Notes under the pieces: generated by a model
What the model was told of the DNA's origin: nothing
Database searches by the model: none
What the model saw: the letters and a program-made list of their open reading frames with translations, nothing else
Part shown: positions 1-64,000 of the stretch, piece after piece
Layout of the letters: each line of letters begins with the position of its first letter
How positions within the stretch are numbered: the first letter of the stretch is position 1
Translations under genes and position numbers: made by a program
Source of the DNA: Rhodobacteraceae bacterium HLUCCA08
Lineage (GTDB): Bacteria > Pseudomonadota > Alphaproteobacteria > Rhodobacterales > Rhodobacteraceae
Assembly: GCA_001314655.1 (NCBI GenBank)
Contig: LJSF01000043.1
Location: 248,001-312,000 of the forward strand
Direction: 5' to 3'
Length of the DNA stretch: 64,000 nucleotides

Positions 1-1018
1 GCACGGTGTCGATCATCAGCTGCACGTTCTCGGGGTCGGCATCGGGGGTGATGCCGTGGCCGAGGTTGAAGATGTGCGGGCCGTGTTTCAGCGCGTCCAC
101 GACGCGACGGGTTTCGCGGACGAGGTCGGCGCCACCGGTGACCATGTGCGACGATTTCAGATTGCCCTGGACGCAGCCGCCGGGCTGGACATGCGCGGCC
201 GCCCATTCCGGGGTGACGCCGTCGTCGAGCGCGATGCAATCGGCGCCGATCGCCGCATGCAACCCTTCGTAGCGCGTCTCCGCGCCACGGGGGAAGGCGA
301 TGACCGGCAGACCGGGATGGCGCGCTTTCAGCGCTGACGTGATGCGGGTCGCGGGTTCGATCGCGTATTTCACGAAGTCGTCGCCCTGCAGCGAACCGGC
401 CCAGCTGTCGAACAGTTTGACCACCTCTGCGCCGGCCTGCACCTGCTGTGACAGGTAGTCGATCGTCGCCTCGGTCAGGCGGTCGAGGATCGCCTCGAAC
501 AGGGGGCGGTTCTCGGCCTTGAGCGCATGGGCCGGGCCCTGGTCGGGGGTGCCGCGGCCGGCGATCATGTAGGTGGCGACGGTCCAGGGGGCGCCGGCGA
601 AGCCGATCAGCGTGGTTTCGGTGGGCAAGTCGCGCGACAGGATGCGGAGGGTTTCATAGACCGGGGCGAGGTGATCGTGGATCGCGTCGGCGGGCTTGAG
701 GGCGTCGAATTCCGCCTGGGCGGTGATCGTCGACAGGCGCGGCCCTTCGCCGGTGACGAACCACAGATCCGCCCCCAGCGCCTGGGGCAGCAACAGGATG
801 TCGGCGAACAGGATCGCGGCATCGAACCCGTAGCGGCGAATGGGCTGCAAGGTAACCTCGGCGGCGAGGTCGGAATTGTAGCACAGCGACAGGAAATCCC
901 CGGCCTGGGCCCGAGTGGCGCGGTATTCGGGCAGGTAGCGCCCGGCCTGGCGCATCATCCAGATCGGCGGGGTCGGAAGGGTTTCGCCGGCAAGGGCGCG
1001 CAGGATCGTCTTGGTCAT
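1..1018 (-). CDS. hemE: Uroporphyrinogen decarboxylase HemE (3' end cut by window)
   Basis: Decarboxylates uroporphyrinogen III to coproporphyrinogen III in haem synthesis (cytoplasm). About 339 codons are visible. The N-terminus, with the family motif [16 protein letters not shown] around residues 21-36, is complete; the C-terminus runs off base 1. The last visible residues (VQLMIDTV) lie close to the usual family end (about 340-345 aa), so only a few codons are missing. The start ATG is at 1016-1018. It is divergent from hemC with a 72-bp gap that must hold both promoters. The family call is firm from the N-terminal signature and the hemC neighbour. Confidence 0.95.
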
Positions 1019-1090
1019 GGCCTGACGTCCCCCGGGACGCGACGGAAGTCAAGTGTTGTGGGGGTCGCGGGGCGCCGCTATCAGGGGGGC

Positions 1091-2056
1091 ATGACGATGA
1101 CGCTTCCCTCCCCCGACCGCCCGTTGAAGATCGGCACCCGCGGCTCGCCCCTGGCGCTGGCCCAGGCGCATGAAACCCGTGACCGGCTGGCCGCGGCCTT
1201 CGATCTGCCGCAGGCGGCCTTCGAGATCCGGGTGATCCAGACCAGCGGCGACGATGCGGCGCTGATCGCCAAGGATCGCCCGCTGAAGGAGGTGGGCGGC
1301 AAGGGGCTGTTCACGAAAGAGATCGAGGAACAGCTGCTGGCCGGCGGGATCGACATCGCGGTGCATTCGATGAAGGACATGCCGGTGGCGCAGCCCGGCG
1401 GGTTGTGCCTTGATTGCTACCTGCCGCGCGAGGATGTGCGCGATGCCTTCGTGTCGCTGGGCCATGGCGGACTGGCCGCACTGCCCGAAGGGGCGGTGGT
1501 GGGCACATCGTCCCTGCGGCGCCGGGCGCAGCTGAAGGCGCGGCGGGCCGACCTGCGGCTGGTGGAGTTTCGCGGCAATGTGCAGACCCGGCTGAAGAAA
1601 CTGGCCGACGGCGTGGCCGAGGCGACCTTCCTGGCGATGGCCGGGCTGAACCGGCTGGGCATGTCCGACGTGCCCAAGGTCGCGATCGCCCCGGAAGAGA
1701 TGCTGCCGGCGGTGGCCCAGGGCGCGATCGGGATCGAGCGGCGCAGCGATGACAGCGCCACGGCGGCGCTGCTTGAGGCGCTGCATGACGGCCCGACCGG
1801 CGACCGGCTGGCGGCGGAACGGGCCTTTCTGGCGGCGCTGGACGGATCCTGCGAGACGCCGATCGGCGGGCTGGCGGAGCTGGAGGGCGGCACGCTGCGT
1901 CTGCGCGGAGAGATCCTGCGGCCGGACGGGTCGGAGGTGTATGCCGACGATGCGACCTGCCCGGTGGACGATGGCGCCGCGTTGGGCCGCGAGATGGCGG
2001 CGCGATTGCTGGCGCAAGCCGGGCCCGGGTTTTTCGCGGCGGTCAAGGCGGGCTGA
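1091..2056 (+). CDS. hemC: Hydroxymethylbilane synthase (porphobilinogen deaminase) HemC
   Basis: Condenses four porphobilinogens to hydroxymethylbilane. It is 321 aa, a normal length. Motifs in order: KIGTRGSPLALAQA near residue 12, the VHSMKDMP stretch near residue 95, the RRRAQL/RGNVQTRL arginine motifs, and the dipyrromethane-cofactor cysteine in GSCETPIGGLAE near residue 253. The open frame continues far upstream, but ATG 1091 was chosen because family homology begins right after it and the upstream part lies over divergent hemE. The stop overlaps the next start by 1 bp (TGATG), implying translational coupling. Confidence 0.96.
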   Translation: MTMTLPSPDRPLKIGTRGSPLALAQAHETRDRLAAAFDLPQAAFEIRVIQTSGDDAALIAKDRPLKEVGGKGLFTKEIEEQLLAGGIDIAVHSMKDMPVAQPGGLCLDCYLPREDVRDAFVSLGHGGLAALPEGAVVGTSSLRRRAQLKARRADLRLVEFRGNVQTRLKKLADGVAEATFLAMAGLNRLGMSDVPKVAIAPEEMLPAVAQGAIGIERRSDDSATAALLEALHDGPTGDRLAAERAFLAALDGSCETPIGGLAELEGGTLRLRGEILRPDGSEVYADDATCPVDDGAALGREMAARLLAQAGPGFFAAVKAG

Positions 2057-2760
2057 TGCGCGCGCTGATTGCGGTGGCGAGCGTCGCGGTGCTGGGCGTT
2101 GCGGCCTGGTTCGTGCTGCTGCGCGATCGGGCGCCGTCGGCCGAAACGGTGCTGGCGTTGATCCTGGCGGACAATCCGGAGGTCATCGCCGAGGCATCGG
2201 GGCTGGAGGGCTGTCTGCTGCGCCTGCATGGGACGCGGCCGACCGATCTGGGCCTGGCCCTGGCCGATCTGCGGGTCGATCTGTCGCTCTATCAGCTGGA
2301 AGCGGTGCGGATCCTGCCTCAGGAGGCCGGCCATGCGATCTACCTGGCGGATCTGGATACGGATCGGGCGCGGGTTGCGGCGGCGGCGGAGCGGCTGGTC
2401 GAGCTGCTGCCGGCGGAGGTCGACGGCACGCTGGGCGCGGGCGGCGCGGAGGCGGTGCTGGCATCGGGCGGCGAGCTGAGCTTTCGCCTGGGCGCGGAGC
2501 TGGACGCGGAGGGCCGTCCGGAGGTGCATCCGGACGGGCCCGTGTTCCACGCCTTTGCCGAGGCTGTCCTGGAGGCCGGTCCGGCCGTGACCGCGCGCAT
2601 CACGCGGGTCTACGAGGGGCCCGAGCCGAGCGCCGCTGCCCTGCGCCTGGGCGAGGTCGCGTTGCCGAACGTGCTGCAGGTGCGGCTGGGGTCGACCGAG
2701 GCGGCGGAGGCCTTTGGCCAGGCGCTGTTTTCCTATCAGCAAGCGCATTGCCCGGTCTGA
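2056..2760 (+). CDS. Membrane-anchored hypothetical protein downstream of hemC
   Basis: I do not recognise this 234-aa protein. An N-terminal hydrophobic segment (about residues 3-22) is followed by a charged stretch RDRAPS, so it looks like a signal anchor with an extracytoplasmic soluble domain of about 210 aa. The domain is Leu/Ala/Glu-rich and has two isolated cysteines. It begins in a 1-bp overlap with the hemC stop and is therefore co-translated with it. A role in tetrapyrrole metabolism would be a guess from position only. Confidence 0.7.
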   Translation: MRALIAVASVAVLGVAAWFVLLRDRAPSAETVLALILADNPEVIAEASGLEGCLLRLHGTRPTDLGLALADLRVDLSLYQLEAVRILPQEAGHAIYLADLDTDRARVAAAAERLVELLPAEVDGTLGAGGAEAVLASGGELSFRLGAELDAEGRPEVHPDGPVFHAFAEAVLEAGPAVTARITRVYEGPEPSAAALRLGEVALPNVLQVRLGSTEAAEAFGQALFSYQQAHCPV

Positions 2761-2890
2761 CGCGCGCCGCTCTTGTCCCCTGGCGGGGCCAAGACGCCCC
2801 GCCCGCCATCCCGGTCATCCCCCCGGCTTCATCCTGGCCGAAAAACGTCCCCCGGGAGGCCGGGTCGCCGCCCGGCCCGGGGTCATCACC

Positions 2891-4297
2891 CTAGGGCAGG
2901 GTCTTGCCCGGGTTGAGGATGCCCTTGGGGTCGAGCGCGGCCTTGATCTGGCGCATCACGTCCAGGGCGACCGGGTCCTTGCGGCGGCGCAGGGTGGCGA
3001 GTTTCGACTGACCGATCCCGTGTTCGGCCGAGAAGGACCCGCCGAGATCGGCGACGATATCCTCGATCGCCTCGGTCACGCGGTCGCGGTGCTGGATGTC
3101 GTCGCTGCCGACATAGACGGTGTAATGGACGTTGCCGTCGCCCAGATGGGCGACGTAGAACGGGTCGCTTTCGGGATCGAGTTCGGCCATGCGGGCATTG
3201 GCGCGGTCGATGAATTCGGCGACCCGATCCAGCGGCAGGGCGACATCGGTATCGACCAGCGGGCGGCGCCAGAAGGTGAGTTCGGCCGCGGCTTCGCGCC
3301 GGGCCCACATCTCGCTCCGTTGGGCCTCGGACCGGGCGATGACGGCGTCGCGCAGCTGGTCGGCCTCCAGCATCCGTTCCAGTTCGTCCTGAAGCAGGGC
3401 GACCACGGGCAGGGTGCCGTCCTCGGCCGGGGTGGCGTCGCGCGGGGCGGTGGCGGCGATCTCGACCAGGATGTTGACGTCATGCATGGCGTCGAAGGGC
3501 GGGCGGGCGCCATCGATGCGATCGAGGTGGGTCTGGATATAGTTGCGCGGCATCAGCTCGAACGCCTCGACCGCGCCGCCGGTGGCATCCTGCAGGCGAT
3601 TGAGCAGCGCCAGCGCATCGCCAAGCCGCGGCACGGCGATCATCGCGGTGGCATGGGCGCGCGGTTTCGGCGCCAGTTTCAGCACCGCGGCGGTGATCAC
3701 GCCCAGCTGCCCCTCGGCCCCGATCAGCAGGTCGCGCAGGTCGAGCCCGGAATTGTCCTTGTGCAGTTCCGACATCAGGTTGAGCACCCGGCCATCGGCC
3801 AGCACCGCCTCGATCCCAAGGCACAGGGCGCGGGCATTGCCGTGGCGCAGCACGTTGGAGCCGCCGGCATTGGTCGACAATATGCCGCCGATCATCGCCG
3901 AGCCGCGGGCACCGAAGCTCATCGGAAAGGACAGGTCATGGGCGTCGGCGGCGTCGTGCAGGGACGACAGGATCACCCCGGCCTCGACAATGGCGGTGCG
4001 GGCGGCGGGGTTGATGGCGCGGATCGCGTTCATCCGGTCGAGCGACAGCATCAGCCCGCCGGCGGCCTGGGCACCGCCCACCAGGCCGGTATTGCCCGAA
4101 ACCGGCGTGATCGAATGACCGGCGGTATTGGCCCGGCGCAGCAGGGCGGCGACCTGTTCGGTGGTGGCGGGGCGCAGCACCGCGCCCGGACGGCCGCCAT
4201 ACTTGCCGGTCCAGTCGCTGGCCCAACGGTCGGCCGCCGCGCCGGTCGCGACGTTCTCGGCGCCGATCACTTCGGCGAAATCGTCGATGAGGCCCAT
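2891..4297 (-). CDS. FAD-linked 2-hydroxyacid dehydrogenase (D-2-hydroxyglutarate/D-lactate dehydrogenase type)
   Basis: It is 468 aa. The N-terminal FAD-binding_4 (PCMH/VAO) domain has the signature VSGNTGLVGGAQ near residue 74 and GILSTNAGGSNVLRHGNAR near 140. The C-terminal FAD-oxidase domain ends in the family hallmark SAEHGIGQSK followed by a tail of the form KAALDPKGILNPGKTLP. This family oxidises D-2-hydroxyacids (D-2-hydroxyglutarate, D-lactate or glycolate) and passes electrons to a flavoprotein or quinone. The substrate cannot be told from sequence alone. ATG 4297 was preferred over an in-frame ATG 30 codons upstream, because GGGGGA lies just 5' of it and homology starts there. It appears monocistronic. 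Confidence 0.88.
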   Translation of the reverse strand: MGLIDDFAEVIGAENVATGAAADRWASDWTGKYGGRPGAVLRPATTEQVAALLRRANTAGHSITPVSGNTGLVGGAQAAGGLMLSLDRMNAIRAINPAARTAIVEAGVILSSLHDAADAHDLSFPMSFGARGSAMIGGILSTNAGGSNVLRHGNARALCLGIEAVLADGRVLNLMSELHKDNSGLDLRDLLIGAEGQLGVITAAVLKLAPKPRAHATAMIAVPRLGDALALLNRLQDATGGAVEAFELMPRNYIQTHLDRIDGARPPFDAMHDVNILVEIAATAPRDATPAEDGTLPVVALLQDELERMLEADQLRDAVIARSEAQRSEMWARREAAAELTFWRRPLVDTDVALPLDRVAEFIDRANARMAELDPESDPFYVAHLGDGNVHYTVYVGSDDIQHRDRVTEAIEDIVADLGGSFSAEHGIGQSKLATLRRRKDPVALDVMRQIKAALDPKGILNPGKTLP

Positions 4298-4407
4298 GGC
4301 AGCGTCCCCCCTGTCGACCGGAACGGTGGGGCAAATCGCGTGGGTCGGAAAGAGGCCATGCGCGCTTTCGCGCGGGGCTGTTGCCATTGGGTCGCGGGGG
4401 ATCGTGG

Positions 4408-4484
4408 TGGTAGCGTGGGGCGGACTTGAACCGCCGACCCCAGCATTATGAGTGCTGTGCTCTAACCAGCTGAGCTACCACGCC
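4408..4484 (-). tRNA. tRNA-Met(CAT), elongator type
   Basis: A 77-nt cloverleaf on the minus strand with encoded CCA. The acceptor arm is GGCGTGG/CCACGCT (G1 faces U72). The D-arm contains AGCTCAGCTGGTTAGAGC. The anticodon stem CAGCA/TGCTG encloses the loop CTCATAA (anticodon CAT), and the T-arm contains GGTTCAAGTCC. It lacks the initiator-type three-GC anticodon stem and differs from the usual tRNA-Ile2(CAT), so elongator Met is the best call. Confidence 0.93.
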
Positions 4485-4523
4485 ATACCACGGGCGATCG
4501 GATAGCCCCGGGCGTGCGGCCTG

Positions 4524-5396
4524 TCAAACCGATTCTGTGCGCGCATGGGTCCCGTAGAAGCGGGCCTGGACATGCTGCGCCTCGGCGAAGAACAGCCAGC
4601 GCGCGGCCAGCACGCCGGCGATATGGAACAGCACGGCGAACCCGCCGGTGACATGGCCGCCGGGCAGGGCCAGCAGCAGCGCGGGCAACGGGGCCATCAG
4701 CAGCAGCGCGATGACCCGCAGCTTGAGCGCGTGGCGACGGGCCACGGTGAAGGCCATTTCGTGGGTGAGGTAATTGTCGCCGATATGGGGCGGCTCGAAG
4801 GCGCGCAGGGTGCCGCTGTTGGGCACCAGGGCAGAGCCGGTCTCGGTCAGTCGGTCGCCCATCAGCCAATGGGCCAGTTGCAGCGCGCCGGCCAGCAGCA
4901 GAAGCGGGATGGCAAAGGCGGTCTTGGCGGCCAGAAGCGCGCCCCCGGCCAGGGAAATCGCAAGGAATTTCAACGGCGTGAGCGGGGTATTCCAGCGCGG
5001 CACGGTGCGCATCTGGGCATAGATCATCGCGGTGGTGAAGACGGTCAGCAGCGCCATCGCGGCGCCGATGAACCCCAACGCGCCGATCCGCGTCGCGGCG
5101 AAGGTCAGGCCCGCGCCATAAAGCGCCATCAGGGTGAGCGTGGCGGTGCTGGTCCAGGCCTCGCGCGACAGCCAGGAGCTGCGCCATTCGCGGAACGCCT
5201 TGATCGCGCGCCTGGGCTGGCCGAGGTGAAAGACCGAGGCCATCAGCCCGCCCACGGCCAGCAGATAGGCCAGGGTGAAGAACGCGAAGGCGACCCAGCC
5301 GGTGGGCGGCGTGCTGTCGAGGCCAAGCCAGAACAGCAGGCCGAAGCCGGCCCCTGACAGGGTGGTGAACAGGATGATCGACGGGGCGGGATGCAT
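4524..5396 (-). CDS. soeC: Sulfite dehydrogenase membrane anchor SoeC (DmsC family)
   Basis: It is 290 aa with about eight hydrophobic helices, matching the DmsC-type anchor family of molybdoenzymes. The first helix (about residues 6-23) follows the start MHPAPS directly. The anchor would carry electrons from SoeB to quinone in the inner membrane. Its ATG shares one base with the soeB stop (TGATG), so it is translationally coupled. DmsC homologues also serve DMSO and thiosulfate/polysulfide reductases. The SoeC call rests on the xsc-soeABC context typical of roseobacters and on the absence of a Tat signal on SoeA. Confidence 0.8.
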   Translation of the reverse strand: MHPAPSIILFTTLSGAGFGLLFWLGLDSTPPTGWVAFAFFTLAYLLAVGGLMASVFHLGQPRRAIKAFREWRSSWLSREAWTSTATLTLMALYGAGLTFAATRIGALGFIGAAMALLTVFTTAMIYAQMRTVPRWNTPLTPLKFLAISLAGGALLAAKTAFAIPLLLLAGALQLAHWLMGDRLTETGSALVPNSGTLRAFEPPHIGDNYLTHEMAFTVARRHALKLRVIALLLMAPLPALLLALPGGHVTGGFAVLFHIAGVLAARWLFFAEAQHVQARFYGTHARTESV

Positions 5397-6139
5397 CACG
5401 ACCCTCCGGGCAGTTTCGACAGCGCCCGGTCGAGCCAGCCGAGGAAGCCGCGCGGGTCTTCGGCCACCGGGGTCAGCGCGCCCGAGGGGCCGCAATCGCG
5501 GGCCCGGGGCGGCAGGTATTTGTTGACCGGCTTGGTGCCCTGTTCGGGCAAGAGGTCATAGCCGCCACGCTCGGCCACCAGCTGGCTGACGGCGCTGTCG
5601 GGATCGGCCAGGTCGCCGAAATGCCGGGCGCCGGCGGGGCAGGTGCGCACGCAGGCCGGTTCGCGGTCTTCTTCGGGCAGGGTCTCGTTATAGATCCGGT
5701 CGACGCAGAGGGTGCATTTCTTCATCACCCCCTCGGCGGCGTCCAGTTCGCGGGCGCCGTAGGGGCAGGCCCAGGCGCAGAGGCCGCAGCCGATGCAATC
5801 GGCCTCGTTGACCAGGACGATACCGTCCTCGACCCGCTTGTAGCTGGCGCCGGTCGGGCAGACGGTCACGCAGGGGGCGTCGTCGCAATGCAGGCAGGAT
5901 TTCGGGAAATGCACCAGACGCGGGGCGGCGTCGGGTTCGGTGATCTCGTAGCTGTGGACCCGGTTGAGGAAGGTGCCGGTGGGATCGGCGCCGTAGGGAT
6001 CCTGGTCGCTGAGCGGGGCGCCGTAGTTTTCGGTGTTCCAGCCCTTGCAGGCGACGACGCAGGCATGACAGCCGACGCAGGTGTCGAGGTCGATCACCAG
6101 GCCGAGTTTCCTGTCGGTCTTGTCGGGAAGTGTGGTCAT
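5396..6139 (-). CDS. soeB: Sulfite dehydrogenase iron-sulfur subunit SoeB
   Basis: A 247-aa DmsB-type ferredoxin subunit. Four cysteine clusters are visible: CVGCHACVVACKGW at residues 21-34, CLHCDDAPCVTVCPTGA in the middle, CIGCGLCAWACPYGA, and a last group split between CTLC and CVRTCPAG. This is enough for four [4Fe-4S] clusters wiring the Mo-bisMGD of SoeA to the SoeC anchor. There is no signal peptide, so the enzyme faces the cytoplasm. The start overlaps the stop of the small upstream gene by 4 bp (ATGA), and the stop overlaps the soeC start. The tail of about 60 residues after the last cluster is Pro/Arg-rich. Confidence 0.87.
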   Translation of the reverse strand: MTTLPDKTDRKLGLVIDLDTCVGCHACVVACKGWNTENYGAPLSDQDPYGADPTGTFLNRVHSYEITEPDAAPRLVHFPKSCLHCDDAPCVTVCPTGASYKRVEDGIVLVNEADCIGCGLCAWACPYGARELDAAEGVMKKCTLCVDRIYNETLPEEDREPACVRTCPAGARHFGDLADPDSAVSQLVAERGGYDLLPEQGTKPVNKYLPPRARDCGPSGALTPVAEDPRGFLGWLDRALSKLPGGS

Positions 6140-6342
6140 GCGGCGTGCCCCCGGCTGGCGTCGGATCGGGGCTCTGCCCCGGACCCCGGGATGTGTCGGA
6201 CCCAGGGAAGCGGGGCGGGCTGCGGGGCGTCGTGGCGCGTGACCGGGGCTTCGGCCGCGCGGTCCCAGGTGGCGACGAACCAGATGAAGGATCCGACCAT
6301 GAAGGCCAGCGCGGCCAGGATGAGAAGAAGCGTGCGGGTCAT
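6136..6342 (-). CDS. 68-aa single-pass membrane protein between soeA and soeB
   Basis: This small gene is hidden in the 3' part of a longer open frame antiparallel to nothing but internal to soeA. Its start ATG 6342 overlaps the soeA stop (ATGA), and its stop overlaps the soeB start (ATGA). The protein begins MTRTLLLILAALAFMVGS, one transmembrane helix (about residues 4-26) with aromatic residues at the end (FIWFVATW), followed by a Pro/Arg/His-rich tail of about 40 residues. The double 4-bp overlap means it is almost certainly translated. The function is unknown; an assembly or anchor accessory of the sulfite dehydrogenase is a reasonable inference. Confidence 0.78.
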   Translation of the reverse strand: MTRTLLLILAALAFMVGSFIWFVATWDRAAEAPVTRHDAPQPAPLPWVRHIPGSGAEPRSDASRGHAA

Positions 6343-9149
6343 CGGCCGACCTTCCAGCGCAGATGCCGCGGCGCCGCGGGGACGGGGCTGCGGAGCGGGG
6401 CGAAGGCGGGGCGCGCGCCCTCGGGCGGGTCGGCCTTTTCGATCCGCACGCGCAGGTCGAACCAGGCGGCCTGGCCGGTGACGGGGTCGGAGTTGGAGCG
6501 CCGGGTCTGCGTGCCCGGCCGGCATTCCCCGATCAGATGGTTGAGCAGGAAGCCGGTCGTGGCCTCGGGCGCGTCGCCATCCAGCGCCCAGGCGCCCTTG
6601 CGTTTGCCGATGGCGTTCCAGGTCCAGACGGTGTGGGGGTTGAGCGCGGCCATCAGGGCGACCGGCACGGTGATCTCGCCATGTGGCGAGGTGAGCCGGG
6701 CCCAATCGCCTTCGGCAAAGCCCTGCGCGTCCCAGATCGCGGTCGGCAGGTAAAGCAGATTCGACGTGTGAATTTGACGTAGCCATGCATTCTGGCTTCC
6801 CCAGGAATGGTACATTGCCATGGGCCGCTGCGTCAGGGCATGGACCGGATAGTCTTCGGCACCATAAAGCGGAGCATACCAGGTCGGCAGCGGGGCCATG
6901 GCGCGGGCCAGGTCGGCGCGCAGGTGTTCGGGCGGTTGCCGGTCGCCCTTGCCCTCGGCGGCCAGCTGGAACCGGCGCAGCGGGGGTGACCAGATCTCGA
7001 ACAGGTAGGGCTGCGGCGCGTCGTAGAACCCCATCGAAACGGCGAAGTCCTGATAGGCTGTGTTCCAGGGTTTGAAGAATTGCGCCTCGGCCGGGATTTC
7101 GTGGGTCCAGAACCCGCCATTGGCGATGTAGCTGTCGATCTGGCCGGCATTGGGCGCGCCGCGGCCTTGGGTCAGGCCGGTTTCGGACATCCGCCAGCCG
7201 GCCAGCGGGCCGACGCCCGGGCGGCGTTCGTGGTTGGTGATGTAATCGGCGTAATCGGCGTATTTCGGGCTGCCGTCCTCGGTGACGAAGCCGGGCAGGC
7301 CCAGCCGGGCGCCAAGCGCGATCAGGACCGACTGGAAGGGGCGCACGTCGCGGTCGGGCTGGATCACGGGCCAGCGGATTGCGTCGGCGACCTGGTCGCC
7401 CTCGCAGATCGGGCGGTCGAGCAGGGAAATGCAATCATGCCGCTCCAGATAGGTGGTGTCGGGCAGGATCAGGTCGGCATAGGCGATCGTTTCGCTGGCA
7501 TAGGCATCGGAATAGATGATCCGGGGGATCACGTAATCGCCGTTCTCGTCGGTTTCGGTGAGCATGGCGATGGTGTCGTCGGTGTTCATCGACGAATTCC
7601 AGGCCATGTTCGCCATGTACAGCAGCAGCGTGTCGATCCGGTAGGGATCGCCCGCATGGGCGTTGGGGATGACCATGTGCATCAGGCCATGGGCGGCCAG
7701 GGGGGCCTCCCAGCTATAGGCCTTGTCGAGGCGTTTGGGGCTGCCGTCGGGATTGATCAGCAGGTCGTCCGGGCCGGCGGGATAGCCCAGATGCGGGCCG
7801 TCGAGCGGCTGTCCGGGCTTGCCGGCGGCATGGGGTTTGGGGTGGCCGTGCCAGGGCTTGGGATAGGGCGGCTTGAACCGCATGGAGCCGGGGGTTTCCA
7901 CGGCGCCCAGCAGGATCTGCAGCACATGCAGGGCGCGGGCGGTCTGGAACCCGTTGGAATGGGCCGAGATGCCGCGCATGGCATGGACCGAGACCGGGCG
8001 GCCGATCATTTTTTGATGCCGGTGGCCGCGGAAATCGGTCCAGGGTTGGTCGATTTCGATCGCCTCGTCAAAGGCGGTGCGGGCCAGGTCGGCGGCCAGC
8101 GCGCGGATCCGGGCGGCGGGGATGCCGGTGGGGCCTTCGGCGGCGTCGGCGGACCATTGGGGGTCCATGAAATGGGTCGCCATTTCGTGCATCACCGTGC
8201 GGTGGGTGATGCCGGCGCGGCGGATCGTGCCGGTCAGGTCCGGCTCTACCCCCTGGCCGTTCCAGGGTGCGGGCTGGCCGGTGCGGCGGTCGATCACCAG
8301 CGGGGTGCCGCCGTCGTCGGTCAGTGGCAGACCGTGGTCGTTTGATTTCTGATCGCCATTCAACAGGATCGGAGCGTTGGTAAAGCGCGCAAGGTAGTCC
8401 AGATCGATCCGCCCGGCGCGCATCAGTTCATGGATCAGCGCCAGGATCAGCAGCCCGTCGGTGCCCGGCGTGATCCCGAACCAATCGTCGGCGACGGCGT
8501 TGTAGCCGGTGCGGATCGGGTTGATGCCGACCATGCGCCCGCCGCGCGCCTTGAGCCGGCCGATCCCCATCTTGATCGGGTTGCTGTCGTGATCCTCGGC
8601 CACGCCGAACAGCAGGAACAATTTCGTCCGTTCCCAATCCGGCTGGCCGAATTCCCAGAACGCGCCGCCCATCGTGTAGATGCCGGCCGCCGCCATGTTG
8701 ACCGAGCAGAAACCGCCATGGGCGGCGTAGTTCGGGGTGCCGAAGGCCTGGGCCCAAAGCCCGGTCAGGGATTGCGACTGGTCGCGGCCGGTGAAGAAGG
8801 CGAATTTTTCCGGCGCGCTGTCGCGCAGCGGCCTGATCCAGGACACGGCGAGGTCCAGCGCCGCGTCCCAGGTGATTTCCTCGAATTCGCCCGAGCCGCG
8901 GGGGCCGACGCGCCGCAAGGGCGCGCGCAGCCGTGACGGGGCGTTGACCTGCATGATGCCGGCGCTGCCCTTGGCGCAAAGCACCCCCTTGTTGACCGGG
9001 TGGTCGCGGTTGCCCTCGATATAGGCGACCTTGCCGGCCTTCATGTGCACATTGATGCCGCAGCGGCAGGCGCACATGTAGCAGGTCGTCCGGCGGACCT
9101 CGTCCGAGACCGGCGGCGACATGTCGAGACCCGGTTGATCCTTCGGCAT
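6339..9149 (-). CDS. soeA: Sulfite dehydrogenase molybdopterin subunit SoeA
   Basis: A 936-aa member of the Mo-bisMGD oxidoreductase (DMSO reductase) family. The N-terminal [4Fe-4S] motif has cysteines at 23, 26 and 30 (CYMCACRC) and a fourth in GVLCAKGS near residue 58. There is no twin-arginine signal, unlike DmsA or PhsA, which fits the cytoplasmic SoeA described in Allochromatium and roseobacters. It oxidises sulfite (released by Xsc) to sulfate and feeds the quinone pool through SoeBC. ATG 9149 was chosen because GGAGGAG sits 5 nt upstream; the in-frame GTG at 9161 would place that Shine-Dalgarno inside the gene. It lies 77 bp downstream of xsc. Confidence 0.85.
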   Translation of the reverse strand: MPKDQPGLDMSPPVSDEVRRTTCYMCACRCGINVHMKAGKVAYIEGNRDHPVNKGVLCAKGSAGIMQVNAPSRLRAPLRRVGPRGSGEFEEITWDAALDLAVSWIRPLRDSAPEKFAFFTGRDQSQSLTGLWAQAFGTPNYAAHGGFCSVNMAAAGIYTMGGAFWEFGQPDWERTKLFLLFGVAEDHDSNPIKMGIGRLKARGGRMVGINPIRTGYNAVADDWFGITPGTDGLLILALIHELMRAGRIDLDYLARFTNAPILLNGDQKSNDHGLPLTDDGGTPLVIDRRTGQPAPWNGQGVEPDLTGTIRRAGITHRTVMHEMATHFMDPQWSADAAEGPTGIPAARIRALAADLARTAFDEAIEIDQPWTDFRGHRHQKMIGRPVSVHAMRGISAHSNGFQTARALHVLQILLGAVETPGSMRFKPPYPKPWHGHPKPHAAGKPGQPLDGPHLGYPAGPDDLLINPDGSPKRLDKAYSWEAPLAAHGLMHMVIPNAHAGDPYRIDTLLLYMANMAWNSSMNTDDTIAMLTETDENGDYVIPRIIYSDAYASETIAYADLILPDTTYLERHDCISLLDRPICEGDQVADAIRWPVIQPDRDVRPFQSVLIALGARLGLPGFVTEDGSPKYADYADYITNHERRPGVGPLAGWRMSETGLTQGRGAPNAGQIDSYIANGGFWTHEIPAEAQFFKPWNTAYQDFAVSMGFYDAPQPYLFEIWSPPLRRFQLAAEGKGDRQPPEHLRADLARAMAPLPTWYAPLYGAEDYPVHALTQRPMAMYHSWGSQNAWLRQIHTSNLLYLPTAIWDAQGFAEGDWARLTSPHGEITVPVALMAALNPHTVWTWNAIGKRKGAWALDGDAPEATTGFLLNHLIGECRPGTQTRRSNSDPVTGQAAWFDLRVRIEKADPPEGARPAFAPLRSPVPAAPRHLRWKVGR

Positions 9150-9226
9150 TGTCTCCTCCACCGCGGTCGAAACTAACGAGGTTGCGCGTCAGGGCAAGAC
9201 CGTCATGGAAAAATTGTATGACGATA

Positions 9227-10999
9227 TTACACTTTTTGCCGAACCATGTCAGCCGGGTCGATTCCGGCCACTTCGACGGGCTTTTTCATCGCGTCGCGGC
9301 GGAAGGGTTCGCCCAGTTCCTGGTTGATCAACGCCTCGATCAGAGTGGTCTTTCCCGCCTTCTGGTCGGCGATCGCCTGGGTCAGGGCTTCGGTCAGCGC
9401 GTCCATGGTGCGGGCCTGGACGCCCTTGAGGCCGCAGGCCTGGGCGATGCCGGCATAGGACACGCCTTCGTCCAGTTCGGTGCCGACGAAATTGTCGTCA
9501 TACCAGAGGGTGGAATTCCGTTTTTCCGCGCCCCATTGGTAGTTGCGGAACACGACCATGGTGATGGCGGGCCATTCCGGGCGGCCGATGGCGGTCAGTT
9601 CGGTCACCGCGATGCCGAAGGCGCCGTCGCCGGCAAAGCCGACCACGGGCACGTCCGGGCAGCCGATCTTGGCGCCGACGATCGCGGGCAGGCCATAGCC
9701 GCAGGGGCCGAACAGACCCGGCGCCAGGTATTTTCGGGCCTCGTCAAACGACGGATAGGCGTTGCCGATGGCGCAATTGTTGCCGATGTCCGAGCTGATG
9801 ATCGCCTCGCGCGGCAGGGCGGACTGGATCGCGCGCCAGGCCATGCGGGGGGACATCCAGTCGGGCTTGGCGTCGCGGGCGCGCTGGTTCCAGCTGGTTC
9901 CGGGATCGTCGTCTTCGTGATCCATGCTGGACAGCTGCTGGGCCCATTTCGACTTGGTGTCGGCGATCAGGGCCTCGCGGTCCTTGCGGCCGGCATTGCC
10001 CGCATCCTCGGCCAGTTGTTTCAGGATCGCGTCGGCGACCTTTCTGGCGTCGCCGACGATGCCCACGGCGACCTTCTTGGTCAGGCCGATCCGGTCGGGG
10101 TTGATGTCGACCTGGATGATCTTGGCGTCCCGGGGCCAATAGTCGATGCCATAGCCCGGCAGGGTCGAGAACGGGTTGAGCCGGGTGCCCAGGGCGAGGA
10201 CCACATCGGCCCTGGCGATCAGCTCCATCCCCGCTTTCGACCCGTTATAGCCCAGCGGGCCGGCGAACAGCGGATGCGAGCCGGGGAAGGCGTCGTTGTG
10301 CTGGTAGCCGACGCAGACCGGGGCACTCAGCCGTTCGGCCAGATCCATCGAGGCGGGAATCGCCCCGGCCAGCACCACGCCGGCGCCGTTCAGGATCACC
10401 GGGAACTTGGCGCCGGACAACAGGTCGGCGGCATGGGCGATCGCTTCGGCCCCGCCCGAGGGGCGTTCGAATTCCACCAGTTCGGGCAGGTCGATGTCGA
10501 TCACCTGGGTCCAGAAATCGCGCGGCATGTTGATCTGGGCGGGGGCGGAATGGCGCTTGGCCTGCGCGATCACGCGGTTCAGAACCTCGGCCACGCGCGA
10601 CGGATCGCGAACCTCTTCCTGGTAGGCGACCATGTCCTTGAACAGGGCCATCTGTTCGACCTCCTGGAAACCGCCCTGGCCCAGGGTCTTGTTCGCGGCC
10701 TGGGGGGTCACCAGCAGCAGCGGCGTGTGATTCCAGTAGGCGGTCTTCACGGCGGTCACGAAATTGGTGATGCCGGGGCCGTTCTGGGCGATCATCATGC
10801 TCATCTTGCCGGTGGCGCGGGTATAGCCATCGGCCATCATCCCGCCGGATCCTTCGTGGGCGCAGTCCCAGAAGGTGATGCCGGCCTTCGGGAACAGGTC
10901 GGAAATCGGCATGAAGGCCGAGCCGATGATGCCGAAGGCATGTTCGATCCCGTGCCGTTGCAGCACTTTGACGAAGGCTTCCTCGGTGGTCATTTTCAT
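9227..10999 (-). CDS. xsc: Sulfoacetaldehyde acetyltransferase Xsc
   Basis: A 590-aa ThDP-dependent enzyme. It converts sulfoacetaldehyde plus phosphate to acetyl phosphate and sulfite, the desulfonation step of taurine breakdown. The N-terminus MKMTTEEAFVKVLQRHGIEH with GIIGSAFMPISDLFPKAG is the distinctive Xsc sequence rather than acetolactate synthase. The ThDP/Mg motif begins GFAGDGAFG near residue 454, with a downstream Asn in VVFRN. The start at 10999 is preceded by GGGAGAG. It lies between tauR (upstream) and soeABC (downstream). No phosphotransacetylase gene follows it here, so acetyl phosphate must be handled by a distant pta. Confidence 0.95.
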   Translation of the reverse strand: MKMTTEEAFVKVLQRHGIEHAFGIIGSAFMPISDLFPKAGITFWDCAHEGSGGMMADGYTRATGKMSMMIAQNGPGITNFVTAVKTAYWNHTPLLLVTPQAANKTLGQGGFQEVEQMALFKDMVAYQEEVRDPSRVAEVLNRVIAQAKRHSAPAQINMPRDFWTQVIDIDLPELVEFERPSGGAEAIAHAADLLSGAKFPVILNGAGVVLAGAIPASMDLAERLSAPVCVGYQHNDAFPGSHPLFAGPLGYNGSKAGMELIARADVVLALGTRLNPFSTLPGYGIDYWPRDAKIIQVDINPDRIGLTKKVAVGIVGDARKVADAILKQLAEDAGNAGRKDREALIADTKSKWAQQLSSMDHEDDDPGTSWNQRARDAKPDWMSPRMAWRAIQSALPREAIISSDIGNNCAIGNAYPSFDEARKYLAPGLFGPCGYGLPAIVGAKIGCPDVPVVGFAGDGAFGIAVTELTAIGRPEWPAITMVVFRNYQWGAEKRNSTLWYDDNFVGTELDEGVSYAGIAQACGLKGVQARTMDALTEALTQAIADQKAGKTTLIEALINQELGEPFRRDAMKKPVEVAGIDPADMVRQKV

Positions 11000-11054
11000 C
11001 GGTGCTCTCCCTTGGTTCCGGCCGGGTGACACTAAGGTCTGGCCGGGGTCCAGG

Positions 11055-11064
11055 TTAGGGCCAG
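11055..11064 (-). promoter_or_regulatory. Weak TauR-type half-site upstream of xsc
   Basis: Read on the minus strand this is CTGGCCCTAA, one mismatch from the CTGGAC(C/T)TAA-like repeats found upstream of tpa. It is followed after 1 nt by CTGGACC. It lies 56 bp upstream of the xsc ATG, between the tauR stop and xsc. The repeat spacing differs from that at tpa, so the site is only a candidate. Confidence 0.35.
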
Positions 11065-11077
11065 TTGGCGGGCCCGG

Positions 11078-12541
11078 CTAGGACCAGTTCTCCAGCGCGG
11101 CGGCGATCCGCGCGATCCCGTCGGGGATGCGCGGGCCAGAGATCGAACTATAGGCCAGGCGGTAGAACCGCCCGGGCGGCGCGGTGCCGGCAAAGAACGG
11201 CTGGCCCGGTTCGATCAGCACGCTGTCGGCGGACAGGCGGCGGGCCAGCTCGGCCGTATCGACGCCCGCGGGCGCGCGCATCCAGAAGGACGAGCCGCCG
11301 AAGGAGCCCGATCCGGCGACGGTCAGCCCGTGATCGTGCAGGGCGCGGTCCATGATCCGGCGCCGGTCGTGATAGGCCCGGCCCATGCGGCGGATCAGGG
11401 CGTCGTAATGGCCAAGAGACAGGAAATAGGTGACGGTGCGCTGGATATGGCCCGGCGGGTGGCGCAGCACGCTGGCACGCAGGGCGCGGGCCTCCCGGAT
11501 GAACGGCTCGGGGCCGACCAGATAGCCCAGGCGCAGGCCCGGAAACAGCGATTTGGAGAAAGAGCCGACGTAGATCACCCGCCCGTGCCGGTCGAGCGAT
11601 TTCAGCGCCGGCGAGGGGGATTTGAGGAACGACATCTCGAATTCGTAATCATCCTCGACGATCAGGAAATCCTCGGCCTCGGCGCGTTCCAGCAGGGCAT
11701 GGCGGCGCGACATCGGCATGGTCGCGGTGGTCGGGCATTGGTGGCTGGGGGTGCAGAACACCACGTTGGTGCCGTCGGGGATCGCCTCGGGCGGCAACCC
11801 GTCGCGATCCACCGGGACCGCGTGCAGGTGGCAGCGCGCCTGGGTCAGGATGCCGCGCAGGGCCGGGTAGCAGGGATCCTCGATCGCCGCGGTCCGGCGC
11901 TGGGTCAGCAGCACCTGGGCGGTCAGCCACAGCGCGTTCTGGGCGCCCAGCGTCAGCAGGATTTCGTCCGGCCCGGCCAGGATGCCGCGGCGGGGCAGGA
12001 TCTGGCGGGCGATGAAATCCAGCAATTCGGGATCGTCGCTGTCGTTGTAATCGGTGGTCAGCGCGGCGAAATCCTTGCGCCCCAGGGCCTGGAGGGCACA
12101 GAGCCGCCAATTGGCCGCGTCGAACAGGGTCGGATCGGCCTGGCCATAGATGAACGGATAGCGGAAATCGGCCCAGTTGCCGGGTTTCGAATGCGGTTCG
12201 GTGCCGCGAAACCGCTGGCCGATGGCGCGCGACCAGTCGACCGACGACTGCCCGGGTGCGCGCGCGGGAAAGGACGGCGGTTCGGGCGCGTTGTCGGACA
12301 CGTAATAGCCCGACCGGCCGCGCGAGGTGATGTAATCGTCGGCCTGAAGTTCGGTATAGGCGAGTGTCACGGTGATCCGGCTGACGCCCAGATGCGCGGC
12401 GAGCTTGCGCGAGGAGGGCAGTTTCTCGCCCGGGCGGAAGCGGCCGGTCAGGATCCCCTCGGCCACCATCTGGCGGATCCGGGTCTGGAGCGTGCCCTCG
12501 GCTTCGGAGGCGAGAAAGAAGGTTTCGGGGGAAATCGCCAT
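11078..12541 (-). CDS. tauR: Taurine-responsive MocR-type regulator TauR
   Basis: It is 487 aa. The N-terminal GntR winged helix (about residues 15-85) contains GEKLPSSRKLAAHLGVSRIT. The C-terminal aminotransferase-fold domain (about 120-487) has the PLP-lysine motif VGSFSKSLFPGLRLGYL near residue 328. MocR-type regulators of this kind activate aminotransferase genes; in Rhodobacter capsulatus TauR activates tpa-tauABC-xsc with taurine. Here it sits between divergent tpa-tauABC and downstream xsc-soeABC, and CTGGAC-type repeats lie in both flanking promoter regions. PdxR (pyridoxine control) is the structural alternative, but the context favours TauR. Confidence 0.9.
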   Translation of the reverse strand: MAISPETFFLASEAEGTLQTRIRQMVAEGILTGRFRPGEKLPSSRKLAAHLGVSRITVTLAYTELQADDYITSRGRSGYYVSDNAPEPPSFPARAPGQSSVDWSRAIGQRFRGTEPHSKPGNWADFRYPFIYGQADPTLFDAANWRLCALQALGRKDFAALTTDYNDSDDPELLDFIARQILPRRGILAGPDEILLTLGAQNALWLTAQVLLTQRRTAAIEDPCYPALRGILTQARCHLHAVPVDRDGLPPEAIPDGTNVVFCTPSHQCPTTATMPMSRRHALLERAEAEDFLIVEDDYEFEMSFLKSPSPALKSLDRHGRVIYVGSFSKSLFPGLRLGYLVGPEPFIREARALRASVLRHPPGHIQRTVTYFLSLGHYDALIRRMGRAYHDRRRIMDRALHDHGLTVAGSGSFGGSSFWMRAPAGVDTAELARRLSADSVLIEPGQPFFAGTAPPGRFYRLAYSSISGPRIPDGIARIAAALENWS

Positions 12542-12555
12542 GGCGCGAGGTTACT

Positions 12556-12587
12556 CTGGCCCGACGCGCCGCACAATCTGGACTTAT
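12556..12587 (+). promoter_or_regulatory. Candidate TauR direct-repeat site upstream of tauR
   Basis: Two CTGG-starting repeats in the same orientation, CTGGCCCGAC at 12556 and CTGGACTTAT at 12578, spaced 22 bp, about 15-46 bp upstream of the tauR start. The second copy is nearly identical to the tpa repeat CTGGACTTAA. MocR-type regulators bind direct repeats about two helical turns apart, so autoregulation is plausible. The evidence is motif similarity only. Confidence 0.45.
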
Positions 12588-13091
12588 TTCGGGATCGGCA
12601 CGCCCGGTCGGGCAACGGGATCGGCAAAGGCGCGGCTGTCGACGGCGACGACGCGCCAGCCCCCGCCGGTGCGCAGCAGCAGCGCAGCGCCGCGCTCACC
12701 CGGCGCCGTGTCGCCTCTGGCCAGGATCGATGCGTCCTCGAAGGCGTCGGTGATGCGGCAGGCGCGATCGGCCGACAGGGTGTCGCCGGTACCCCGGGAA
12801 GCGCCGGCCTGGTCGACGATCGGCCCCGGACAAGGCGATGCCCCGGTCATGGCCGTTGCCGACTTCGGGTTCGGTGCAGATACCGTCGAACGCCGGTTCG
12901 CAGCTGTCGTCTCGGTTGCGCAGGTGGGCGACCGCGCACTCGGCGCGGTCGGTGCCCGAGATGCGATTGCGGGAGCCGATGCCTGGTTCGTCGCATCCGC
13001 CAACCTTGGCCCAGGGCAGGCATTGCGCTCGGCGAAGCGCGGACAGGACCGGCCCCGGGGCCAGCGACAGAATGACCAGGACGCGGCGCAT
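12584..13091 (-). pseudogene. Probable frameshifted gene for a secreted Cys-rich protein
   Basis: The 660-bp gap between tauR and tpa holds coding-like sequence split over two frames. From ATG 13091 one frame gives a signal-peptide-like start (MRRVLVILSLAPGPVLSA) and two degenerate repeats of a Cys/Asp motif (GCDEPGIGS..SGTDRAEC, then DGICTEPEVGNG..SGADR). Near base 12815 the coding character jumps to another frame, which continues ADRACRITDAFEDASIL and GAALLLRTGGGWRVVAVD to the stop at 12584. Paralogous CDEPG..GTD..DC repeat proteins occur in Rhodobacterales. Either a real frameshift has killed the gene or there is a one-base sequencing error. Confidence 0.45.
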
Positions 13092-13111
13092 GAAAAGGCG
13101 GCGCCTGCGCT

Positions 13112-13144
13112 CTGGACTTAAGCCACATCCCGATCTGGATGTAA
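13112..13144 (+). promoter_or_regulatory. TauR-type direct repeats upstream of tpa
   Basis: CTGGACTTAA at 13112-13121 and CTGGATGTAA at 13135-13144, in the same orientation, 23 bp start to start, ending 57 bp before the tpa ATG. As I recall, the R. capsulatus TauR site upstream of tpa is a direct repeat of CTGGAC(C/T)TAA, which these match at 10/10 and 8/10 positions. This is the strongest operator candidate of the taurine island. Confidence 0.65.
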
Positions 13145-13201
13145 CCAGTGCCGGGCGCGACCTGTAGCGTTCCCGGATCAACCCGTTTGCGGAGACGTCC
13201 C

Positions 13202-14521
13202 ATGGCGCTCGATTCCAAGACCAACTCGCTGGAAGAGTTCTGGCTGCCCTTCACCGACAATCGCGGCTTCAAGAAGGACCCGCGCCTGATCACCGAGGCG
13301 CGCGGCGTCTACATGACCGACCACAAGGGCGGCACGGTGATCGACGGCTCTTCGGGGCTGTTCTGTTCGCCGGCGGGCCATTGCCATCCCAAGATCATCG
13401 AGGCGGTGCACCGCGCGATGCAGGACCTGACCTTCGTGTCGCCCTTCGGCACCGCGCATCCGCTGTCCTTCGCCCTGGCCGAAGAGGTCGCTCGGCTGAC
13501 GCCCGAGGGGCTGAACCACGTGTTCTTCGTCAATTCGGGGTCCGAGGCGATCGACACCGCGCTCAAGATCATCATGGCCTACTGGACCGCCAGGGGGCAG
13601 AACCGGCGCCATTTCGTGAGCCGGGAAAAGGCCTATCACGGGGTGAATATCGGCGGGGTCAGCCTGTCGGGGCTGGTCAACAACCGCCGCGCCTTTCCGG
13701 TCACCATGCCGGGGATCGTCCACATGCGCCACACCTGGACCGAGGACGAGATCAACGTGCCGGGCCAGCGCGCGGGCGGCGCCGACCGGGCCGAGGACCT
13801 GCAGCGCGCGATCGACAATTTCGGGGCCGAGACGATCGCCGCCTGTTTCGTCGAGCCGGTGGCCGGGTCCACGGGCACGCTGCCGCCGCCCAGGGGCTAC
13901 CTGCAGCGCCTGCGCGAGATCTGCGACGCCAACGGGATCCTGCTGGTCTTCGACGAGGTGATCACCGGGTTCGGGCGGGTCGGCGGGGTCTTTGCCGCCG
14001 ATGCCTTCGGCGTCACCCCCGACGTGATGACCATGGCCAAGGCCTTGACCAACGGGTCGATGCCGATGGGCGCGGTCGCGGTGCGCGACGACATCTACGA
14101 GGTGATCACCGACAAGGCGGTGATGGGCGGCATCGAGCTGTTCCACGGCTATACCTATTCCGGCCATCCGGGCGCCTGCGCCGCGGGGCTGGCGAGCCTG
14201 GCGATCTACCGCGGCGAAGGGCTGTTCGACCGCGCCGCCGAAATGGCGCCCTATTTCGCCGAATGTGTCCACGATCTGGGCACCCATCCGCTGGTCAAGG
14301 ATGTCCGCTCGATCGGGATGATGGCGGGGGTCGAACTGCATCCGGGCGAAAAGCCCGGCCTGCGCGGCGTGGCGGCGCAGACGGCGCTGTTCTGGAACGG
14401 CTGCCACATCAAGTTCACCGGGGATACCGCGATCCTGGCGCCGATGTTCGTCAGCGAGCGTCACCACATCGATGAAATCGTGGGCAAGCTGCGCGACACG
14501 ATCGAGGCGATCCCGCATTGA
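13202..14521 (+). CDS. tpa: Taurine:pyruvate aminotransferase Tpa
   Basis: A 439-aa class-III, PLP-dependent aminotransferase. It moves the amino group of taurine to pyruvate, giving sulfoacetaldehyde (the Xsc substrate) and alanine. Motifs: NSGSEAIDTALK near residue 108, LVFDEVITGFGR near 248, and the PLP-lysine segment MTMAKALTNGSMPMGAV near 280. The start ATG is preceded by GGAGAC. Sequence alone fits omega-amino-acid:pyruvate transaminases generally; divergent tauR, the TauR repeats and downstream tauABC make taurine the likely substrate. A strong hairpin follows the stop, so tauABC are probably transcribed at a different level. Confidence 0.88.
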   Translation: MALDSKTNSLEEFWLPFTDNRGFKKDPRLITEARGVYMTDHKGGTVIDGSSGLFCSPAGHCHPKIIEAVHRAMQDLTFVSPFGTAHPLSFALAEEVARLTPEGLNHVFFVNSGSEAIDTALKIIMAYWTARGQNRRHFVSREKAYHGVNIGGVSLSGLVNNRRAFPVTMPGIVHMRHTWTEDEINVPGQRAGGADRAEDLQRAIDNFGAETIAACFVEPVAGSTGTLPPPRGYLQRLREICDANGILLVFDEVITGFGRVGGVFAADAFGVTPDVMTMAKALTNGSMPMGAVAVRDDIYEVITDKAVMGGIELFHGYTYSGHPGACAAGLASLAIYRGEGLFDRAAEMAPYFAECVHDLGTHPLVKDVRSIGMMAGVELHPGEKPGLRGVAAQTALFWNGCHIKFTGDTAILAPMFVSERHHIDEIVGKLRDTIEAIPH

Positions 14522-14524
14522 CCT

Positions 14525-14558
14525 GGTCCGGTCCGGGCCGACGCGCCCGGGCCGGACC
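14525..14558 (+). terminator. Hairpin after tpa
   Basis: A 14-bp stem with one G-U pair (14525-14538 with 14545-14558) around the loop CGACGC, then TTT, four bases after the tpa stop. It likely acts as a partial terminator or mRNA end-protector between tpa and tauA. Confidence 0.65.
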
Positions 14559-14669
14559 TTTCCGGGGTGACGCGCGGCGCGGTTCGTGCTTTGCTGACCC
14601 CCGGCAACTTTCAGACGGCGAAAACGCCGCAGGACCAGGGCCAAGGCGCCCGCAACATGGGAGACTGGA

Positions 14670-15677
14670 ATGAAACTGACGACCAAGCTGATGGGGGCCG
14701 CCGCCGCGCTGGCCCTTGTGACCGGCAGCCAGGCCGCTGCCGAAGCGCATATGAGCGAGATCACCGTGGCCTATTTCCTGGAATGGCCGATGCCGTTCCA
14801 ATACGCCAAGGTCGAGGGCATGTATGAAGAGGCGATGGGCGTCGACATCAACTGGGTCAGCTTCGACACCGGCACGGCGATGTCGGCCGCGATGGCCTCG
14901 GGCGATGTGCAGATCGCCGTCAGCCAGGGCGTGCCGCCCTTCGTCGTCGCGGCCAGCGCCGGGCAGGATCTGCAGATCCTGGACGTCGCCGTGTCCTATG
15001 CCGACAATGACAATTGCGTGGTCCGGTCGGACCTGGAGATCGATGCGGAAAACGCCGCCGACCTGGCGGGCAAGAAGGTCGCCGTGCCGCTGGGCACCGC
15101 CGCCCATTACGGCTTCCTGCGGCAGATGGACCATTTCGGTGTCGACCTGGCCAGCCTGGAAATCGTCGACATGGCCCCGCCCGATGGCGCCGCGGCGATC
15201 GCCCAGAACTCGGTCGAGATGTTCTGCGGCTGGGGCGGTTCGCTGCGCCGGGCCAAGGAATACGGCAATGTCCTGCTGACCGGCGCCGAGAAGGAAGAGC
15301 TGGGCATCCTGGTCTTCGACGTGACCTCGGCGCCCGCCGGTTTCGTGGCCGAGAACCCCGACCTTGTCGCCGCCTTCCTGGGCGTGACCGCCGAGGCGAA
15401 CGCGATGTGGAATTCCGGCGAGAACACCGACGTGATGCTGCCGGTGATCGCGCAGGATGCGGGCATGGACGTGGATGCCACCGCCGAGACCATCTCGACC
15501 TTCGTGTTCCCGTCGGTCGAGGATCAGCTGAGCGACCGCTGGCTGGGCGCCGCCGCGCCGAGCTTCATGAAGGGCGTGGCGGATGTGTTCGTCGAGGCCG
15601 GGTCGATCGGCTCTGCGCTCGACAGCTATGCCGACAACGTCAATACCGGCCCGCTGTCCTCGCTGGGCGACATGTGA
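14670..15677 (+). CDS. tauA: Taurine ABC transporter periplasmic binding protein TauA
   Basis: It is 335 aa. The signal peptide (about residues 1-24, KLMGAAAALALVTGSQAAA) is followed by mature sequence SEITVAYFLEWPMPFQYAKV, typical of TauA/SsuA-like solute receptors (NMT1/OpuAC fold) with an N-terminal aromatic ligand region. It captures taurine in the periplasm for TauBC. It is the first gene after the tpa hairpin, and its own hairpin follows the stop, as is common where the binding protein is made in excess over the permease. Confidence 0.9.
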   Translation: MKLTTKLMGAAAALALVTGSQAAAEAHMSEITVAYFLEWPMPFQYAKVEGMYEEAMGVDINWVSFDTGTAMSAAMASGDVQIAVSQGVPPFVVAASAGQDLQILDVAVSYADNDNCVVRSDLEIDAENAADLAGKKVAVPLGTAAHYGFLRQMDHFGVDLASLEIVDMAPPDGAAAIAQNSVEMFCGWGGSLRRAKEYGNVLLTGAEKEELGILVFDVTSAPAGFVAENPDLVAAFLGVTAEANAMWNSGENTDVMLPVIAQDAGMDVDATAETISTFVFPSVEDQLSDRWLGAAAPSFMKGVADVFVEAGSIGSALDSYADNVNTGPLSSLGDM

Positions 15678-15685
15678 TCCGGTCG

Positions 15686-15711
15686 GGGAGGGGGCGCGCG
15701 CGTCCCCTCCC
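15686..15711 (+). terminator. Intercistronic hairpin between tauA and tauB
   Basis: An 8-bp GGGAGGGG/CCCCTCCC stem with a 10-nt loop (CGCGCG-rich), 8 bp after the tauA stop, with no U-tract. It is more likely an mRNA-stabilising or attenuating element than a full terminator. Confidence 0.5.
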
Positions 15712-15768
15712 TCGCCTGGCCCGGCAAGCCCGCGTCGTGGCGGGTTTCCCGGGACAGACGGGGGCGGA

Positions 15769-16572
15769 ATGTCGGGATTGCACATCGAAAACATCTCCAT
15801 GCGGTTCGACCTGCCGGGCGGCGGGTCCGTCCAGGCGCTCAAGGATGTGAGCCTGGAGATCGCCGAGGGCGAGATCCTGTCGGTTCTGGGCCCGTCGGGC
15901 TGCGGCAAGACCACGCTGCTGAACATCGTCGCGGGGTTCCTGGCGCCGACCGAGGGGCAGGTCCGCATGAAGGGCCATACGGTGACCGGCCCGGATGCCG
16001 AACGCGGCATGGTGTTCCAGCAAGGCGCCCTGTTCGAATGGATGAATGTGCGCGAGAATGTCGGGTTCGGGCCGCGCATGGCGGGCAAGCGGCCATCTGA
16101 ATACCGCGAGAATGTGGATCACCTGCTGGACGTGGTCGGGCTGCGCGATTTCAAGGAAAAGGCGATCTACGAATTGTCGGGCGGCATGCAGCAGCGCGTC
16201 GCCCTGGCGCGCTGCCTGGCCAATGATCCGGACGTGATCCTGATGGACGAACCGCTGGGCGCGCTGGATGCGCTGACCCGCGAAAAGATGCAGGGCCTGG
16301 TTCTGAAGCTGTGGAAGGAGACCGGCAAGACGATCATCCTGATCACCCATTCGGTCGAAGAAGCGTTGCTGCTGGGCGAACGGCTGATCGTGATGGCGCC
16401 GCGCCCGGGCCGGATCCACAAGGAATACCGGCTGCCCTTCGCCGACATGGGCGTGAATGCCGACCTGCGCGAGGTCAAGAAACACCCTGATTTCAACGCC
16501 ACCCGGGAAGAGATCCTGTCGATGATCTGGGACATGGAAGAGGAAATCATGGGTCGGCAGGAGGCGGTGTGA
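15769..16572 (+). CDS. tauB: Taurine ABC transporter ATPase TauB
   Basis: A 267-aa ABC ATPase on the cytoplasmic face. Walker A GPSGCGKTTLL near residue 42, Q-loop VFQQGALFEW near 83, ABC signature LSGGMQQRV near 137, Walker B VILMDEPLGALD near 157, and switch His in ILITHSVEEAL near 192. ATG 15769 is preferred over the upstream in-frame codons because homology starts at LHIENISMRF and GGGGCGGA lies just 5'. The stop overlaps the tauC ATG by one base. Confidence 0.93.
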   Translation: MSGLHIENISMRFDLPGGGSVQALKDVSLEIAEGEILSVLGPSGCGKTTLLNIVAGFLAPTEGQVRMKGHTVTGPDAERGMVFQQGALFEWMNVRENVGFGPRMAGKRPSEYRENVDHLLDVVGLRDFKEKAIYELSGGMQQRVALARCLANDPDVILMDEPLGALDALTREKMQGLVLKLWKETGKTIILITHSVEEALLLGERLIVMAPRPGRIHKEYRLPFADMGVNADLREVKKHPDFNATREEILSMIWDMEEEIMGRQEAV

Positions 16573-17906
16573 TGGAGCTTCTGTCCGATCTGTGGTCCGA
16601 ACTTGTCCAGGTCCTCGGCGCCCTGGTCGGCGCGATCCCGGTGATCGTCGGCTATGTCCTGCTGATCCTGCTGTGCATGGTGATCTGGCGCGCGGTCAAG
16701 CGCGGCATGACGCCAAGACGGGATTTCGGATCGCTCAAGACCGTGACCTTCGGCGACGAAAGCGCGGTGAATTCCAATTTCGCCGCCTCGGTCATTTCGG
16801 TCGTGCTGATCTTCGTGCTGTGGGGCGCCTTCACCGGATCGAGGCTGTTGCCCGGCTTCCTGCATGTGCCCGGCGCCTTCATCGGAGAGGGGTCGTTCAC
16901 CTACACGGCGGAGTCCGAGGACGGCGCGACCGATGATGCGACGGTGCAGGTCATCGTGCACGCCATGGGCGAGGATGTCGACGCGGCAGAGATTGCGGCC
17001 GGTGACGGGTTCGCCAGGGACGACGTTCTGGTCGTGGCCGCCTATCGCAGCCAATTGCTGAGCTGGGACGACAATGACGAGATCACCCGAGACGACGGCG
17101 CCCGCGTGATCGCGGTGAACGGCGCGCCGATCGCCGAAGGCGCGCCGATCAATGTCGGCTTTGCCGATGTCAGCCTGACCGGGCGCGGCACGCTCAACGT
17201 GACGCCGTCGAAGGGCTGGCAGATGGAGCCGATCTGGCTGCCGCCGCCCGAAAACGTCTGGACCCGTCTGGTCGAGATCGCCACCAACGGGTTCCGCAAT
17301 TCGTCCCTGGCCGAACATCTGAGCTATTCGCTGTTCCGGGTCGTCGTCGGTTTCGTGCTGGGCGCCATGGTCGGCATCCCGCTGGGCTATGCGATGGGGC
17401 TGAGCAACTGGTTCCGCGGCTGGTTCGACCCGATCGTCGAATTCATGCGCCCGGTGCCGCCCCTGGCGCTGATCCCGCTGGTGATCATCTGGGCCGGGAT
17501 CGGCGAGGTCGGAAAGGTGATCCTGCTGTTCCTGGCCGCCTTGTGGATCATGGCGATCGGCGCGCGCTCCGGGGTGTCGGGGGTGCGGATCTCCAAGGTC
17601 CATGCCGCCTATTCGCTGGGCTCGAGCAAGTGGCAGATCATGCGCCACGTGATCGTCCCCAACAGCCTGCCCGAGATCTTCACCGCCGCCCGGGTCGCGA
17701 TGGGCGTGTGCTGGGGCACGGTGGTCGCCGCCGAACTGGTCGCCGCCGAAAAGGGCGTGGGCATGATGATCATGACCGCGTCGAAATTCCAGAACACCGA
17801 TGTCGTGATCATGGGGATCATCCTGATCGGCATCATCGGCTTCGCCATCGACATGTTCATGCGCTGGATGGAGCGGGTGCTGGTGCCCTGGAAGGGCAAG
17901 GGGTGA
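16572..17906 (+). CDS. tauC: Taurine ABC transporter permease TauC with N-terminal extension
   Basis: It is 444 aa, against about 275 in E. coli TauC. The C-terminal half (about residues 235-440) is the standard BPD_transp_1 permease with the EAA-loop-like stretch AYSLGSSKWQIMRHVIVP. The N-terminal extension has two extra hydrophobic helices (about 13-36 and 72-88). These bracket a short basic cytoplasmic loop and are followed by an acidic segment of about 130 residues (GSFTYTAESEDG to about WLPPPENVW) that should lie outside the membrane. It is coupled to tauB by TGATG. The substrate is inferred from the operon. Confidence 0.88.
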   Translation: MELLSDLWSELVQVLGALVGAIPVIVGYVLLILLCMVIWRAVKRGMTPRRDFGSLKTVTFGDESAVNSNFAASVISVVLIFVLWGAFTGSRLLPGFLHVPGAFIGEGSFTYTAESEDGATDDATVQVIVHAMGEDVDAAEIAAGDGFARDDVLVVAAYRSQLLSWDDNDEITRDDGARVIAVNGAPIAEGAPINVGFADVSLTGRGTLNVTPSKGWQMEPIWLPPPENVWTRLVEIATNGFRNSSLAEHLSYSLFRVVVGFVLGAMVGIPLGYAMGLSNWFRGWFDPIVEFMRPVPPLALIPLVIIWAGIGEVGKVILLFLAALWIMAIGARSGVSGVRISKVHAAYSLGSSKWQIMRHVIVPNSLPEIFTAARVAMGVCWGTVVAAELVAAEKGVGMMIMTASKFQNTDVVIMGIILIGIIGFAIDMFMRWMERVLVPWKGKG

Positions 17907-17946
17907 CCGCTGGGGTGAAACCCCACCCTGCCGCTACCGCCGGGCC

Positions 17947-17977
17947 TTGACCTTCCCGTGACTGGAACCCTTATGTG
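17947..17977 (+). promoter_or_regulatory. CueR-type copper-responsive promoter of copA
   Basis: The -35 TTGACC (17947-17952) and -10-like TATGTG (17972-17977) are separated by 19 bp, the long spacer typical of MerR-family promoters. The spacer holds the dyad CTTCCCGTGACTGGAA, close to the E. coli copA CueR box. It lies 23 bp upstream of the copA ATG, and the MerR-type gene cueR is in the same operon. This is direct sequence evidence for copper-activated transcription. Confidence 0.82.
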
Positions 17978-17999
17978 ACGGGTCGAAAGGATCCGTTGC

Positions 18000-20423
18000 A
18001 TGACCACATTGACCTTCGAAATCGACGGTTTGAACTGTGCTGCCTGTGCCGGTCGCGCCGAAAGGGCGCTGTCCGCGGTCGGTGGCGTGCGCGCGGCGCA
18101 GGTCAATTTCGCCACCCGGGCCGGACGGGTCGACCTGGACGGGGCCGATGCCCAGGCCCTGAGCGGCGCGTTGAAAGCTGCCGGATACCCCGCCGTGCCG
18201 GAACGGATCGAGCTTGAGATCGAGGGCATGACCTGCGCCTCTTGTGCCGCCCGGCTGGAAGCCGCGCTGGCGGCGGTGCCCGGCGTGTTGCAGGCGCAGG
18301 TGAATTACGGCAACGGGCGCGCCCATGTCACCCGGCTGGGCCGCGACGCCGGGCCGCTGGTCAAGGCCGTCCGCGATGCGGGCTATGACGCGCGGCCCCG
18401 CGACGGCGCCCGGCGCGAGGATCCGTCGCTGGCCGAAGCCGGCCGCCTGAAACGTCAGATGATCCTCGCCGCCGCGCTGACCCTGCCGATCTTCGTCGTC
18501 GAGATGGGCGGCCATGCGATCCCCGCGGTCCACCATGTCATCGCCCGCACCATCGGCATGGCCGATAGCTGGCTGCTGCAATTCGTGCTGGCGACGGCGG
18601 TGCTGGCCGGGCCCGGGCGGCAATTCTATACCCGTGGCATCCCGGCGCTACTCAAGGGCGCGCCGGACATGAATTCGCTGGTCGCGCTGGGCACCTTTGC
18701 CGCCTGGTCCTATTCCACGGTCGCGGTGTTCCGGCCCCAGTGGCTGCCCGACGGCACGGTCGCGGTCTATTTCGAGGCCGCGGCGGTGATCGTCACCCTG
18801 ATCCTGCTGGGCCGCTGGCTCGAGGCGCGGGCCAAGGGCCGCACCGGCGCCGCGATCCGGCGGCTGGTCGGGCTGGCGCCCAAGGTTGCCCGGGTCGAAC
18901 GCGACGGCGCGGTGGCCGAGATCCCGATCGACCAGGTGATGCGGGGCGACCGCGTCCACCTGCGGGCCGGCGAACGGGTGCCGGTGGACGGCGTGGTGCG
19001 CGAAGGCACGTCCTTCGTCGACCAATCCATGGTCACGGGCGAACCCGTCCCGGTCGAAAAACAGCAAGGCGACGCCCTGGTCGGCGGCACGGTCAACGGC
19101 ACCGGCACGCTGGTGATGCGGGCGACGGCGGTGGGGGCCGACACGATGCTGGCGCGGATCATCGCCATGGTCGAGGATGCCCAGGGCGCCCGGCTGCCGG
19201 TGCAGGACCTGGTGAACCGGATCACCCTGTGGTTCGTGCCCGCGGTTCTGGCCGTCGCCCTGCTCACTATGCTGACCTGGCTGATCCTGGGGCCCAGCCC
19301 GGCCCTGCCGCTGGCCCTGGTCGCCGGGGTCGCGGTGCTGATCGTCGCCTGTCCCTGCGCCATGGGCCTGGCAACGCCGACCTCGATCATGGTCGGCACC
19401 GGGCGGGCGGCGGAACTGGGCGTTCTGTTTCGCCAGGGCGACGCGCTGCAGGCCTTGCAGGGCGTGCAGGTGGTGGCCTTCGACAAGACCGGCACCCTGA
19501 CCGAGGGCCGGCCCGAGGTCGTCGCGACAACGCTGGACGACGATGACCTGGCCCTGGCTGCGGCGATCGAGGCCGTGTCCGACCACCCGCTGGCCGCCGC
19601 CATCGTGCAGGCGGCCAAGGCGCGGGGCCTGCAGATCGAGCCGGCGACGGGGGTCGAAACCGTGCCGGGCCGGGGCCTGCGGGGCCGGGTCGGGGACCGG
19701 CAGGTCCTGGTCGGCAATGCCCGCATGCTGCAAGAGGCCGGGATCGATGCCGCGGCGCTGCGCGAGCCGGCGCAGCGGGCGGCCGAGGCGGGCCGGACCG
19801 TCGCGCTGGTCGCCGTGGACGGCATTGCCCGGGGTCTCGTGGCCCTGGCCGACCGCCCCAAGCCGCGCGCGAAACAGGCGGTCGCGGCGCTGCAGGCGCG
19901 CGGCTGCGAGGTCGTGCTGATCTCGGGCGATGCCGAACCGGCGGCCCGGGCGATCGCCACCGAGCTGGGCATCGAGCGGGTCATCGCCGAGGTCCTGCCG
20001 GGCGAAAAGCAGGACGCGGTGCGTGCCCTTCAGGACGGCGGGCGCCGGCTCGCCTTCGTCGGCGACGGGATCAACGATGCCCCGGCGCTTGCCGCCGCCG
20101 ATATCGGCATCGCCATGGGCACCGGCACCGACGTGGCGGTCGAGGCCGCGGATGTGGTGCTGGTCTCGGGCGATCCGGCCACGGTCGCCGACGCGATCGA
20201 GGTCAGCCGCCGCACCCTGCGCAACATCCGCCAGAACCTGTTCTGGGCCTTTGCCTACAATGTCGCGCTGATCCCGGTCGCGGCCGGGCTGCTCTATCCG
20301 CTTTGGGGCACGCTTCTTTCGCCGGCGCTGGCGGCGGCGGCGATGGCGGCCAGTTCGGTGCTGGTGGTGTCCAACGCGCTGCGCCTGCGCGGCCTGCGCC
20401 CGGTGACGGAGGCCATGGCATGA
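18000..20423 (+). CDS. copA: Cu(+)-exporting P-type ATPase CopA
   Basis: An 807-aa P1B-1 ATPase that exports cuprous ions from the cytoplasm. Two N-terminal HMA domains carry GLNCAACAG (about residue 10) and GMTCASCAAR (about 76). Later come the actuator TGEPVPVEK, the transmembrane CPC in VACPCAMGLATPTS near 449, the phosphorylation site DKTGTLT near 495, the HP motif SDHPLAAAI, and GDGINDAPALAAADIG near 688. Eight transmembrane helices are expected. A CueR-type promoter lies upstream. The stop overlaps the cueR start by 4 bp (ATGA), so pump and sensor are co-translated. Confidence 0.95.
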   Translation: MTTLTFEIDGLNCAACAGRAERALSAVGGVRAAQVNFATRAGRVDLDGADAQALSGALKAAGYPAVPERIELEIEGMTCASCAARLEAALAAVPGVLQAQVNYGNGRAHVTRLGRDAGPLVKAVRDAGYDARPRDGARREDPSLAEAGRLKRQMILAAALTLPIFVVEMGGHAIPAVHHVIARTIGMADSWLLQFVLATAVLAGPGRQFYTRGIPALLKGAPDMNSLVALGTFAAWSYSTVAVFRPQWLPDGTVAVYFEAAAVIVTLILLGRWLEARAKGRTGAAIRRLVGLAPKVARVERDGAVAEIPIDQVMRGDRVHLRAGERVPVDGVVREGTSFVDQSMVTGEPVPVEKQQGDALVGGTVNGTGTLVMRATAVGADTMLARIIAMVEDAQGARLPVQDLVNRITLWFVPAVLAVALLTMLTWLILGPSPALPLALVAGVAVLIVACPCAMGLATPTSIMVGTGRAAELGVLFRQGDALQALQGVQVVAFDKTGTLTEGRPEVVATTLDDDDLALAAAIEAVSDHPLAAAIVQAAKARGLQIEPATGVETVPGRGLRGRVGDRQVLVGNARMLQEAGIDAAALREPAQRAAEAGRTVALVAVDGIARGLVALADRPKPRAKQAVAALQARGCEVVLISGDAEPAARAIATELGIERVIAEVLPGEKQDAVRALQDGGRRLAFVGDGINDAPALAAADIGIAMGTGTDVAVEAADVVLVSGDPATVADAIEVSRRTLRNIRQNLFWAFAYNVALIPVAAGLLYPLWGTLLSPALAAAAMAASSVLVVSNALRLRGLRPVTEAMA

Positions 20424-20821
20424 ATATCGGCGATGTCAGCACCCGCACCGGCCTGCCGGCCAAGACGATCCGCTATTACGAGGATATCGGCCTGGTCACG
20501 CCGGATCGCGCCGGCAACGGCTATCGCCGCTTCAGCCCGGCCCATGTCCACAAGCTGCGCTTTCTTGCCCGGGCGCGCTCGCTCGGCTTCTCCATCGAGG
20601 AGTGCCGTGACCTTCTGGCCCTGTGGGAGGATCGCGCCCGGGCCAGCGCCGATGTCCGTGCCATCGCCAACCAGCATCTGGACCGTATCGAGGCCAAGAT
20701 CACCGAATTGCAAGAGATGCGCGATACCCTGGCCGGCCTGGTCCGCGCCTGCCATGGCGATGATCGGCCCGATTGCCCGATCCTGCGCGATCTGGAGGGC
20801 GGCACACCGAAGGCGGGCTGA
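20420..20821 (+). CDS. cueR: MerR-family copper-responsive activator CueR/HmrR
   Basis: It is 133 aa. The N-terminal MerR helix-turn-helix begins MNIGDVSTRTGLPAKTIRYY and is followed by a dimerisation coiled coil (about residues 75-107). The metal loop is CHGDDRPDC with Cys111 and Cys119, the two-cysteine, monovalent-metal signature of CueR-type sensors. It activates copA by untwisting the 19-bp-spacer promoter upstream, and by being in the copA operon it also boosts its own synthesis. The start overlaps the copA stop by ATGA. Confidence 0.92.
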   Translation: MNIGDVSTRTGLPAKTIRYYEDIGLVTPDRAGNGYRRFSPAHVHKLRFLARARSLGFSIEECRDLLALWEDRARASADVRAIANQHLDRIEAKITELQEMRDTLAGLVRACHGDDRPDCPILRDLEGGTPKAG

Positions 20822-20882
20822 CATGTCGTCGCTTTTTCGGGTCGAAACTGTCCCCGGGGGGGGTGAATTGGCCGCAGGCCAA

Positions 20883-20899
20883 GGGGGGCAACGCCCCTC
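20883..20899 (+). terminator. GC-rich hairpin after cueR
   Basis: GGGGGGC/GCCCCTC stem with an AAC loop, 60 bp after the cueR stop, in a 190-bp intergenic stretch of repeated GGCCGCAGGCC/GGCGACGCCGC-like inverted repeats. There is no U-tract. The rest of this gap shows nothing else I can name. Confidence 0.3.
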
Positions 20900-21010
20900 T
20901 GGCCCCCGGCGACGCCGCAGGCGGCGCAACCCCTTGCCCGATCCCCGCCTGACAGTCCGGCCCGATCGGCGTAAGCTGCCCCGGACCACACCGACCCCGA
21001 AAGGCCCGCC

Positions 21011-21349
21011 ATGCCCCAGACCCCGACCCGGGCCGACAGGATCGCCCCTGCCCGCGCCCTGCGCCCCGCCGGCGGCTTCGGCAAGACGGATGCCGGCATC
21101 GTCATCCGGGGCGACGCGACCCTGTTCGAGGTCCAGTTCATCGCCGAGGCGCCGCGCGATGATCGCGGCGTGACGACCGCGGATGCGACCCGCGCGGCCC
21201 GGTTCAACGCGGTGCTGCGCGACAATGGCGTGTTCTGGGCGCCGGGCACGTTCCATCCCGGCCTCGCCCTGACCGAAGACGCCCTGGCGCCGACCGAAAC
21301 GGATTTCCGGGCCGCCGCCGTCGCGCTGGAGCCGGGCGCATGGACCTGA
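21011..21349 (+). CDS. 112-aa remnant resembling the C-terminus of a class-III aminotransferase
   Basis: From about residue 37 the protein (ATLFEVQFIAE..., ARFNAVLRDNGVFWAPGTF, ALTEDALAPTETDFRAAA) follows the C-terminal small domain of glutamate-1-semialdehyde-type aminotransferases (family pattern: FxxxxxxxGVYxxPSxFE, then TxxDIDxTxxA). All upstream parts, including the PLP lysine, are absent, so it cannot be an aminotransferase. Its stop lies inside kdgK (10-bp overlap), so it may persist as a translational leader for kdgK. It could be a decayed gene or a repurposed small protein. The similarity is by eye and moderate. Confidence 0.5.
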   Translation: MPQTPTRADRIAPARALRPAGGFGKTDAGIVIRGDATLFEVQFIAEAPRDDRGVTTADATRAARFNAVLRDNGVFWAPGTFHPGLALTEDALAPTETDFRAAAVALEPGAWT

Positions 21350-22242
21350 CCCAGATCCGCCGCATCGCCTGTATCGGCGAGGTGATGATCGAATTGTCGG
21401 CCGCCGGGGCCGATACGGCGCGGCTGGGCGTGGCCGGCGACAGCTTCAACACCGCCGTCTACCTGTCCCGCGCCCTGCGCGGCACCGGGGCCGAGGTTGG
21501 CTATGTCACGGCGCTGGGCACCGATCCCTGGTCGGACCGGATCGAAGCGGCGATCATCGGCCATGGGCTGACCCCGGTGATCGAGCGGCGCGCGGATCGC
21601 GGCCCGGGCCTTTATGCCATCGACACCGACGCGGCGGGCGAACGTCGCTTTACCTACTGGCGCTCGGCCTCGGCCGCGCGGACATTGTTTTCGGACCCCT
21701 GCGCCGTGCCTTTGTCGGCTTTGGAGGGGTTCGACATGATCTATCTGTCGGGGATCACGCTGGCGATCCTGCCGGCGCCGGTCCGCGCGGCGCTGATCGC
21801 CTGGATCGACCGGTACCGCGCCGGCGGCGGGGCCGTGGCCTTTGACAGCAACTACCGCCCGCGCCTGTGGCAGGATCCAGCGCATGCGCGTGCCGCGGTG
21901 GCCGCACTTTGGGCGCGGGCCGATGTGGCCCTGCCCTCGCTGGACGATGAACTGGCGCTGTTCGGCGACGCCGGAGAGGACGCGGTTCTGGCCCGGCTGG
22001 GCCTGCGCAGAGGTGCCGTCAAGCGCGGCGCACGCGGGCCGCGCGATCTGGGCGGGGCCGATCTGCCCGATCCGCCGCCTGCGCCGCGCGTGGTCGACAG
22101 CACTGCCGCCGGGGACAGTTTCAACGCCGCCTACCTGGCCGCGTTGATCCGGGGGCAGGGGCCGGTCGCGGCGGCGCAGGCCGGCCATGCCTTGGCCGCA
22201 CGGGTGATCGGCGCGCCGGGGGCGATCCTGCCCGACGCCTAA
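21340..22242 (+). CDS. kdgK: 2-dehydro-3-deoxygluconokinase (pfkB family sugar kinase)
   Basis: A 300-aa ribokinase/PfkB kinase. The N-terminal motif is IGEVMIELSA...GVAGDSFNTAVYLSRAL, and the C-terminal PfkB signature STAAGDSFNAAYLAAL near residue 250 contains the catalytic Asp. It phosphorylates 2-keto-3-deoxygluconate to KDPG for the Entner-Doudoroff aldolase. The substrate is supported by the neighbouring uxaC-uxuB hexuronate genes, though fructokinase-like specificity is not excluded. The start overlaps the preceding remnant gene by 10 bp; the stop overlaps the convergent 158-aa gene by 4 bp. Confidence 0.85.
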   Translation: MDLTQIRRIACIGEVMIELSAAGADTARLGVAGDSFNTAVYLSRALRGTGAEVGYVTALGTDPWSDRIEAAIIGHGLTPVIERRADRGPGLYAIDTDAAGERRFTYWRSASAARTLFSDPCAVPLSALEGFDMIYLSGITLAILPAPVRAALIAWIDRYRAGGGAVAFDSNYRPRLWQDPAHARAAVAALWARADVALPSLDDELALFGDAGEDAVLARLGLRRGAVKRGARGPRDLGGADLPDPPPAPRVVDSTAAGDSFNAAYLAALIRGQGPVAAAQAGHALAARVIGAPGAILPDA

Positions 22243-22715
22243 TGCATCATCGCCGCGGCCGGGTGGGCCTGGATTGTCAGGCTCATCCGGCGCAGCGACA
22301 GGCCCAGATCGCGGGCCGGGGCGATCAGCATCGGCGCCACATCGGCGCGCACGATCAGCGCGGCCAGCATCAGCGCGTCCTCGGTCTCGCCCTCGGCGGC
22401 GGTGGCGACCAGCAGCGCGAAAGCGGCCTCGTCCCCGCCCAGACAGGCGCAGTCGACGTCATGTCGCATCAGCGGACGGCGCCCGAACCGGGTGCAGAGC
22501 GCGCCGATGGTCTCCATCGCCGCACAGGCCAGCGCGCCGACAGATGCCCCCAGATGCTGCCGCAGATCGGCCTGCAGGGCGGCGCGGTCATCGGGGCCAT
22601 CCGACCAGAGGCGCAGGCACAGGACCGCCCCGGCCTCGACCGGGCCAAGCTCGGCCAACTGGCCCACGGCCGCCGCCCCCCGGGCCGGACGCAGATCGGG
22701 GTCGTGGGCGGTCAT
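22239..22715 (-). CDS. Hypothetical protein co-transcribed with hemP
   Basis: I do not recognise this 158-aa cytoplasmic protein. It is Ala/Leu/Asp-rich with a Cys/His cluster MRHDVDCACLGGDEAAF near residue 85 and no signal peptide. It begins inside the 3' end of hemP (4-bp ATGA-type overlap) and so belongs to the hemin/iron operon. Its 3' end overlaps kdgK tail to tail. A link to iron or haem is inferred from the operon only. Confidence 0.7.
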   Translation of the reverse strand: MTAHDPDLRPARGAAAVGQLAELGPVEAGAVLCLRLWSDGPDDRAALQADLRQHLGASVGALACAAMETIGALCTRFGRRPLMRHDVDCACLGGDEAAFALLVATAAEGETEDALMLAALIVRADVAPMLIAPARDLGLSLRRMSLTIQAHPAAAMMH

Positions 22716-22870
22716 TTCGTCAGGATCAGCTTGCCGGCGCGGGTGATGCGCAGGGTATAGACCTGATCGCCCAAGCGGATCTGCGCCAGCCCGTCGCGGC
22801 CGGTCAGGTCGCGGGCGTCGTAGAGCGGCATCGCCGCGGGGTCGGCGGCTGTCATCTGGGTGTGAAGCAT
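22712..22870 (-). CDS. hemP: Hemin uptake protein HemP
   Basis: A 52-aa HemP-family protein (MLHTQMTAAD..., core LYDARDLTGRDGLAQIRLGDQVYTLRITRAGKLILTK, ending at the stop). HemP proteins are small, usually iron-regulated, and needed for haem uptake in several alphaproteobacteria, acting as activators of the haem receptor gene. The internal ATG at 22870 was chosen over an upstream in-frame ATG because GAGAGAG lies 5' of it and homology starts there. The AT-rich stretch just upstream (about 22935-22972) is the likely promoter. Confidence 0.88.
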   Translation of the reverse strand: MLHTQMTAADPAAMPLYDARDLTGRDGLAQIRLGDQVYTLRITRAGKLILTK

Positions 22871-22991
22871 GATCGTCCTCTCTCCGGTCCTGTCACGGTG
22901 GATTTGGCTGACCGGAGGCCGGCTGGCTGGATCGCCTCTTAAATCTGACAAAAACGATCGGATTAATCAAGCCCCCATGCGCTGACCGGTT

Positions 22992-23025
22992 TTGACGCCG
23001 GGGGCCGAGTGCTTTACCGCTAACA
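22992..23025 (+). promoter_or_regulatory. uxaC promoter with LacI-type operator
   Basis: TTGACG at 22992-22997 and a weak -10 position 17 bp later. Covering that position is TTTACCGCTAACA (23013-23025), which reads TGTTAGCGGTAAA on the other strand, close to the palindromic LacI-family consensus TGTTANCGNTAACA. The same core occurs upstream of mdh and sdhC in this window. An operator over the -10 suggests repression. Confidence 0.5.
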
Positions 23026-23060
23026 GCGTTCCGCAGCGGCGCGAGGGAGGCGCCTTGATC

Positions 23061-24467
23061 ATGCCATTGACCGATCCCGACCGCCTGTTTCCGTCCGATC
23101 CGGCGGCCCGCGCCGTGGCCCGGCGGCTGCATGACGGCATCGCCGGGCTGCCCATCGTCAGCCCGCACGGCCATTGCGACCCGCGCTGGTTCGCCGAAAA
23201 CACCCGCTTCCCGAACCCGGCCGAGCTGTTCGTGGTGCCCGACCATTACGTGTTCCGGATGCTGGTGAGCCAGGGCGTGCCGCATGCCGATCTGGGCGTG
23301 CCGCGCGTCGATGGCGGGCCGGTGGAGCAGGATCCGCGCGCGATCTGGCGCCGCTTTGCCGAGCATTTCCACCTGTTCCGCGGCACCCCGTCCGAGATCT
23401 GGCTGACCCATGCCTTCGAACATGTCTTCGGCCTCGAGGTGCCGCTTTCGGCCGAAACCGCCGAGGCCCATTACGACGCGATCGACGCGCAGCTGGCACT
23501 GCCGGAATTCACCCCGCGCGCGCTGTTCGACCGGTTCGGGATCGAGGTTCTGGCGACCACCGACGGCGCGCTCGACGACCTACGCTGGCATCGGGCGATT
23601 CGCGACAGCGGCTGGGGCGGGCGGGTGATCCCGACCTACCGGCCCGATGCGGTGGTCGACCCCGAAACGCCCGGGTTCGCGCAGAACCTCGACCTGCTGG
23701 GGGCGCTGACCGGCGAGGATACGGCCCATTGGGCGGGCTACCTGGCCGCGCATCGGGGCCGGCGCCGCTATTTCCGCGATCATGGCGCCACGGCCACCGA
23801 TCACGGCCATCCGGACGCCCATACGCTGGATCTGCCGACCGACGCGGCAGCCGCGCTGTTCGCCCGGATCCGCGCCGGCGGGTGCAGCACCGAAGAGGCC
23901 CGCGCCTTTCGCGGCCAGATGCTGACCGAAATGGCGCGGATGAGCCTGGAGGACGGGCTGGTCCTGCAGATCCATGCCGGGTCCTGGCGGAACCATTCCG
24001 CCCCGGTCCTGGCGATGCATGGGCGCGACACGGGGTTCGACATCCCGACCCGGACCGACTGGGTCGGCGGGCTGAAGCCGCTGCTGGACGCGGTGGGGAT
24101 GGAGCCGGGCCTGACGGTGATCCTGTTCACCCTGGACGAGGCGACCTATGGCCGGGAACTGGCGCCGCTGGCCGGGGCCTGGCCGGCGCTGCGGCTGGGC
24201 CCGCCCTGGTGGTTCTTCGACAGCGCCGAGGGGATCCGGCGGTTCCGCGAGGCCACGACCGAAACCTGCGGCTTCTACAACACCGTCGGTTTCAACGACG
24301 ATACCCGCGCCTTCTGTTCGATCCCGGCCCGGCACGATGTCGCACGGCGGGCCGATTGCGCCTATCTGGCCGGGCTGGTCACCACCGGGCGAATGACCGA
24401 GGATGCCGCCCACGAGGTGGCGCAGGAGCTGGCGGTGGGCCTGGCCCGTGCCGCCTACCGGTTGTGA
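23061..24467 (+). CDS. uxaC: Glucuronate isomerase UxaC
   Basis: A 468-aa uronate isomerase of the amidohydrolase superfamily. It converts D-glucuronate to D-fructuronate (or D-galacturonate to D-tagaturonate). The N-terminal metal-site motif is IVSPHGHCDPRWFAENT with His36 and His38, followed by FPNPAELFVVPDHYVFRML, both characteristic. The start ATG follows GGGAGG. It is followed after 11 bp by uxuB, the next enzyme of the pathway. A dehydratase (uxuA) is absent here and must be elsewhere. Confidence 0.94.
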   Translation: MPLTDPDRLFPSDPAARAVARRLHDGIAGLPIVSPHGHCDPRWFAENTRFPNPAELFVVPDHYVFRMLVSQGVPHADLGVPRVDGGPVEQDPRAIWRRFAEHFHLFRGTPSEIWLTHAFEHVFGLEVPLSAETAEAHYDAIDAQLALPEFTPRALFDRFGIEVLATTDGALDDLRWHRAIRDSGWGGRVIPTYRPDAVVDPETPGFAQNLDLLGALTGEDTAHWAGYLAAHRGRRRYFRDHGATATDHGHPDAHTLDLPTDAAAALFARIRAGGCSTEEARAFRGQMLTEMARMSLEDGLVLQIHAGSWRNHSAPVLAMHGRDTGFDIPTRTDWVGGLKPLLDAVGMEPGLTVILFTLDEATYGRELAPLAGAWPALRLGPPWWFFDSAEGIRRFREATTETCGFYNTVGFNDDTRAFCSIPARHDVARRADCAYLAGLVTTGRMTEDAAHEVAQELAVGLARAAYRL

Positions 24468-24478
24468 AGGGATATGCC

Positions 24479-25912
24479 ATGCGCCTGCCACGCCTGACCC
24501 GCACCATCCCGCGCCCGGGCACGGGGCTTGTCCATTTCGGCCCCGGCGCCTTCTTCCGGTCCTTTGTCGCGGCCTATACGGACCAGGCGATGGCGGCCTC
24601 GGGCGGGGAGTGGGGGATCTGCGCGGTCAGCCTGCGCAGCGCCGGGATCCGCGACGCGCTGGTGCCGCAGGGCGGGGCCTACCAGGTGGTCGAAATGACC
24701 CCCGGGGGTGAGCGGCCGCAGCGGGTCGAGGCGATCACCGATGTGCTGGTCGCGCCCGAGGATCCGGGCGCGGTGCTGGCCGCGATGACCGATCCGGGCG
24801 TGCATGTGGTGTCGCTGACGATCACCGAAAAGGGCTATCACCTGAGCCCGGCCAGCGGTGCGCTGCAGCGGGATGACCCCGAGATCGCCCGTGACATCGC
24901 CCATCCCCGGGCCCCCTGCACCGCGCCGGGCTTCATCGTCGCCGCCCTTGCGGCGCGGCGGGCGGCGGGCATCGCACCCTTCGCCGTTTTGTCCTGCGAC
25001 AACCTGCCGGGCAACGGCGCCCTGGCGCGCGGCGTGGTGCTGGCCCTGGCCCGGGCCCGGGATGCGGAGCTGGCCGACTGGATCGCCGCGAACGTGCGCT
25101 TTCCGGCCACCATGGTCGACCGGATCACCCCGGCCACGACCGAAGACGACATCGCAAGGCTGGCCCGTGCGACCGGGGTCGAGGACCGCGCCTGCGTCTT
25201 TGCCGAACCGTTCCGGCAATGGGTGATCGAGGACGATTTCGACACGCCGCGCCCGGATTGGGCCGCCGCCGGGGCGCAGATCGTGGGCGATGTGGCGCCC
25301 TTCGAGGCGATGAAGCTGCGTTGCCTGAACGGCACCCATTCGGCGCTGGCCTATCTGGGCTACCTCGCCGGGCACGAGACGGTCTGCGACGCGGTCGGCG
25401 ACGCACCCTTCGAGGCGCTGTGCCGCCACCTGTGGACGGCCGAGATCCTGCCGACGCTGGAGACCCCCGAGGGCGAGGACCTGCCGGCCTATTGCGACGC
25501 CTTGCTGGCGCGGTATCGCAACCCGGCGATCCGGCACCGGACCTGGCAGATCGCCATGGACGGCAGCCAGAAACTGCCGCAGCGGCTGCTGGCGCCGATG
25601 GCCGATCAACGGGCGGCCGGGCGCGGGATCGGCGGGCTGGCCCTGGCCGTGGCGGCCTGGATGCGCTATGTCGGCGGGCGCGACGAGGCCGGCCGGCCGA
25701 TCGACGTGCGCGACCCGCTGGCCGACCGGCTGCGCGCCCTGTCGGCGGGCGCGGACGGCCCCGCGGCGCGGGTGCGGGCGCTTGTGTCGGTCGAGACGGT
25801 GTTTCCGCGGGCGCTTGCCGAAGACCGGGGCGTGATCGACGCGCTGGCGCAGGCGCTGGACGGGCTGGAACGGATCGGTGCGCGCCAGATGGTGGGGCGG
25901 TTGGTCGCCTGA
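24479..25912 (+). CDS. uxuB: Fructuronate reductase UxuB (mannitol dehydrogenase family)
   Basis: A 477-aa polyol/long-chain mannitol dehydrogenase. The N-terminal nucleotide-binding part contains LVHFGPGAFFRSFVAAYTD, and the C-terminal catalytic signature is MKLRCLNGTHSALAYLGYLAG. With UxaC it makes D-mannonate from glucuronate using NADH; mannitol or tagaturonate oxidoreductase are alternatives within the family. The open frame runs upstream through uxaC, but the ATG at 24479 has AAGGG upstream and homology begins there. It converges with the next gene, only 6 bp between stops. Confidence 0.88.
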   Translation: MRLPRLTRTIPRPGTGLVHFGPGAFFRSFVAAYTDQAMAASGGEWGICAVSLRSAGIRDALVPQGGAYQVVEMTPGGERPQRVEAITDVLVAPEDPGAVLAAMTDPGVHVVSLTITEKGYHLSPASGALQRDDPEIARDIAHPRAPCTAPGFIVAALAARRAAGIAPFAVLSCDNLPGNGALARGVVLALARARDAELADWIAANVRFPATMVDRITPATTEDDIARLARATGVEDRACVFAEPFRQWVIEDDFDTPRPDWAAAGAQIVGDVAPFEAMKLRCLNGTHSALAYLGYLAGHETVCDAVGDAPFEALCRHLWTAEILPTLETPEGEDLPAYCDALLARYRNPAIRHRTWQIAMDGSQKLPQRLLAPMADQRAAGRGIGGLALAVAAWMRYVGGRDEAGRPIDVRDPLADRLRALSAGADGPAARVRALVSVETVFPRALAEDRGVIDALAQALDGLERIGARQMVGRLVA

Positions 25913-25918
25913 GGCGCG

Positions 25919-26662
25919 TCAGCGCCGGAACAGCCGGCCCGGCGCGCCGGGCGCCGGTGCCACCCCGGCCGACCGGGCCATGTGCCAGGCCAGGACCTGG
26001 TTGCTGGACAGGGCGGGCGCGCCGGTTTCGGCCTCGACCGCGTCCAGGATGTCCAGGCAGCGCAGGTTGGTGCAGGAGATGAAGGTGCAATCGGCGCGGC
26101 ACGCGCGCTGGGCGGCGATGGCGGCATCCCGGATCGAGTCCGGATCGATCCGGGCGACCCGCGCCTCGACCTTTTCGCCGAAGGTGACCGCATGGGGCAC
26201 CGCGACCCCCGCCGCCTGCAGCGCGTCCCGGATCGGTGCCGCGACGGCGGGGATATAGGGCGAGACCAGCGCGACCGAGCGCGCGCCAAGCTGGCGCAGC
26301 GCCGCGATCACCGCGCCAAGCGGATCGGTGACCTGGCGCGCGACCCGTCCGGCACGGATCAGGGCCGCCACACGATCCGCCCCCAGCTGCGCCGTGGCCG
26401 AGGTGCAGGCATAGCCGATCGCATCGAACCGCGCATCGGGCAGCAGCGCGGCGGCGCGGGTCAGGTCGGCCTCCATCCCGGCGATCGTGTCGGGCGTGAG
26501 CTCGGCACCCGACGCAATGCGGGTGACATGCAGACGCGCGGCGCTGGCGGGGATCAGGCGATGCAGATCGGCCTCGACGGTTTCGTCGACCTGCAACACG
26601 ATCAGGCCCAGCCGCCGCAGGGCGGGATCGTCGGGCAGGATGCGATAGGGGGCATCGGTCAT
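25919..26662 (-). CDS. Maleate isomerase/Asp-Glu racemase family protein (EutA-like)
   Basis: A 247-aa member of the family containing maleate cis-trans isomerase, arylmalonate decarboxylase and EutA. Two catalytic-type cysteines sit in mirrored loops, GYACTSATAQLG near residue 94 and FISCTNLRCLDILD near 205, followed by SSNQVLAWHM. It is the third gene of a tightly coupled operon; its start overlaps the M24 hydrolase stop (ATGA). EutA of hydroxyectoine breakdown is the nearest analogue by gene context, but eutC, eutE and an ectoine transporter are missing, so the substrate is open. Confidence 0.75.
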   Translation of the reverse strand: MTDAPYRILPDDPALRRLGLIVLQVDETVEADLHRLIPASAARLHVTRIASGAELTPDTIAGMEADLTRAAALLPDARFDAIGYACTSATAQLGADRVAALIRAGRVARQVTDPLGAVIAALRQLGARSVALVSPYIPAVAAPIRDALQAAGVAVPHAVTFGEKVEARVARIDPDSIRDAAIAAQRACRADCTFISCTNLRCLDILDAVEAETGAPALSSNQVLAWHMARSAGVAPAPGAPGRLFRR

Positions 26663-27825
26663 GGGCCGATCACAGGCATTACGGCCGGGGCGGGGGGCGA
26701 CAGCAATTCGGCCCCGTTTTCGCGCAGCACCAGGTTTTCCTCGTGCACCAGGATGCGGCCCGGTTCCAGTTCCACCCCCGGTTCCAGCGTCAGGACCATA
26801 CCGGCGCGCAGGGGCGTGTCGTCCAGCGGGCTGAAAGACGGCCATTCGGTCAGCGTCAGGCCCAGCCCATGGCCCAGCCGCCCGCCCAGCGGGGTCAGTC
26901 CGGCGTCGCGCAGCCTGGCAAAAAGCCGCGCGTGAACCTCGCGAGCCGTCATGCCGGGGCGCAGGGCCAACAGGACATGATCGGTCGCCGCGACCAGGGC
27001 CGCATGGGCGCGTTGGACCGCCGGCGCCGGCGCACCGATCGCGAAGTTGCGGTCGAAATCGCAGAAATGGCCCCGGTGGACCGCGCCGGTATCAAGCATC
27101 AGCACGTCGCCCTCGCGCAGCGGCCGGTCATCGGCGGGCGAGATCACGTCGCCATAGCCGCCCGGCCCGGCGCCGCCGGCCAGGTAGGCGACCCAATCGG
27201 CGCCCTCCTGCAGCAGCGCGGCCTGGAAATCGCGGAACACCCGCGACAGCGGCGTGCCGGGTCGGGCGATGTCGGGCACGCGGTCGAAGGCGCGCCCGGC
27301 GATGCTGCAGGCGGCGCGGATCAGGGCGATCTCGGCCTCGGACTTGACCTCGCGCACCTGGCGGATCGTGGCCGTCGCGTCGGTGAAGTCGCGTCCCGCC
27401 AGCACGGCCGTCAGGCGCTGGTAGTCGGCCAGCGGCATGCGCAGATGGCTCTCGGCGCCCATCGGCAGGCCGATGCGGCCACCGTCGGGGACCAGCGCGG
27501 CCAGCGTATCGGCCAGCAGGGTGACACCGTCATCGCGCGGGTCCGGGGCGGGCCAGGTGCGGATGTCGGTCAGCCAGGTGCGGCGCATCAGATCGGCGCC
27601 GATCTCGGGGATCACGGCGACGGGGTCCGCACCGGACGGCACGATCACGAACCAGGGCCGGGCCGGGCTTTCCCAGAACCGGGTGAGGAAACCGGTGACG
27701 TAGAACAGGTCCCAGGGCGTGGTCAGCAGCAGCGCGTCGATGCCGTGCCGGGCCATGGTCGCCTGCAGCCGGGCGGTGCGGGCGCGGAATTCCTCGGGCG
27801 GAAAGACGGGCGGGGGGTCAGCCAT
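26659..27825 (-). CDS. M24 family hydrolase (Xaa-Pro dipeptidase/creatinase/ectoine hydrolase fold)
   Basis: It is 388 aa. The N-terminal creatinase-type domain contains DALLLTTPWDLFYVTGF. The C-terminal pita-bread domain has all five metal ligands visible: LDTGAVH (Asp), FCDFDRNF (Asp), LGHGLGL (His), LTLEPGVEL (Glu) and VHEENLVL (Glu). This fold cleaves amide or C-N bonds in dipeptides, creatine or ectoine. The start 27825 lies 8 bp inside the preceding lyase gene, so the two are coupled. Possible roles are proline-peptidase or ectoine-like hydrolase; sequence alone does not decide. Confidence 0.8.
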   Translation of the reverse strand: MADPPPVFPPEEFRARTARLQATMARHGIDALLLTTPWDLFYVTGFLTRFWESPARPWFVIVPSGADPVAVIPEIGADLMRRTWLTDIRTWPAPDPRDDGVTLLADTLAALVPDGGRIGLPMGAESHLRMPLADYQRLTAVLAGRDFTDATATIRQVREVKSEAEIALIRAACSIAGRAFDRVPDIARPGTPLSRVFRDFQAALLQEGADWVAYLAGGAGPGGYGDVISPADDRPLREGDVLMLDTGAVHRGHFCDFDRNFAIGAPAPAVQRAHAALVAATDHVLLALRPGMTAREVHARLFARLRDAGLTPLGGRLGHGLGLTLTEWPSFSPLDDTPLRAGMVLTLEPGVELEPGRILVHEENLVLRENGAELLSPPAPAVMPVIGP

Positions 27826-28873
27826 CCTCGGGCGCCTCGCTGACGATGGCCAGGACCCGGGCCTCGGGCGGCAGATCCGGCAGGCCGGCGAACAGCGCGG
27901 CCAGCCCGGCGGCGCCCGATGGTGTGGTGGCGATGCCGTGCGCAGCCAGGCGGGTGACGGCGCGGGCGGCCTCATCCTCGGAGACGGTGACGAAAAGATC
28001 GGCATCGCGCGCCAGCCCGGCCAGGGCGATCATCGACGGCGTCTTGCAATCGAGCCGGCCCATCGACGACACGGGGCCGTCGGCGGTGACCAGCGCCCCG
28101 GCGCGGATGCTGTCGATCAGGGCGGGGGCGGCCGCCGGTTCGACCACCACGACGACAGGCGCATCGCCCCAGGCGCGGCGGGCATGGGCGGCGACGGCGG
28201 CGGCCAGCCCCCCGACCCCGGCCTGCAACAGGATATGGCTGGGTGGCCGGCCGGCCTGGCCGGTGATTTCGGCGGCCATCTGCAGGTAGCCCTCCATCAC
28301 GCGGGTCGGCTGCTCGGTATAGCCGGGCCAGGAGCTGTCCGAGAGCAGCGTCCAGCCCTGCGCGGCGGCCTCCTGTTCGGCGGCGTCCATGCTGGACTCG
28401 TAGGTCGCACCGCGGCGCAGGACCCGGGCGCCCTTGGCCTGAAGCCGCGCGGCGAAGGCGTCGGGCACGGTTTCGGCCAGGACCACGACGGCCCGGGCGC
28501 CGAACAGACGCGCGCCGGCGGCGACGGACAGGCCGTGATTGCCGGCACTGGCGGTGATGTAGGTGCGCCCTTCCAGCGCGTTCGCCCAGTCCGCCTTGCC
28601 CTTGTGGACCACCTCGGCGGCCTCGCGGGCGATGGCATGGGCGGCGCCAAGCGCCTTGAAACTGCCCAGACCCATCCGGGCGCGTTCATCCTTGAGCATC
28701 AGTGCGGCGATGCCAAGCTCCCGGGCCAGGGCGGGCAGGTCGCGCAAGGGGGTTTCGGCATCGGCCGGGCACAGGTCGAGCAATGCGCGCACGCCTTCGG
28801 GATCGTCCAGCGGCAAAGGGCCCGGCCCGGGCAATCCCTGGCCGCGATGCGGATTGCGGACCCAGTCGACCAT
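27818..28873 (-). CDS. PLP-dependent lyase of the diaminopropionate ammonia-lyase/threonine dehydratase group
   Basis: A 351-aa fold-type II PLP enzyme with PLP Lys73 in LGSFKALGAAHAI, ASAGNHGLSVAAGARLFGA, and the glycine-rich loop QAGVGGLAAAVAAH. The stretch SSWPGYTEQPTRVMEGYLQM resembles diaminopropionate ammonia-lyase (YgeX) more than biosynthetic threonine dehydratase; it is shorter than YgeX (about 400 aa). It is the first gene of a three-gene coupled operon with the M24 hydrolase and EutA-like protein. It probably deaminates a diamino or hydroxy amino acid released by the hydrolase; this is inference. GGAAAGGG precedes the start. Confidence 0.78.
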   Translation of the reverse strand: MVDWVRNPHRGQGLPGPGPLPLDDPEGVRALLDLCPADAETPLRDLPALARELGIAALMLKDERARMGLGSFKALGAAHAIAREAAEVVHKGKADWANALEGRTYITASAGNHGLSVAAGARLFGARAVVVLAETVPDAFAARLQAKGARVLRRGATYESSMDAAEQEAAAQGWTLLSDSSWPGYTEQPTRVMEGYLQMAAEITGQAGRPPSHILLQAGVGGLAAAVAAHARRAWGDAPVVVVVEPAAAPALIDSIRAGALVTADGPVSSMGRLDCKTPSMIALAGLARDADLFVTVSEDEAARAVTRLAAHGIATTPSGAAGLAALFAGLPDLPPEARVLAIVSEAPEDG

Positions 28874-28916
28874 GGCTGACCCTTTCCGGTTGTGACCGGG
28901 CCAGCCTAACAGGATG

Positions 28917-28924
28917 TGACGTCA
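28917..28924. promoter_or_regulatory. TGACGTCA palindrome upstream of the lyase operon
   Basis: A perfect 8-bp palindrome 44 bp upstream of the lyase start, in the 128-bp gap before tRNA-Ala. It could be an operator for an unidentified regulator, or chance. Confidence 0.25.
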
Positions 28925-29001
28925 TCGCCAGAGCGGACGCGACCGACGCAAAGGGCAGCGCCCCTGTCTGTGATCGGTGGCATGGGTGGAACAGGGGAAT
29001 T

Positions 29002-29077
<76 letters not shown>

Positions 29078-29198
29078 ATCCGGGCGTCGACATCGCGACG
29101 GTAGGCGCGATTTAGGCGACTGCGCCGAGGGGTTCAAGGGAAAAATCCGCAGCGGTTCCGAATTCCGGCCCCAGATGTCGGGCGCCGGTGGCGGCAAG

Positions 29199-29235
29199 CG
29201 CAAGGGGCGGTCCCGCGACAGGACCGCCCCTTGCG
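29199..29235 (-). terminator. Strong hairpin downstream of the FYDLN gene
   Basis: A perfect 15-bp stem (29199-29213 with 29221-29235) around a 7-nt loop, 28 bp after the stop of the FYDLN-acid gene and before tRNA-Ala on the same strand. There is no long U-tract, but its strength and place support a terminator. Confidence 0.65.
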
Positions 29236-29263
29236 TTTCACATCGGTCACCGCGACCGGTCGC

Positions 29264-29596
29264 TCAGTCTTCGTCGTCGCCGGCAACGTCGGCGATTTCG
29301 TCCAGCGACACGTCATCGCTGTCATCATCGTCCTCGAGCACGTCATCGCCCAGGTCGATATCATCGTCTTCGTCGTCCTCATCGTCGAGAACGAGGTCGT
29401 CGCCCTCGGTCTGCGATTCCCGCAGTTTCTTGGTCTGGGCGTCCTCGGTATCGGCGACCATGGTGCGGGTCTTGCCGCTGTCGACCTCGACCACGTCGCC
29501 GGTATAGGGGCTGATGATGGGATTGGCGTTCAGGTCATAGAACCGCTTGCCCGTGGTCGGGCAGACGCGCTTGGTTCCCCATTCTTCCTTCGGCAT
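29264..29596 (-). CDS. FYDLN acid family protein (TIGR02300)
   Basis: A 110-aa conserved alphaproteobacterial protein of unknown function. The N-terminal region (EEWGTKRVCPTTGKRFYDLN, about residues 4-23) carries the FYDLN motif and one cysteine; the last 45 residues are almost all Asp/Glu. A second ATG 10 codons upstream is possible, but AGAGGA lies 10 nt before the ATG at 29596 and family proteins begin MPKEEWGTKR, so the shorter form is preferred. It is divergent from the YgjP-like gene. Confidence 0.9.
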   Translation of the reverse strand: MPKEEWGTKRVCPTTGKRFYDLNANPIISPYTGDVVEVDSGKTRTMVADTEDAQTKKLRESQTEGDDLVLDDEDDEDDDIDLGDDVLEDDDDSDDVSLDEIADVAGDDED

Positions 29597-29713
29597 GTTT
29601 CGGAAATCCTCTGGCTTCTTCGGCATGTGCTGCTAGTGACAGGATCGCGATCCCCTGCCACAGGCATGGGGGCCTGTCAAAGGGAATGCGCGGGAAATCG
29701 GCAAGAGGCGGAT

Positions 29714-30403
29714 ATGGGACGACTGGTCCTGGAAGGCAACCCCCCGATCGAAGTCGTGGTGCGGCGCAGCGCCCGGGCGCGGCGGTTGAGCCTGCGGGTG
29801 TCGCAGCTCGACGGACGGGCGACCCTGACCTTGCCGGCGCGGGTCAGCGACCGGGCCGGCCTGGACTTTCTGCGCGGGCGCGAGGATTGGCTGCGTGGCC
29901 ACCTCGACGATCTGCGTCCCGAACAGCGGCCCGGCATCGGTGGCACGGTGCCCTATCTGGGCGCCGATCTGCCGGTGGTGGCCGGGCCGGTGCGGGGGCC
30001 GGACCTGCGTGACGGCGCGCTGGTGGTGCCGCCCGATCCCGCGCGCGCCGGCGCCCGGATCGCCGCCTTCCTCAAGGTGCGCGCGCGCGAGGCGCTGGCC
30101 CGCGCCAGCGCCCGCCATGCCGCGGCCCTTGGCCGCGACCATGGCCGGATCACCCTGCGCGACACGCGCTCGCGCTGGGGGTCGTGTTCGTCTCAGGGCG
30201 ATCTGATGTATTCTTGGCGGCTGATCATGGCGCCCGAGCCGGTGCTGGATTACGTCGCCGCGCACGAGGTCGCCCACCTTGCGCATATGGATCATTCGCC
30301 GGCCTTCTGGGCCTGTGTCGAACGGTTGTTTCCCGAGTATCGCGCCCGCCGGTCCTGGCTGCGAGAGCATGGCGCGGCGCTGCACCGGGTGCGATTCGAT
30401 TGA
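29714..30403 (+). CDS. YgjP-type metallopeptidase domain protein (DUF45/M48-like)
   Basis: It is 229 aa. The N-terminal half carries basic residues (VVRRSARARRLSLRVS); the C-terminal half has TRSRWGSCSSQGDLMYSW and the zinc motif HEVAHLAHMDHSPAFW starting at residue 184, the hallmark of the YgjP/WLM-like family. It is cytoplasmic, with no signal peptide. Presumed a zinc hydrolase; the substrate is unknown. The start ATG at 29714 follows AAGAGGCG. The next gene (GntR) starts 31 bp later on the same strand. Confidence 0.85.
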   Translation: MGRLVLEGNPPIEVVVRRSARARRLSLRVSQLDGRATLTLPARVSDRAGLDFLRGREDWLRGHLDDLRPEQRPGIGGTVPYLGADLPVVAGPVRGPDLRDGALVVPPDPARAGARIAAFLKVRAREALARASARHAAALGRDHGRITLRDTRSRWGSCSSQGDLMYSWRLIMAPEPVLDYVAAHEVAHLAHMDHSPAFWACVERLFPEYRARRSWLREHGAALHRVRFD

Positions 30404-30434
30404 CGGCGCCGACGGCTGTGATCACACTCGGCCC

Positions 30435-31091
30435 ATGCTGATCCAGCCGCGCCCCAACGATCCGCCGCCGACCGGCGCCGCCCATGACCGGGTCTATCGT
30501 GCCCTGCGCCAGAAGATCCTGCACGGAGAGATGCGCCCCGGCGTGGCGCTGACCCTGCGCGGGATCGGGCGGGATTTCGGCGTATCGATGACCCCGGCGC
30601 GCGAGGCGGTGCGGCGGCTGGTGGCCGAGGGGGCGTTGTCGCTGTCGTCCTCGGGTCGGGTCGCGACGCCGGAGCTGAGCAATGAACGGATCGAGGAACT
30701 GGCCGCGATCCGCGCCCTGCTGGAGCCGGAACTGGCCGCCCGCGCCCTGCCGCGCGCCCATCCGGCGCTGATCGACCGTTTGGCCGAGGTCAACGGGCGG
30801 ATCAGCCAGGCCGTGGCCCGGCACGATGCGGTGGCCTATATCCGGCAGAACCTGGAATTCCACCGCACGCTTTACCTGCGCGCCCAGGCGCCGGCGATGC
30901 TGGCGCTGGCCGAAACCGTCTGGCTGCAGCTGGGCCCGACGATGAGCGCGCTTTACGGGCGGCTCAAGCGCAATGACCCGCCGCATCACCACAAGCTGAT
31001 CATCGGTGCGCTGAGGGCCGGGGACGAGCCGGGGCTGAAATTGTCGGTGCGCCTGGACGTGACCCAGGGGCTGCGGCTGCTGGCCGGCTAG
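30435..31091 (+). CDS. GntR-family (FadR subgroup) transcriptional regulator
   Basis: It is 218 aa. The winged helix (about residues 17-82) contains RVYRALRQKILHGEMRPG and GVSMTPAREAVRRLVAEGAL; the FCD ligand-binding domain (about 90-210) has EFHRTLYLRAQ and a histidine group PHHHKLIIGAL that may bind metal and a carboxylate ligand. It is convergent with lpd, at the end of the TCA block. AkgR of R. sphaeroides, a GntR activator of TCA genes, is encoded near the equivalent locus; whether this is its orthologue cannot be settled here. GTGATCAC pairs upstream of sucC and sdhC are candidate targets. Confidence 0.85.
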   Translation: MLIQPRPNDPPPTGAAHDRVYRALRQKILHGEMRPGVALTLRGIGRDFGVSMTPAREAVRRLVAEGALSLSSSGRVATPELSNERIEELAAIRALLEPELAARALPRAHPALIDRLAEVNGRISQAVARHDAVAYIRQNLEFHRTLYLRAQAPAMLALAETVWLQLGPTMSALYGRLKRNDPPHHHKLIIGALRAGDEPGLKLSVRLDVTQGLRLLAG

Positions 31092-31217
31092 GCCATCGCC
31101 GGACCGTCGCCGCGCCCGGTCGGCCGGGCAATCCTGCGCGAGATCATCTTCACCTCGCTGCCATCGGCAGGGCCGCCAGGGCAGCGATCGCGGCGGCGTC
31201 CGACGTGCCCTTGGGGC

Positions 31218-31246
31218 GCCGCCGGGGCATATGCCGCCCCGGCGGC
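31218..31246 (-). terminator. Hairpin after lpd
   Basis: An 11-bp GCCGCCGGGGC/GCCCCGGCGGC stem with a 7-nt loop, 8 bp after the lpd stop, in the 162-bp convergent gap with the GntR gene. There is no U-tract. It is a likely transcript end for the TCA block. Confidence 0.5.
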
Positions 31247-31253
31247 GGCCGGG

Positions 31254-32642
31254 TCAGCTGTGGATCGGCCCGTCGCCGCAGGCGAGGGCCGCCTCGCGCA
31301 CCGCTTCGGAATAGGTCGGGTGGGCGTGACAGGTCCGCGCCAGGTCCTCGGCCGCGGCGCCGAATTCCATCGCGACGCAGATCTCGTGGATCAGGTCGCC
31401 CGCCATCGGGCCGATGATATGGGCGCCGAGGATCCGGTCAGTGGCTTGATCCGCAAGGATTTTCACGAAACCATCCGCGGCGAAGTTCGCCTTGGCGCGG
31501 CCATTGCCCATGAAGTTGAACTTGCCCACCTTGTAGGCCCGGCCCTCGTCCTTGAGCTGCTCCTCGGTCTTGCCGACCGATGCGACCTCGGGGTGGGTGT
31601 AGATCACGCCCGGGATCACGCCGTAATTCACGTGACCGGCCTGGCCGGCCAGGATCTCGGCCAGGGCCATGCCCTCATCCTCGGCCTTGTGGGCCAGCAT
31701 CGGCCCGTCGATGGCATCGCCGATCGCGTAGATCCCCTTGATATTCGTCGCATAATGGCCGTCGGTCTTGACCTGGCCGCGCGGCGACACCGCGACCCCG
31801 AGCGCGTCGAGCCCCAGCCCGTCGGTGTAAGGCTTGCGGCCCGTGGCAACCAGGACCGTGTCGGCATCCAGGCTATGTTCGCTGTCGTCCTTTTTCAGCT
31901 TGTAGGTGACCTTGGCCTTGGTCTTGGTCGCCTCGACGCCCTGCACCGCGGCGCCCAGGATGAAGTCCAGCCCCTGTTTCTTCAGCAACCGCTGGAACAC
32001 TTTCTGAACCTCGCCATCCTGGCCCGGGGTGATCGCGTCAAGGTATTCGACGACCGTCACCTCGGCGCCCAGGCGCTTGTAGACGCTGCCCAGTTCCAGC
32101 CCGATCACGCCGGCGCCGATCACCACCATCTTCTTGGGCACCTTGCCCAGCGCCAGGGCGCCGGTGGAGCTGACCACGACCTTTTCGTCGATTTCGACCC
32201 CCGGCAGACTGGCCACGTCGGACCCCGTCGCGATCACGATGTTCTTCGCCTCGTGGACCTCTTCCCCGACCTTGACCTTGCCGGCCTCGGGGATCGAACC
32301 CCAACCCTTGAGCCAGTCGATCTTGTTCTTCTTGAACAGAAACTCGATGCCCTGGGTGTTCTGGCCGATGACATTGTCCTTGTAGGTCAGCATCTGTTTC
32401 CAGTCGACACTGGGGCTTTTGCCCTTGAGCCCCATCTCGGCGAAATTCTCTTCGGCCTCATGCAGCATGTGGGTGGCATGCAGCAGCGCCTTGGAGGGGA
32501 TGCAGCCCACGTTCAGGCAGGTGCCGCCCAGGGTTTCGCGGCCCTCGACGCAGGCGGTCTTGAGGCCCAGCTGGGCGCAGCGGATGGCGCAGACATAGCC
32601 GCCGGGGCCGGAGCCGATGATGATGACGTCGTATTGGGCCAT
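31254..32642 (-). CDS. lpd: Dihydrolipoyl dehydrogenase (E3)
   Basis: A 462-aa FAD disulfide oxidoreductase that reoxidises the lipoyl groups of the 2-oxoglutarate dehydrogenase complex. N-terminal FAD motif [14 protein letters not shown], redox cysteines in [20 protein letters not shown] motif [19 protein letters not shown] near residue 185, and the C-terminal His-Glu pair in [10 protein letters not shown]. It is last in the sucAB-... block, separated from sucB by five small or accessory genes but on the same strand. Confidence 0.96.
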
Positions 32643-32696
32643 TGGGTGTTCCTTTCGTCTGTCCGGCGTCGGTGGAACGTCGGTGGGGTGTCGGTG

Positions 32697-33086
32697 TCAG
32701 ATGAGCGCGGCCAGGATCATCAGAAGCGTTGCGAAAAAGCCAACCCCCCAGACAAGCGACCGCCAGGGCGTCAGGCCGAGAAGATAGGCCGGCACATAGG
32801 CCACCCGCGCGGCCAGCCAGGCCCAGGCGCAGGCGGCGGTGAAACCGGTCGATTGGTCCGAGAGGGTTATCACCAGCACCGCGGGGGTAAAGAGGGCAAG
32901 ACTCTCGAATTGGTTGTTCAGCGCCCGCTGGGCGCGGCCGGCGCGGCCGGTCAGCTGGCGCGGCTCGTCCCGCGCCGACAGGGCATAGCCGGTGCCGACC
33001 TGGCCCTGTGCCAGCAGGGAATAGAGCACGAATTGCCCCAGTTGCAGCACCACGCCAAGGGCCAGAACGGTGAGTTCGGCGGTCAT
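32697..33086 (-). CDS. MAPEG family membrane protein
   Basis: A 129-aa protein with four hydrophobic helices and the MAPEG-type stretch ARDEPRQLTGRAGRAQRALNNQFESLALF between the first two. This family includes eicosanoid/glutathione-metabolising proteins in eukaryotes; bacterial members are mostly uncharacterised. The start overlaps the preceding L,D-transpeptidase remnant by 4 bp. It lies 55 bp upstream of lpd and is co-oriented with it. There is no evidence of a role in the TCA cycle. Confidence 0.85.
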   Translation of the reverse strand: MTAELTVLALGVVLQLGQFVLYSLLAQGQVGTGYALSARDEPRQLTGRAGRAQRALNNQFESLALFTPAVLVITLSDQSTGFTAACAWAWLAARVAYVPAYLLGLTPWRSLVWGVGFFATLLMILAALI

Positions 33087-33448
33087 TGCGGCTCCTTCAG
33101 GATGGTGATCGGGGTGTCGTCGGGCACCAGCGACCGGATTACGCGCATTTCGACATTGCGCCCGTCGATCACGTCGCGGCCCGAGGGGGTGCGTTCATCG
33201 CCGTCGCGGCGCTTGTGCCCCTCCGGCGCGGCGCCCGGCGAAATGGCGTCGCTGCGGATGACCTGCCCGTCACGCTGCAGGTGCAGTTCCCGGGTCGGCT
33301 TGACCGCCAGGATCGCGTCGGCCTGTTCGACGGCAGGGGCCATGGCCGGCGGCGTGCCCGGCCCGATCCGCGCCATCGGCTGGGTATAGCCGACCAGGCC
33401 GAGCGCCAGCACGGCCGCGAACAGGGATATGCGGACAGGGGTGTGCAT
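33083..33448 (-). pseudogene. L,D-transpeptidase (YkuD) gene with internal deletion of the catalytic core
   Basis: The 121-aa product starts with a signal segment (ISLFAAVLALGLVGYTQP). It contains the first half of a YkuD domain (RELHLQRDGQVIRSDAIS..GAAPEGHKRRDGDERTPSG, VIDGRN) and then jumps directly to the last strand (VEMRVIRSLVPDDTPITIL). In full-length relatives about 55-65 residues lie between these parts, including HG and the S-x-GC active-site motif. The frame is intact, so the deletion is in-frame. The protein cannot be an active transpeptidase. Its stop overlaps the MAPEG start by ATGA. A non-enzymatic role is possible. Confidence 0.72.
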
Positions 33449-33449
33449 G

Positions 33450-34262
33450 TCAGGCCCGTTCATACCAGTCCATGTCGGCGGCAAACAGGGCCTCGCAACG
33501 GCGGCGGGCGTCCGGCGACAGGGCAAATTCCGGGTGCGGCGTGGCGTTGCGCTGCATGGCCGGCGGCGGGGGGCGGTCCAGCGCCTTGGCCAGCCGGGTC
33601 AGGAAAGGGCCCAGTTCCTCGGTCCGGCCGGTCAGGTCGGCGGCGAAGGCGTCGGCCGGCAACGCGGCACTCTGTGGCGCGATATGGCCGTCAAGCGGGA
33701 AACGGCGGATATCGAGGGCCAGGGCGATGAAATCGAGGAACCGGTCGAAGCCGCCTGCGGTATCGGGATCGCGACCCCAGTCGAAGCCGGTCAGGGCCGT
33801 CATCCGCAGCCGGACCGGCGCCAGGTGACGGGACCGGGCGGCATGGGACCGACCCAGATAGGCGAACCCCGACAGGGCGCGCATCACCGGCTGCCGGATC
33901 ACGGTGAACCGCAGCGCGGCGTCCATCTGGTCGGGCAGCGTGCCGGCCTGGGGGATGGTGTAGAACAGCCCCGCCGCGTCCAGCAGGTGCGGCGCCGTAT
34001 CGTCGGCGGTATTGGCCGGATCGGCCACGGCGGTGCTGATCGGGGTGCCGAATTCCAGTTCATGCAGCGCGGCAAGGACCGTATGGGTCCCGGTCTTGGG
34101 GATCCGGCCGAAAGCCCAGGCGCCGGTGGCGGGCAGGGTGATCCGGTCCAGGTGACCGGCCAGCGGGTGCCCGTCCCAGGCCCGCGTGGTGCGGGCGCGT
34201 CCCTTTCGGCCCTGGGGGGCATGGCGAAAGGCGCGGCCGGGGGCGGGCGCGTGCAGGGTCAT
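33450..34262 (-). CDS. Sulfotransferase family protein A
   Basis: A 270-aa Sulfotransfer_2-like protein. The PAPS 5'-phosphosulfate loop is recognisable as GRIPKTGTHTVLAAL near residue 50, and the 3'-phosphate-binding strand as FTVIRQPVMRALSGFAYLG near 120. It would transfer sulfate from PAPS to a carbohydrate or lipid; the acceptor is unknown. ATG 34262 overlaps the stop of the preceding secreted-protein gene (ATGA), and the next gene starts 1 bp after its stop, so it is embedded in a compact accessory group between sucB and lpd. Confidence 0.78.
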   Translation of the reverse strand: MTLHAPAPGRAFRHAPQGRKGRARTTRAWDGHPLAGHLDRITLPATGAWAFGRIPKTGTHTVLAALHELEFGTPISTAVADPANTADDTAPHLLDAAGLFYTIPQAGTLPDQMDAALRFTVIRQPVMRALSGFAYLGRSHAARSRHLAPVRLRMTALTGFDWGRDPDTAGGFDRFLDFIALALDIRRFPLDGHIAPQSAALPADAFAADLTGRTEELGPFLTRLAKALDRPPPPAMQRNATPHPEFALSPDARRRCEALFAADMDWYERA

Positions 34263-34660
34263 TGCAGCGCGGCCTCGACATCGCGGTCCAGCATCGGCAC
34301 CGTCAGCCGCACCAGGCCTTGCATCCAGTCGCCGTTGTCGGTGCAATAGGCCACGACCTCGGAGAAGGGCGGATCGCCGGGCAGGCGCATGGCGGCGATG
34401 CGGCCACGGTCGCGCAATTGGTCGAGGTCCGGCTCGGTCCAGCCGGCCTCCTGCATCCGGTCAAGCGCCGCGTCGCGCATCCGGGTCCAGGAATCTTCGG
34501 CGACCTCGCGCGATTGCGGGTCCAGCATGGAGCAGGTGAGGACGACCGACCATTCGGCCAATGCGACCTCCCAGGCCTGACCGACCTGCAGCCGCTGCTG
34601 CAGGCTCTGGGCCGATACCGGTGCGGCAAACGCCAGGAACAGGGTGGCAAGACGGATCAT
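34259..34660 (-). CDS. Secreted hypothetical protein
   Basis: A 133-aa protein with a clear signal peptide (MIRLATLFLAFAAPVSA, cleavage before QS). The mature part is helical, with one Cys pair candidate (TCSML and AYCTDN), Trp-rich, and no recognised domain. It starts 54 bp after sucB and overlaps sulfotransferase A by 4 bp. Possibly periplasmic; function unknown. Confidence 0.72.
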   Translation of the reverse strand: MIRLATLFLAFAAPVSAQSLQQRLQVGQAWEVALAEWSVVLTCSMLDPQSREVAEDSWTRMRDAALDRMQEAGWTEPDLDQLRDRGRIAAMRLPGDPPFSEVVAYCTDNGDWMQGLVRLTVPMLDRDVEAALQ

Positions 34661-34678
34661 GACAGGGACCTTTCGTGC

Positions 34679-34702
34679 AGGGTGGGGACGCAATCCCACC
34701 CT
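34679..34702 (-). terminator. Hairpin after sucB
   Basis: An 8-bp AGGGTGGG/CCCACCCT stem with an 8-nt loop, 12 bp after the sucB stop. A similar GGGGTGAAACCCCACCCT element follows tauC (about 17914-17931), suggesting a short dispersed intergenic repeat. It probably limits read-through into the accessory genes. Confidence 0.5.
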
Positions 34703-34714
34703 ACAGACCGCGCG

Positions 34715-36214
34715 TCACAGGTCCATCAAGAGCCGGCGGGGATCCTCCAGCGCCTCTTTCACCCGCACCAGGAACGTGACCGCCCCCTTGCCGTCGACGA
34801 TGCGGTGGTCGTAGCTGAGGGCCAGATACATCATCGGGCGGATGACCATCTGGCCTTTTTCGACCATCACGCGGTCCTGGATCTTGTGCATGCCCAGGAT
34901 GCCCGATTGCGGCGGGTTCAGGATCGGCGACGACATCAGCGAGCCGTAGACACCGCCATTGGAGATGGTGAAGGAGCCGCCCTGCATGTCGGCCATCGAC
35001 AGCTTGCCGTCGCGGGCGCGGGTGCCAAGTTCGGCGATTTCCTTTTCGATCGTGGCAAAGCCTTTCTGGTCGGCATCGCGGACCACCGGCACGACAAGGC
35101 CCGAGGGCGTGCCCACGGCGACGCCCATGTGGACGTAGTTCTTGTAGACCACGTCGGTGCCGTCGATTTCGGCGTTCACGTCGGGCACTTCCTTGAGCGC
35201 ATGGCAGCAGGCCTTTACGAAAAAGGACATGAAGCCCAGCTTGACGCCGTGTTTCTTGAGGAACAGGTCCTTGTATTCGTTGCGAATTTCCATGACGCCG
35301 GTCATGTCCACCTCGTTGTAGGTGGTCAGGATCGCGGCGTTGTTCTGGGCCTCTTTCAGGCGGCGGGCGATGGTCTGGCGCAGGCGGGTCATCTTGACCC
35401 GTTCCTCGCGAGCGGCGTCGTCGGCCGGGCGCGGGGCGGCGGGGGCGGCTTTCGGCGCCTCGGCCTGTTTCGGCTGATTGAGGGCGCGCAGCACGTCCTC
35501 TTTCATGACGCGGCCATCCTTGCCGGTCCCCTTGACCCCGGTCAGGTCGTTCTCGGCCATCAGCTTCTTGGCGCTGGGGGCATCCTCGACATCGCGGCCG
35601 CCGGCGGTGGCCGCGGGCGTGGCGGCGTCGGGCGTGGCCGCCGGCGCGGCCGAGGCGGGGGCGCCCTCGGCGGTGGTCATGATCGCCAGCTTGCCGCCGG
35701 CTTCGACCGTGGCGCCTTCTTCGGCCAGCAGTTTCACCAGGCGGCCCGCCGCCGGGGCCGGCACCTCGACCGAGACCTTGTCGGTTTCGAGTTCGCACAG
35801 CATCTCGTCGGCGGCGAAGCTGTCGCCGGGTTTCTTGAACCAGGCGCTGACCGTGGCCTCGGTCACGGATTCACCCAGCGTCGGGACCATGACGTCCAGT
35901 TCCGCGCCGCCTTCCCCGGCGGGGGCCTCTGCGGCCGCTTTCGCGCCCTCATCGGCCTTGCCGGGCGCGGCACCGGCGCCTTCGGACAGCATCGCCAGCA
36001 GGGCATCGACGCCGACGGTTTCGCCCTCGGCGGCGACGATTTCGCCCAGGGTGCCGGCGGCGGGGCTGGGAACCTCGACCGTCACCTTGTCGGTTTCCAG
36101 CTCGCAGAGCATTTCATCCACGGCGACGGCATCGCCGGGCTTCTTGAACCAGGTGGCGACGGTCGCTTCGGTGACGCTTTCGCCAAGCGTGGGGACGCGG
36201 ACTTCGATAGACAT
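34715..36214 (-). CDS. sucB: Dihydrolipoamide succinyltransferase (2-oxoglutarate dehydrogenase E2) with two lipoyl domains
   Basis: It is 499 aa. Two biotinyl/lipoyl domains are present ([19 protein letters not shown] near residue 39 and [17 protein letters not shown] near 140), then an E1/E3-binding domain ([18 protein letters not shown] near 213) and the catalytic domain ending [14 protein letters not shown] with His470 and Asp474. It transfers succinyl groups to CoA. Two lipoyl domains, rather than the single one of E. coli, is usual in this group. It starts 4 bp after sucA. Confidence 0.96.
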
Positions 36215-36218
36215 GGGT

Positions 36219-39185
36219 TCAGTTTCCTTCGAACGTGAGGGCGTCGTTCACGAGCGCCTCTTGTTGGGCTTTGTGCTGGGAGGCGAGGCCCGTGGCGGGC
36301 GAGGCCGAGGCCGGGCGGCCGGCATAGGTCGGGCGCTTGGCGGCGCCGTCGAGGCGGCCGAGCACCCATTCCAGGTTCGGCTCCATGAAGGACCAGGCGC
36401 CCTGGTTCTTGGGTTCTTCCTGGCACCAGACGACATCGGCATTGGGGAAGCGTTCCAGTTCCTTCAGCACCGCCTGGGCGGGGAAGGGATAGAATTGTTC
36501 GACCCGCATCAGGTAGATGTCGTCGATCCCGCGGGCATCGCGTTCCTCGAGCAGGTCGAAATAGACCTTGCCCGAACACATCACCACGCGGCGGATCCTG
36601 TCGTCGGGCTTCAGCCGGGTCTCCGAATTGCCCTTTTGCGCATCGTCCCACAGCACCCGGTGGAAGGACGAGCCATCGGTGAAATCCGCCGCCTCGGAGA
36701 TGCACAGCTTGTGCCGCAGCAGCGATTTGGGCGTCATCAGGATCAGCGGTTTGCGGAAGCTGCGGTGCAGCTGCCGGCGCAGGATGTGGAAATAATTCGC
36801 CGGGGTCGAGCAATTCGCCACGATCCAGTTGTCGCCGCCGCACATCTGCAGGAAGCGTTCCAGCCGGGCCGAGCTGTGTTCCGGCCCCTGGCCTTCGAAG
36901 CCATGCGGCAGCAGGCAGACCAGGCCCGACATGCGCAGCCATTTCGATTCACCCGACGAGATGAACTGGTCGAACATGATCTGGGCACCGTTGGCGAAAT
37001 CGCCGAACTGCGCCTCCCACAGGGTCAGGGCGTTGGGTTCGGCCAGCGAAAAGCCGTATTCGAACCCGAGCACCGCGTATTCCGACAGCATCGAGTCGAT
37101 GACCTCGTATTTCGCCTGACCTTCTCGGATGTGGTTCAGCGGGTAATAGCGATCCTCGGTCTGCTGGTCGATGAAGCCCGAATGACGCTGGGAGAACGTG
37201 CCGCGGGTGCTGTCCTGGCCCGCCAGCCGGACCGGGAACCCCTCGGTCAGCAGCGAGCCGAAGGCCAGCGCCTCGGCCGTGGCCCAGTCGAAACCGCGGC
37301 CGGTTTCGAACATCTCGGCCTTGGCCTGAAGCAGGCGTTCGATGGTCTTGTGCAGGGTGAACCCCTCGGGCGCGGTGGTCAGCGCCGTGCCGATCTGGGC
37401 CAGGGTGTCGGCGCCGATCGCGGTCTTGCCGCGCTGGTACTTGCCCTGCTTCATGCGGTCCATGTGCGACCAGCGCCCGTCCAGCCAGTCGGCCTTGTTG
37501 GGCTTGTAGGTCTTGCCGGTTTCGAATTCCTCGTTCAGGCGGGCCTGGAAGGCGGCCTTCATGTCCTCGATCTCGCCCTCGGGGATCAGGCCGTCCTTGA
37601 CCAGCCGGTCGGTATACAGCGTCAGCGTGGTCTTGTGGCCCTTGATGCGCTTGTACATCACCGGGTTGGTGAACATCGGCTCGTCGCCTTCGTTATGGCC
37701 GAAGCGGCGATAGCAGAAGATGTCGATGACCACGTCCTTGTGGAACTTCTGGCGGAACTCGGTGGCGATGCGGGCGGCATGCACCACGGCCTCGGGGTCG
37801 TCGCCGTTGACGTGAAAGATCGGCGCCTCGACCATCAGCGCGATATCCGTCGGATAGGGGCTGGAGCGGCTGAAATGCGGGGCTGTGGTGAAGCCGATCT
37901 GGTTGTTGACGATGATATGCATCGTGCCGCCGGTGCGGTGGCCGCGCAGGCCCGACAGGCCCAGCCCCTCGGCCACGACGCCCTGGCCGGCAAAGGCCGC
38001 GTCGCCATGCAGCAGCACGGCCATGACCTGGGTCCGTTCGACATCGCCCAGCTGGTCCTGCTTGGCGCGCACCTTGCCCAGCACGACCGGGTTCACCGCC
38101 TCCAGGTGCGACGGGTTCGCGGTGAGCGACAGGTGCACGCTGTTGCCGTCGAATTCGCGGTCGCTTGACGCGCCGAGGTGGTATTTCACGTCGCCCGAGC
38201 CGTCGACATCCTCGGGCTTGAAGCTGCCACCCTGGAATTCGTTGAAGATCGCGCGGTAAGGCTTGCCCATCACGTTGGCCAGCACCGACAGGCGGCCGCG
38301 ATGCGGCATGCCGATGACGATTTCCTTCAGCCCCAGCTGACCGCCGCGCTTGATGATCTGCTCCATCGCCGGGATCAACGCCTCGCCCCCGTCCAGGCCG
38401 AAGCGCTTGGTGCCCATGTATTTGACATGCAGGAACTTTTCGAAGCCCTCGGCCTCGACCAGCTTGTTCAGGATCGCCTTGCGGCCGTTCTGGGTGAAGG
38501 CGATTTCCTTGCCGAAGCCTTCGATCCGCTCCTTCAGCCAGCCGGCCTGTTCGGGGTCCGAGATATGCATGTATTGCAGCGCGAAGGTGCCGCAATAGGT
38601 GCGCTGGACGATGGCGATGATCTCTCGCATCGTGGCGACCTCGAGGCCCAGCACGTTGTCGATGAAGATCGGGCGGTCCATGTCGGCCTCGGTGAAGCCG
38701 TAGGATTTCGGGTCGAGTTCCGGGTGCGGGGTCTGGTCGCGCATGCCCAGCGGGTCGAGATCGGCGACCAGATGGCCCCGGATCCGGTAGGCGCGGATGA
38801 TCATCAGGGCGCGGATGCTGTCGAGCACCGCGGCGCGGACCTGTTCCTCGCTGATCGGGACACCCTGGTCGGTGGCCTTGGCGCGGATCTTGTCACCGGC
38901 GGCCTTCGCCTCGGCCGGGTCGGCGGGCCATTGGCCGTCCAGCGCCGCGGTCAGGTCGTCATTCGGCGCGGGCGGCCAGTCGGCGCGGGCCCAGGAGGGG
39001 CCGGCGGCCTCGGCCTTGGCCTCGGTCGGGGCATCGCCGAGCTGGGCGAAGAACGCGCGCCACTGGTCGTCCACCGCGCCGGGGTTGTCGGCATATCTGG
39101 CGTAAAGCTGTTCGATGTAATCCGCATTTGCCCCCTGCAGGAAGGACGAGGCGTGGAATACGTCGTTGGGGCTGTGTTCGGTCAT
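36219..39185 (-). CDS. sucA: 2-oxoglutarate dehydrogenase E1 component
   Basis: A 988-aa thiamine-diphosphate enzyme that decarboxylates 2-oxoglutarate. The N-terminus ([20 protein letters not shown]) is the E1 lipoyl-complex binding element. [20 protein letters not shown] near residue 290, the ThDP/Mg motif beginning [11 protein letters not shown] near 398, and [16 protein letters not shown] near 735 are classic. The C-terminal domain carries [13 protein letters not shown]. It is followed by sucB after 4 bp and preceded by sulfotransferase B after 30 bp. Confidence 0.97.
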
Positions 39186-39215
39186 GGCATCACCTTTCGG
39201 GTCTGGCGGCGCGGG

Positions 39216-40154
39216 TCACGTCTTGAGGTAGCGGTCGGCAAGGGCGAAACCGTCCAGCGCGTCGGCGGCGACGTCGCGCATCATGGCCTCGTCCAGTTTC
39301 TCGGAATGCGGGTTGTTGAACACCGCCTTCTTGCCGCCGGTGATCCGGGCCGCGTGGCGGTCGTCGAAATCGAGCTGGCAATGGGCATAGATCTGCCGGG
39401 CGGCGGCGACCGGGTCGGCCGAGACATCGTCGTAATCCAGCAGCAGGTAGCGCGGCGAATGGCAAAGGCTGGCATGCATCCGCCCGTTCAGTTCGCGCCA
39501 CAGCCAAAGCCGGCCGCGGATCAGTTCGGGCAGGGAAAAGGCATCGGCCAGCGGGCGCGCGGCGTTGCGGTCCAGGATCGGGGCGGCCAGGGCCTTGACC
39601 TGGTCATAGGTCCATTCCGGCCCGCGTCCGTCGCGTTTCACGAAGCGGTTCCACCAGGAATTCAGGTAGCCGAACGGGCTGCGCAGGCCGTGGACCACGT
39701 ATTGATCGGGCAAGGCGTCATGGGTGGCTTCGAGCCAGGAAATGGCGCGGCCCTTGATCACCGGGACGATCCGGTCGACCTGGTCGGGTCTCAGCCAGCG
39801 GCGCGGGATCTTCCATTCGTAACCGCGGATTCCATAGAGCGCCCGGCGCAGGCGCGGCTTGCGGAACAGGCGCACCTCCAGGTTGGTGGGGAAGGGCCGG
39901 AAATAGGCCTTGTGTTCGGTCATCATCCGGTCGCGGTCGCTGTGGCGCAGCGCCGAGTCCCGCATCGCCCCGACCCACAATTCGGTGAAATTGCCCGGCA
40001 GATCCTGCGGCCAGTCCTGCTGCGGCAGCGCGCCCATGCGGGTGTCGTTGCGGGCGATCTCGGACCGGCAATTGGTGCGTTCATGGTAATCCAGGAAATC
40101 GTGCAGACGGTGCGATCCGGAGCGGCCGGAGGTCTTGATGATGATGTGGTGCAT
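39216..40154 (-). CDS. Sulfotransferase family protein B
   Basis: A 312-aa protein starting almost at once with the PAPS loop, IIIKTSGRSGSHRLHDFLDYH (residues 4-24, quoted here as its core KTSGRSGSHRL), a form seen in bacterial sulfotransferases. The 3'-phosphate region is VVHGLRSPFGYLNSWWNRF near 160, and LLLDYDDVSADPVAAAR follows. It is not closely similar to sulfotransferases A and C of this block. It sits between sucD and sucA with 30 bp to sucA and 282 bp to sucD. The acceptor is unknown, perhaps a cell-surface glycan. Confidence 0.75.
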   Translation of the reverse strand: MHHIIIKTSGRSGSHRLHDFLDYHERTNCRSEIARNDTRMGALPQQDWPQDLPGNFTELWVGAMRDSALRHSDRDRMMTEHKAYFRPFPTNLEVRLFRKPRLRRALYGIRGYEWKIPRRWLRPDQVDRIVPVIKGRAISWLEATHDALPDQYVVHGLRSPFGYLNSWWNRFVKRDGRGPEWTYDQVKALAAPILDRNAARPLADAFSLPELIRGRLWLWRELNGRMHASLCHSPRYLLLDYDDVSADPVAAARQIYAHCQLDFDDRHAARITGGKKAVFNNPHSEKLDEAMMRDVAADALDGFALADRYLKT

Positions 40155-40408
40155 GTCGGTCAATCCTGCACGTTCAAAGGACCGAAGACCGCGTCGCGGG
40201 CCGCGACGCGACGCAATGCACCAGGGGTCCGGCGGTTGACGGTCATGATGGGCCCTCGCCATAGGGGAGGTTTGCAAAGACCGGGTTAAGGGCGCAGACC
40301 GAATGATCCCTGCGGCATGCGGGACCATGGCCCTGGCCATTGGTCCGGGCCGATACCGACGGGTTTGCGCACTGGGTCAAGGACACGTTCTGTTTCCCTT
40401 GCAGGCAA

Positions 40409-40426
40409 GCCGGGCCGAAGCCCGGC
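40409..40426 (-). terminator. UUCG-tetraloop hairpin after sucD
   Basis: On the minus strand GCCGGGC-TTCG-GCCCGGC, 10 bp after the sucD stop, with only short T stretches after it. It marks a probable transcript boundary or processing site separating sucCD from sulfotransferase B-sucAB. The remaining 250 bp of this gap may hold a promoter for the latter, but I could not find convincing -35/-10 boxes. Confidence 0.6.
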
Positions 40427-40436
40427 CGTCCCATGG

Positions 40437-41321
40437 TTACTTGCCGATCGCTTCCAGCACCGCTTCGCCCAGGGTGGCGGGGCTGTCAGCGACCACGATG
40501 CCGGCGGATTTCATCGCCTCGATCTTGTCCTCGGCGCCGCCCTTGCCGCCGGCGACGATGGCGCCGGCATGGCCCATGCGGCGGCCCGGAGGCGCGGTGC
40601 GGCCGGCGATGAAACCGGCGGTGGGCTTCCAGCGGCCCTTCTTGCGTTCATCGGCCAGGAATTGCGCGGCCTCTTCCTCGGCCGAGCCGCCGATTTCGCC
40701 GATCATGATGATGCTTTCGGTTTCGTCATCGGCCAGGAACCATTCCAGCACGTCGATATGTTCGGTCCCCTTGATCGGGTCGCCGCCGATGCCGACGCAG
40801 GTCGACTGGCCCAGGCCCACGTCGGTGGTCTGCTTCACGGCCTCGTAGGTCAGCGTGCCCGAGCGGCTGACGACGCCCACGGTGCCGCGCTTGTGGATAT
40901 GGCCCGGCATGATGCCGATCTTGCAGGCGTCGGGCGTGATGACACCGGGGCAGTTGGGGCCGATCAGCACCGAAGCGCTGTCCACCAGGGCGCGCTTGAC
41001 CTTCATCATGTCCAGCACCGGGATGCCTTCGGTGATGCAGACGATCAGCTCCATCCCGGCATCGATCGCCTCGAGGATGCTGTCGGCGGCGAAGGGCGGC
41101 GGCACGTAGATCGCGGTGGCATTGGCACCGGTGGCGGCGCGCGCCTCGTGGACCGAGTTGAAGACCGGCAGGTCCAGATGGGTCATGCCGCCCTTGCCGG
41201 GGGTCACGCCGCCGACCATTTTCGTGCCATAGGCAATGGCCTGTTCGGTGTGAAAGGTGCCCTGGGAGCCGGTCAGCCCCTGGCAGATGACCTTGGTGTT
41301 TTCGTCGACGAGGACTGCCAT
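40437..41321 (-). CDS. sucD: Succinyl-CoA ligase alpha subunit
   Basis: A 294-aa alpha subunit, beginning with the CoA-binding domain: [20 protein letters not shown] near the N-terminus, GVTPGKGG, and [21 protein letters not shown]. The phosphohistidine loop is [11 protein letters not shown] near residue 247. It acts with SucC to make ATP/GTP from succinyl-CoA. It is 72 bp downstream of the lipoprotein gene that separates it from sucC. Confidence 0.97.
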
Positions 41322-41393
41322 CGTATCGGTTTCCGTTTCTGAAGTCGTTGCGGTTCGGTCGGGGTGCGGGCGGCGCGCCGCCCGGATGAAGGA

Positions 41394-41810
41394 TCAGTAA
41401 AGGCCGAGGATGCCGGCGCGCAGCAGCCCGCCGTCGCCGGCATCGACCAGCGCCTCGGGCGCGACCTGGCGGATCGCCTGCACGTAGCGGCCCAGCCCCT
41501 CGGTCGGGCCCCAGACCATCGAGCAGACCGCCGAGGCGCCGTTGGGCGTGACCTTGAAGGACAGGTCCAGCCTGTCGTGATAGTAGATGTCCTGGCCGCT
41601 GTTGCGGGTGAAGGGCAGGGCGGCAAGCGTCGCGGTGGCGCCTGACAGGTCGTCCTGGTTGGCGACGCAGACCTGGCGGAACAGGCCCGCCGCATTGCCC
41701 GGCGGCACCGGCACGGTGCCCGGACCGGCGGTGGACGACGCCGGCGCCGCAACGTCGCAGGCCGCAAGCGCGGCGGTGGCGGCCAGGGCGACAAGAGTAC
41801 GTTTCAGCAT
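41394..41810 (-). CDS. Putative lipoprotein between sulfotransferase C and sucD
   Basis: It is 138 aa. The signal peptide ends in the lipobox ALAAC (Cys17), followed by a Ser/Pro/Gly linker (PASSTAGPGTVPVPPGN) and a domain of about 100 residues with two cysteines (VCVANQDDLSG, VCSMVWGPTEG). No family recognised. ATG 41810 was chosen over upstream ATGs because it gives a proper lipoprotein signal. It is expressed with the suc genes by position. Confidence 0.72.
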   Translation of the reverse strand: MLKRTLVALAATAALAACDVAAPASSTAGPGTVPVPPGNAAGLFRQVCVANQDDLSGATATLAALPFTRNSGQDIYYHDRLDLSFKVTPNGASAVCSMVWGPTEGLGRYVQAIRQVAPEALVDAGDGGLLRAGILGLY

Positions 41811-41859
41811 GGGTCGGGTCCTTTGTCCTTGTTCGACTATGCGGTGTGCCGGCATCGGG

Positions 41860-42567
41860 TCAGTCCGCCGCCACGGAACGCGTGACGGGAACGTCGCCAA
41901 GGGCGGGCGGTTCGAAGAAATCCTTCAGCAGGGCGTAATCCGGGGCCATCAGGTCGATCAGCCGCGCAAGGCTGCGGCGGCTCAGATCCCGGGCCGTGAT
42001 CTTGTGGGTCGCGTCGGTCGGATTGCGGCGCGGAATGCGGACCGGCGGCTTGCCGGTCCATTTGCGCAACCCGCGGCGCAGACCCTGCCGGTCGTTCAGC
42101 GGAAACACGGCGCTGTAAAGCCCCAGATCGGGGCCGGTGAAATACGCGGTCGGTTCGGTATGGCTGCGGATGATGGTATTGGCGGCGCGGTAATGTTCGA
42201 ACCGGTCGATGAATTCCTCGGGTGTCGGTTCGGTCGGCAGATCGGCCCGGAACAGGCCGAAGAGCGTCTTGCTGCGGGTCCGTTTCATGATCTCTCCCTG
42301 GCGCAGCTTGTTGGCATAGGCCGACAGGATGCGCTCGACCGGGTCGCGGACCACGACAAAGCTGAAATACCCGTCGAGCCGCCGGGCCTCGGCCGGGTCG
42401 AACCGGGCCGAGGGGTAAAGCTGGTGCAAGGTCTTGCGCCTGGGGCGGTCCGGGTCCCGAGCGAAGGGCACGCCGTGTTCCATCTCGTGCAGGGCAAGTT
42501 TGAGGGCCGAACAGGCGACCTTGGGGATCGGCACATAGGCGACCTTGTGGCGTTCGTAAAAGATCAT
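41860..42567 (-). CDS. Sulfotransferase family protein C
   Basis: A 235-aa Sulfotransfer_2-type protein. The PAPS loop VPIPKVACSALKLALHEME is near residue 12, and the 3'-phosphate motif SFVVVRDPVERILSAYANK is near residue 70, the classic carbohydrate-sulfotransferase pair. There is no signal peptide, so it is cytoplasmic. It is located between sucC (96 bp upstream) and the lipoprotein gene. It is a third sulfotransferase in the TCA block and differs from A and B in length and motifs. Confidence 0.82.
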   Translation of the reverse strand: MIFYERHKVAYVPIPKVACSALKLALHEMEHGVPFARDPDRPRRKTLHQLYPSARFDPAEARRLDGYFSFVVVRDPVERILSAYANKLRQGEIMKRTRSKTLFGLFRADLPTEPTPEEFIDRFEHYRAANTIIRSHTEPTAYFTGPDLGLYSAVFPLNDRQGLRRGLRKWTGKPPVRIPRRNPTDATHKITARDLSRRSLARLIDLMAPDYALLKDFFEPPALGDVPVTRSVAAD

Positions 42568-42663
42568 CGCATGCGCACCGCCGGGCCGACACCGCAGCGG
42601 CGCGATGCCGGCGCGGCCTGTCGGGGTCGATGCGCGATGCCCATGCCGGTCAGCCCCCGCGCC

Positions 42664-43857
42664 CTAGCCCTTGACCGCCGCGACCACCTTTTCGGCGGCA
42701 TCCGACAGGTTGTCGGCGGCGATCACGTTGAGGCCGGAATTCGCGATGATCTCCTTGCCCTTTTCGACGTTGGTGCCTTCGAGCCGGACCACCAGCGGGA
42801 CCTGCAGGCCGACCTCCTTGACCGCGGCGATGATGCCCTCGGCGATGATGTCGCAGCGCATGATGCCGCCGAAGATGTTGACCAGGATGCCCTTCACCTG
42901 CGGATCGGAGGTGATGATCTTGAACGCCTCGGTCACCTTTTCCCTGGTCGCGCCGCCGCCCACGTCAAGGAAATTGGCGGGTTCCGAGCCATAGAGCTTG
43001 ATGATGTCCATCGTCGCCATGGCCAGGCCCGCGCCGTTGACCATGCAGCCGATTTCGCCATCCAGCGCGATGTAGTTCAGGTCATACTTGGAGGCCTGGA
43101 GTTCCTTGGGATCCTCCTCGGTCTCGTCGCGCAGGGCCAGCACGTCGGGCTGGCGATAGAGCGCGTTGCCGTCGAAGCCCAGCTTGGCGTCCAGCACCTT
43201 CAGGCTGCCTTCGTCGGTGACGATCAGCGGGTTGATTTCCAGCATTTCCATGTCGCGTTCGATGAAGGCGCGGTAGAGCAGGCCCATGAGACCCACGCAT
43301 TCCTTGACCTGCTTGCCTTCCAACCCCAGGGCAAAGGCGATGCGGCGGCCGTGGAACGCCTGGTAGCCGGTGGCCGGATCGACGCTGAAGGTCAGGATCT
43401 TTTCGGGGGTCGAGGCGGCGACCTCTTCGATGTCCATGCCGCCTTCGGTCGAACAGACGAAGCTGACCCGGCTGGTGACGCGATCGACCAGCAGGGCAAG
43501 GTAAAGCTCGCGCTCGATGCCCGAGCCGTCCTCGATATAGATGCGGTTGACCTGCTTGCCGGCCGGGCCGGTCTGATGCGTGACCAGGGTGCGGCCCAGC
43601 ATCCTTTTCGCCTCTTCGGCGGCTTCCTCGACCGATTTGGCCAGGCGCACGCCGCCCTTTTCGCCGGCATCGGCCTCCTTGAAGGAGCCCTTGCCGCGGC
43701 CGCCGGCATGGATCTGCGCCTTGACGACCCAGAGCGGACCGTCCAGCGCGCCGGCGGCGGTCTTGGCCTCTTCGGCGCGCGTCACGGCGCGGCCGTCGCT
43801 GACCGGGGCCCCGTATTGACGCAGAAGTGCCTTGGCCTGGTATTCGTGGATATTCAT
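42664..43857 (-). CDS. sucC: Succinyl-CoA ligase beta subunit
   Basis: A 397-aa ATP-grasp subunit beginning [39 protein letters not shown] (nucleotide site) lies near residue 44, [14 protein letters not shown] near 205, and [21 protein letters not shown] near 262. It binds succinate and nucleotide and partners SucD. The frame extends 14 codons upstream, but homology starts at the ATG at 43857. It is first gene of the suc block; the upstream region has the paired GTGATCAC sites. Confidence 0.97.
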
Positions 43858-43968
43858 GGAAGAGGACCCCCGGAAGGTTGTCGGAAACATGGATTTCACA
43901 GCGTCATAGCCGCGCGAACCCTTTCAGGGCAGTGAAAAAAGCACCCATGACCGAAAAAAGCGACATTT

Positions 43969-43997
43969 GTGATCACGCTTGTTTTATGTGTGATCAC
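43969..43997. promoter_or_regulatory. Paired GTGATCAC palindromes upstream of sucC
   Basis: Two perfect 8-bp palindromes, GTGATCAC at 43969-43976 (in TTGTGATCACG) and at 43990-43997 (in GTGTGATCACAA), 21 bp start to start, about 112-140 bp upstream of the sucC ATG. The same pair with the same spacing occurs upstream of sdhC. The core fits a GntR-family operator; R. sphaeroides AkgR is the obvious candidate, by inference. Confidence 0.65.
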
Positions 43998-44081
43998 AAG
44001 TTTGCATGCGAAGGTATGCGGCGAGCGCCCGAACCGCCGGGCGAGGCCTGCCAAGGCGCGGCGGCGCCGTCGGTGCCGGGG

Positions 44082-45365
44082 TCAGTCGAAGGTGAAACTG
44101 ACACCGAAATTGATCGCGTGGGTGTCGACCTCGGTCTTTAAGCGACCGCCGCCGTCCAGGTCGGCGTCGATCCAGGCGTAGTTGCCCTTGTATTCGCCGA
44201 AGACCGCCCATTGATCATCGATCGCGTAGCGCAACCCGCCATGCCAGCCCAGCGCGGGGCCGGTGATCTGGTATCCCTCGGTCAAGGGCGCGCCCGGTTG
44301 CGTCCGGACCTCGACATGCGGAAAGCCGAAGCCGAAGCCGAACCCGGCATAGGGCGTCCACCGGCTTGCGTCCCGGGGGAAGCGCCAGCTTGGGCCCAGG
44401 GTGGCGACATTGAGCCCGTCGGTGAATTCGAGCTTGGCAAAGCCGCTGCCCGCCAGCGTCGCGTCATCGGCAAGGATCTTGGCATGGGTGAACTCGACCG
44501 ACCAGCCGACGCGCTCCGAGCGCCACGCGGTGGCCCGGACCCCGTAATAGGGCGGCGCGTCGAAACTGCGCCCCACCCAGCCCGCGTCGAAATCGAAGGC
44601 GCCCGCGCCGGCGGGATCGGTGCCGGTCACGTCGCTTTCGCCGGCGGTCTGGTAGCCGACATAGCCGCTGATCTCGATCTCGGCCTGACCGGAATGCGGC
44701 AGGATCAAGAGCCCCAGAACCAGTATGGTCGGAAGCGACGGTTGGCCGCGCGACGACCTGTTCGGACGGCGGCGCAGGCCGGCGACGAAGCGCCCCAGTC
44801 GTGTCCAGGCCCGGCGGCAGAAGCGCTCGAACCGCACCAGCGCCATCACCTGCAGCGCCCATCCCAGCGTTGCCCCGGCCAGCACCTGCCAGACATTGTG
44901 CTTGCCCGCATCGATGCGGCTGCCCCCGGTGAAGCCCGCCGCAAGCACGACCACGGCCTGGGCGGGTTTGCTTGATTTCAGGCAGGTCTGCATCAGGCCC
45001 GTTGCCCCGAATGTCGCCGCCGCCGTATGGCCCGAGGGAAAGCCCGCGGTGCCGCCATCGGGGCGCATGTTGATGGGGTGTTCGCCCAGCAGGAACTTGG
45101 GCGTCTTGATGCCGATTTCCAGCAGGATGTAGCGCCCGAAATAGGTCACCCCCTGCCCGGAGCCGATCGCACATCCAAGGCCCGCGACAGGCAGCGCCAC
45201 CTGCACCACATCTCCGATCCGCTCTGCATGGCGGCCCGTGACAAGGACGATGCAGAAAAGCGCGGCGATCACGAGCCCCGCCCTGGCCCGAGCGCAAAGG
45301 CCCAGCAGGGCGCGGTTGATGGTTCCGGGGTCGGGGATACAGCGAAGGATGTAGGGAACGTGCAT
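44082..45365 (-). CDS. PAP2-type phosphatase fused to an outer-membrane beta-barrel
   Basis: A 427-aa two-part protein. Residues about 1-200 are a membrane PAP2 domain (helices; PSGHTAAATFG near 109; SRIDAGKHNVW near 147). The catalytic pattern is imperfect: the Lys of KX6RP is misplaced and the Asp after His is Gln. Residues about 212-230 (ILVLGLLILPHSGQAEIE) look like an internal signal peptide with an AxA-like cleavage site. Residues 232-427 alternate as an 8-strand-like barrel ending in Phe-Thr-Phe-Asp, resembling small lipid-A modifying OMPs (LpxQ/PagL type). ATG 45365 or 11 codons upstream are both possible starts. Perhaps lipid A modification; inference. Confidence 0.7.
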   Translation of the reverse strand: MHVPYILRCIPDPGTINRALLGLCARARAGLVIAALFCIVLVTGRHAERIGDVVQVALPVAGLGCAIGSGQGVTYFGRYILLEIGIKTPKFLLGEHPINMRPDGGTAGFPSGHTAAATFGATGLMQTCLKSSKPAQAVVVLAAGFTGGSRIDAGKHNVWQVLAGATLGWALQVMALVRFERFCRRAWTRLGRFVAGLRRRPNRSSRGQPSLPTILVLGLLILPHSGQAEIEISGYVGYQTAGESDVTGTDPAGAGAFDFDAGWVGRSFDAPPYYGVRATAWRSERVGWSVEFTHAKILADDATLAGSGFAKLEFTDGLNVATLGPSWRFPRDASRWTPYAGFGFGFGFPHVEVRTQPGAPLTEGYQITGPALGWHGGLRYAIDDQWAVFGEYKGNYAWIDADLDGGGRLKTEVDTHAINFGVSFTFD

Positions 45366-45398
45366 GGTGGCCTCGTGCGATCGCGGCCAGATAGTCAC

Positions 45399-45432
45399 CG
45401 TTGCGCAACGATAAGGTCACTGTTGCGCAACG
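45399..45432. promoter_or_regulatory. Tandem GTTGCGCAAC operators
   Basis: The palindrome GTTGCGCAAC occurs at 45400-45409 and 45422-45431, exactly 22 bp apart, inside a longer imperfect direct repeat GTCAC(C/T)GTTGCGCAACGAT. It lies just upstream of the PAP2-barrel gene. Two copies on the same helix face point to cooperative binding of a dimeric regulator, which I cannot name. The rest of the 251-bp gap to the EF-hand gene shows nothing else clear. Confidence 0.55.
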
Positions 45433-45616
45433 ATTATGTGAAGCCTTGCGGCGCGACTGTCCACCCGGTCCGGTCCCGTGACCGCTGGGATGCGGTGCGA
45501 CGCGCGCAACGGGACAAAGGGCAACATGGGCCAGCCGTTCGGCAGGACCCGGGGTCGGCGCCGGCAGCCCCCGCGCTGGTGCCGCATGTCCCGACCCCTG
45601 GTCGGTGCGCCGTGCC

Positions 45617-46834
45617 TCAGAGGGGCAAACGCATCTCGACCCGGCGCAACTGGTCGCGCAGGGCGAAGATGTCGCCGCCCATCAGCATGTAGAACCGCAC
45701 GGCGCTGTCGATGCGCACGGTGTCGCCCGCCTCGTAATAGGGCAGTGCCTGTTCGCCCTGGATCAGCGCGGTCAGGTCCAGAACCGCGGGCGGCTGTTGC
45801 AGCAGCCGGGCGATGTTCAGCCCGCCGCCGCCGGGCAGGCGCGGATGCGGCACCAGCACCTCGCCGCGCAGCATCGCCTCGGCCTCGGACAGGATGATCG
45901 GCCAGGACAGGCTGGAATGGGCGGGCACCGAGCGCGGCAGGGCGCTTTGCTGGTTGGCGTTGGGGATCCATTCGCGGTCATTGTCGGTTTCGGCGATGGC
46001 CAGGCGCCAGAACCGCTGCCCCTGAACCGTCATCTGCACGAAATGGTCCTGGGCAGTGGCCATGCGGCCGGCGTCGATCGGTCCTTCGAAGGCGCGGGCG
46101 ACGATGGCGGCGGTGTCGATCGACGGCGCCCAGGACCCGAGCCAACCCAGGTCGCCGCCGGCATTGAACGCGGCGAACCCTTCGGCGGTGGCCACACCGC
46201 GTTCGATCGCGTCCGAGGCATCGAGCGCCAGCCACATCTGCACGGCACCCGACACCAGGTGGCCATAGGCGGTCAGCCAGGCCGCATCGGCGGTGTCGAA
46301 CCGGATCCTGGGCGGTTTGAAGTCCGGGGCGCTGGCCTCGTAAAAGATCTGTTCGGCGACCTCGAAGACGCCTTCGCCAGCATCGCGGGTCCCGTCGGCG
46401 TCGATGTCGAACCACAGCGCGCCGGTATCGACCCGGACCGCGACCGCATCGGCATCCTCGATCGCCGACAGGGTGTCCAGGCTGTCGGCCAGCTTGGCCA
46501 GCACCGCGTCCAGCGCGGCATCGGTCCGGTCGGCGGCAAAGGGTCGCGCGTCGGGGTTCGGCGCCACGTCAAGCCGGATCAGCGGCAGCCGCGCCGCGCC
46601 GCCCAGCGGGACGTCGATCCGGGTGTCGTAGCGATGCTGGATCGCCAGTTCGACCGCGCGCAGGAATTGCACGGCGCCAAGCGCGAAGCGGTCGGACGGG
46701 GACGGATCGGGGGTGGCCGACAGGCTGTCCTCGGCGCCGGACAGGCCGGCACTGGCGATCAGATCCGAGATGTCGGTTTCGGCGGCCAGCGGCGTGGCGG
46801 CAAGGGCGGCGAGGGTGGCGAGGCGGGCAAGCAT
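45617..46834 (-). CDS. Secreted EF-hand-containing protein, paralogue 1
   Basis: A 405-aa protein with an N-terminal signal peptide (ATLAALAATPLAA). It is clearly paralogous to the next upstream gene: shared GAEDSL, FALG.V.FLRA.ELA, DTADAAWL.AY.HL.SG and ETDNDREWIPN. Near residue 140 a canonical 12-residue EF-hand loop is present, DIDADGTRDAGE, so calcium binding is likely. I do not recognise a named family. It starts 46 bp after the paralogue stop with AAGGGAGA before the ATG. Periplasmic or exported; function unknown. Confidence 0.75.
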   Translation of the reverse strand: MLARLATLAALAATPLAAETDISDLIASAGLSGAEDSLSATPDPSPSDRFALGAVQFLRAVELAIQHRYDTRIDVPLGGAARLPLIRLDVAPNPDARPFAADRTDAALDAVLAKLADSLDTLSAIEDADAVAVRVDTGALWFDIDADGTRDAGEGVFEVAEQIFYEASAPDFKPPRIRFDTADAAWLTAYGHLVSGAVQMWLALDASDAIERGVATAEGFAAFNAGGDLGWLGSWAPSIDTAAIVARAFEGPIDAGRMATAQDHFVQMTVQGQRFWRLAIAETDNDREWIPNANQQSALPRSVPAHSSLSWPIILSEAEAMLRGEVLVPHPRLPGGGGLNIARLLQQPPAVLDLTALIQGEQALPYYEAGDTVRIDSAVRFYMLMGGDIFALRDQLRRVEMRLPL

Positions 46835-46880
46835 GGCAATCTCCCTTGCAAGGGGCCGGGGGCGGATCCCCGGCGCCGGG

Positions 46881-48083
46881 TCAGTTTAGGATCACGGCGA
46901 ACAACAGCGCATCGCCGCCCAGCAGGTCTTCGAACTGGCGCAGGGACTGGCCGTCGATGCGGCGCCCGACCTGGGCATAGGGCAGGATGGTTTCGCCCTG
47001 GAAAAGGCCGATGATGTCGATCTCGGGCGGGTTCTGCATCAGCGCGGCCAGGTCGATGCCGGCATCGCCGCGCAGCCGCCAATGCGGGATCAGCTGTTCG
47101 CCGCGCAGCATCGCGTCGGCATCGGCCAGGACCTGGCGCCAGAGATCGCCGGTCTCGGGCGGAAAGGTGATCGGCAGGGCGCTGGTCTGGGACTTGTTCG
47201 GGATCCATTCGCGGTCATTGTCGGTCTCGGCGGCGACGCGCGACCAGAACACCTGGTTGTCCTCGATCACGTCGAGGAAATGGGCATGGGCGGCGCGGCT
47301 GCGGTCGGCATCGGGCTGGCCTTCGATCGCGTGGATGAAGATGGCGATCAGGTCGACCCACATCGCGTCGTCGCCGGTCACCCAGCCGCGCTGCTGCATC
47401 CCCTGGCCAAGCGTCTCCATCGCCGCGGCGCTGTCGAGCACCCGGGCGATGGCGGTGGTCGGATCGAGCGCGAGGATGGTTTCCGACATGCCCGACAGCA
47501 GGTGCGCATAGGCCGACAGCCAGGCGGCATCGGCGGTGTCGAAGCGCACCACCGGCGGGGTGAAGCCGCCGGCCAGCGCCCGGTTCAGATCGCCGCCGGC
47601 GACCTCGAACAGGCCCTCGCCGGCATCGCGGGTGCCGTTGGAATTGATGTCGAACCACAGCACGGCGGTGTCGATCACCACCGCGACCGCGTCATCGTCA
47701 CCGATCCGGTCGAGCGCTTCGCGGCTGGCCTCGAGCGTGACGAGGGCGTCTTCGAACAATTGCGCGACCATGGCCGGTTCGAACGGCTCCGCATCGGGGT
47801 TTTCGCCGATCGGAAGGCGCAGGAAGGGCAGGCCGCTTTGTTCGGCCATGCCGGTCATGTTGACCGCGTAGCGGGTCTGCAGCGCGAGTTCGGCCGCGCG
47901 CAGGAACCGCACGCCGCCCAGGGCGAAATCGTCCGAGGGCGTGGGGGCGGGCAGGGCGGCGAGGGAGTCCTCGGCCCCGGCGAGGCCTTCGGTCGCGATG
48001 AGCTGGTTGTAGTCGATCTGGTCGGCCCGCGCGGCGGCGACGCCGGCGATGGCCAGGATGGTGGCGGGAACGAGAAGGCGCAT
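46881..48083 (-). CDS. Secreted EF-hand-containing protein, paralogue 2
   Basis: A 400-aa protein with signal peptide (LLVPATILAIAGVAAARA) and the EF-hand loop DINSNGTRDAGE near residue 140. It is the first gene of the tandem pair and aligns with paralogue 1 over its whole length. ATG 48083 follows AAGGAGCC. The tandem TGAAC-type operators 26-51 bp upstream overlap the 3' end of the glycosyltransferase gene, so the pair is likely controlled separately from its upstream neighbours. Confidence 0.76.
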   Translation of the reverse strand: MRLLVPATILAIAGVAAARADQIDYNQLIATEGLAGAEDSLAALPAPTPSDDFALGGVRFLRAAELALQTRYAVNMTGMAEQSGLPFLRLPIGENPDAEPFEPAMVAQLFEDALVTLEASREALDRIGDDDAVAVVIDTAVLWFDINSNGTRDAGEGLFEVAGGDLNRALAGGFTPPVVRFDTADAAWLSAYAHLLSGMSETILALDPTTAIARVLDSAAAMETLGQGMQQRGWVTGDDAMWVDLIAIFIHAIEGQPDADRSRAAHAHFLDVIEDNQVFWSRVAAETDNDREWIPNKSQTSALPITFPPETGDLWRQVLADADAMLRGEQLIPHWRLRGDAGIDLAALMQNPPEIDIIGLFQGETILPYAQVGRRIDGQSLRQFEDLLGGDALLFAVILN

Positions 48084-48108
48084 GGGTGGCTCCTTGTGGC
48101 TACTTGAA

Positions 48109-48134
48109 TGAACATAGTTCATGAACAACGTTCA
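48109..48134. promoter_or_regulatory. Two abutting TGAAC-N3-GTTCA operators
   Basis: TGAACATAGTTCA (48109-48121) directly followed by TGAACAACGTTCA (48122-48134), two inverted repeats with TGAAC/GTTCA-type arms. This is typical of TetR-family operators in alphaproteobacteria. They precede the EF-hand protein operon and overlap the stop codon of the glycosyltransferase gene. No TetR gene lies in the window. Confidence 0.6.
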
Positions 48135-48914
48135 GTCAACTTCGAATTTGTCCGGTCTCCTTGGCTCTGCCCGGGCCCGGGTGCGATCCCCGTCGATCAA
48201 CTCTCTCAGGCGCTTGTAGACCGGGGCGGACAGGATCGCGGCGGGGTCGAAGGGCGTCTCGGGATCGCCCGGGTCGCGGCCATCGTTCAGCAGCCAGGTG
48301 ACATGGAGCAATCGCGGCGCGGTCATCCAGTCGCCCATCGCGACGATCGAGCGGGTATGCATCAGGTTGTAGTCGGGCGGCAGGATCCCCAGCCGCAGCC
48401 GGCTGTGCCACAGCATCTCGCGCAGGGCCGGCTGGTCCAGCCGAACCCCCGACGCGCGGAACCGCTTGCGCCAGCGATACAGGAACCAGCGCATCCGCAA
48501 GGACCGGCGGATCGCCAGGACACCGGAGTTCACCTCGGGAAAGGCCGGCGGCAAGTTCGGCCCGGTCATGATCAGCGAACTGTCGGAATTGCGGTAGCTT
48601 TCATGCGCGCCAAGGATGTGGTGGCGGTCGAGCAGCGCGAAGATGTCGGTGATGTCGCCGACGGCGATGATGTCGTTGTCCAGATACAGCGTGCGGGCGA
48701 AGCGCGACCGGAACAGCGCCTCGATCTTGGGCCGGTGGCTGGCGCCGTAAAGCCGGTGCACGCGGGCAAAGACGGGATCGCTGACGGGCCGGTCGGCGAA
48801 CAGGTCGATCGGCAGGTCGCCGGCGAAGGGCCGCAAGCTGCGGGCCGCACGGCGGGCGGCGATGACATGCCGTTCGCCATGCGCGGCGAAGACGATTCCC
48901 TGGCGTCGGGTCAT
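48132..48914 (-). CDS. Glycosyltransferase (nucleotide-diphospho-sugar, GT8-like)
   Basis: It is 260 aa. N-terminal GIVFAAHGERHVIAARRAARSL is a beta-strand/helix start as in GT-A folds, and LYLDNDIIAVGDITDIF near residue 95 contains the DxD-type metal motif (DND). EVNSGVLAIRRS near 150 resembles the acceptor-side motif of GT8 enzymes. It is cytoplasmic. The start at 48914 is chosen where homology begins. Its substrate is unknown; with three sulfotransferases in the same block it may belong to a surface-glycan pathway. Confidence 0.72.
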   Translation of the reverse strand: MTRRQGIVFAAHGERHVIAARRAARSLRPFAGDLPIDLFADRPVSDPVFARVHRLYGASHRPKIEALFRSRFARTLYLDNDIIAVGDITDIFALLDRHHILGAHESYRNSDSSLIMTGPNLPPAFPEVNSGVLAIRRSLRMRWFLYRWRKRFRASGVRLDQPALREMLWHSRLRLGILPPDYNLMHTRSIVAMGDWMTAPRLLHVTWLLNDGRDPGDPETPFDPAAILSAPVYKRLRELIDGDRTRARAEPRRPDKFEVD

Positions 48915-49065
48915 GGGGCCTCCCACACGGCACAAGACGCGAAGCTGCCTCGGGCGGCAAGGGGGCGGTTTCGCCAACAGGCGGGGCGGGTGCTGCGGCG
49001 GGGCATCGAATTCACGTGAATTCGATGGGCGCCCGATGACGGCGGGACGGGCCGCGCGGGGGCGC

Positions 49066-49095
49066 AAAAAAGGCCGGGCACCGGGCCCGGCCTTT
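49066..49095 (-). terminator. Intrinsic terminator of mdh
   Basis: On the minus strand an 11-bp stem AAAGGCCGGGC/GCCCGGCCTTT with a 5-nt loop, running into a T6 tract (A49066-49071 on the plus strand), 21 bp after the mdh stop. This is a textbook rho-independent terminator, so mdh is probably not co-transcribed with the suc genes. Confidence 0.88.
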
Positions 49096-49115
49096 CGCGT
49101 TCATCCGTGCCGGGA

Positions 49116-50620
<1,505 letters not shown>

Positions 50621-50839
50621 CGTTGTCACCTCTCGGTTTTGCAAGAGGGGCGCGCCCGCCAATGCCGGGCGGCCCGTGCGGGCGGCTTTGCCACCCGGTC
50701 AGGGGGTCGGGACAAGCCGCTTGCCTGATCCTCCCGGGCTGCGGCGCTTGAACCCAAGGGTGCGGGCACCGGCTTGAGATCGGGTTAACCACTGTGCACG
50801 GTGGGTGTTGCAGCGGACGTTTTGCTGCGATGCGGCGAA

Positions 50840-50868
50840 TTGCGACTTGCATGATCGGTCCGAATCAT
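50840..50868 (+). promoter_or_regulatory. Possible promoter of the mcl2 operon
   Basis: TTGCGA (50840-50845) and AATCAT (50863-50868), spacer 17 bp, each 4/6 to the sigma-70 consensus, 38 bp before the mcl2 start. The upstream 220 bp to the 101-aa gene show no other clear signal. Confidence 0.35.
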
Positions 50869-50877
50869 GCCCTTTCG

Positions 50878-50894
50878 GCGCAACTTTCTTGCGC
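50878..50894 (+). promoter_or_regulatory. GCGCAA-N5-TTGCGC inverted repeat in the mcl2 leader
   Basis: A perfect 6-bp inverted repeat ending 2 bp before the GGAGG ribosome site of mcl2. As DNA it could be an operator; as RNA it is a small hairpin next to the ribosome site. I cannot tell which. Confidence 0.4.
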
Positions 50895-50905
50895 TGGAGG
50901 TCGCG

Positions 50906-51784
50906 ATGCAGCATCCCTACCGGTCCGCCCTGTATATCCCCGGTTCCAGGCCCCGGGCGCTGGACAAGGCGCGCAGCCTGCCGGTGGACGCGATCCTGTT
51001 CGATCTCGAGGACGCGGTGACCCCCGATGAAAAGGCCGCCGCCCGCCGGACCCTGGCCGACGAGCTGGAATCGGGCGGCTATGGCAGCCGGGTGCGGATC
51101 GTGCGGATCAACGCGCTGGACACCGAATGGGGCAAGGACGATGCCCGCGCGGTCGCCGGGATGAATTGCGATGCGGTGCTGCTGCCCAAGGTCACCGGCC
51201 CCGCGGATGTCGAGGCGCTGCGCGAATTCGTGCCCAACCTGCCGGTCTGGGCGATGATGGAAAGCCCCGCCGGCGTGCTGAACGCCGATGCCATTGCCCG
51301 GCATTCGGCGGTCGAGGGCTTCGTGATCGGCACCAACGACCTGATCAAGGATCTGGGCGCCCGGTTCACGCCGGATCGCGCGCCGCTGCAGATGGCGCTG
51401 CAGACCTGCCTGCTGGCCGCCCGGGCCCATGGCATCGTCGCCATCGACGGGGTCTACAACGCCTTCAAGGATGACGACGGGCTGCGGCGCGAATGCGACC
51501 AGGGCCGCGACATGGGGTTCGACGGCAAGTCGCTGATCCACCCGGCCCAGGTGGCGATCGCCAATGCCGCCTTCGCCCCCACGCCCGAGGAGATCGACCT
51601 GGCCCGCCGCCAGATCGCCGCCTTCGAAGCGGCCGAGGCCGAAGGGCAGGGGGTCGCCGTCGTCGACGGAAAGATCGTCGAGAACTTGCATATCGTCACC
51701 GCCCGCGCGACGCTGTCCAAGGCAGCGGCGATCGCCGAGATGGAGGCCGCCGCCGGAACCGAGGATGTAGCGGCGGGGGCCTGA
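50906..51784 (+). CDS. mcl2: (3S)-malyl-CoA thioesterase Mcl2 (HpcH/HpaI-CitE family)
   Basis: A 292-aa CitE-like protein. N-terminus SALYIPGSRPRALDKARSL, acidic metal site ILFDLEDAVTP near residue 30, VLLPKV near 92, MMESPAGVLNADAI near 115, and GFDGKSLIHPAQV near 207. In R. sphaeroides the Mcl2 protein beside mch hydrolyses (3S)-malyl-CoA to malate and CoA, completing the ethylmalonyl-CoA pathway. The gene order mcl2-nnrU-DUF1737-mch-sdh here is the same. Plain malyl-CoA lyase or citryl-CoA lyase are alternatives. The start has GGAGG 5 nt upstream. Confidence 0.85.
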   Translation: MQHPYRSALYIPGSRPRALDKARSLPVDAILFDLEDAVTPDEKAAARRTLADELESGGYGSRVRIVRINALDTEWGKDDARAVAGMNCDAVLLPKVTGPADVEALREFVPNLPVWAMMESPAGVLNADAIARHSAVEGFVIGTNDLIKDLGARFTPDRAPLQMALQTCLLAARAHGIVAIDGVYNAFKDDDGLRRECDQGRDMGFDGKSLIHPAQVAIANAAFAPTPEEIDLARRQIAAFEAAEAEGQGVAVVDGKIVENLHIVTARATLSKAAAIAEMEAAAGTEDVAAGA

Positions 51785-51785
51785 C

Positions 51786-52346
51786 ATGATTCTCCTTATT
51801 CTGGGCGTGGCGCTGTGGATCGCCGCGCATCTGTTCAAGCGCCTGGCGCCCGAGGCGCGCGCGCAGATGGGCGACAAGGGCAAGGGGCTGGTGGCGCTGG
51901 CATTGTTTGCCAGTGTCGTGCTGATGGTGCTGGGCTATCGCTGGGCCGGCGGCGCTTTCTACTGGGGCCGGAGCCCGGCGCTGGTCGGGATCAACAACCT
52001 GCTGATGGTGGTGGCCTTCTACATCTATGCCAGCGGGGCGACCCCGCCGGGCAAGCCGCGCAACTGGATCGGCACCAGGCTGCGTCACCCGCAGCTGATC
52101 GGCTTTTCGATCTGGGCCTTCGGGCATCTGATCGTGAATGGCGATGTGGCCTCGTTCATCCTGTTCGGGGGCCTTCTGGCCTGGGCGCTGGCCGAGATCG
52201 CGCTGATCAACCGGGCCGAGCCGGACTGGACGCCGCCGGCCCATGGCGGCACGGCATCCGAGATCCGGATCGCCGTGATCGCCGCGGTGGTGCTGGTCGT
52301 CGTGATGCTGATCCACAACTGGCTGGGCTATCGGCCCTGGGGGTAA
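51786..52346 (+). CDS. NnrU family membrane protein
   Basis: It is 186 aa with about five to six hydrophobic helices. The NnrU-type motif LRHPQLIGFSIWAFGHLIVNGD is near residue 100, with conserved His. Family members are linked to nitric oxide/denitrification loci, or are heme-associated isomerase-like membrane proteins, but many, like this one, lie away from denitrification genes. It starts 1 bp after the mcl2 stop, so it belongs to the mcl2-mch operon. Confidence 0.85.
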   Translation: MILLILGVALWIAAHLFKRLAPEARAQMGDKGKGLVALALFASVVLMVLGYRWAGGAFYWGRSPALVGINNLLMVVAFYIYASGATPPGKPRNWIGTRLRHPQLIGFSIWAFGHLIVNGDVASFILFGGLLAWALAEIALINRAEPDWTPPAHGGTASEIRIAVIAAVVLVVVMLIHNWLGYRPWG

Positions 52347-52350
52347 GGCG

Positions 52351-52554
52351 TTGAAACTCTATCGTTTCCTGACCGAGGACGATACGTCGGCCTTTTGTCA
52401 CAAGGTATCGGCGGCCCTGTCGAAGGGCTGGGAACTGCACGGGTCGCCGCAATATGCCTATGACCATGCCAATGGCGTGATGCGCTGTGGCCAGGCGGTG
52501 ACCAAGGACATCGACGGGGCCTACAGCCCGGACATGACACTGGGACAGCAATGA
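52351..52554 (+). CDS. DUF1737 small protein with TTG start
   Basis: A 67-aa protein (KLYRFLTEDDTSAFCHKVSA, KGWELHGSPQYAYD, then CGQAVTKDI) matching the DUF1737 pattern of a small alpha/beta protein. The first codon is TTG at 52351, 4 bp after the nnrU stop with TAAGG upstream; no ATG fits the conserved N-terminus. The stop overlaps the mch ATG (ATGA), giving coupling. Function unknown. Confidence 0.82.
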   Translation: MKLYRFLTEDDTSAFCHKVSAALSKGWELHGSPQYAYDHANGVMRCGQAVTKDIDGAYSPDMTLGQQ

Positions 52555-53582
52555 CGACCAAGACCAATCCGGGCCGTTTCTTCGAGGATTACCGCGTCGG
52601 AGAGGTGATCGACCATGCCGTGCCGCGCACGGTCGGGGCGGGGGAACGGGCGCTCTATCACGCGCTCTACCCGGCCCGGCATGCGCTCTATTCCTCGGAC
52701 GACTTCGCCCGGGGCTGCGGCTTGCCGGAAAGCCCGCTGGATGATCTCGCGGCCTTCCACGTGGTCTTCGGCAAGACGGTGCCGGACATTTCGCTGAACG
52801 CCGTGGCCAATCTGGGCTATGCCGAGGGGCGCTGGCTGCGCCCGGTCCATGCCGGCGACACGTTGCGGTCGTCGTCGGAAGTGATCGGGCTGAAGCAGAA
52901 TTCCAACGGCAAGACCGGGGTGGTCTGGGTCCGCACCACGGGCACGAACCAGCACGGGCAACCGGTGATGGACTATGTCCGCTGGGTCATGGTCCGCAAG
53001 CGCGACGCGGAGGCGCCGGCGCCGGACAGCGTGGTGCCCAAGCTGAAAACGGCGCTGGCGGTCGGCGATCTGGCGATCCCCGAGGGCCTCGATTTCAGCG
53101 GCTACGATTTCACCCTGGCGGGAGAGCCGCACCGGTGGGGCGATTACCAGGTCGGCGAGGTGATCGACCACGTGGACGGCGTGACCATCGAGGAGGCCGA
53201 GCACATGATGGCCACCCGCCTGTGGCAGAACACGGCCAAGGTGCATTTCGACCTGACCTTCCGCCCCGAGGGCCGGCTGATCTATGGCGGCCACGTCATT
53301 TCCATGGCCCGTGCGCTGTCTTTCAACGGGTTGGCCAATGCGCAGATGATCGTCGGGCTGAACGGTGGCGCCCATGCCAACCCCTGCTTTGCCGGCGACA
53401 CGGTGAAATGCTGGTCCGAGGTGCTGGACAAGGCCGAAACCGGCGCGCCGGGTGTCGGCGCGATCCGGTTGCGCCTGGTGGCGACGAAGGACGGCCATGT
53501 CGGCCATGCCCATGGCGAGGATGGAAAATATCTGCCCGGCGTGTTGCTGGATCTGGATTACTGGGCGCTGATGCCGGTCTGA
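52551..53582 (+). CDS. mch: Mesaconyl-CoA hydratase Mch
   Basis: A 343-aa double hot-dog (MaoC-like) protein. The first half begins PGRFFEDYRVGEVIDHAVPR and the second repeats GDYQVGEVIDHVDGVTIEE near residue 198, with catalytic-region sequence LIYGGHVISMARAL near 243. It hydrates mesaconyl-CoA to erythro-3-methylmalyl-CoA in the ethylmalonyl-CoA pathway. Length, duplicated domains and neighbourhood (mcl2 upstream, ecm about 8 kb away) agree with the R. sphaeroides enzyme. Confidence 0.92.
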   Translation: MTTKTNPGRFFEDYRVGEVIDHAVPRTVGAGERALYHALYPARHALYSSDDFARGCGLPESPLDDLAAFHVVFGKTVPDISLNAVANLGYAEGRWLRPVHAGDTLRSSSEVIGLKQNSNGKTGVVWVRTTGTNQHGQPVMDYVRWVMVRKRDAEAPAPDSVVPKLKTALAVGDLAIPEGLDFSGYDFTLAGEPHRWGDYQVGEVIDHVDGVTIEEAEHMMATRLWQNTAKVHFDLTFRPEGRLIYGGHVISMARALSFNGLANAQMIVGLNGGAHANPCFAGDTVKCWSEVLDKAETGAPGVGAIRLRLVATKDGHVGHAHGEDGKYLPGVLLDLDYWALMPV

Positions 53583-53588
53583 CGCCGC

Positions 53589-53599
53589 GTTAGCGCTAG
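53589..53599. promoter_or_regulatory. LacI-type box upstream of sdhC
   Basis: GTTAGCGCTAG with the perfect 8-bp palindrome TAGCGCTA at 53591-53598, immediately after the mch stop and 15 bp before the GTGATCAC pair. It shares its core with the mdh and uxaC boxes. Confidence 0.5.
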
Positions 53600-53613
53600 A
53601 TGATTCGAAAACT

Positions 53614-53642
53614 GTGATCACAGCTTTCCGGTGTGTGATCAC
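53614..53642. promoter_or_regulatory. Paired GTGATCAC palindromes upstream of sdhC
   Basis: GTGATCAC at 53614-53621 (within the 12-bp palindrome CTGTGATCACAG) and at 53635-53642 (GTGTGATCACG), 21 bp start to start, as upstream of sucC. It lies about 143-171 bp before the sdhC ATG. The same core, same number and same spacing at two TCA operons argue for one shared regulator. Confidence 0.7.
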
Positions 53643-53784
53643 GAAACCGGAAAATTTTGCCCGGAAACGGGAAATTCACGGAATCGCCGCATTGCGGCGC
53701 GTGACACCGGGGCAATTTGGTCTAAGAAGAGCCAGGCCAGCGGTTGCATGCAATCGGCGACCGCACGCAGTGAAAGGGACAGAC

Positions 53785-54174
53785 ATGCCAGACGTGAACC
53801 GGGGGAACAGGCCCCTCTCGCCCTTCATGATCGGTCAGTATTACCGGCCGCAATGGACCTCGATGACCTCGATCTTCGTGCGGATCACCGGGATCGCGCT
53901 GATCGTGGCCGGGCTGATGATCGTCTGGTGGTTCGCCGCCCTGGCCCGCGGCCCCGAGGCCTATGCGACCGCCAACGGCTTCATCACCTCGTGGTTCGGC
54001 GACCTGGTGATGTTCTTTTCACTGCTGGGGCTGTGGTATCACATGCTGGGCGGGATCCGGCACCTGATCTGGGACAGCGGCCGGATGCTGGATGTCGAAA
54101 CCTCCGAGCGGTTCGGCCAGATGATGGTGGTCGGATCGGTTCTGCTGACCATCTTCACCGTGATCGTCGTCTGA
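53785..54174 (+). CDS. sdhC: Succinate dehydrogenase cytochrome b556 subunit
   Basis: A 129-aa protein with three helices. The family start is RPLSPFMIGQYYRPQWTSMT, and the haem-ligand His is in LWYHMLGGIRHLIWD near residue 81. It anchors SdhAB and binds haem b and quinone with SdhD. The frame runs upstream, but ATG 53785 follows AAAGGGACAG and starts the conserved part. It is first gene of the sdh operon. Confidence 0.94.
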   Translation: MPDVNRGNRPLSPFMIGQYYRPQWTSMTSIFVRITGIALIVAGLMIVWWFAALARGPEAYATANGFITSWFGDLVMFFSLLGLWYHMLGGIRHLIWDSGRMLDVETSERFGQMMVVGSVLLTIFTVIVV

Positions 54175-54185
54175 AGGAGGCCGAG

Positions 54186-54557
54186 ATGCGTTATCTGACC
54201 GACCGCAAGCGCGCCACCGGCCTCGGCTCGGCCCATTCCGGCGCCGAACATCATTGGCACATGATCGTCACCTCGGTGCTGCTGACCGGCCTGGTGCCGA
54301 TGTTCGTCTTCACCTTCGGGCTGGGGCTGGGCATGGAATACGACCAGGCCGCCGCCTATTACAGCCGCCCCTTCCCGGCGATCATCGGCATCCTGACCCT
54401 GCTGGTGGGCTTCGTCCATTTCCGCAGCGGCGTGCAATCCGCGATCGAGGATTACACCCATGGCTTCCTTCGCAAGGCGCTGATCATCGCCGCCATCGGC
54501 CTGTGCTACACGCTGGCCGCCATCGGCATTTTCGCCATCGTCCGCATCGCGCTCTGA
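54186..54557 (+). CDS. sdhD: Succinate dehydrogenase membrane anchor subunit
   Basis: A 123-aa protein with three helices. N-terminal [25 protein letters not shown] is typical of alphaproteobacterial SdhD; the His in [17 protein letters not shown] near residue 80 is the likely haem ligand. A strong AAGGAGG ribosome site lies 6 nt before the ATG, inside the 11-bp gap after sdhC. Confidence 0.94.
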
Positions 54558-54570
54558 GAGAGTTCCCCAA

Positions 54571-56376
54571 ATGGCTGAATACGAATACGAAACCCATGAA
54601 TATGACGTCGTCGTGGTGGGTGCCGGCGGGGCCGGGCTGCGGGCGACCCTGGGCATGGCCGAACAGGGGCTGCGGACGGCCTGCATTTCCAAGGTGTTCC
54701 CGACCCGATCGCATACCGTGGCGGCCCAGGGCGGGATCGCCGCCTCGCTTGGCAACATGGGCCCCGACAGCTGGCAATGGCACATGTACGACACCGTGAA
54801 AGGGTCGGACTGGCTGGGCGATACCGACGCGATGGAATACCTTGCCCGCGAAGCCCCCAAGGCGGTCTACGAGCTGGAGCATTACGGCGTGCCGTTCAGC
54901 CGGACCGAGGAGGGCAAGATCTACCAGCGGCCCTTCGGCGGCCACACCACCGAATACGGTGAAGGCCCGCCGGTGCAGCGCACCTGCGCCGCCGCCGACC
55001 GCACCGGCCACGCGATCCTGCACACGCTCTATGGCCAGAGCCTCAAGCAGAAGGCCGAATTCTACATCGAATATTTCGCCATCGACCTGCTGATGGGCGA
55101 GGATGGCGCCTGCAACGGCGTGATCTGCTGGAAGCTGGATGACGGCACCATGCATGTGTTTTCCGCCAAGATGGTGGTGCTGGCCACCGGCGGCTATGGC
55201 CGGGCCTATTTCAGCGCGACCTCGGCCCATACCTGCACCGGCGACGGCGGCGGCATGGTGGCCCGCGCCGGCCTGCCGCTGCAGGACATGGAATTCGTGC
55301 AGTTCCACCCCACGGGCATCTACGGGTCGGGCTGCCTGATCACCGAAGGCGCGCGGGGCGAAGGCGGCTACCTGACCAATTCGGAAGGCGAGCGGTTCAT
55401 GGAACGCTACGCCCCGACCTACAAGGACCTGGCGCCGCGCGACTATGTCAGCCGCTCGATGACCATGGAAATCCGCGAGGGCCGCGGGGTGGGCGCCGAG
55501 GGCGACCATATCCATCTGCACCTCAACCACCTGCCGGCCGAGGCCCTGGCCGAACGCCTGCCGGGCATTTCCGAAAGCGCCAAGATCTTTGCCGGCGTCG
55601 ATGTGACCCGGGAACCGATCCCGGTCCTGCCGACGGTGCATTACAACATGGGCGGCATCCCGACGAATTATTTCGGCGAGGTGCTGAACCCGACCGAGAC
55701 AGACCCCAACGCCGTGGTCCCCGGGCTGATGGCGGTGGGCGAGGCGGGCTGCGCCTCGGTCCATGGGGCGAACCGGCTGGGGTCGAACAGCCTGATCGAC
55801 CTGGTCGTCTTCGGCCGCGCCGCCGCGATCCGCGCGGGCGAGGTGGTCGACCGCGCCGGCGCGGTGCCGACGCCGCCCAAGGCGCAGATCGACAAGGCGC
55901 TGGACCGGTTCGACAACCTGCGCCATGCCGCCGGGGCCGTGCCCACGGCCGAATTGCGGCTGGAGATGCAGAAGACGATGCAGGCCGATGCGGCGGTGTT
56001 CCGCACCGACAAGACGCTCAAGGAAGGCGTCGAGAAGATGGGCGCGGTCGCCGCCAAGATGGACGACCTGAAGGTCACCGACCGGTCGCTGGTGTGGAAT
56101 TCCGACCTGATGGAGACGCTGGAGCTGACCAACCTGATGCCCAACGCGCTGGCCACCATCGTCGGGGCCGAGGCGCGCAAGGAAAGCCGCGGCGCCCATG
56201 CCCACGAGGATTATCCCAAGCGCGACGACGACAGATGGCGGGTGCACAGCATCGCCCGGGTCGACGGGGGCAATGTCGCGCTGTCCTATCGGCCGGTGAT
56301 CACCGATCCGCTGACCACCGAAAAACAGGGCGGCATCAGCCTGGGCAAGATCGCGCCGAAGGAACGGACCTTCTGA
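54571..56376 (+). CDS. sdhA: Succinate dehydrogenase flavoprotein subunit
   Basis: A 601-aa flavoprotein. FAD motif [20 protein letters not shown], covalent-FAD His in [18 protein letters not shown] near residue 47, substrate residues in [19 protein letters not shown] and in [19 protein letters not shown] near 272-290, and [21 protein letters not shown] near 393. It oxidises succinate to fumarate in complex II. The stop shares a base with the next lipoprotein gene (TGATG). Confidence 0.97.
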
Positions 56377-56657
56377 TGCGCAGGGGGGGGCTCCTCGTGC
56401 CCTTGGCACTTGTCGCGTGCACGCCGCAGCCGGTCGACCCGGAGCGGGCCGCGCAGCGCTGCGAGGAGCGGGCCCGGGCCGCCGCCGGGCCGACCGGAGA
56501 GGTGCGGCTGGGCGCGAATTCCGAGGACGGCCCCTTTGCCGGGGTGTCGATCGGGATCAGTTCGGATTACCTGGCCGGTCGTGATCCCATGGCGGTCTAT
56601 GAACAATGCGTCTACGATCTGACCGGCGCGGCCCCGATCCGGCCGCCGCGCCTGTGA
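56376..56657 (+). CDS. Small lipoprotein in the sdh operon (1)
   Basis: A 93-aa protein with signal [15 protein letters not shown] and lipobox LVAC (Cys15). It then has about 75 residues with two further cysteines (QRCEERARAA, EQCVYDLTG) and VSIGISSDYLAGRDP. The conserved-looking Cys spacing suggests one disulfide. It starts in a 1-bp overlap with sdhA, so it is translated with it. No known family; the place between sdhA and sdhB suggests a conserved but unstudied partner. Confidence 0.75.
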   Translation: MRRGGLLVPLALVACTPQPVDPERAAQRCEERARAAAGPTGEVRLGANSEDGPFAGVSIGISSDYLAGRDPMAVYEQCVYDLTGAAPIRPPRL

Positions 56658-56680
56658 CATCACAATCGGAGGACCCGAGC

Positions 56681-56983
56681 ATGATCACCCGCATCGCAAT
56701 CGCCCTGAGCGCCGCCGCCACGCTGTCGGCCTGCCAACTGGGCGGTGTCGTCGAGCCCGCCCTGAAGGACGAGGCGCGCGGCATCGTCGGCCCGATCGTC
56801 GCCCAGGAAGTTCCCGGTGCCCCCGGCACGGCGCTGACCGAATGCATCCTCGACAATGCCGCCAATGACGAACTGGCCCAGATCGTCGCCGCCGGCGGCA
56901 CCCCGGCCACGGTCGTCCTGGTCGGCGACATCCTGGCCCGGGACGACACCGTCGCCTGTGGCGTGGCCCGCCTCACGGGCTGA
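56681..56983 (+). CDS. Small lipoprotein in the sdh operon (2)
   Basis: A 100-aa protein with signal peptide and lipobox LSAC (Cys18). The mature part has two cysteines (LTECILDNAAND, TVACGVARLTG) and no recognised domain. ATG 56681 follows GGAGGAC. It is the second gene between sdhA and sdhB, 23 bp after lipoprotein 1 and 27 bp before sdhB. Both may be outer-membrane or periplasm-facing lipoproteins; function unknown. Confidence 0.75.
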   Translation: MITRIAIALSAAATLSACQLGGVVEPALKDEARGIVGPIVAQEVPGAPGTALTECILDNAANDELAQIVAAGGTPATVVLVGDILARDDTVACGVARLTG

Positions 56984-57010
56984 GAGACCAACCCAAGGAG
57001 TCCATGGCCC

Positions 57011-57790
57011 ATGGCCCAATTGACGCTTCCCAAGAACAGCCGGATGACCACCGGCAAGACCTGGCCCAAGCCCGAGGGCGCGACCAATCTGCGCAAGGTG
57101 CAGATCTATCGCTGGAACCCCGATGACGGGCAGAACCCGCGGCTGGACACCTATTGGGTCGACATGGACAGCTGCGGGCCGATGGTTCTGGACGCGCTGA
57201 TCAAGATCAAGAACGAGATCGACCCGACCCTGACCTTCCGCCGGTCCTGCCGCGAAGGCATCTGCGGCTCCTGTGCGATGAATATCGACGGGATCAACAC
57301 CCTGGCCTGCATCTATGGCCTGGACGAGATCGACGGCGATATCCGGATCTATCCGCTGCCGCATATGCCGGTGGTCAAGGACCTGATCCCGGATCTGACG
57401 CATTTCTATGCCCAGCATGCCAGCATCATGCCCTGGCTGGAAACCAGGACCAACCGCCCGGCCAAGGAATGGAAGCAGTCGATCGAGGACCGCAAGAAGC
57501 TGGACGGGCTTTATGAATGCGTGATGTGTGCGTCCTGTTCGACGGCCTGCCCGTCCTATTGGTGGAACGGCGACCGCTATCTTGGCCCCGCCGCGCTGCT
57601 GCATGCCTATCGCTGGATCATCGACAGCCGCGACGAGGCGACGGGCGAGCGGCTGGACCAGCTGGAAGATCCGTTCAAGCTGTATCGCTGCCACACGATC
57701 ATGAACTGCGCCAAGACCTGCCCCAAGGGCCTGAACCCGGCGGCGGCGATCGCGCATATCAAGAAGATGATGCTGGATCGCGTGGTCTGA
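57011..57790 (+). CDS. sdhB: Succinate dehydrogenase iron-sulfur subunit
   Basis: A 259-aa protein. The [2Fe-2S] domain has [16 protein letters not shown] near residue 79. The C-terminal [4Fe-4S] and [3Fe-4S] sites use [17 protein letters not shown] near 171 and [17 protein letters not shown] near 228. It passes electrons from SdhA to SdhCD. AAGGAG lies 14 nt before the ATG. It is last gene of the sdh operon. Confidence 0.97.
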
Positions 57791-57841
57791 GCCGGTTGAA
57801 AGAATGAGCGCGACCGCGCGCGTTCAGTCCGCCGGTATCAG

Positions 57842-57871
57842 AGGCGCCGCGCCTGTCCGGGGGTGGCGCCT
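57842..57871 (+). terminator. Possible terminator after sdhB
   Basis: AGGCGCC/GGCGCCT 7-bp stem with a 16-nt GC-rich loop followed by TCTGCTTGT, 52 bp after the sdhB stop. Confidence 0.35.
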
Positions 57872-57930
57872 TCTGCTTGTGCCGGAGCCTCCGGCGGGGG
57901 CATTCCGGACCCGAAGAAGCGGAGGGCGGG

Positions 57931-58773
57931 ATGAACGAGCCTGAGGATGCCGCGGCGCGGCGGGCGGTGGCGCCGGTGATCTGCTATCCGACCGAAGCGG
58001 TGCCGGAGGTGGACATGGCGCTGTATCGGGACGCGGTGGCGGGTGCGGTGCCGGTCGAGGCGGTGGTCGTCCCGCCGCGCGACGCCGCGGCGATCGTCGT
58101 GCCGGCGGGGTCGGTGCTGCGGATCGCTTGCCCCGAGGGGCCGCAGGTGGGGGATCTGAACCTGTTTCACGCCCGGAACCTGTCGGAGCGGTTCTATTCC
58201 GGCAAGACGCGGGCGCTGCAGGGGACCCATGTGTCGGTCGGTGACCGGCTGTGGTCCTCGTTCCCCTGTCTGCGGCCGATGGCGACCGTGGTGACCGATA
58301 CGCTGGACTGGTACGGGGTCGATCGGTTCGGTGGCCGGGTGCATGACGTGATCGGCACCCGCTGTGACCCCTATACCGGCAACCTCTTGTCGGGCGGGCA
58401 GTATCATCACTGCTGCCATTCCAATCTGACCCGGGCGCTGGCCGGTCATCTGGATGTGCCGCTGGACGCGGCAGAGCCGCATGTGCATGACGTGCTCAAC
58501 GTCTTCATGTGCACCGGCTTCACCGCCGATACAGGTCAGTATTTCATGAAGGCCAGCCCGGCGCGGGCCGGCGATCATCTGGAACTGCTGGCCGAGATCG
58601 ACCTGCTGGCGGTGCTGAGCGCCTGCCCCGGCGGCGATTGCGGGGCCGAGCATTCCAGCGATGCGGCGGCCTGTTTTCCGCTGCTGATGGAGCGGCGCGA
58701 TCCGGTGCCGGGGGCGCTGGCCGGCTGGGCGCCGCCGCCGGTCAACGGCTATGACCGCAGCCACGGGGCCTAG
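57931..58773 (+). CDS. DUF1989 (urea carboxylase-associated family) protein
   Basis: A 280-aa cytoplasmic protein. VVVPPRDAAAIVVPAGSVLRI near residue 48 and GDLNLFHARNLSERFYSGKTRALQ near 73 match the DUF1989 fold; a Cys/His cluster (GQYHHCCHSNL near 165, VFMCTGF, ACPGGDCGAEHSSDAAAC) may bind metal. Family members lie by urea carboxylase/allophanate hydrolase or aminomethyltransferase genes, but none is here. GGAGGGC precedes ATG 57931. The stop overlaps the convergent aldo/keto reductase stop by 4 bp. Confidence 0.82.
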   Translation: MNEPEDAAARRAVAPVICYPTEAVPEVDMALYRDAVAGAVPVEAVVVPPRDAAAIVVPAGSVLRIACPEGPQVGDLNLFHARNLSERFYSGKTRALQGTHVSVGDRLWSSFPCLRPMATVVTDTLDWYGVDRFGGRVHDVIGTRCDPYTGNLLSGGQYHHCCHSNLTRALAGHLDVPLDAAEPHVHDVLNVFMCTGFTADTGQYFMKASPARAGDHLELLAEIDLLAVLSACPGGDCGAEHSSDAAACFPLLMERRDPVPGALAGWAPPPVNGYDRSHGA

Positions 58774-59753
58774 CAATAGCGTTCGGGCGTGCGGGCCTGG
58801 GCCTCGGAATAGCGGTCGCCATTCGCGAAGCCCGGGGGCAACAGGCGGGCGATCTCGGCCCGGTCGGCCTGGGACAGGGTGATCTCGGGTGCCGTGGCCC
58901 AGTGGGCCAGGTGGGCGGCGCTGCGGGTGCCGGGGATCGGGATCAGGTGGTCGCCCCGGTCCAGCACCCAGGCCAGCGCCGCCTGGGCCGTGGTCCAGCC
59001 GCGCGCCTTGGCGAAGCTGCGGAAGCCGTCGATCAGGGCCAGGTTGCGGGGGTAGTTGTCGGCCGAAAAACGCGGCATGGGTTTGCGGAAATCGCCCTCG
59101 GCGAAGCGGGACGGGTCGGGCGGGCTGTCGGTCAGCGCGCCGCGGGCCAGCGGCGAGAACGGCACGAAGGCCACGCCCAGCTCGGCGCAGGCCTGGATCG
59201 GGCCGAGCTCTGGCAGCCGGGTCCAGAGCGAATATTCGTTCTGCACCGCGGTGACGGGCCGTTCCGCATGGGCGCGGCGCAGGGTGGCGGGGGCGATTTC
59301 GGAAAGGCCGTAACCGCCGATCAACCCTTCGTCGATGAAACGGCCCATGAGGCCGGCCAGTTCTTCGGGCGGCATGGCCGGGTCGCGGCGATGGGCGTAG
59401 AACAGCTCCACCCGGTCGCGCCCGAGGCGGCGCAGAGAGCCGGTGAGTTCGGCGCGCAGATGGGCTTCGGACGTGTCCACCGGATGCTCCGGGTCACGGG
59501 TGAGCGCGGCCTTGGTGGCGATGACCACGTCGGGCCGGCGGGTGCGCAGCCAATCGCCCAGGATCTCTTCCGAGACATGCGGGCCATAGACATTGGCGGT
59601 GTCGTAGAAGGTGATGCCCGCGTCCCGCGCCGCGTCGAGGCAGGCCAGCGAGGTGGCCCGGTCGGTCGGGCCGAAGGCGCCGGCCAGGCTCATGCAGCCC
59701 AGGCCGATCGCCGAAACCTGTGGGCCCTGCGCCCCGAGTTGCCTCCGTTTCAT
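58770..59753 (-). CDS. Aldo/keto reductase
   Basis: A 327-aa (beta/alpha)8 NADPH oxidoreductase. Start [20 protein letters not shown], catalytic Asp/Tyr in [17 protein letters not shown], Lys in VVIATKAAL, and His in [10 protein letters not shown]; the C-terminal NADP site has [13 protein letters not shown]. It resembles the YajO/Tas-like AKR11-13 group acting on general carbonyls; the substrate is unknown. ATG 59753 overlaps the deoD stop (ATGA), so the two are coupled. Confidence 0.9.
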
Positions 59754-60454
59754 GCGAAGGCCGCGCGCAGGGCGATGTCGACCATGTCGCCGAAACTGCG
59801 TTCGCGGTCCTCGGCCGGCAGGGCCTCGTGCGTCTTGAGGTGGTCCGACACGGTCAGCACCGCCAGCGCCCGGCACCCGTAGCGGGCGGCGAGGGTGTAA
59901 AGCTCGGCCGTTTCCATCTCGACGCCCAAAATGCCGTGCCGCTCCATCTGCTCGGTCAGATCGGGGCGTTCGTCGTAGAACACGTCCGAGGAATAGATGC
60001 CGCCCACATGGGCGCCGACGCCCAGATCGACGGCCGCATCGGCGGCGGCGCGCAGCAGGCCGTAATCGGCGCATGGGGCGAAGTTCAGCTCGCGGAAGAT
60101 CCCGCGCGACGGGGTCGACAGGGTCGAGGCGGCCATCGCCAGGATCACGTCGCGGAGCTTGACCGCCTCCTGCATCGCGCCGCAGGACCCGATGCGGATC
60201 AGGGTCCGGGCGCCGTAATCGCGGATCAACTCGTTGGCGTAGATCGACAGCGACGGCATGCCCATGCCCGAGCCCTGGATCGTCACCCGATGCCCGTTCC
60301 AGGTGCCGGTGAAGCCCAGCATGCCGCGCACCTGGTTGACACATGCGGCATCGGTCAGGAATGTCTCGGCCGCCCATTTCGCCCGGTGGGGATCGCCGGG
60401 CATCAGCACGGTCTGTGCAATCTCGCCGGTTTTCGCGCCGATATGGATGGTCAT
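59750..60454 (-). CDS. deoD: Purine-nucleoside phosphorylase DeoD
   Basis: A 234-aa hexameric-type PNP. N-terminus [37 protein letters not shown] near residue 62, RIGSCGAM near 86, [15 protein letters not shown] near 178, and catalytic SDHLKT near 203. It phosphorolyses purine nucleosides for salvage. ATG 60454 was chosen over one 10 codons upstream, because DeoD proteins begin at this Met. It is divergent from the DUF4329-like pair (60-bp gap). Confidence 0.94.
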
Positions 60455-60514
60455 TCTGGCCTCATGCGTGATTTCCGCTATCATCCTGCCAGAGCGGCGG
60501 GGCCGAGGGAACGG

Positions 60515-61048
60515 ATGAAACGACTGGTATTGCTATTCGCCCTGATCGCGGGGATGGCGCAGGCGGAAAAGGCGCGGCACCCCGATTGGGAACAGGTCGA
60601 TTTCGTCACCGCCCTGTTCGGCGAATTGCAGATGCTGTCGATCAACAAGCGCCGCGAATACTGCGGCTATATCGGCCGCGACGCGTCCGGCGCGCTGGTG
60701 GCGACGGATCCGGTGCCGGGGGAGATGGCCTCCTGCCTTCCGGTCTGGCCCGACCGAGGCGAAATGACGGTGATCGCCAGCTATCACACCCATGGCGCCT
60801 TCGATATCGGCTATCTGAACGAGATCCCGTCGGATATCGACCTGCAGGGCGATATCGCGCTGGGGATCGACGGCTGGATCGCCACGCCGGGGGGCCGGCT
60901 GTGGTTTTCCGACCATCGCGCGCGCGAGGTGCGGCTGATCTGCGGGATCACCTGCCTGCCGTTTTCGCCGCGGTTCTACAAGGGCACCAGCGGGCATATC
61001 GCGAAATCCTATACGCTCGAAGAGCTGATCCGGAGGATGGAGTATTGA
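60515..61048 (+). CDS. Secreted DUF4329-like protein 1
   Basis: A 177-aa protein with signal peptide ([13 protein letters not shown]). The domain contains [33 protein letters not shown] and [14 protein letters not shown], the DUF4329 (JAB-like, HTH-containing) pattern otherwise known from Rhs-type C-termini. Conserved cysteines ([19 protein letters not shown]) suggest disulfides in the periplasm. ATG 60515 follows GAGGGA. It is paralogous to and co-translated with the next gene. Confidence 0.75.
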
Positions 61049-61560
61049 GGCGCGCCCTGCTCGCCGCGTTGCTTGTCGCCACGCCGGCCTTCGGCCAATC
61101 GGCCGAGGAAACAGCGCTGGTGAAAACCGTTTTCGAAAAGCTGAATGCCCGGTCGATCGTCGAGAACGTGGAATATTGCGGTTATATCGGCCGGGACCGG
61201 CACGGGCGGCTGTTCGCGTCCAAGCCGATCCGGGGGCAGGTCGATACCTGTTTGCCCCATGCGCCGCGGTCAATGGTCGTGGTCGAGACGTCCTATCACA
61301 CCCACGGCGCTTTTTCGGTCGATTTCTTCAATGAAATGCCAAGCGCCAGCGACATGGAGGCGGACGAGGCCGAGGGGATCGACGGCTGGGTCGCCACGCC
61401 CGGCGGGCGGCTGTGGTATATCGACACCGCACAGATGGATACCTGGCTGGTCTGCGGGCGGGGTTGTCTGCCGACGGACCCCGCCTTTGTCGCCGGCAGC
61501 GACGGGATCATCCCGTCGCGCTTTGCCTATGCCGATCTGGTGCGCCGGCTGGGATACTGA
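61045..61560 (+). CDS. Secreted DUF4329-like protein 2 (TTG start)
   Basis: A 171-aa paralogue of the preceding protein, with the signal peptide ALLAALLVATPAFG and shared [42 protein letters not shown] and VCGRGCLPTDP. The only fitting start is TTG 61045, overlapping the previous stop (TTGA) with GGAGG 8 nt upstream. The extended upstream open frame has no signal peptide and is rejected. It converges with the H-NS gene (3 bp between stops). Confidence 0.75.
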   Translation: MRRALLAALLVATPAFGQSAEETALVKTVFEKLNARSIVENVEYCGYIGRDRHGRLFASKPIRGQVDTCLPHAPRSMVVVETSYHTHGAFSVDFFNEMPSASDMEADEAEGIDGWVATPGGRLWYIDTAQMDTWLVCGRGCLPTDPAFVAGSDGIIPSRFAYADLVRRLGY

Positions 61561-61563
61561 CCC

Positions 61564-61914
61564 TCAGATCGCCATGCTTTCGGGGGATTTCCCGGCCGCG
61601 ATCGCGTCCTTGTACCAGGCGGGCTGGCGGCCCTTGCCGGTCCAGGTCTGTTTCGGATCGGCGGGGTTGGCGTATTTCGCCGCGCCCTTTTTCACCGGCT
61701 TTGTCGCGGTTGCGCGGCGCCGGCCAGGTTTCGGGCCGGGCTTGGGCGCCGCGACCAGTTCATCCAGCGATACGCCGAATTCCGCCGCGGCTTTCGTGGC
61801 GGCGTCGCGCGCCTTTTTCAGATCCGCCTTTTCGGCCCGGTCCAGGGCCTTTTCCACGTCGCGCTTGAGCTTTTCGAGGTCTTTGCGAGACAGGGAACCG
61901 AGGTCGAGTGTCAT
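61564..61914 (-). CDS. H-NS family nucleoid protein (HvrA type)
   Basis: A 116-aa protein. The N-terminal coiled coil (SLSRKDLEKLKRDVEKALDRAEKADLKKA) is for oligomerisation, followed by a basic linker (PKPGPKPGRRRATATKPVKKG) and the H-NS C-terminal DNA-binding motif KYANPADPKQTWTGKGRQPAWY. In Rhodobacter, HvrA is an H-NS-like regulator of photosynthesis and nitrogen-fixation genes. Start ATG 61914 fits the conserved beginning TLDLGSLSRKDLE. The upstream DNA is unusually AT-rich, which may be an autoregulatory site. Confidence 0.88.
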   Translation of the reverse strand: MTLDLGSLSRKDLEKLKRDVEKALDRAEKADLKKARDAATKAAAEFGVSLDELVAAPKPGPKPGRRRATATKPVKKGAAKYANPADPKQTWTGKGRQPAWYKDAIAAGKSPESMAI

Positions 61915-61944
61915 CTGGTGATGTCCTTGCTTGAGTGACTTATT

Positions 61945-61972
61945 TCGCGAATACCCTTCGCGATCCAATATA
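61945..61972 (-). promoter_or_regulatory. AT-rich leader of the H-NS gene with inverted repeat
   Basis: TCGCGAA-TACCC-TTCGCGA perfect 7-bp inverted repeat (61945-61963) next to a -10-like TATATT read on the minus strand (61967-61972), about 53 bp upstream of the H-NS ATG. It is among the most AT-rich DNA in the window. No good -35 was found. Confidence 0.4.
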
Positions 61973-61997
61973 CAAGCAGGAATAACGGATAATTGCC

Positions 61998-62027
61998 CAA
62001 AAAGACAATTGCGGAAACGTCTTTTCG
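61998..62027 (-). terminator. Possible terminator after ecm
   Basis: On the minus strand CCGAAAAGAC and GTCTTTTTGG form a 10-bp stem (one G-U pair) with a 12-nt loop, 13 bp after the ecm stop. The stem is A/T-rich and carries the T5 inside its 3' arm; a weak terminator or processing element. Confidence 0.4.
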
Positions 62028-62039
62028 GATTTCCGGGAA

Positions 62040-64000
62040 TTACTCCGCCGCGACCGGCCTTGGGTCGGCGAGGGTCACGATGTCGGTCATGATCCGGTTC
62101 AATTCGAAATCCTTGGGAGTATAGACCCGGGAAACGCCCATGGCGCGCAGCGCCTCCGCATCCTTTTCGGGAATGATGCCGCCGGCGACGACCGGGACAT
62201 GGGACAGGCCCGCCTCGCGCAGACGCTCCAGCACCTCGCGGACCAGCGGCACGTGGCTGCCCGACAGGATCGACAGGCCGATGACATGGGCCTGGTCCCG
62301 GGCGGCGGCCTCGACCAGCTCCTCGGGCGTCAGGCGGATGCCGTCATAGGTGATGTCCATGCCGCAATCGCGGGCCCTGGCGGCGATCTGTTCGGCGCCG
62401 TTGGAATGTCCATCCAGGCCCGGCTTGCCGACCAGGAATTTCAGCCGCCGGCCCAGGGCGTCCGAGACCGCGTCGACCCGGTCGCGCAGGTCTTCCAGCC
62501 CTTCGGTCCGGTTCGACGGGTTCTTGCTGACGCCGGTCGGGCCGCGGTAGAGGCCGTGCACCTCGCGCACCACGCCGGCCCATTCGCCTGTGGTGGCGCC
62601 GGCCCGGGCGGCGGCGATGGAGGCGGGCATGATGTTGCGCCCGTCGCGGGCGGCGGCGCGCAGCTCTTCCAGCGCCGCTTGCACGGCGCTGTCATCGCGG
62701 TCCGCGCGCCAGGCGTCCAGGCGGGCCAGCTGGTCGGCCTCGGCCTGCGGATCGCTGACCATGATCGCATCCGGCCCGGCGGTCAGCGGGCTGGCCTCTC
62801 CGGTCTGGTAGCGGTTGACGCCGACCACGACGGTTTCGCCGGCCTCGATCGCGGCGATGCGGGCGGCGTTCGACTCAACCAGCCGCGATTTCATGTAGCC
62901 GATGGCCTTGACCGCGCCGCCCATGGCGTCGATCTGGGCCAGTTCGGCCCGGGCACCCTGTTTCAGCGCCTCGACCTTGGCGGTCACGACCGGGTTTCCG
63001 TCGAACAGGTCGCCATATTCCAGCAGGTCGGTTTCATAGGCCAGGATCTGCTGCATCCGCAGCGACCATTGCTGATCCCAGGGGCGGGGCAGGCCCAGCG
63101 CCTCGTTCCAGGCGGGCAATTGCACGGCGCGGGCGCGGGCGTTCTTCGACAGGGTGACGGCCAGGGTTTCGAGCAGGATCCGGTAGACGTTGTTTTCCGG
63201 CTGCTGTTCGGTCAGGCCCAGCGAATTGACCTGCACGCCATAGCGGAACCGGCGGTATTTCGGATCGGTCACCCCGTAGCGGGTTTCGCAGATTTCGTCC
63301 CACAATTCGACGAAGGCGCGCATCTTGCACATTTCGGTGACGAAGCGGATGCCGGCATTCACGAAAAAGGAAATCCGTCCGACCATGTCCGGGAAATCGG
63401 CCGCGTCGACCTTTTCCTTGAGGTCGTCCAGGACCGCCGTCGCCGTGGCCAGGGCAAAGGCAAGCTCTTCCTCGGGCGTCGCGCCGGCCTCTTGCAGATG
63501 ATAGGAACAGACGTTCATCGGGTTCCATTTCGGCAGGTGCGCCCGGGTATAGGCCGCAACGTCGGTGATCATCCGCAACGAGGGTTCGGGCGGGCAGATA
63601 TAAGTGCCGCGGCTGAGGTATTCCTTGATCAGGTCGTTCTGCACCGTGCCTTGCAGTTTCGTGACATCGGCCCCCTGTTCCTCGGCCACGGCGATATACA
63701 GCGCCAGCAGCCAGGGCGCCGTGGCGTTGATCGTCATCGAGGTGTTCATCTGTTCCAGCGGGATCTGGTCGAACAGGGCCGCCATGTCGCCCAGATGGCA
63801 GATCGGGACGCCGACCTTGCCGACCTCGCCCCGCGACAGGACATGGTCGCTGTCATAGCCGGTCTGGGTCGGCAGGTCGAAGGCCACCGACAGGCCGGTC
63901 TGCCCCCGGGCAAGGTTCGCGCGGTAAAGCTCGTTCGAGGCCTTCGCGGTGGAATGCCCGGCATAGGTGCGGAACAGCCAGGGGCGGTCCTTGCCATGGT
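62040..64000 (-). CDS. ecm: (2R)-ethylmalonyl-CoA mutase Ecm (5' end cut by window)
   Basis: A B12-dependent acyl-CoA mutase with about 653 codons visible. The N-terminus runs off the end, but the first visible residues (HGKDRPWLFRTYAGHS) are close to the usual beginning. The catalytic barrel contains FDLPTQTGYDSDH, TSMTINATAPWLL and CSYHLQEAGA. The C-terminal cobalamin domain has the base-off motif GLDGHSNG (DxHxxG) near the last 130 residues. It converts ethylmalonyl-CoA to methylsuccinyl-CoA. Methylmalonyl-CoA mutase is similar, but the fused single-chain form of this length beside mcl2/mch supports Ecm. Confidence 0.88.
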   Translation of the reverse strand, partial: HGKDRPWLFRTYAGHSTAKASNELYRANLARGQTGLSVAFDLPTQTGYDSDHVLSRGEVGKVGVPICHLGDMAALFDQIPLEQMNTSMTINATAPWLLALYIAVAEEQGADVTKLQGTVQNDLIKEYLSRGTYICPPEPSLRMITDVAAYTRAHLPKWNPMNVCSYHLQEAGATPEEELAFALATATAVLDDLKEKVDAADFPDMVGRISFFVNAGIRFVTEMCKMRAFVELWDEICETRYGVTDPKYRRFRYGVQVNSLGLTEQQPENNVYRILLETLAVTLSKNARARAVQLPAWNEALGLPRPWDQQWSLRMQQILAYETDLLEYGDLFDGNPVVTAKVEALKQGARAELAQIDAMGGAVKAIGYMKSRLVESNAARIAAIEAGETVVVGVNRYQTGEASPLTAGPDAIMVSDPQAEADQLARLDAWRADRDDSAVQAALEELRAAARDGRNIMPASIAAARAGATTGEWAGVVREVHGLYRGPTGVSKNPSNRTEGLEDLRDRVDAVSDALGRRLKFLVGKPGLDGHSNGAEQIAARARDCGMDITYDGIRLTPEELVEAAARDQAHVIGLSILSGSHVPLVREVLERLREAGLSHVPVVAGGIIPEKDAEALRAMGVSRVYTPKDFELNRIMTDIVTLADPRPVAAE

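Follow-up and report, generated by a model that had tools for sequence, protein, structure and literature searches.

The window, a 64,000-nucleotide stretch of contig LJSF01000043.1 from Rhodobacteraceae bacterium HLUCCA08, carries a gene in which a PAP2 phosphatase domain, a signal-peptide-like segment and an outer-membrane barrel of the 8-stranded type are confirmed to lie in a single frame. The fusion, its recurrence in other genomes and the homology of the barrel to the lipid A oxidase LpxQ are firm, and we consider the chances about even that the gene product is a polyprotein, split by signal peptidase into the enzymes for two consecutive reactions on lipid A, 1-dephosphorylation and oxidation. 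Lipid A 1-dephosphorylation and oxidation are carried out by separate enzymes in separate membranes, and they alter cell-surface charge.

The fused gene and its relatives

The gene runs from 45365 to 44082 on the minus strand of the window and encodes 427 aa from an ATG start; a GTG located 33 bases upstream of this ATG is an alternative start that would add 11 aa. Its parts, together with a pair of palindromes in front of it, are as follows.

44082..45365, minus strand: fused gene (427 aa) for a PAP2 domain, a putative internal signal peptide and an LpxQ-like barrel, from Pfam and four fused relatives
44832..45233, minus strand: PAP2 phosphatase domain (residues 45-178) with a predicted LpxE-like fold, from PF01569 and the match to 6ebu over model residues 45-178
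45060..45098, minus strand: motif 1, K90-x10-R101-P102, 4 residues longer than KX6RP, invariant in 23/23 rows of alignment A2
45027..45038, minus strand: motif 2, PSGH (110-113), with P, S and H constant in 23/23 A2 rows
44886..44921, minus strand: motif 3, S149-R150-x5-H156-x3-Q160, in which Gln replaces Asp, with R, H and Q constant in 23/23 A2 rows
44682..44765, minus strand: internal signal-peptide-like segment (residues 201-228), from its sequence, a comparison to the barrels encoded by separate genes, the missing start codon and a pLDDT of 51-59
44085..44681, minus strand: LpxQ-like outer-membrane barrel (residues 229-427), from identity to LpxQ, PF13505 and the OmpA/NspA/OmpW fold
45400..45431, no strand assigned: two perfect 10-bp palindromes GTTGCGCAAC, spaced 22 bp from start to start and located 35-66 bases before the ATG

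The earlier note had read in this frame a PAP2-like domain with PSGH (110-113) and SR-x5-H (149-156), followed by a signal-peptide-like segment and a barrel-like domain, and this reading holds in each part. Both motifs are present and PF01569 matches residues 89-175 (Pfam; E 1.4e-11, 44.7 bits against a curated cut-off of 27.2), while the segment falls at about residues 201-228, OMP_b-brl (PF13505) matches residues 271-426 (Pfam; E 5.6e-7, 30.3 bits against a curated cut-off of 28.7) and the modelled strands begin at residue 229. The window gene is the sole PF01569 match in the source genome. BacA and LpxK are both encoded there, indicating that lipid A is presumably made and that the window PAP2 is not the sole candidate for the essential C55-PP phosphatase. 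A search of PDB sequences with the fused protein as a single query gave no match up to E 10.

Upstream of the gene, the palindrome pair GTTGCGCAAC appears operator-like, and the spaced pair occurs only once in the genome. None of the four other fused genes has TTGCGCAA within 160 bases upstream, and a longer palindrome pattern, with 2 mismatches allowed, was no more frequent in the window than expected by chance (26 of 100 shuffles reached 4). Promoter and terminator scans returned no hits. Two similar-looking tandem genes, both with signal-like N-termini, lie directly upstream on the minus strand (45617-46834 and 46881-48128; 405 and up to 415 aa).

A scan of 84,980 species genomes with alignment A1 produced 345 pattern hits; 281 relatives were confirmed, and we retained the best 80. 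A single-protein scan of genome contigs yielded 15 pattern hits, none of them confirmed. Among these best 80 of 281 relatives, four are fused, one (L076) is an adjacent unfused pair, and 75 have a barrel with no match to the window PAP2 half in the locus, whose flanks were searched up to 6 kb. Each of the four fused genes is a single open frame:

L074: 434 aa, in MAG 4_bin.22, which bears the label Polyangia
L075: 430 aa, in Rhodobacteraceae MAG Vin_29
L079: 439 aa, in Gemmobacter UBA12163
L082: 404 aa, in Gemmobacter lutimaris YJ-T1-11

The L074 contig is probably a misbinned Rhodobacteraceae contig, since the partial sucC found on it encodes a protein with 89% identity to the window counterpart over 166 residues.

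The earlier note had allowed that the two halves might be separate genes in relatives, joined here by an artefact of sequencing, and assembly could likewise have merged two neighbouring genes. A search for split versions, as it proposed, did recover separate halves elsewhere, and in five sampled genomes they are neighbouring genes. However, four more fused genes stand in other records, and the window gene has no ATG, GTG or TTG over residues 178-219, whichever of the three coding-strand frames is read. One indel would therefore not be enough to recreate a stand-alone barrel gene with a usual start codon before its signal segment, and the barrel, barring a rare start codon, depends on the upstream start. 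Given the fused relatives, an artefact is very unlikely, and we give it next to no weight; the fusion stands.

When the window protein was compared with 295 genomes of its family, 123 matched at E up to 1e-3 and, except for the window's own, every match covering both halves contained a stop. Three other genomes of the same genus showed a barrel match in one case and none in two. Profiles of the two subfamilies, which include rows from some of the genomes matched, detected at E below 1e-30 the PAP2 subfamily in 23 and the barrel in 98 of the 295 genomes. Both families occur in seven: five carry them adjacent on the same strand with PAP2 first (G203, G009, G057, G271 and G217; the pair is 6 bases apart in G203 and overlaps by 4 in G271), one is the window's own fused case, and in G248 they lie on different contigs. 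Their presence is not associated, the barrel being found in 7/23 PAP2-subfamily genomes versus 98/295 overall (odds 0.87, p 1.0), and a PF01569 match is absent from 31 of the 98 barrel genomes. The barrel therefore does not need a PAP2-subfamily phosphatase, and perhaps needs no PAP2. Strong linkage and unassociated presence are both facts, and both stand. A generic PAP2 search of 83 loci (the 80 and three plasmid loci) added L073 and a weak match in L072 (E 0.011; Sinorhizobium B11), where two genes lie between PAP2 and barrel. L131 and L144 were discarded as PAP2 loci, being evident chance pattern hits.

The fused gene of the window and those of L074 and L075 adjoin a gene that we take, by eye, to be sucC. 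Elsewhere the PAP2 gene adjoins what are presumably cytochrome bc1 genes, also identified by eye (L033, L039, L043, L045, L048, L049, L057, L079 and L082), and this site occurs with PAP2 alone (L039, L043, L045, L048, L049), with a separate barrel added (L033, L057) or with the fused gene (L079, L082). A single fused clade, as a group defined by fusion and not read from the tree, was rejected on the PAP2 tree (25 rows, L052, L069 and L073 being omitted; p 0.0005). On the barrel tree (88 rows) it was not rejected (p 0.47), and the window barrel was closest to the separate L077. For long stand-alone rows, the final 230 residues (PAP2) or 240 residues (barrel) were used. Because of the PAP2 tree and the two different gene neighbourhoods we speak of at least two origins; the results can be explained by two or more fusions, or by a single one followed by splits and replacement.

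The two halves and their relation to LpxE and LpxQ

An AlphaFold2 model was built from structure alignment A3, whose 59 rows are drawn from 57 of the 80 loci (overall mean pLDDT 86.7, pTM 0.57). It has helices at residues 16-43, 47-68, 72-93, 112-127, 133-152 and 158-198, with a short one at 211-220, poorly ordered linker blocks over 201-230 (pLDDT 51-59), and strands from 229 to 426, the blocks from 231 on reaching pLDDT 91-98. The earlier note had allowed for a model showing no barrel; one is modelled from residue 229, and it resembles the OmpA, NspA and OmpW folds (Z 15.6-17.6). PagL (2erv) matched the window barrel in shape at Z 12.6 with 8% identity, and Pfam matches up to E 1 did not include the PagL family. 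For the helical part, the top PAP2 fold match was Aquifex LpxE 6ebu (Z 14.5, rmsd 2.2, 126 residues, 23% identity), but PGP phosphatase 5jki (Z 14.0) and human G6PC1 9jtn (Z 13.6) came within 1 Z of it, and in helical bundles a Z under about 13 can reflect a common arrangement. The modelled match to LpxE is thus tied with other PAP2 folds and hence not specific.

PMC6581854 gives the standard motif as KX6RP / PSGH / SRX5HX3D. The window domain shows PF01569 and the K, RP, PS-H and R-x5-H elements of the PAP2/LPT superfamily, and departs from the exact KX6RP spacing and the final Asp. The earlier note had called the motif imperfect, and the Lys spacing and the Asp-to-Gln change are indeed real; they do not, however, reflect decay, since K90, R101, P102, P110, S111, H113, R150, H156 and Q160 are constant in 23/23 rows of A2, the window included, among them the catalytic K, R, H, R and H (A2 omits the divergent L036, L050 at a contig end, L052 and L069, which are broken or cut short, and L073). 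We conclude that K-x10-RP and H-x3-Q are subfamily traits, and a degenerate PAP2 was rejected. The accompanying suggestion of another role for one half loses weight, as the deviations are conserved and as the Asp is also missing from H. pylori LpxE (PMC6581854). The same paper notes that the His of PSGH is missing from Aquifex LpxE.

A profile search of the PDB with the PAP2 half gave 8 matches up to E 1, the best being Aquifex LpxE 6ebu (E 8.2e-6), followed by 5jki (E 4.7e-4). The curated model NF007159, which we take to be a Helicobacter-type LpxE model, scored 19.4 bits against a cut-off of 177, and the window protein was likewise below the threshold of the curated LpxF model. Compared with LpxE from Aquifex (6ebu), Rhizobium, Francisella and Helicobacter, the window PAP2 has the PAP2/LPT fold and motif set in common, whereas it differs in having K-x10-RP for KX6RP and H-x3-Q for H-x3-D and in falling below the curated LpxE cut-off. 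We know of no experimentally tested enzyme in the K-x10-RP subfamily.

On the PAP2 tree, the window domain groups with L074, L075 and the stand-alone L037, L038 and L040 (support 99/98). These three stand-alone genes adjoin an LpxF-like PAP2, in L038 within the same frame (NF045633, E 1.6e-22 to 3e-28, 80-99 bits against a cut-off of 400). In a scan of neighbour-gene families covering 10 proteins from four loci, L038 and the more distant L046 were also found to adjoin LAB_N (PF07578, E 5.4e-31 and 2.4e-30) and ArnT-like genes, with a GT2 gene next to L046 as well. The shared frame of L038 (2878-4320, 480 aa) joins an LpxF-like PAP2 domain to a PAP2 of the K-x10-RP subfamily, which looks as if 4'- and 1-phosphatases had been joined. 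PMC5644692 reports Mesorhizobium loti lpxE clustered with rgtE and rgtF, which encode lipid A GalA transferases; at the loci scanned here, the PAP2 subfamily, with lipid A genes as its neighbours, thus takes the cluster place of lpxE. The link to LpxE drawn in the earlier note therefore gains from the best PDB profile match and from the nearest stand-alone relatives, which stand beside lipid A modification genes, and judged from these comparisons an LpxE role of the PAP2 half is likely.

LpxQ is an outer-membrane enzyme forming a small barrel. It is named in PMC3557214 as the oxidase producing the 2-amino-2-deoxy-gluconate unit, and PCR primers that amplify an 850-bp lpxQ product from R. leguminosarum bv. 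trifolii are listed in PMC3123555. With up to 3 mismatches the reverse primer matched 5/297 genomes of the family to which a Rhizobium genome (G297, from L129) belongs. At L161-L163 both primers (2-4 mismatches) bracket 0.92-1.06 kb holding a 224-aa barrel protein, and the frames of at least 150 residues fully inside the bracket are this barrel and one antisense frame in L162 and L163. The window barrel is 43-46% identical over 200-224 residues (E 5e-45 to 1e-47) to these three proteins, whose LpxQ name rests on primer bracketing, a result that bears out the earlier link to LpxQ. All five fused barrels are 41-46% identical to them over 194-236 residues, and alignment A4, with the LpxQ rows and the window included, has 32 columns invariant over 28 rows. 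The window barrel is thus like rhizobial LpxQ by homology over the whole mature barrel, but unlike it forms the C-terminal part of a PAP2 fusion and has neither its own start codon nor an N-terminal signal peptide. Among the best 80 of 281 relatives the nearest barrel is that of L077 (61%), a separate gene in a locus without a PAP2 relative. At L072 (5914-9504, Sinorhizobium sp. B11), the neighbours of a rhizobial LpxQ-like barrel gene include those for a response regulator, a histidine kinase and a PAP2 protein, a setting that hints at regulated lipid A modification.

A true fusion might nevertheless serve other substrates: PAP2 might dephosphorylate PGP, undecaprenyl pyrophosphate or some other lipid, and the barrel might carry out non-LpxQ chemistry, with the two halves merely co-expressed. 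LpxE enzymes act on C55-PP and PGP as well, according to PMC6581854; PGP phosphatase 5jki ties with LpxE by fold, the curated LpxE models are not reached, and the two families co-occur no more than chance, with 31/98 barrel genomes lacking PF01569. However, it is exactly these two families that are repeatedly adjacent or fused, the nearest PAP2 relatives have lipid A gene neighbours, and the barrel is 43-46% identical to LpxQ. We accord other substrates a serious but clearly minority chance.

The joint between the halves

In the window protein the joint comprises an Arg-rich n-region, a short h-region (ILVLGLLIL) and G-Q-A before the proposed cut 228|229, which coincides with the start of modelled strand 1. 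All five fused genes encode a hydrophobic run, 15-21 residues long under a loose rule, which stops 2-5 residues short of the proposed cut. At the homologous, unshifted cut of the window, L074, L075, L079 and L082, position -1 is A, A, S, A and A and position -3 is G, A, A, L and T, respectively; of 78 separate barrels, 62 have A at -1 and 56 have A at -3. These statistics exclude L107, which has no anchor motif, and count L057 and L076, the same gene, once. A small -1 with an acceptable -3 is found in 5/5 fused genes, which are related to one another, versus 17% of positions by chance. Considering that a looser rule, with a shift of up to 2 residues, is passed by 57% of random positions, we relied on the unshifted check.

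For the 19-residue hydrophobicity maximum, four of the five fused joints were inside the 5-95% range of the separate barrels; that of L075 reached 2.52 versus a 95th percentile of 2.09, and from its sequence this joint could stay as a membrane anchor. The 10-residue maximum of the L079 joint was just above the range (3.14 versus 3.11). Net charge before the hydrophobic run is +5 in the window, L074 and L079, +2 in L082 and +1 in L075, and this positive charge fits a cytoplasmic n-region, weakly so in L075. The active site of such PAP2 enzymes faces the periplasm (PMC6581854), which together with the helix order would place the C-tail in the cytoplasm, the side where a signal peptide must start. 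Cleavage at the joint is probable in the light of these sequence features.

Two products could also be made without cleavage if translation started internally. In-frame ATGs are located 34-37 codons before the proposed cut in L075 and L079, and a GTG 35 codons before it in L074. By contrast, the window gene lacks ATG, GTG and TTG in any frame over residues 178-219, and L082 has no in-frame start between -52 and -10, which leaves an internal start a slim chance.

A proposed polyprotein and known systems

In the polyprotein reading, which we prefer and for which we infer cleavage, topology and both reactions, the N-terminal PAP2 domain would stay in the inner membrane, with a periplasmic active site and an Arg-rich cytoplasmic C-tail, and would remove the lipid A 1-phosphate in the manner of LpxE. 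The C-tail would act as the n-region of an internal signal peptide (about residues 201-228) routing the C-terminal part through Sec, and signal peptidase I would cut after Ala228. The freed chain would then insert into the outer membrane as an LpxQ-like barrel and oxidise the dephosphorylated glucosamine to 2-amino-2-deoxygluconate. Overall, the polyprotein interpretation put forward in the earlier note largely stands. If it is true, the ratio of the two enzymes would be fixed, and the gene would clearly exemplify how one precursor can give rise to a protein of the inner and another of the outer membrane. As a Rosetta stone, the fusion would name a probable substrate for the PAP2 subfamily, and it gives a lead on the barrel of Porphyromonas gingivalis LpxE. 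Our confidence falls a little short of even for the broader claim, namely that one polypeptide feeds consecutive enzymes of a lipid pathway to two membranes via signal peptidase, an arrangement that would have arisen two or more times in Rhodobacterales, alongside a comparable fusion in Bacteroidota, and would include a new class of lipid A 1-phosphatase (K-x10-RP, H-x3-Q).

Within the literature on LpxQ, 'lipid A oxidase' and LpxE fusions that was within reach, we found no report of an LpxE-LpxQ fusion, and the lipid A literature contained no study on these organisms among the matches listed. A PAP2-barrel chain as such is already published. According to PMC12704123, P. gingivalis LpxE (PG1773) consists of PAP2 (38-219) followed by a predicted 8-stranded barrel (220-423). 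Proteins of this type occur in 21 other species and, with one exception, carry an N-terminal Sec signal; the authors suggest an outer-membrane location, or an inner-membrane one.

The window protein could likewise remain uncut and work as one two-domain unit, as proposed for the P. gingivalis enzyme. The latter, a lipid A 1-phosphatase on the evidence of deletion mutants, has a matching domain order and barrel type (PMC12704123); PAP2 helices 3-5 of the window protein are low in hydrophobicity (19-residue maxima 0.55-0.97, scored without a control set), and the L075 joint is long and hydrophobic. However, the P. gingivalis barrel directly abuts PAP2 in that description, whereas each of the five fused genes encodes a signal-like joint that includes a cleavage motif, and PAP2 occurs without the barrel family in 16/23 subfamily genomes (E below 1e-30). 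An uncut protein is, in our judgement, distinctly unlikely.

Compared by published description, P. gingivalis LpxE and the window gene both encode PAP2 followed by a barrel of about 200 residues, the P. gingivalis enzyme catalysing lipid A 1-dephosphorylation. P. gingivalis LpxE has one N-terminal Sec signal, and its published boundaries leave no space for an internal one. The window case is unlike it in its LpxQ-homologous barrel, its signal-like joint and its split relatives.

With regard to the preferred polyprotein reading, a known counterpart is fbcH of Bradyrhizobium japonicum, which encodes a cytochrome b/c1 polyprotein whose two membrane proteins are separated at an internal signal peptide. 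Both fbcH and the window gene place two membrane proteins in one chain around such a segment, putative in the window protein, but fbcH differs in serving a respiratory complex and in that both of its products are inner-membrane proteins.
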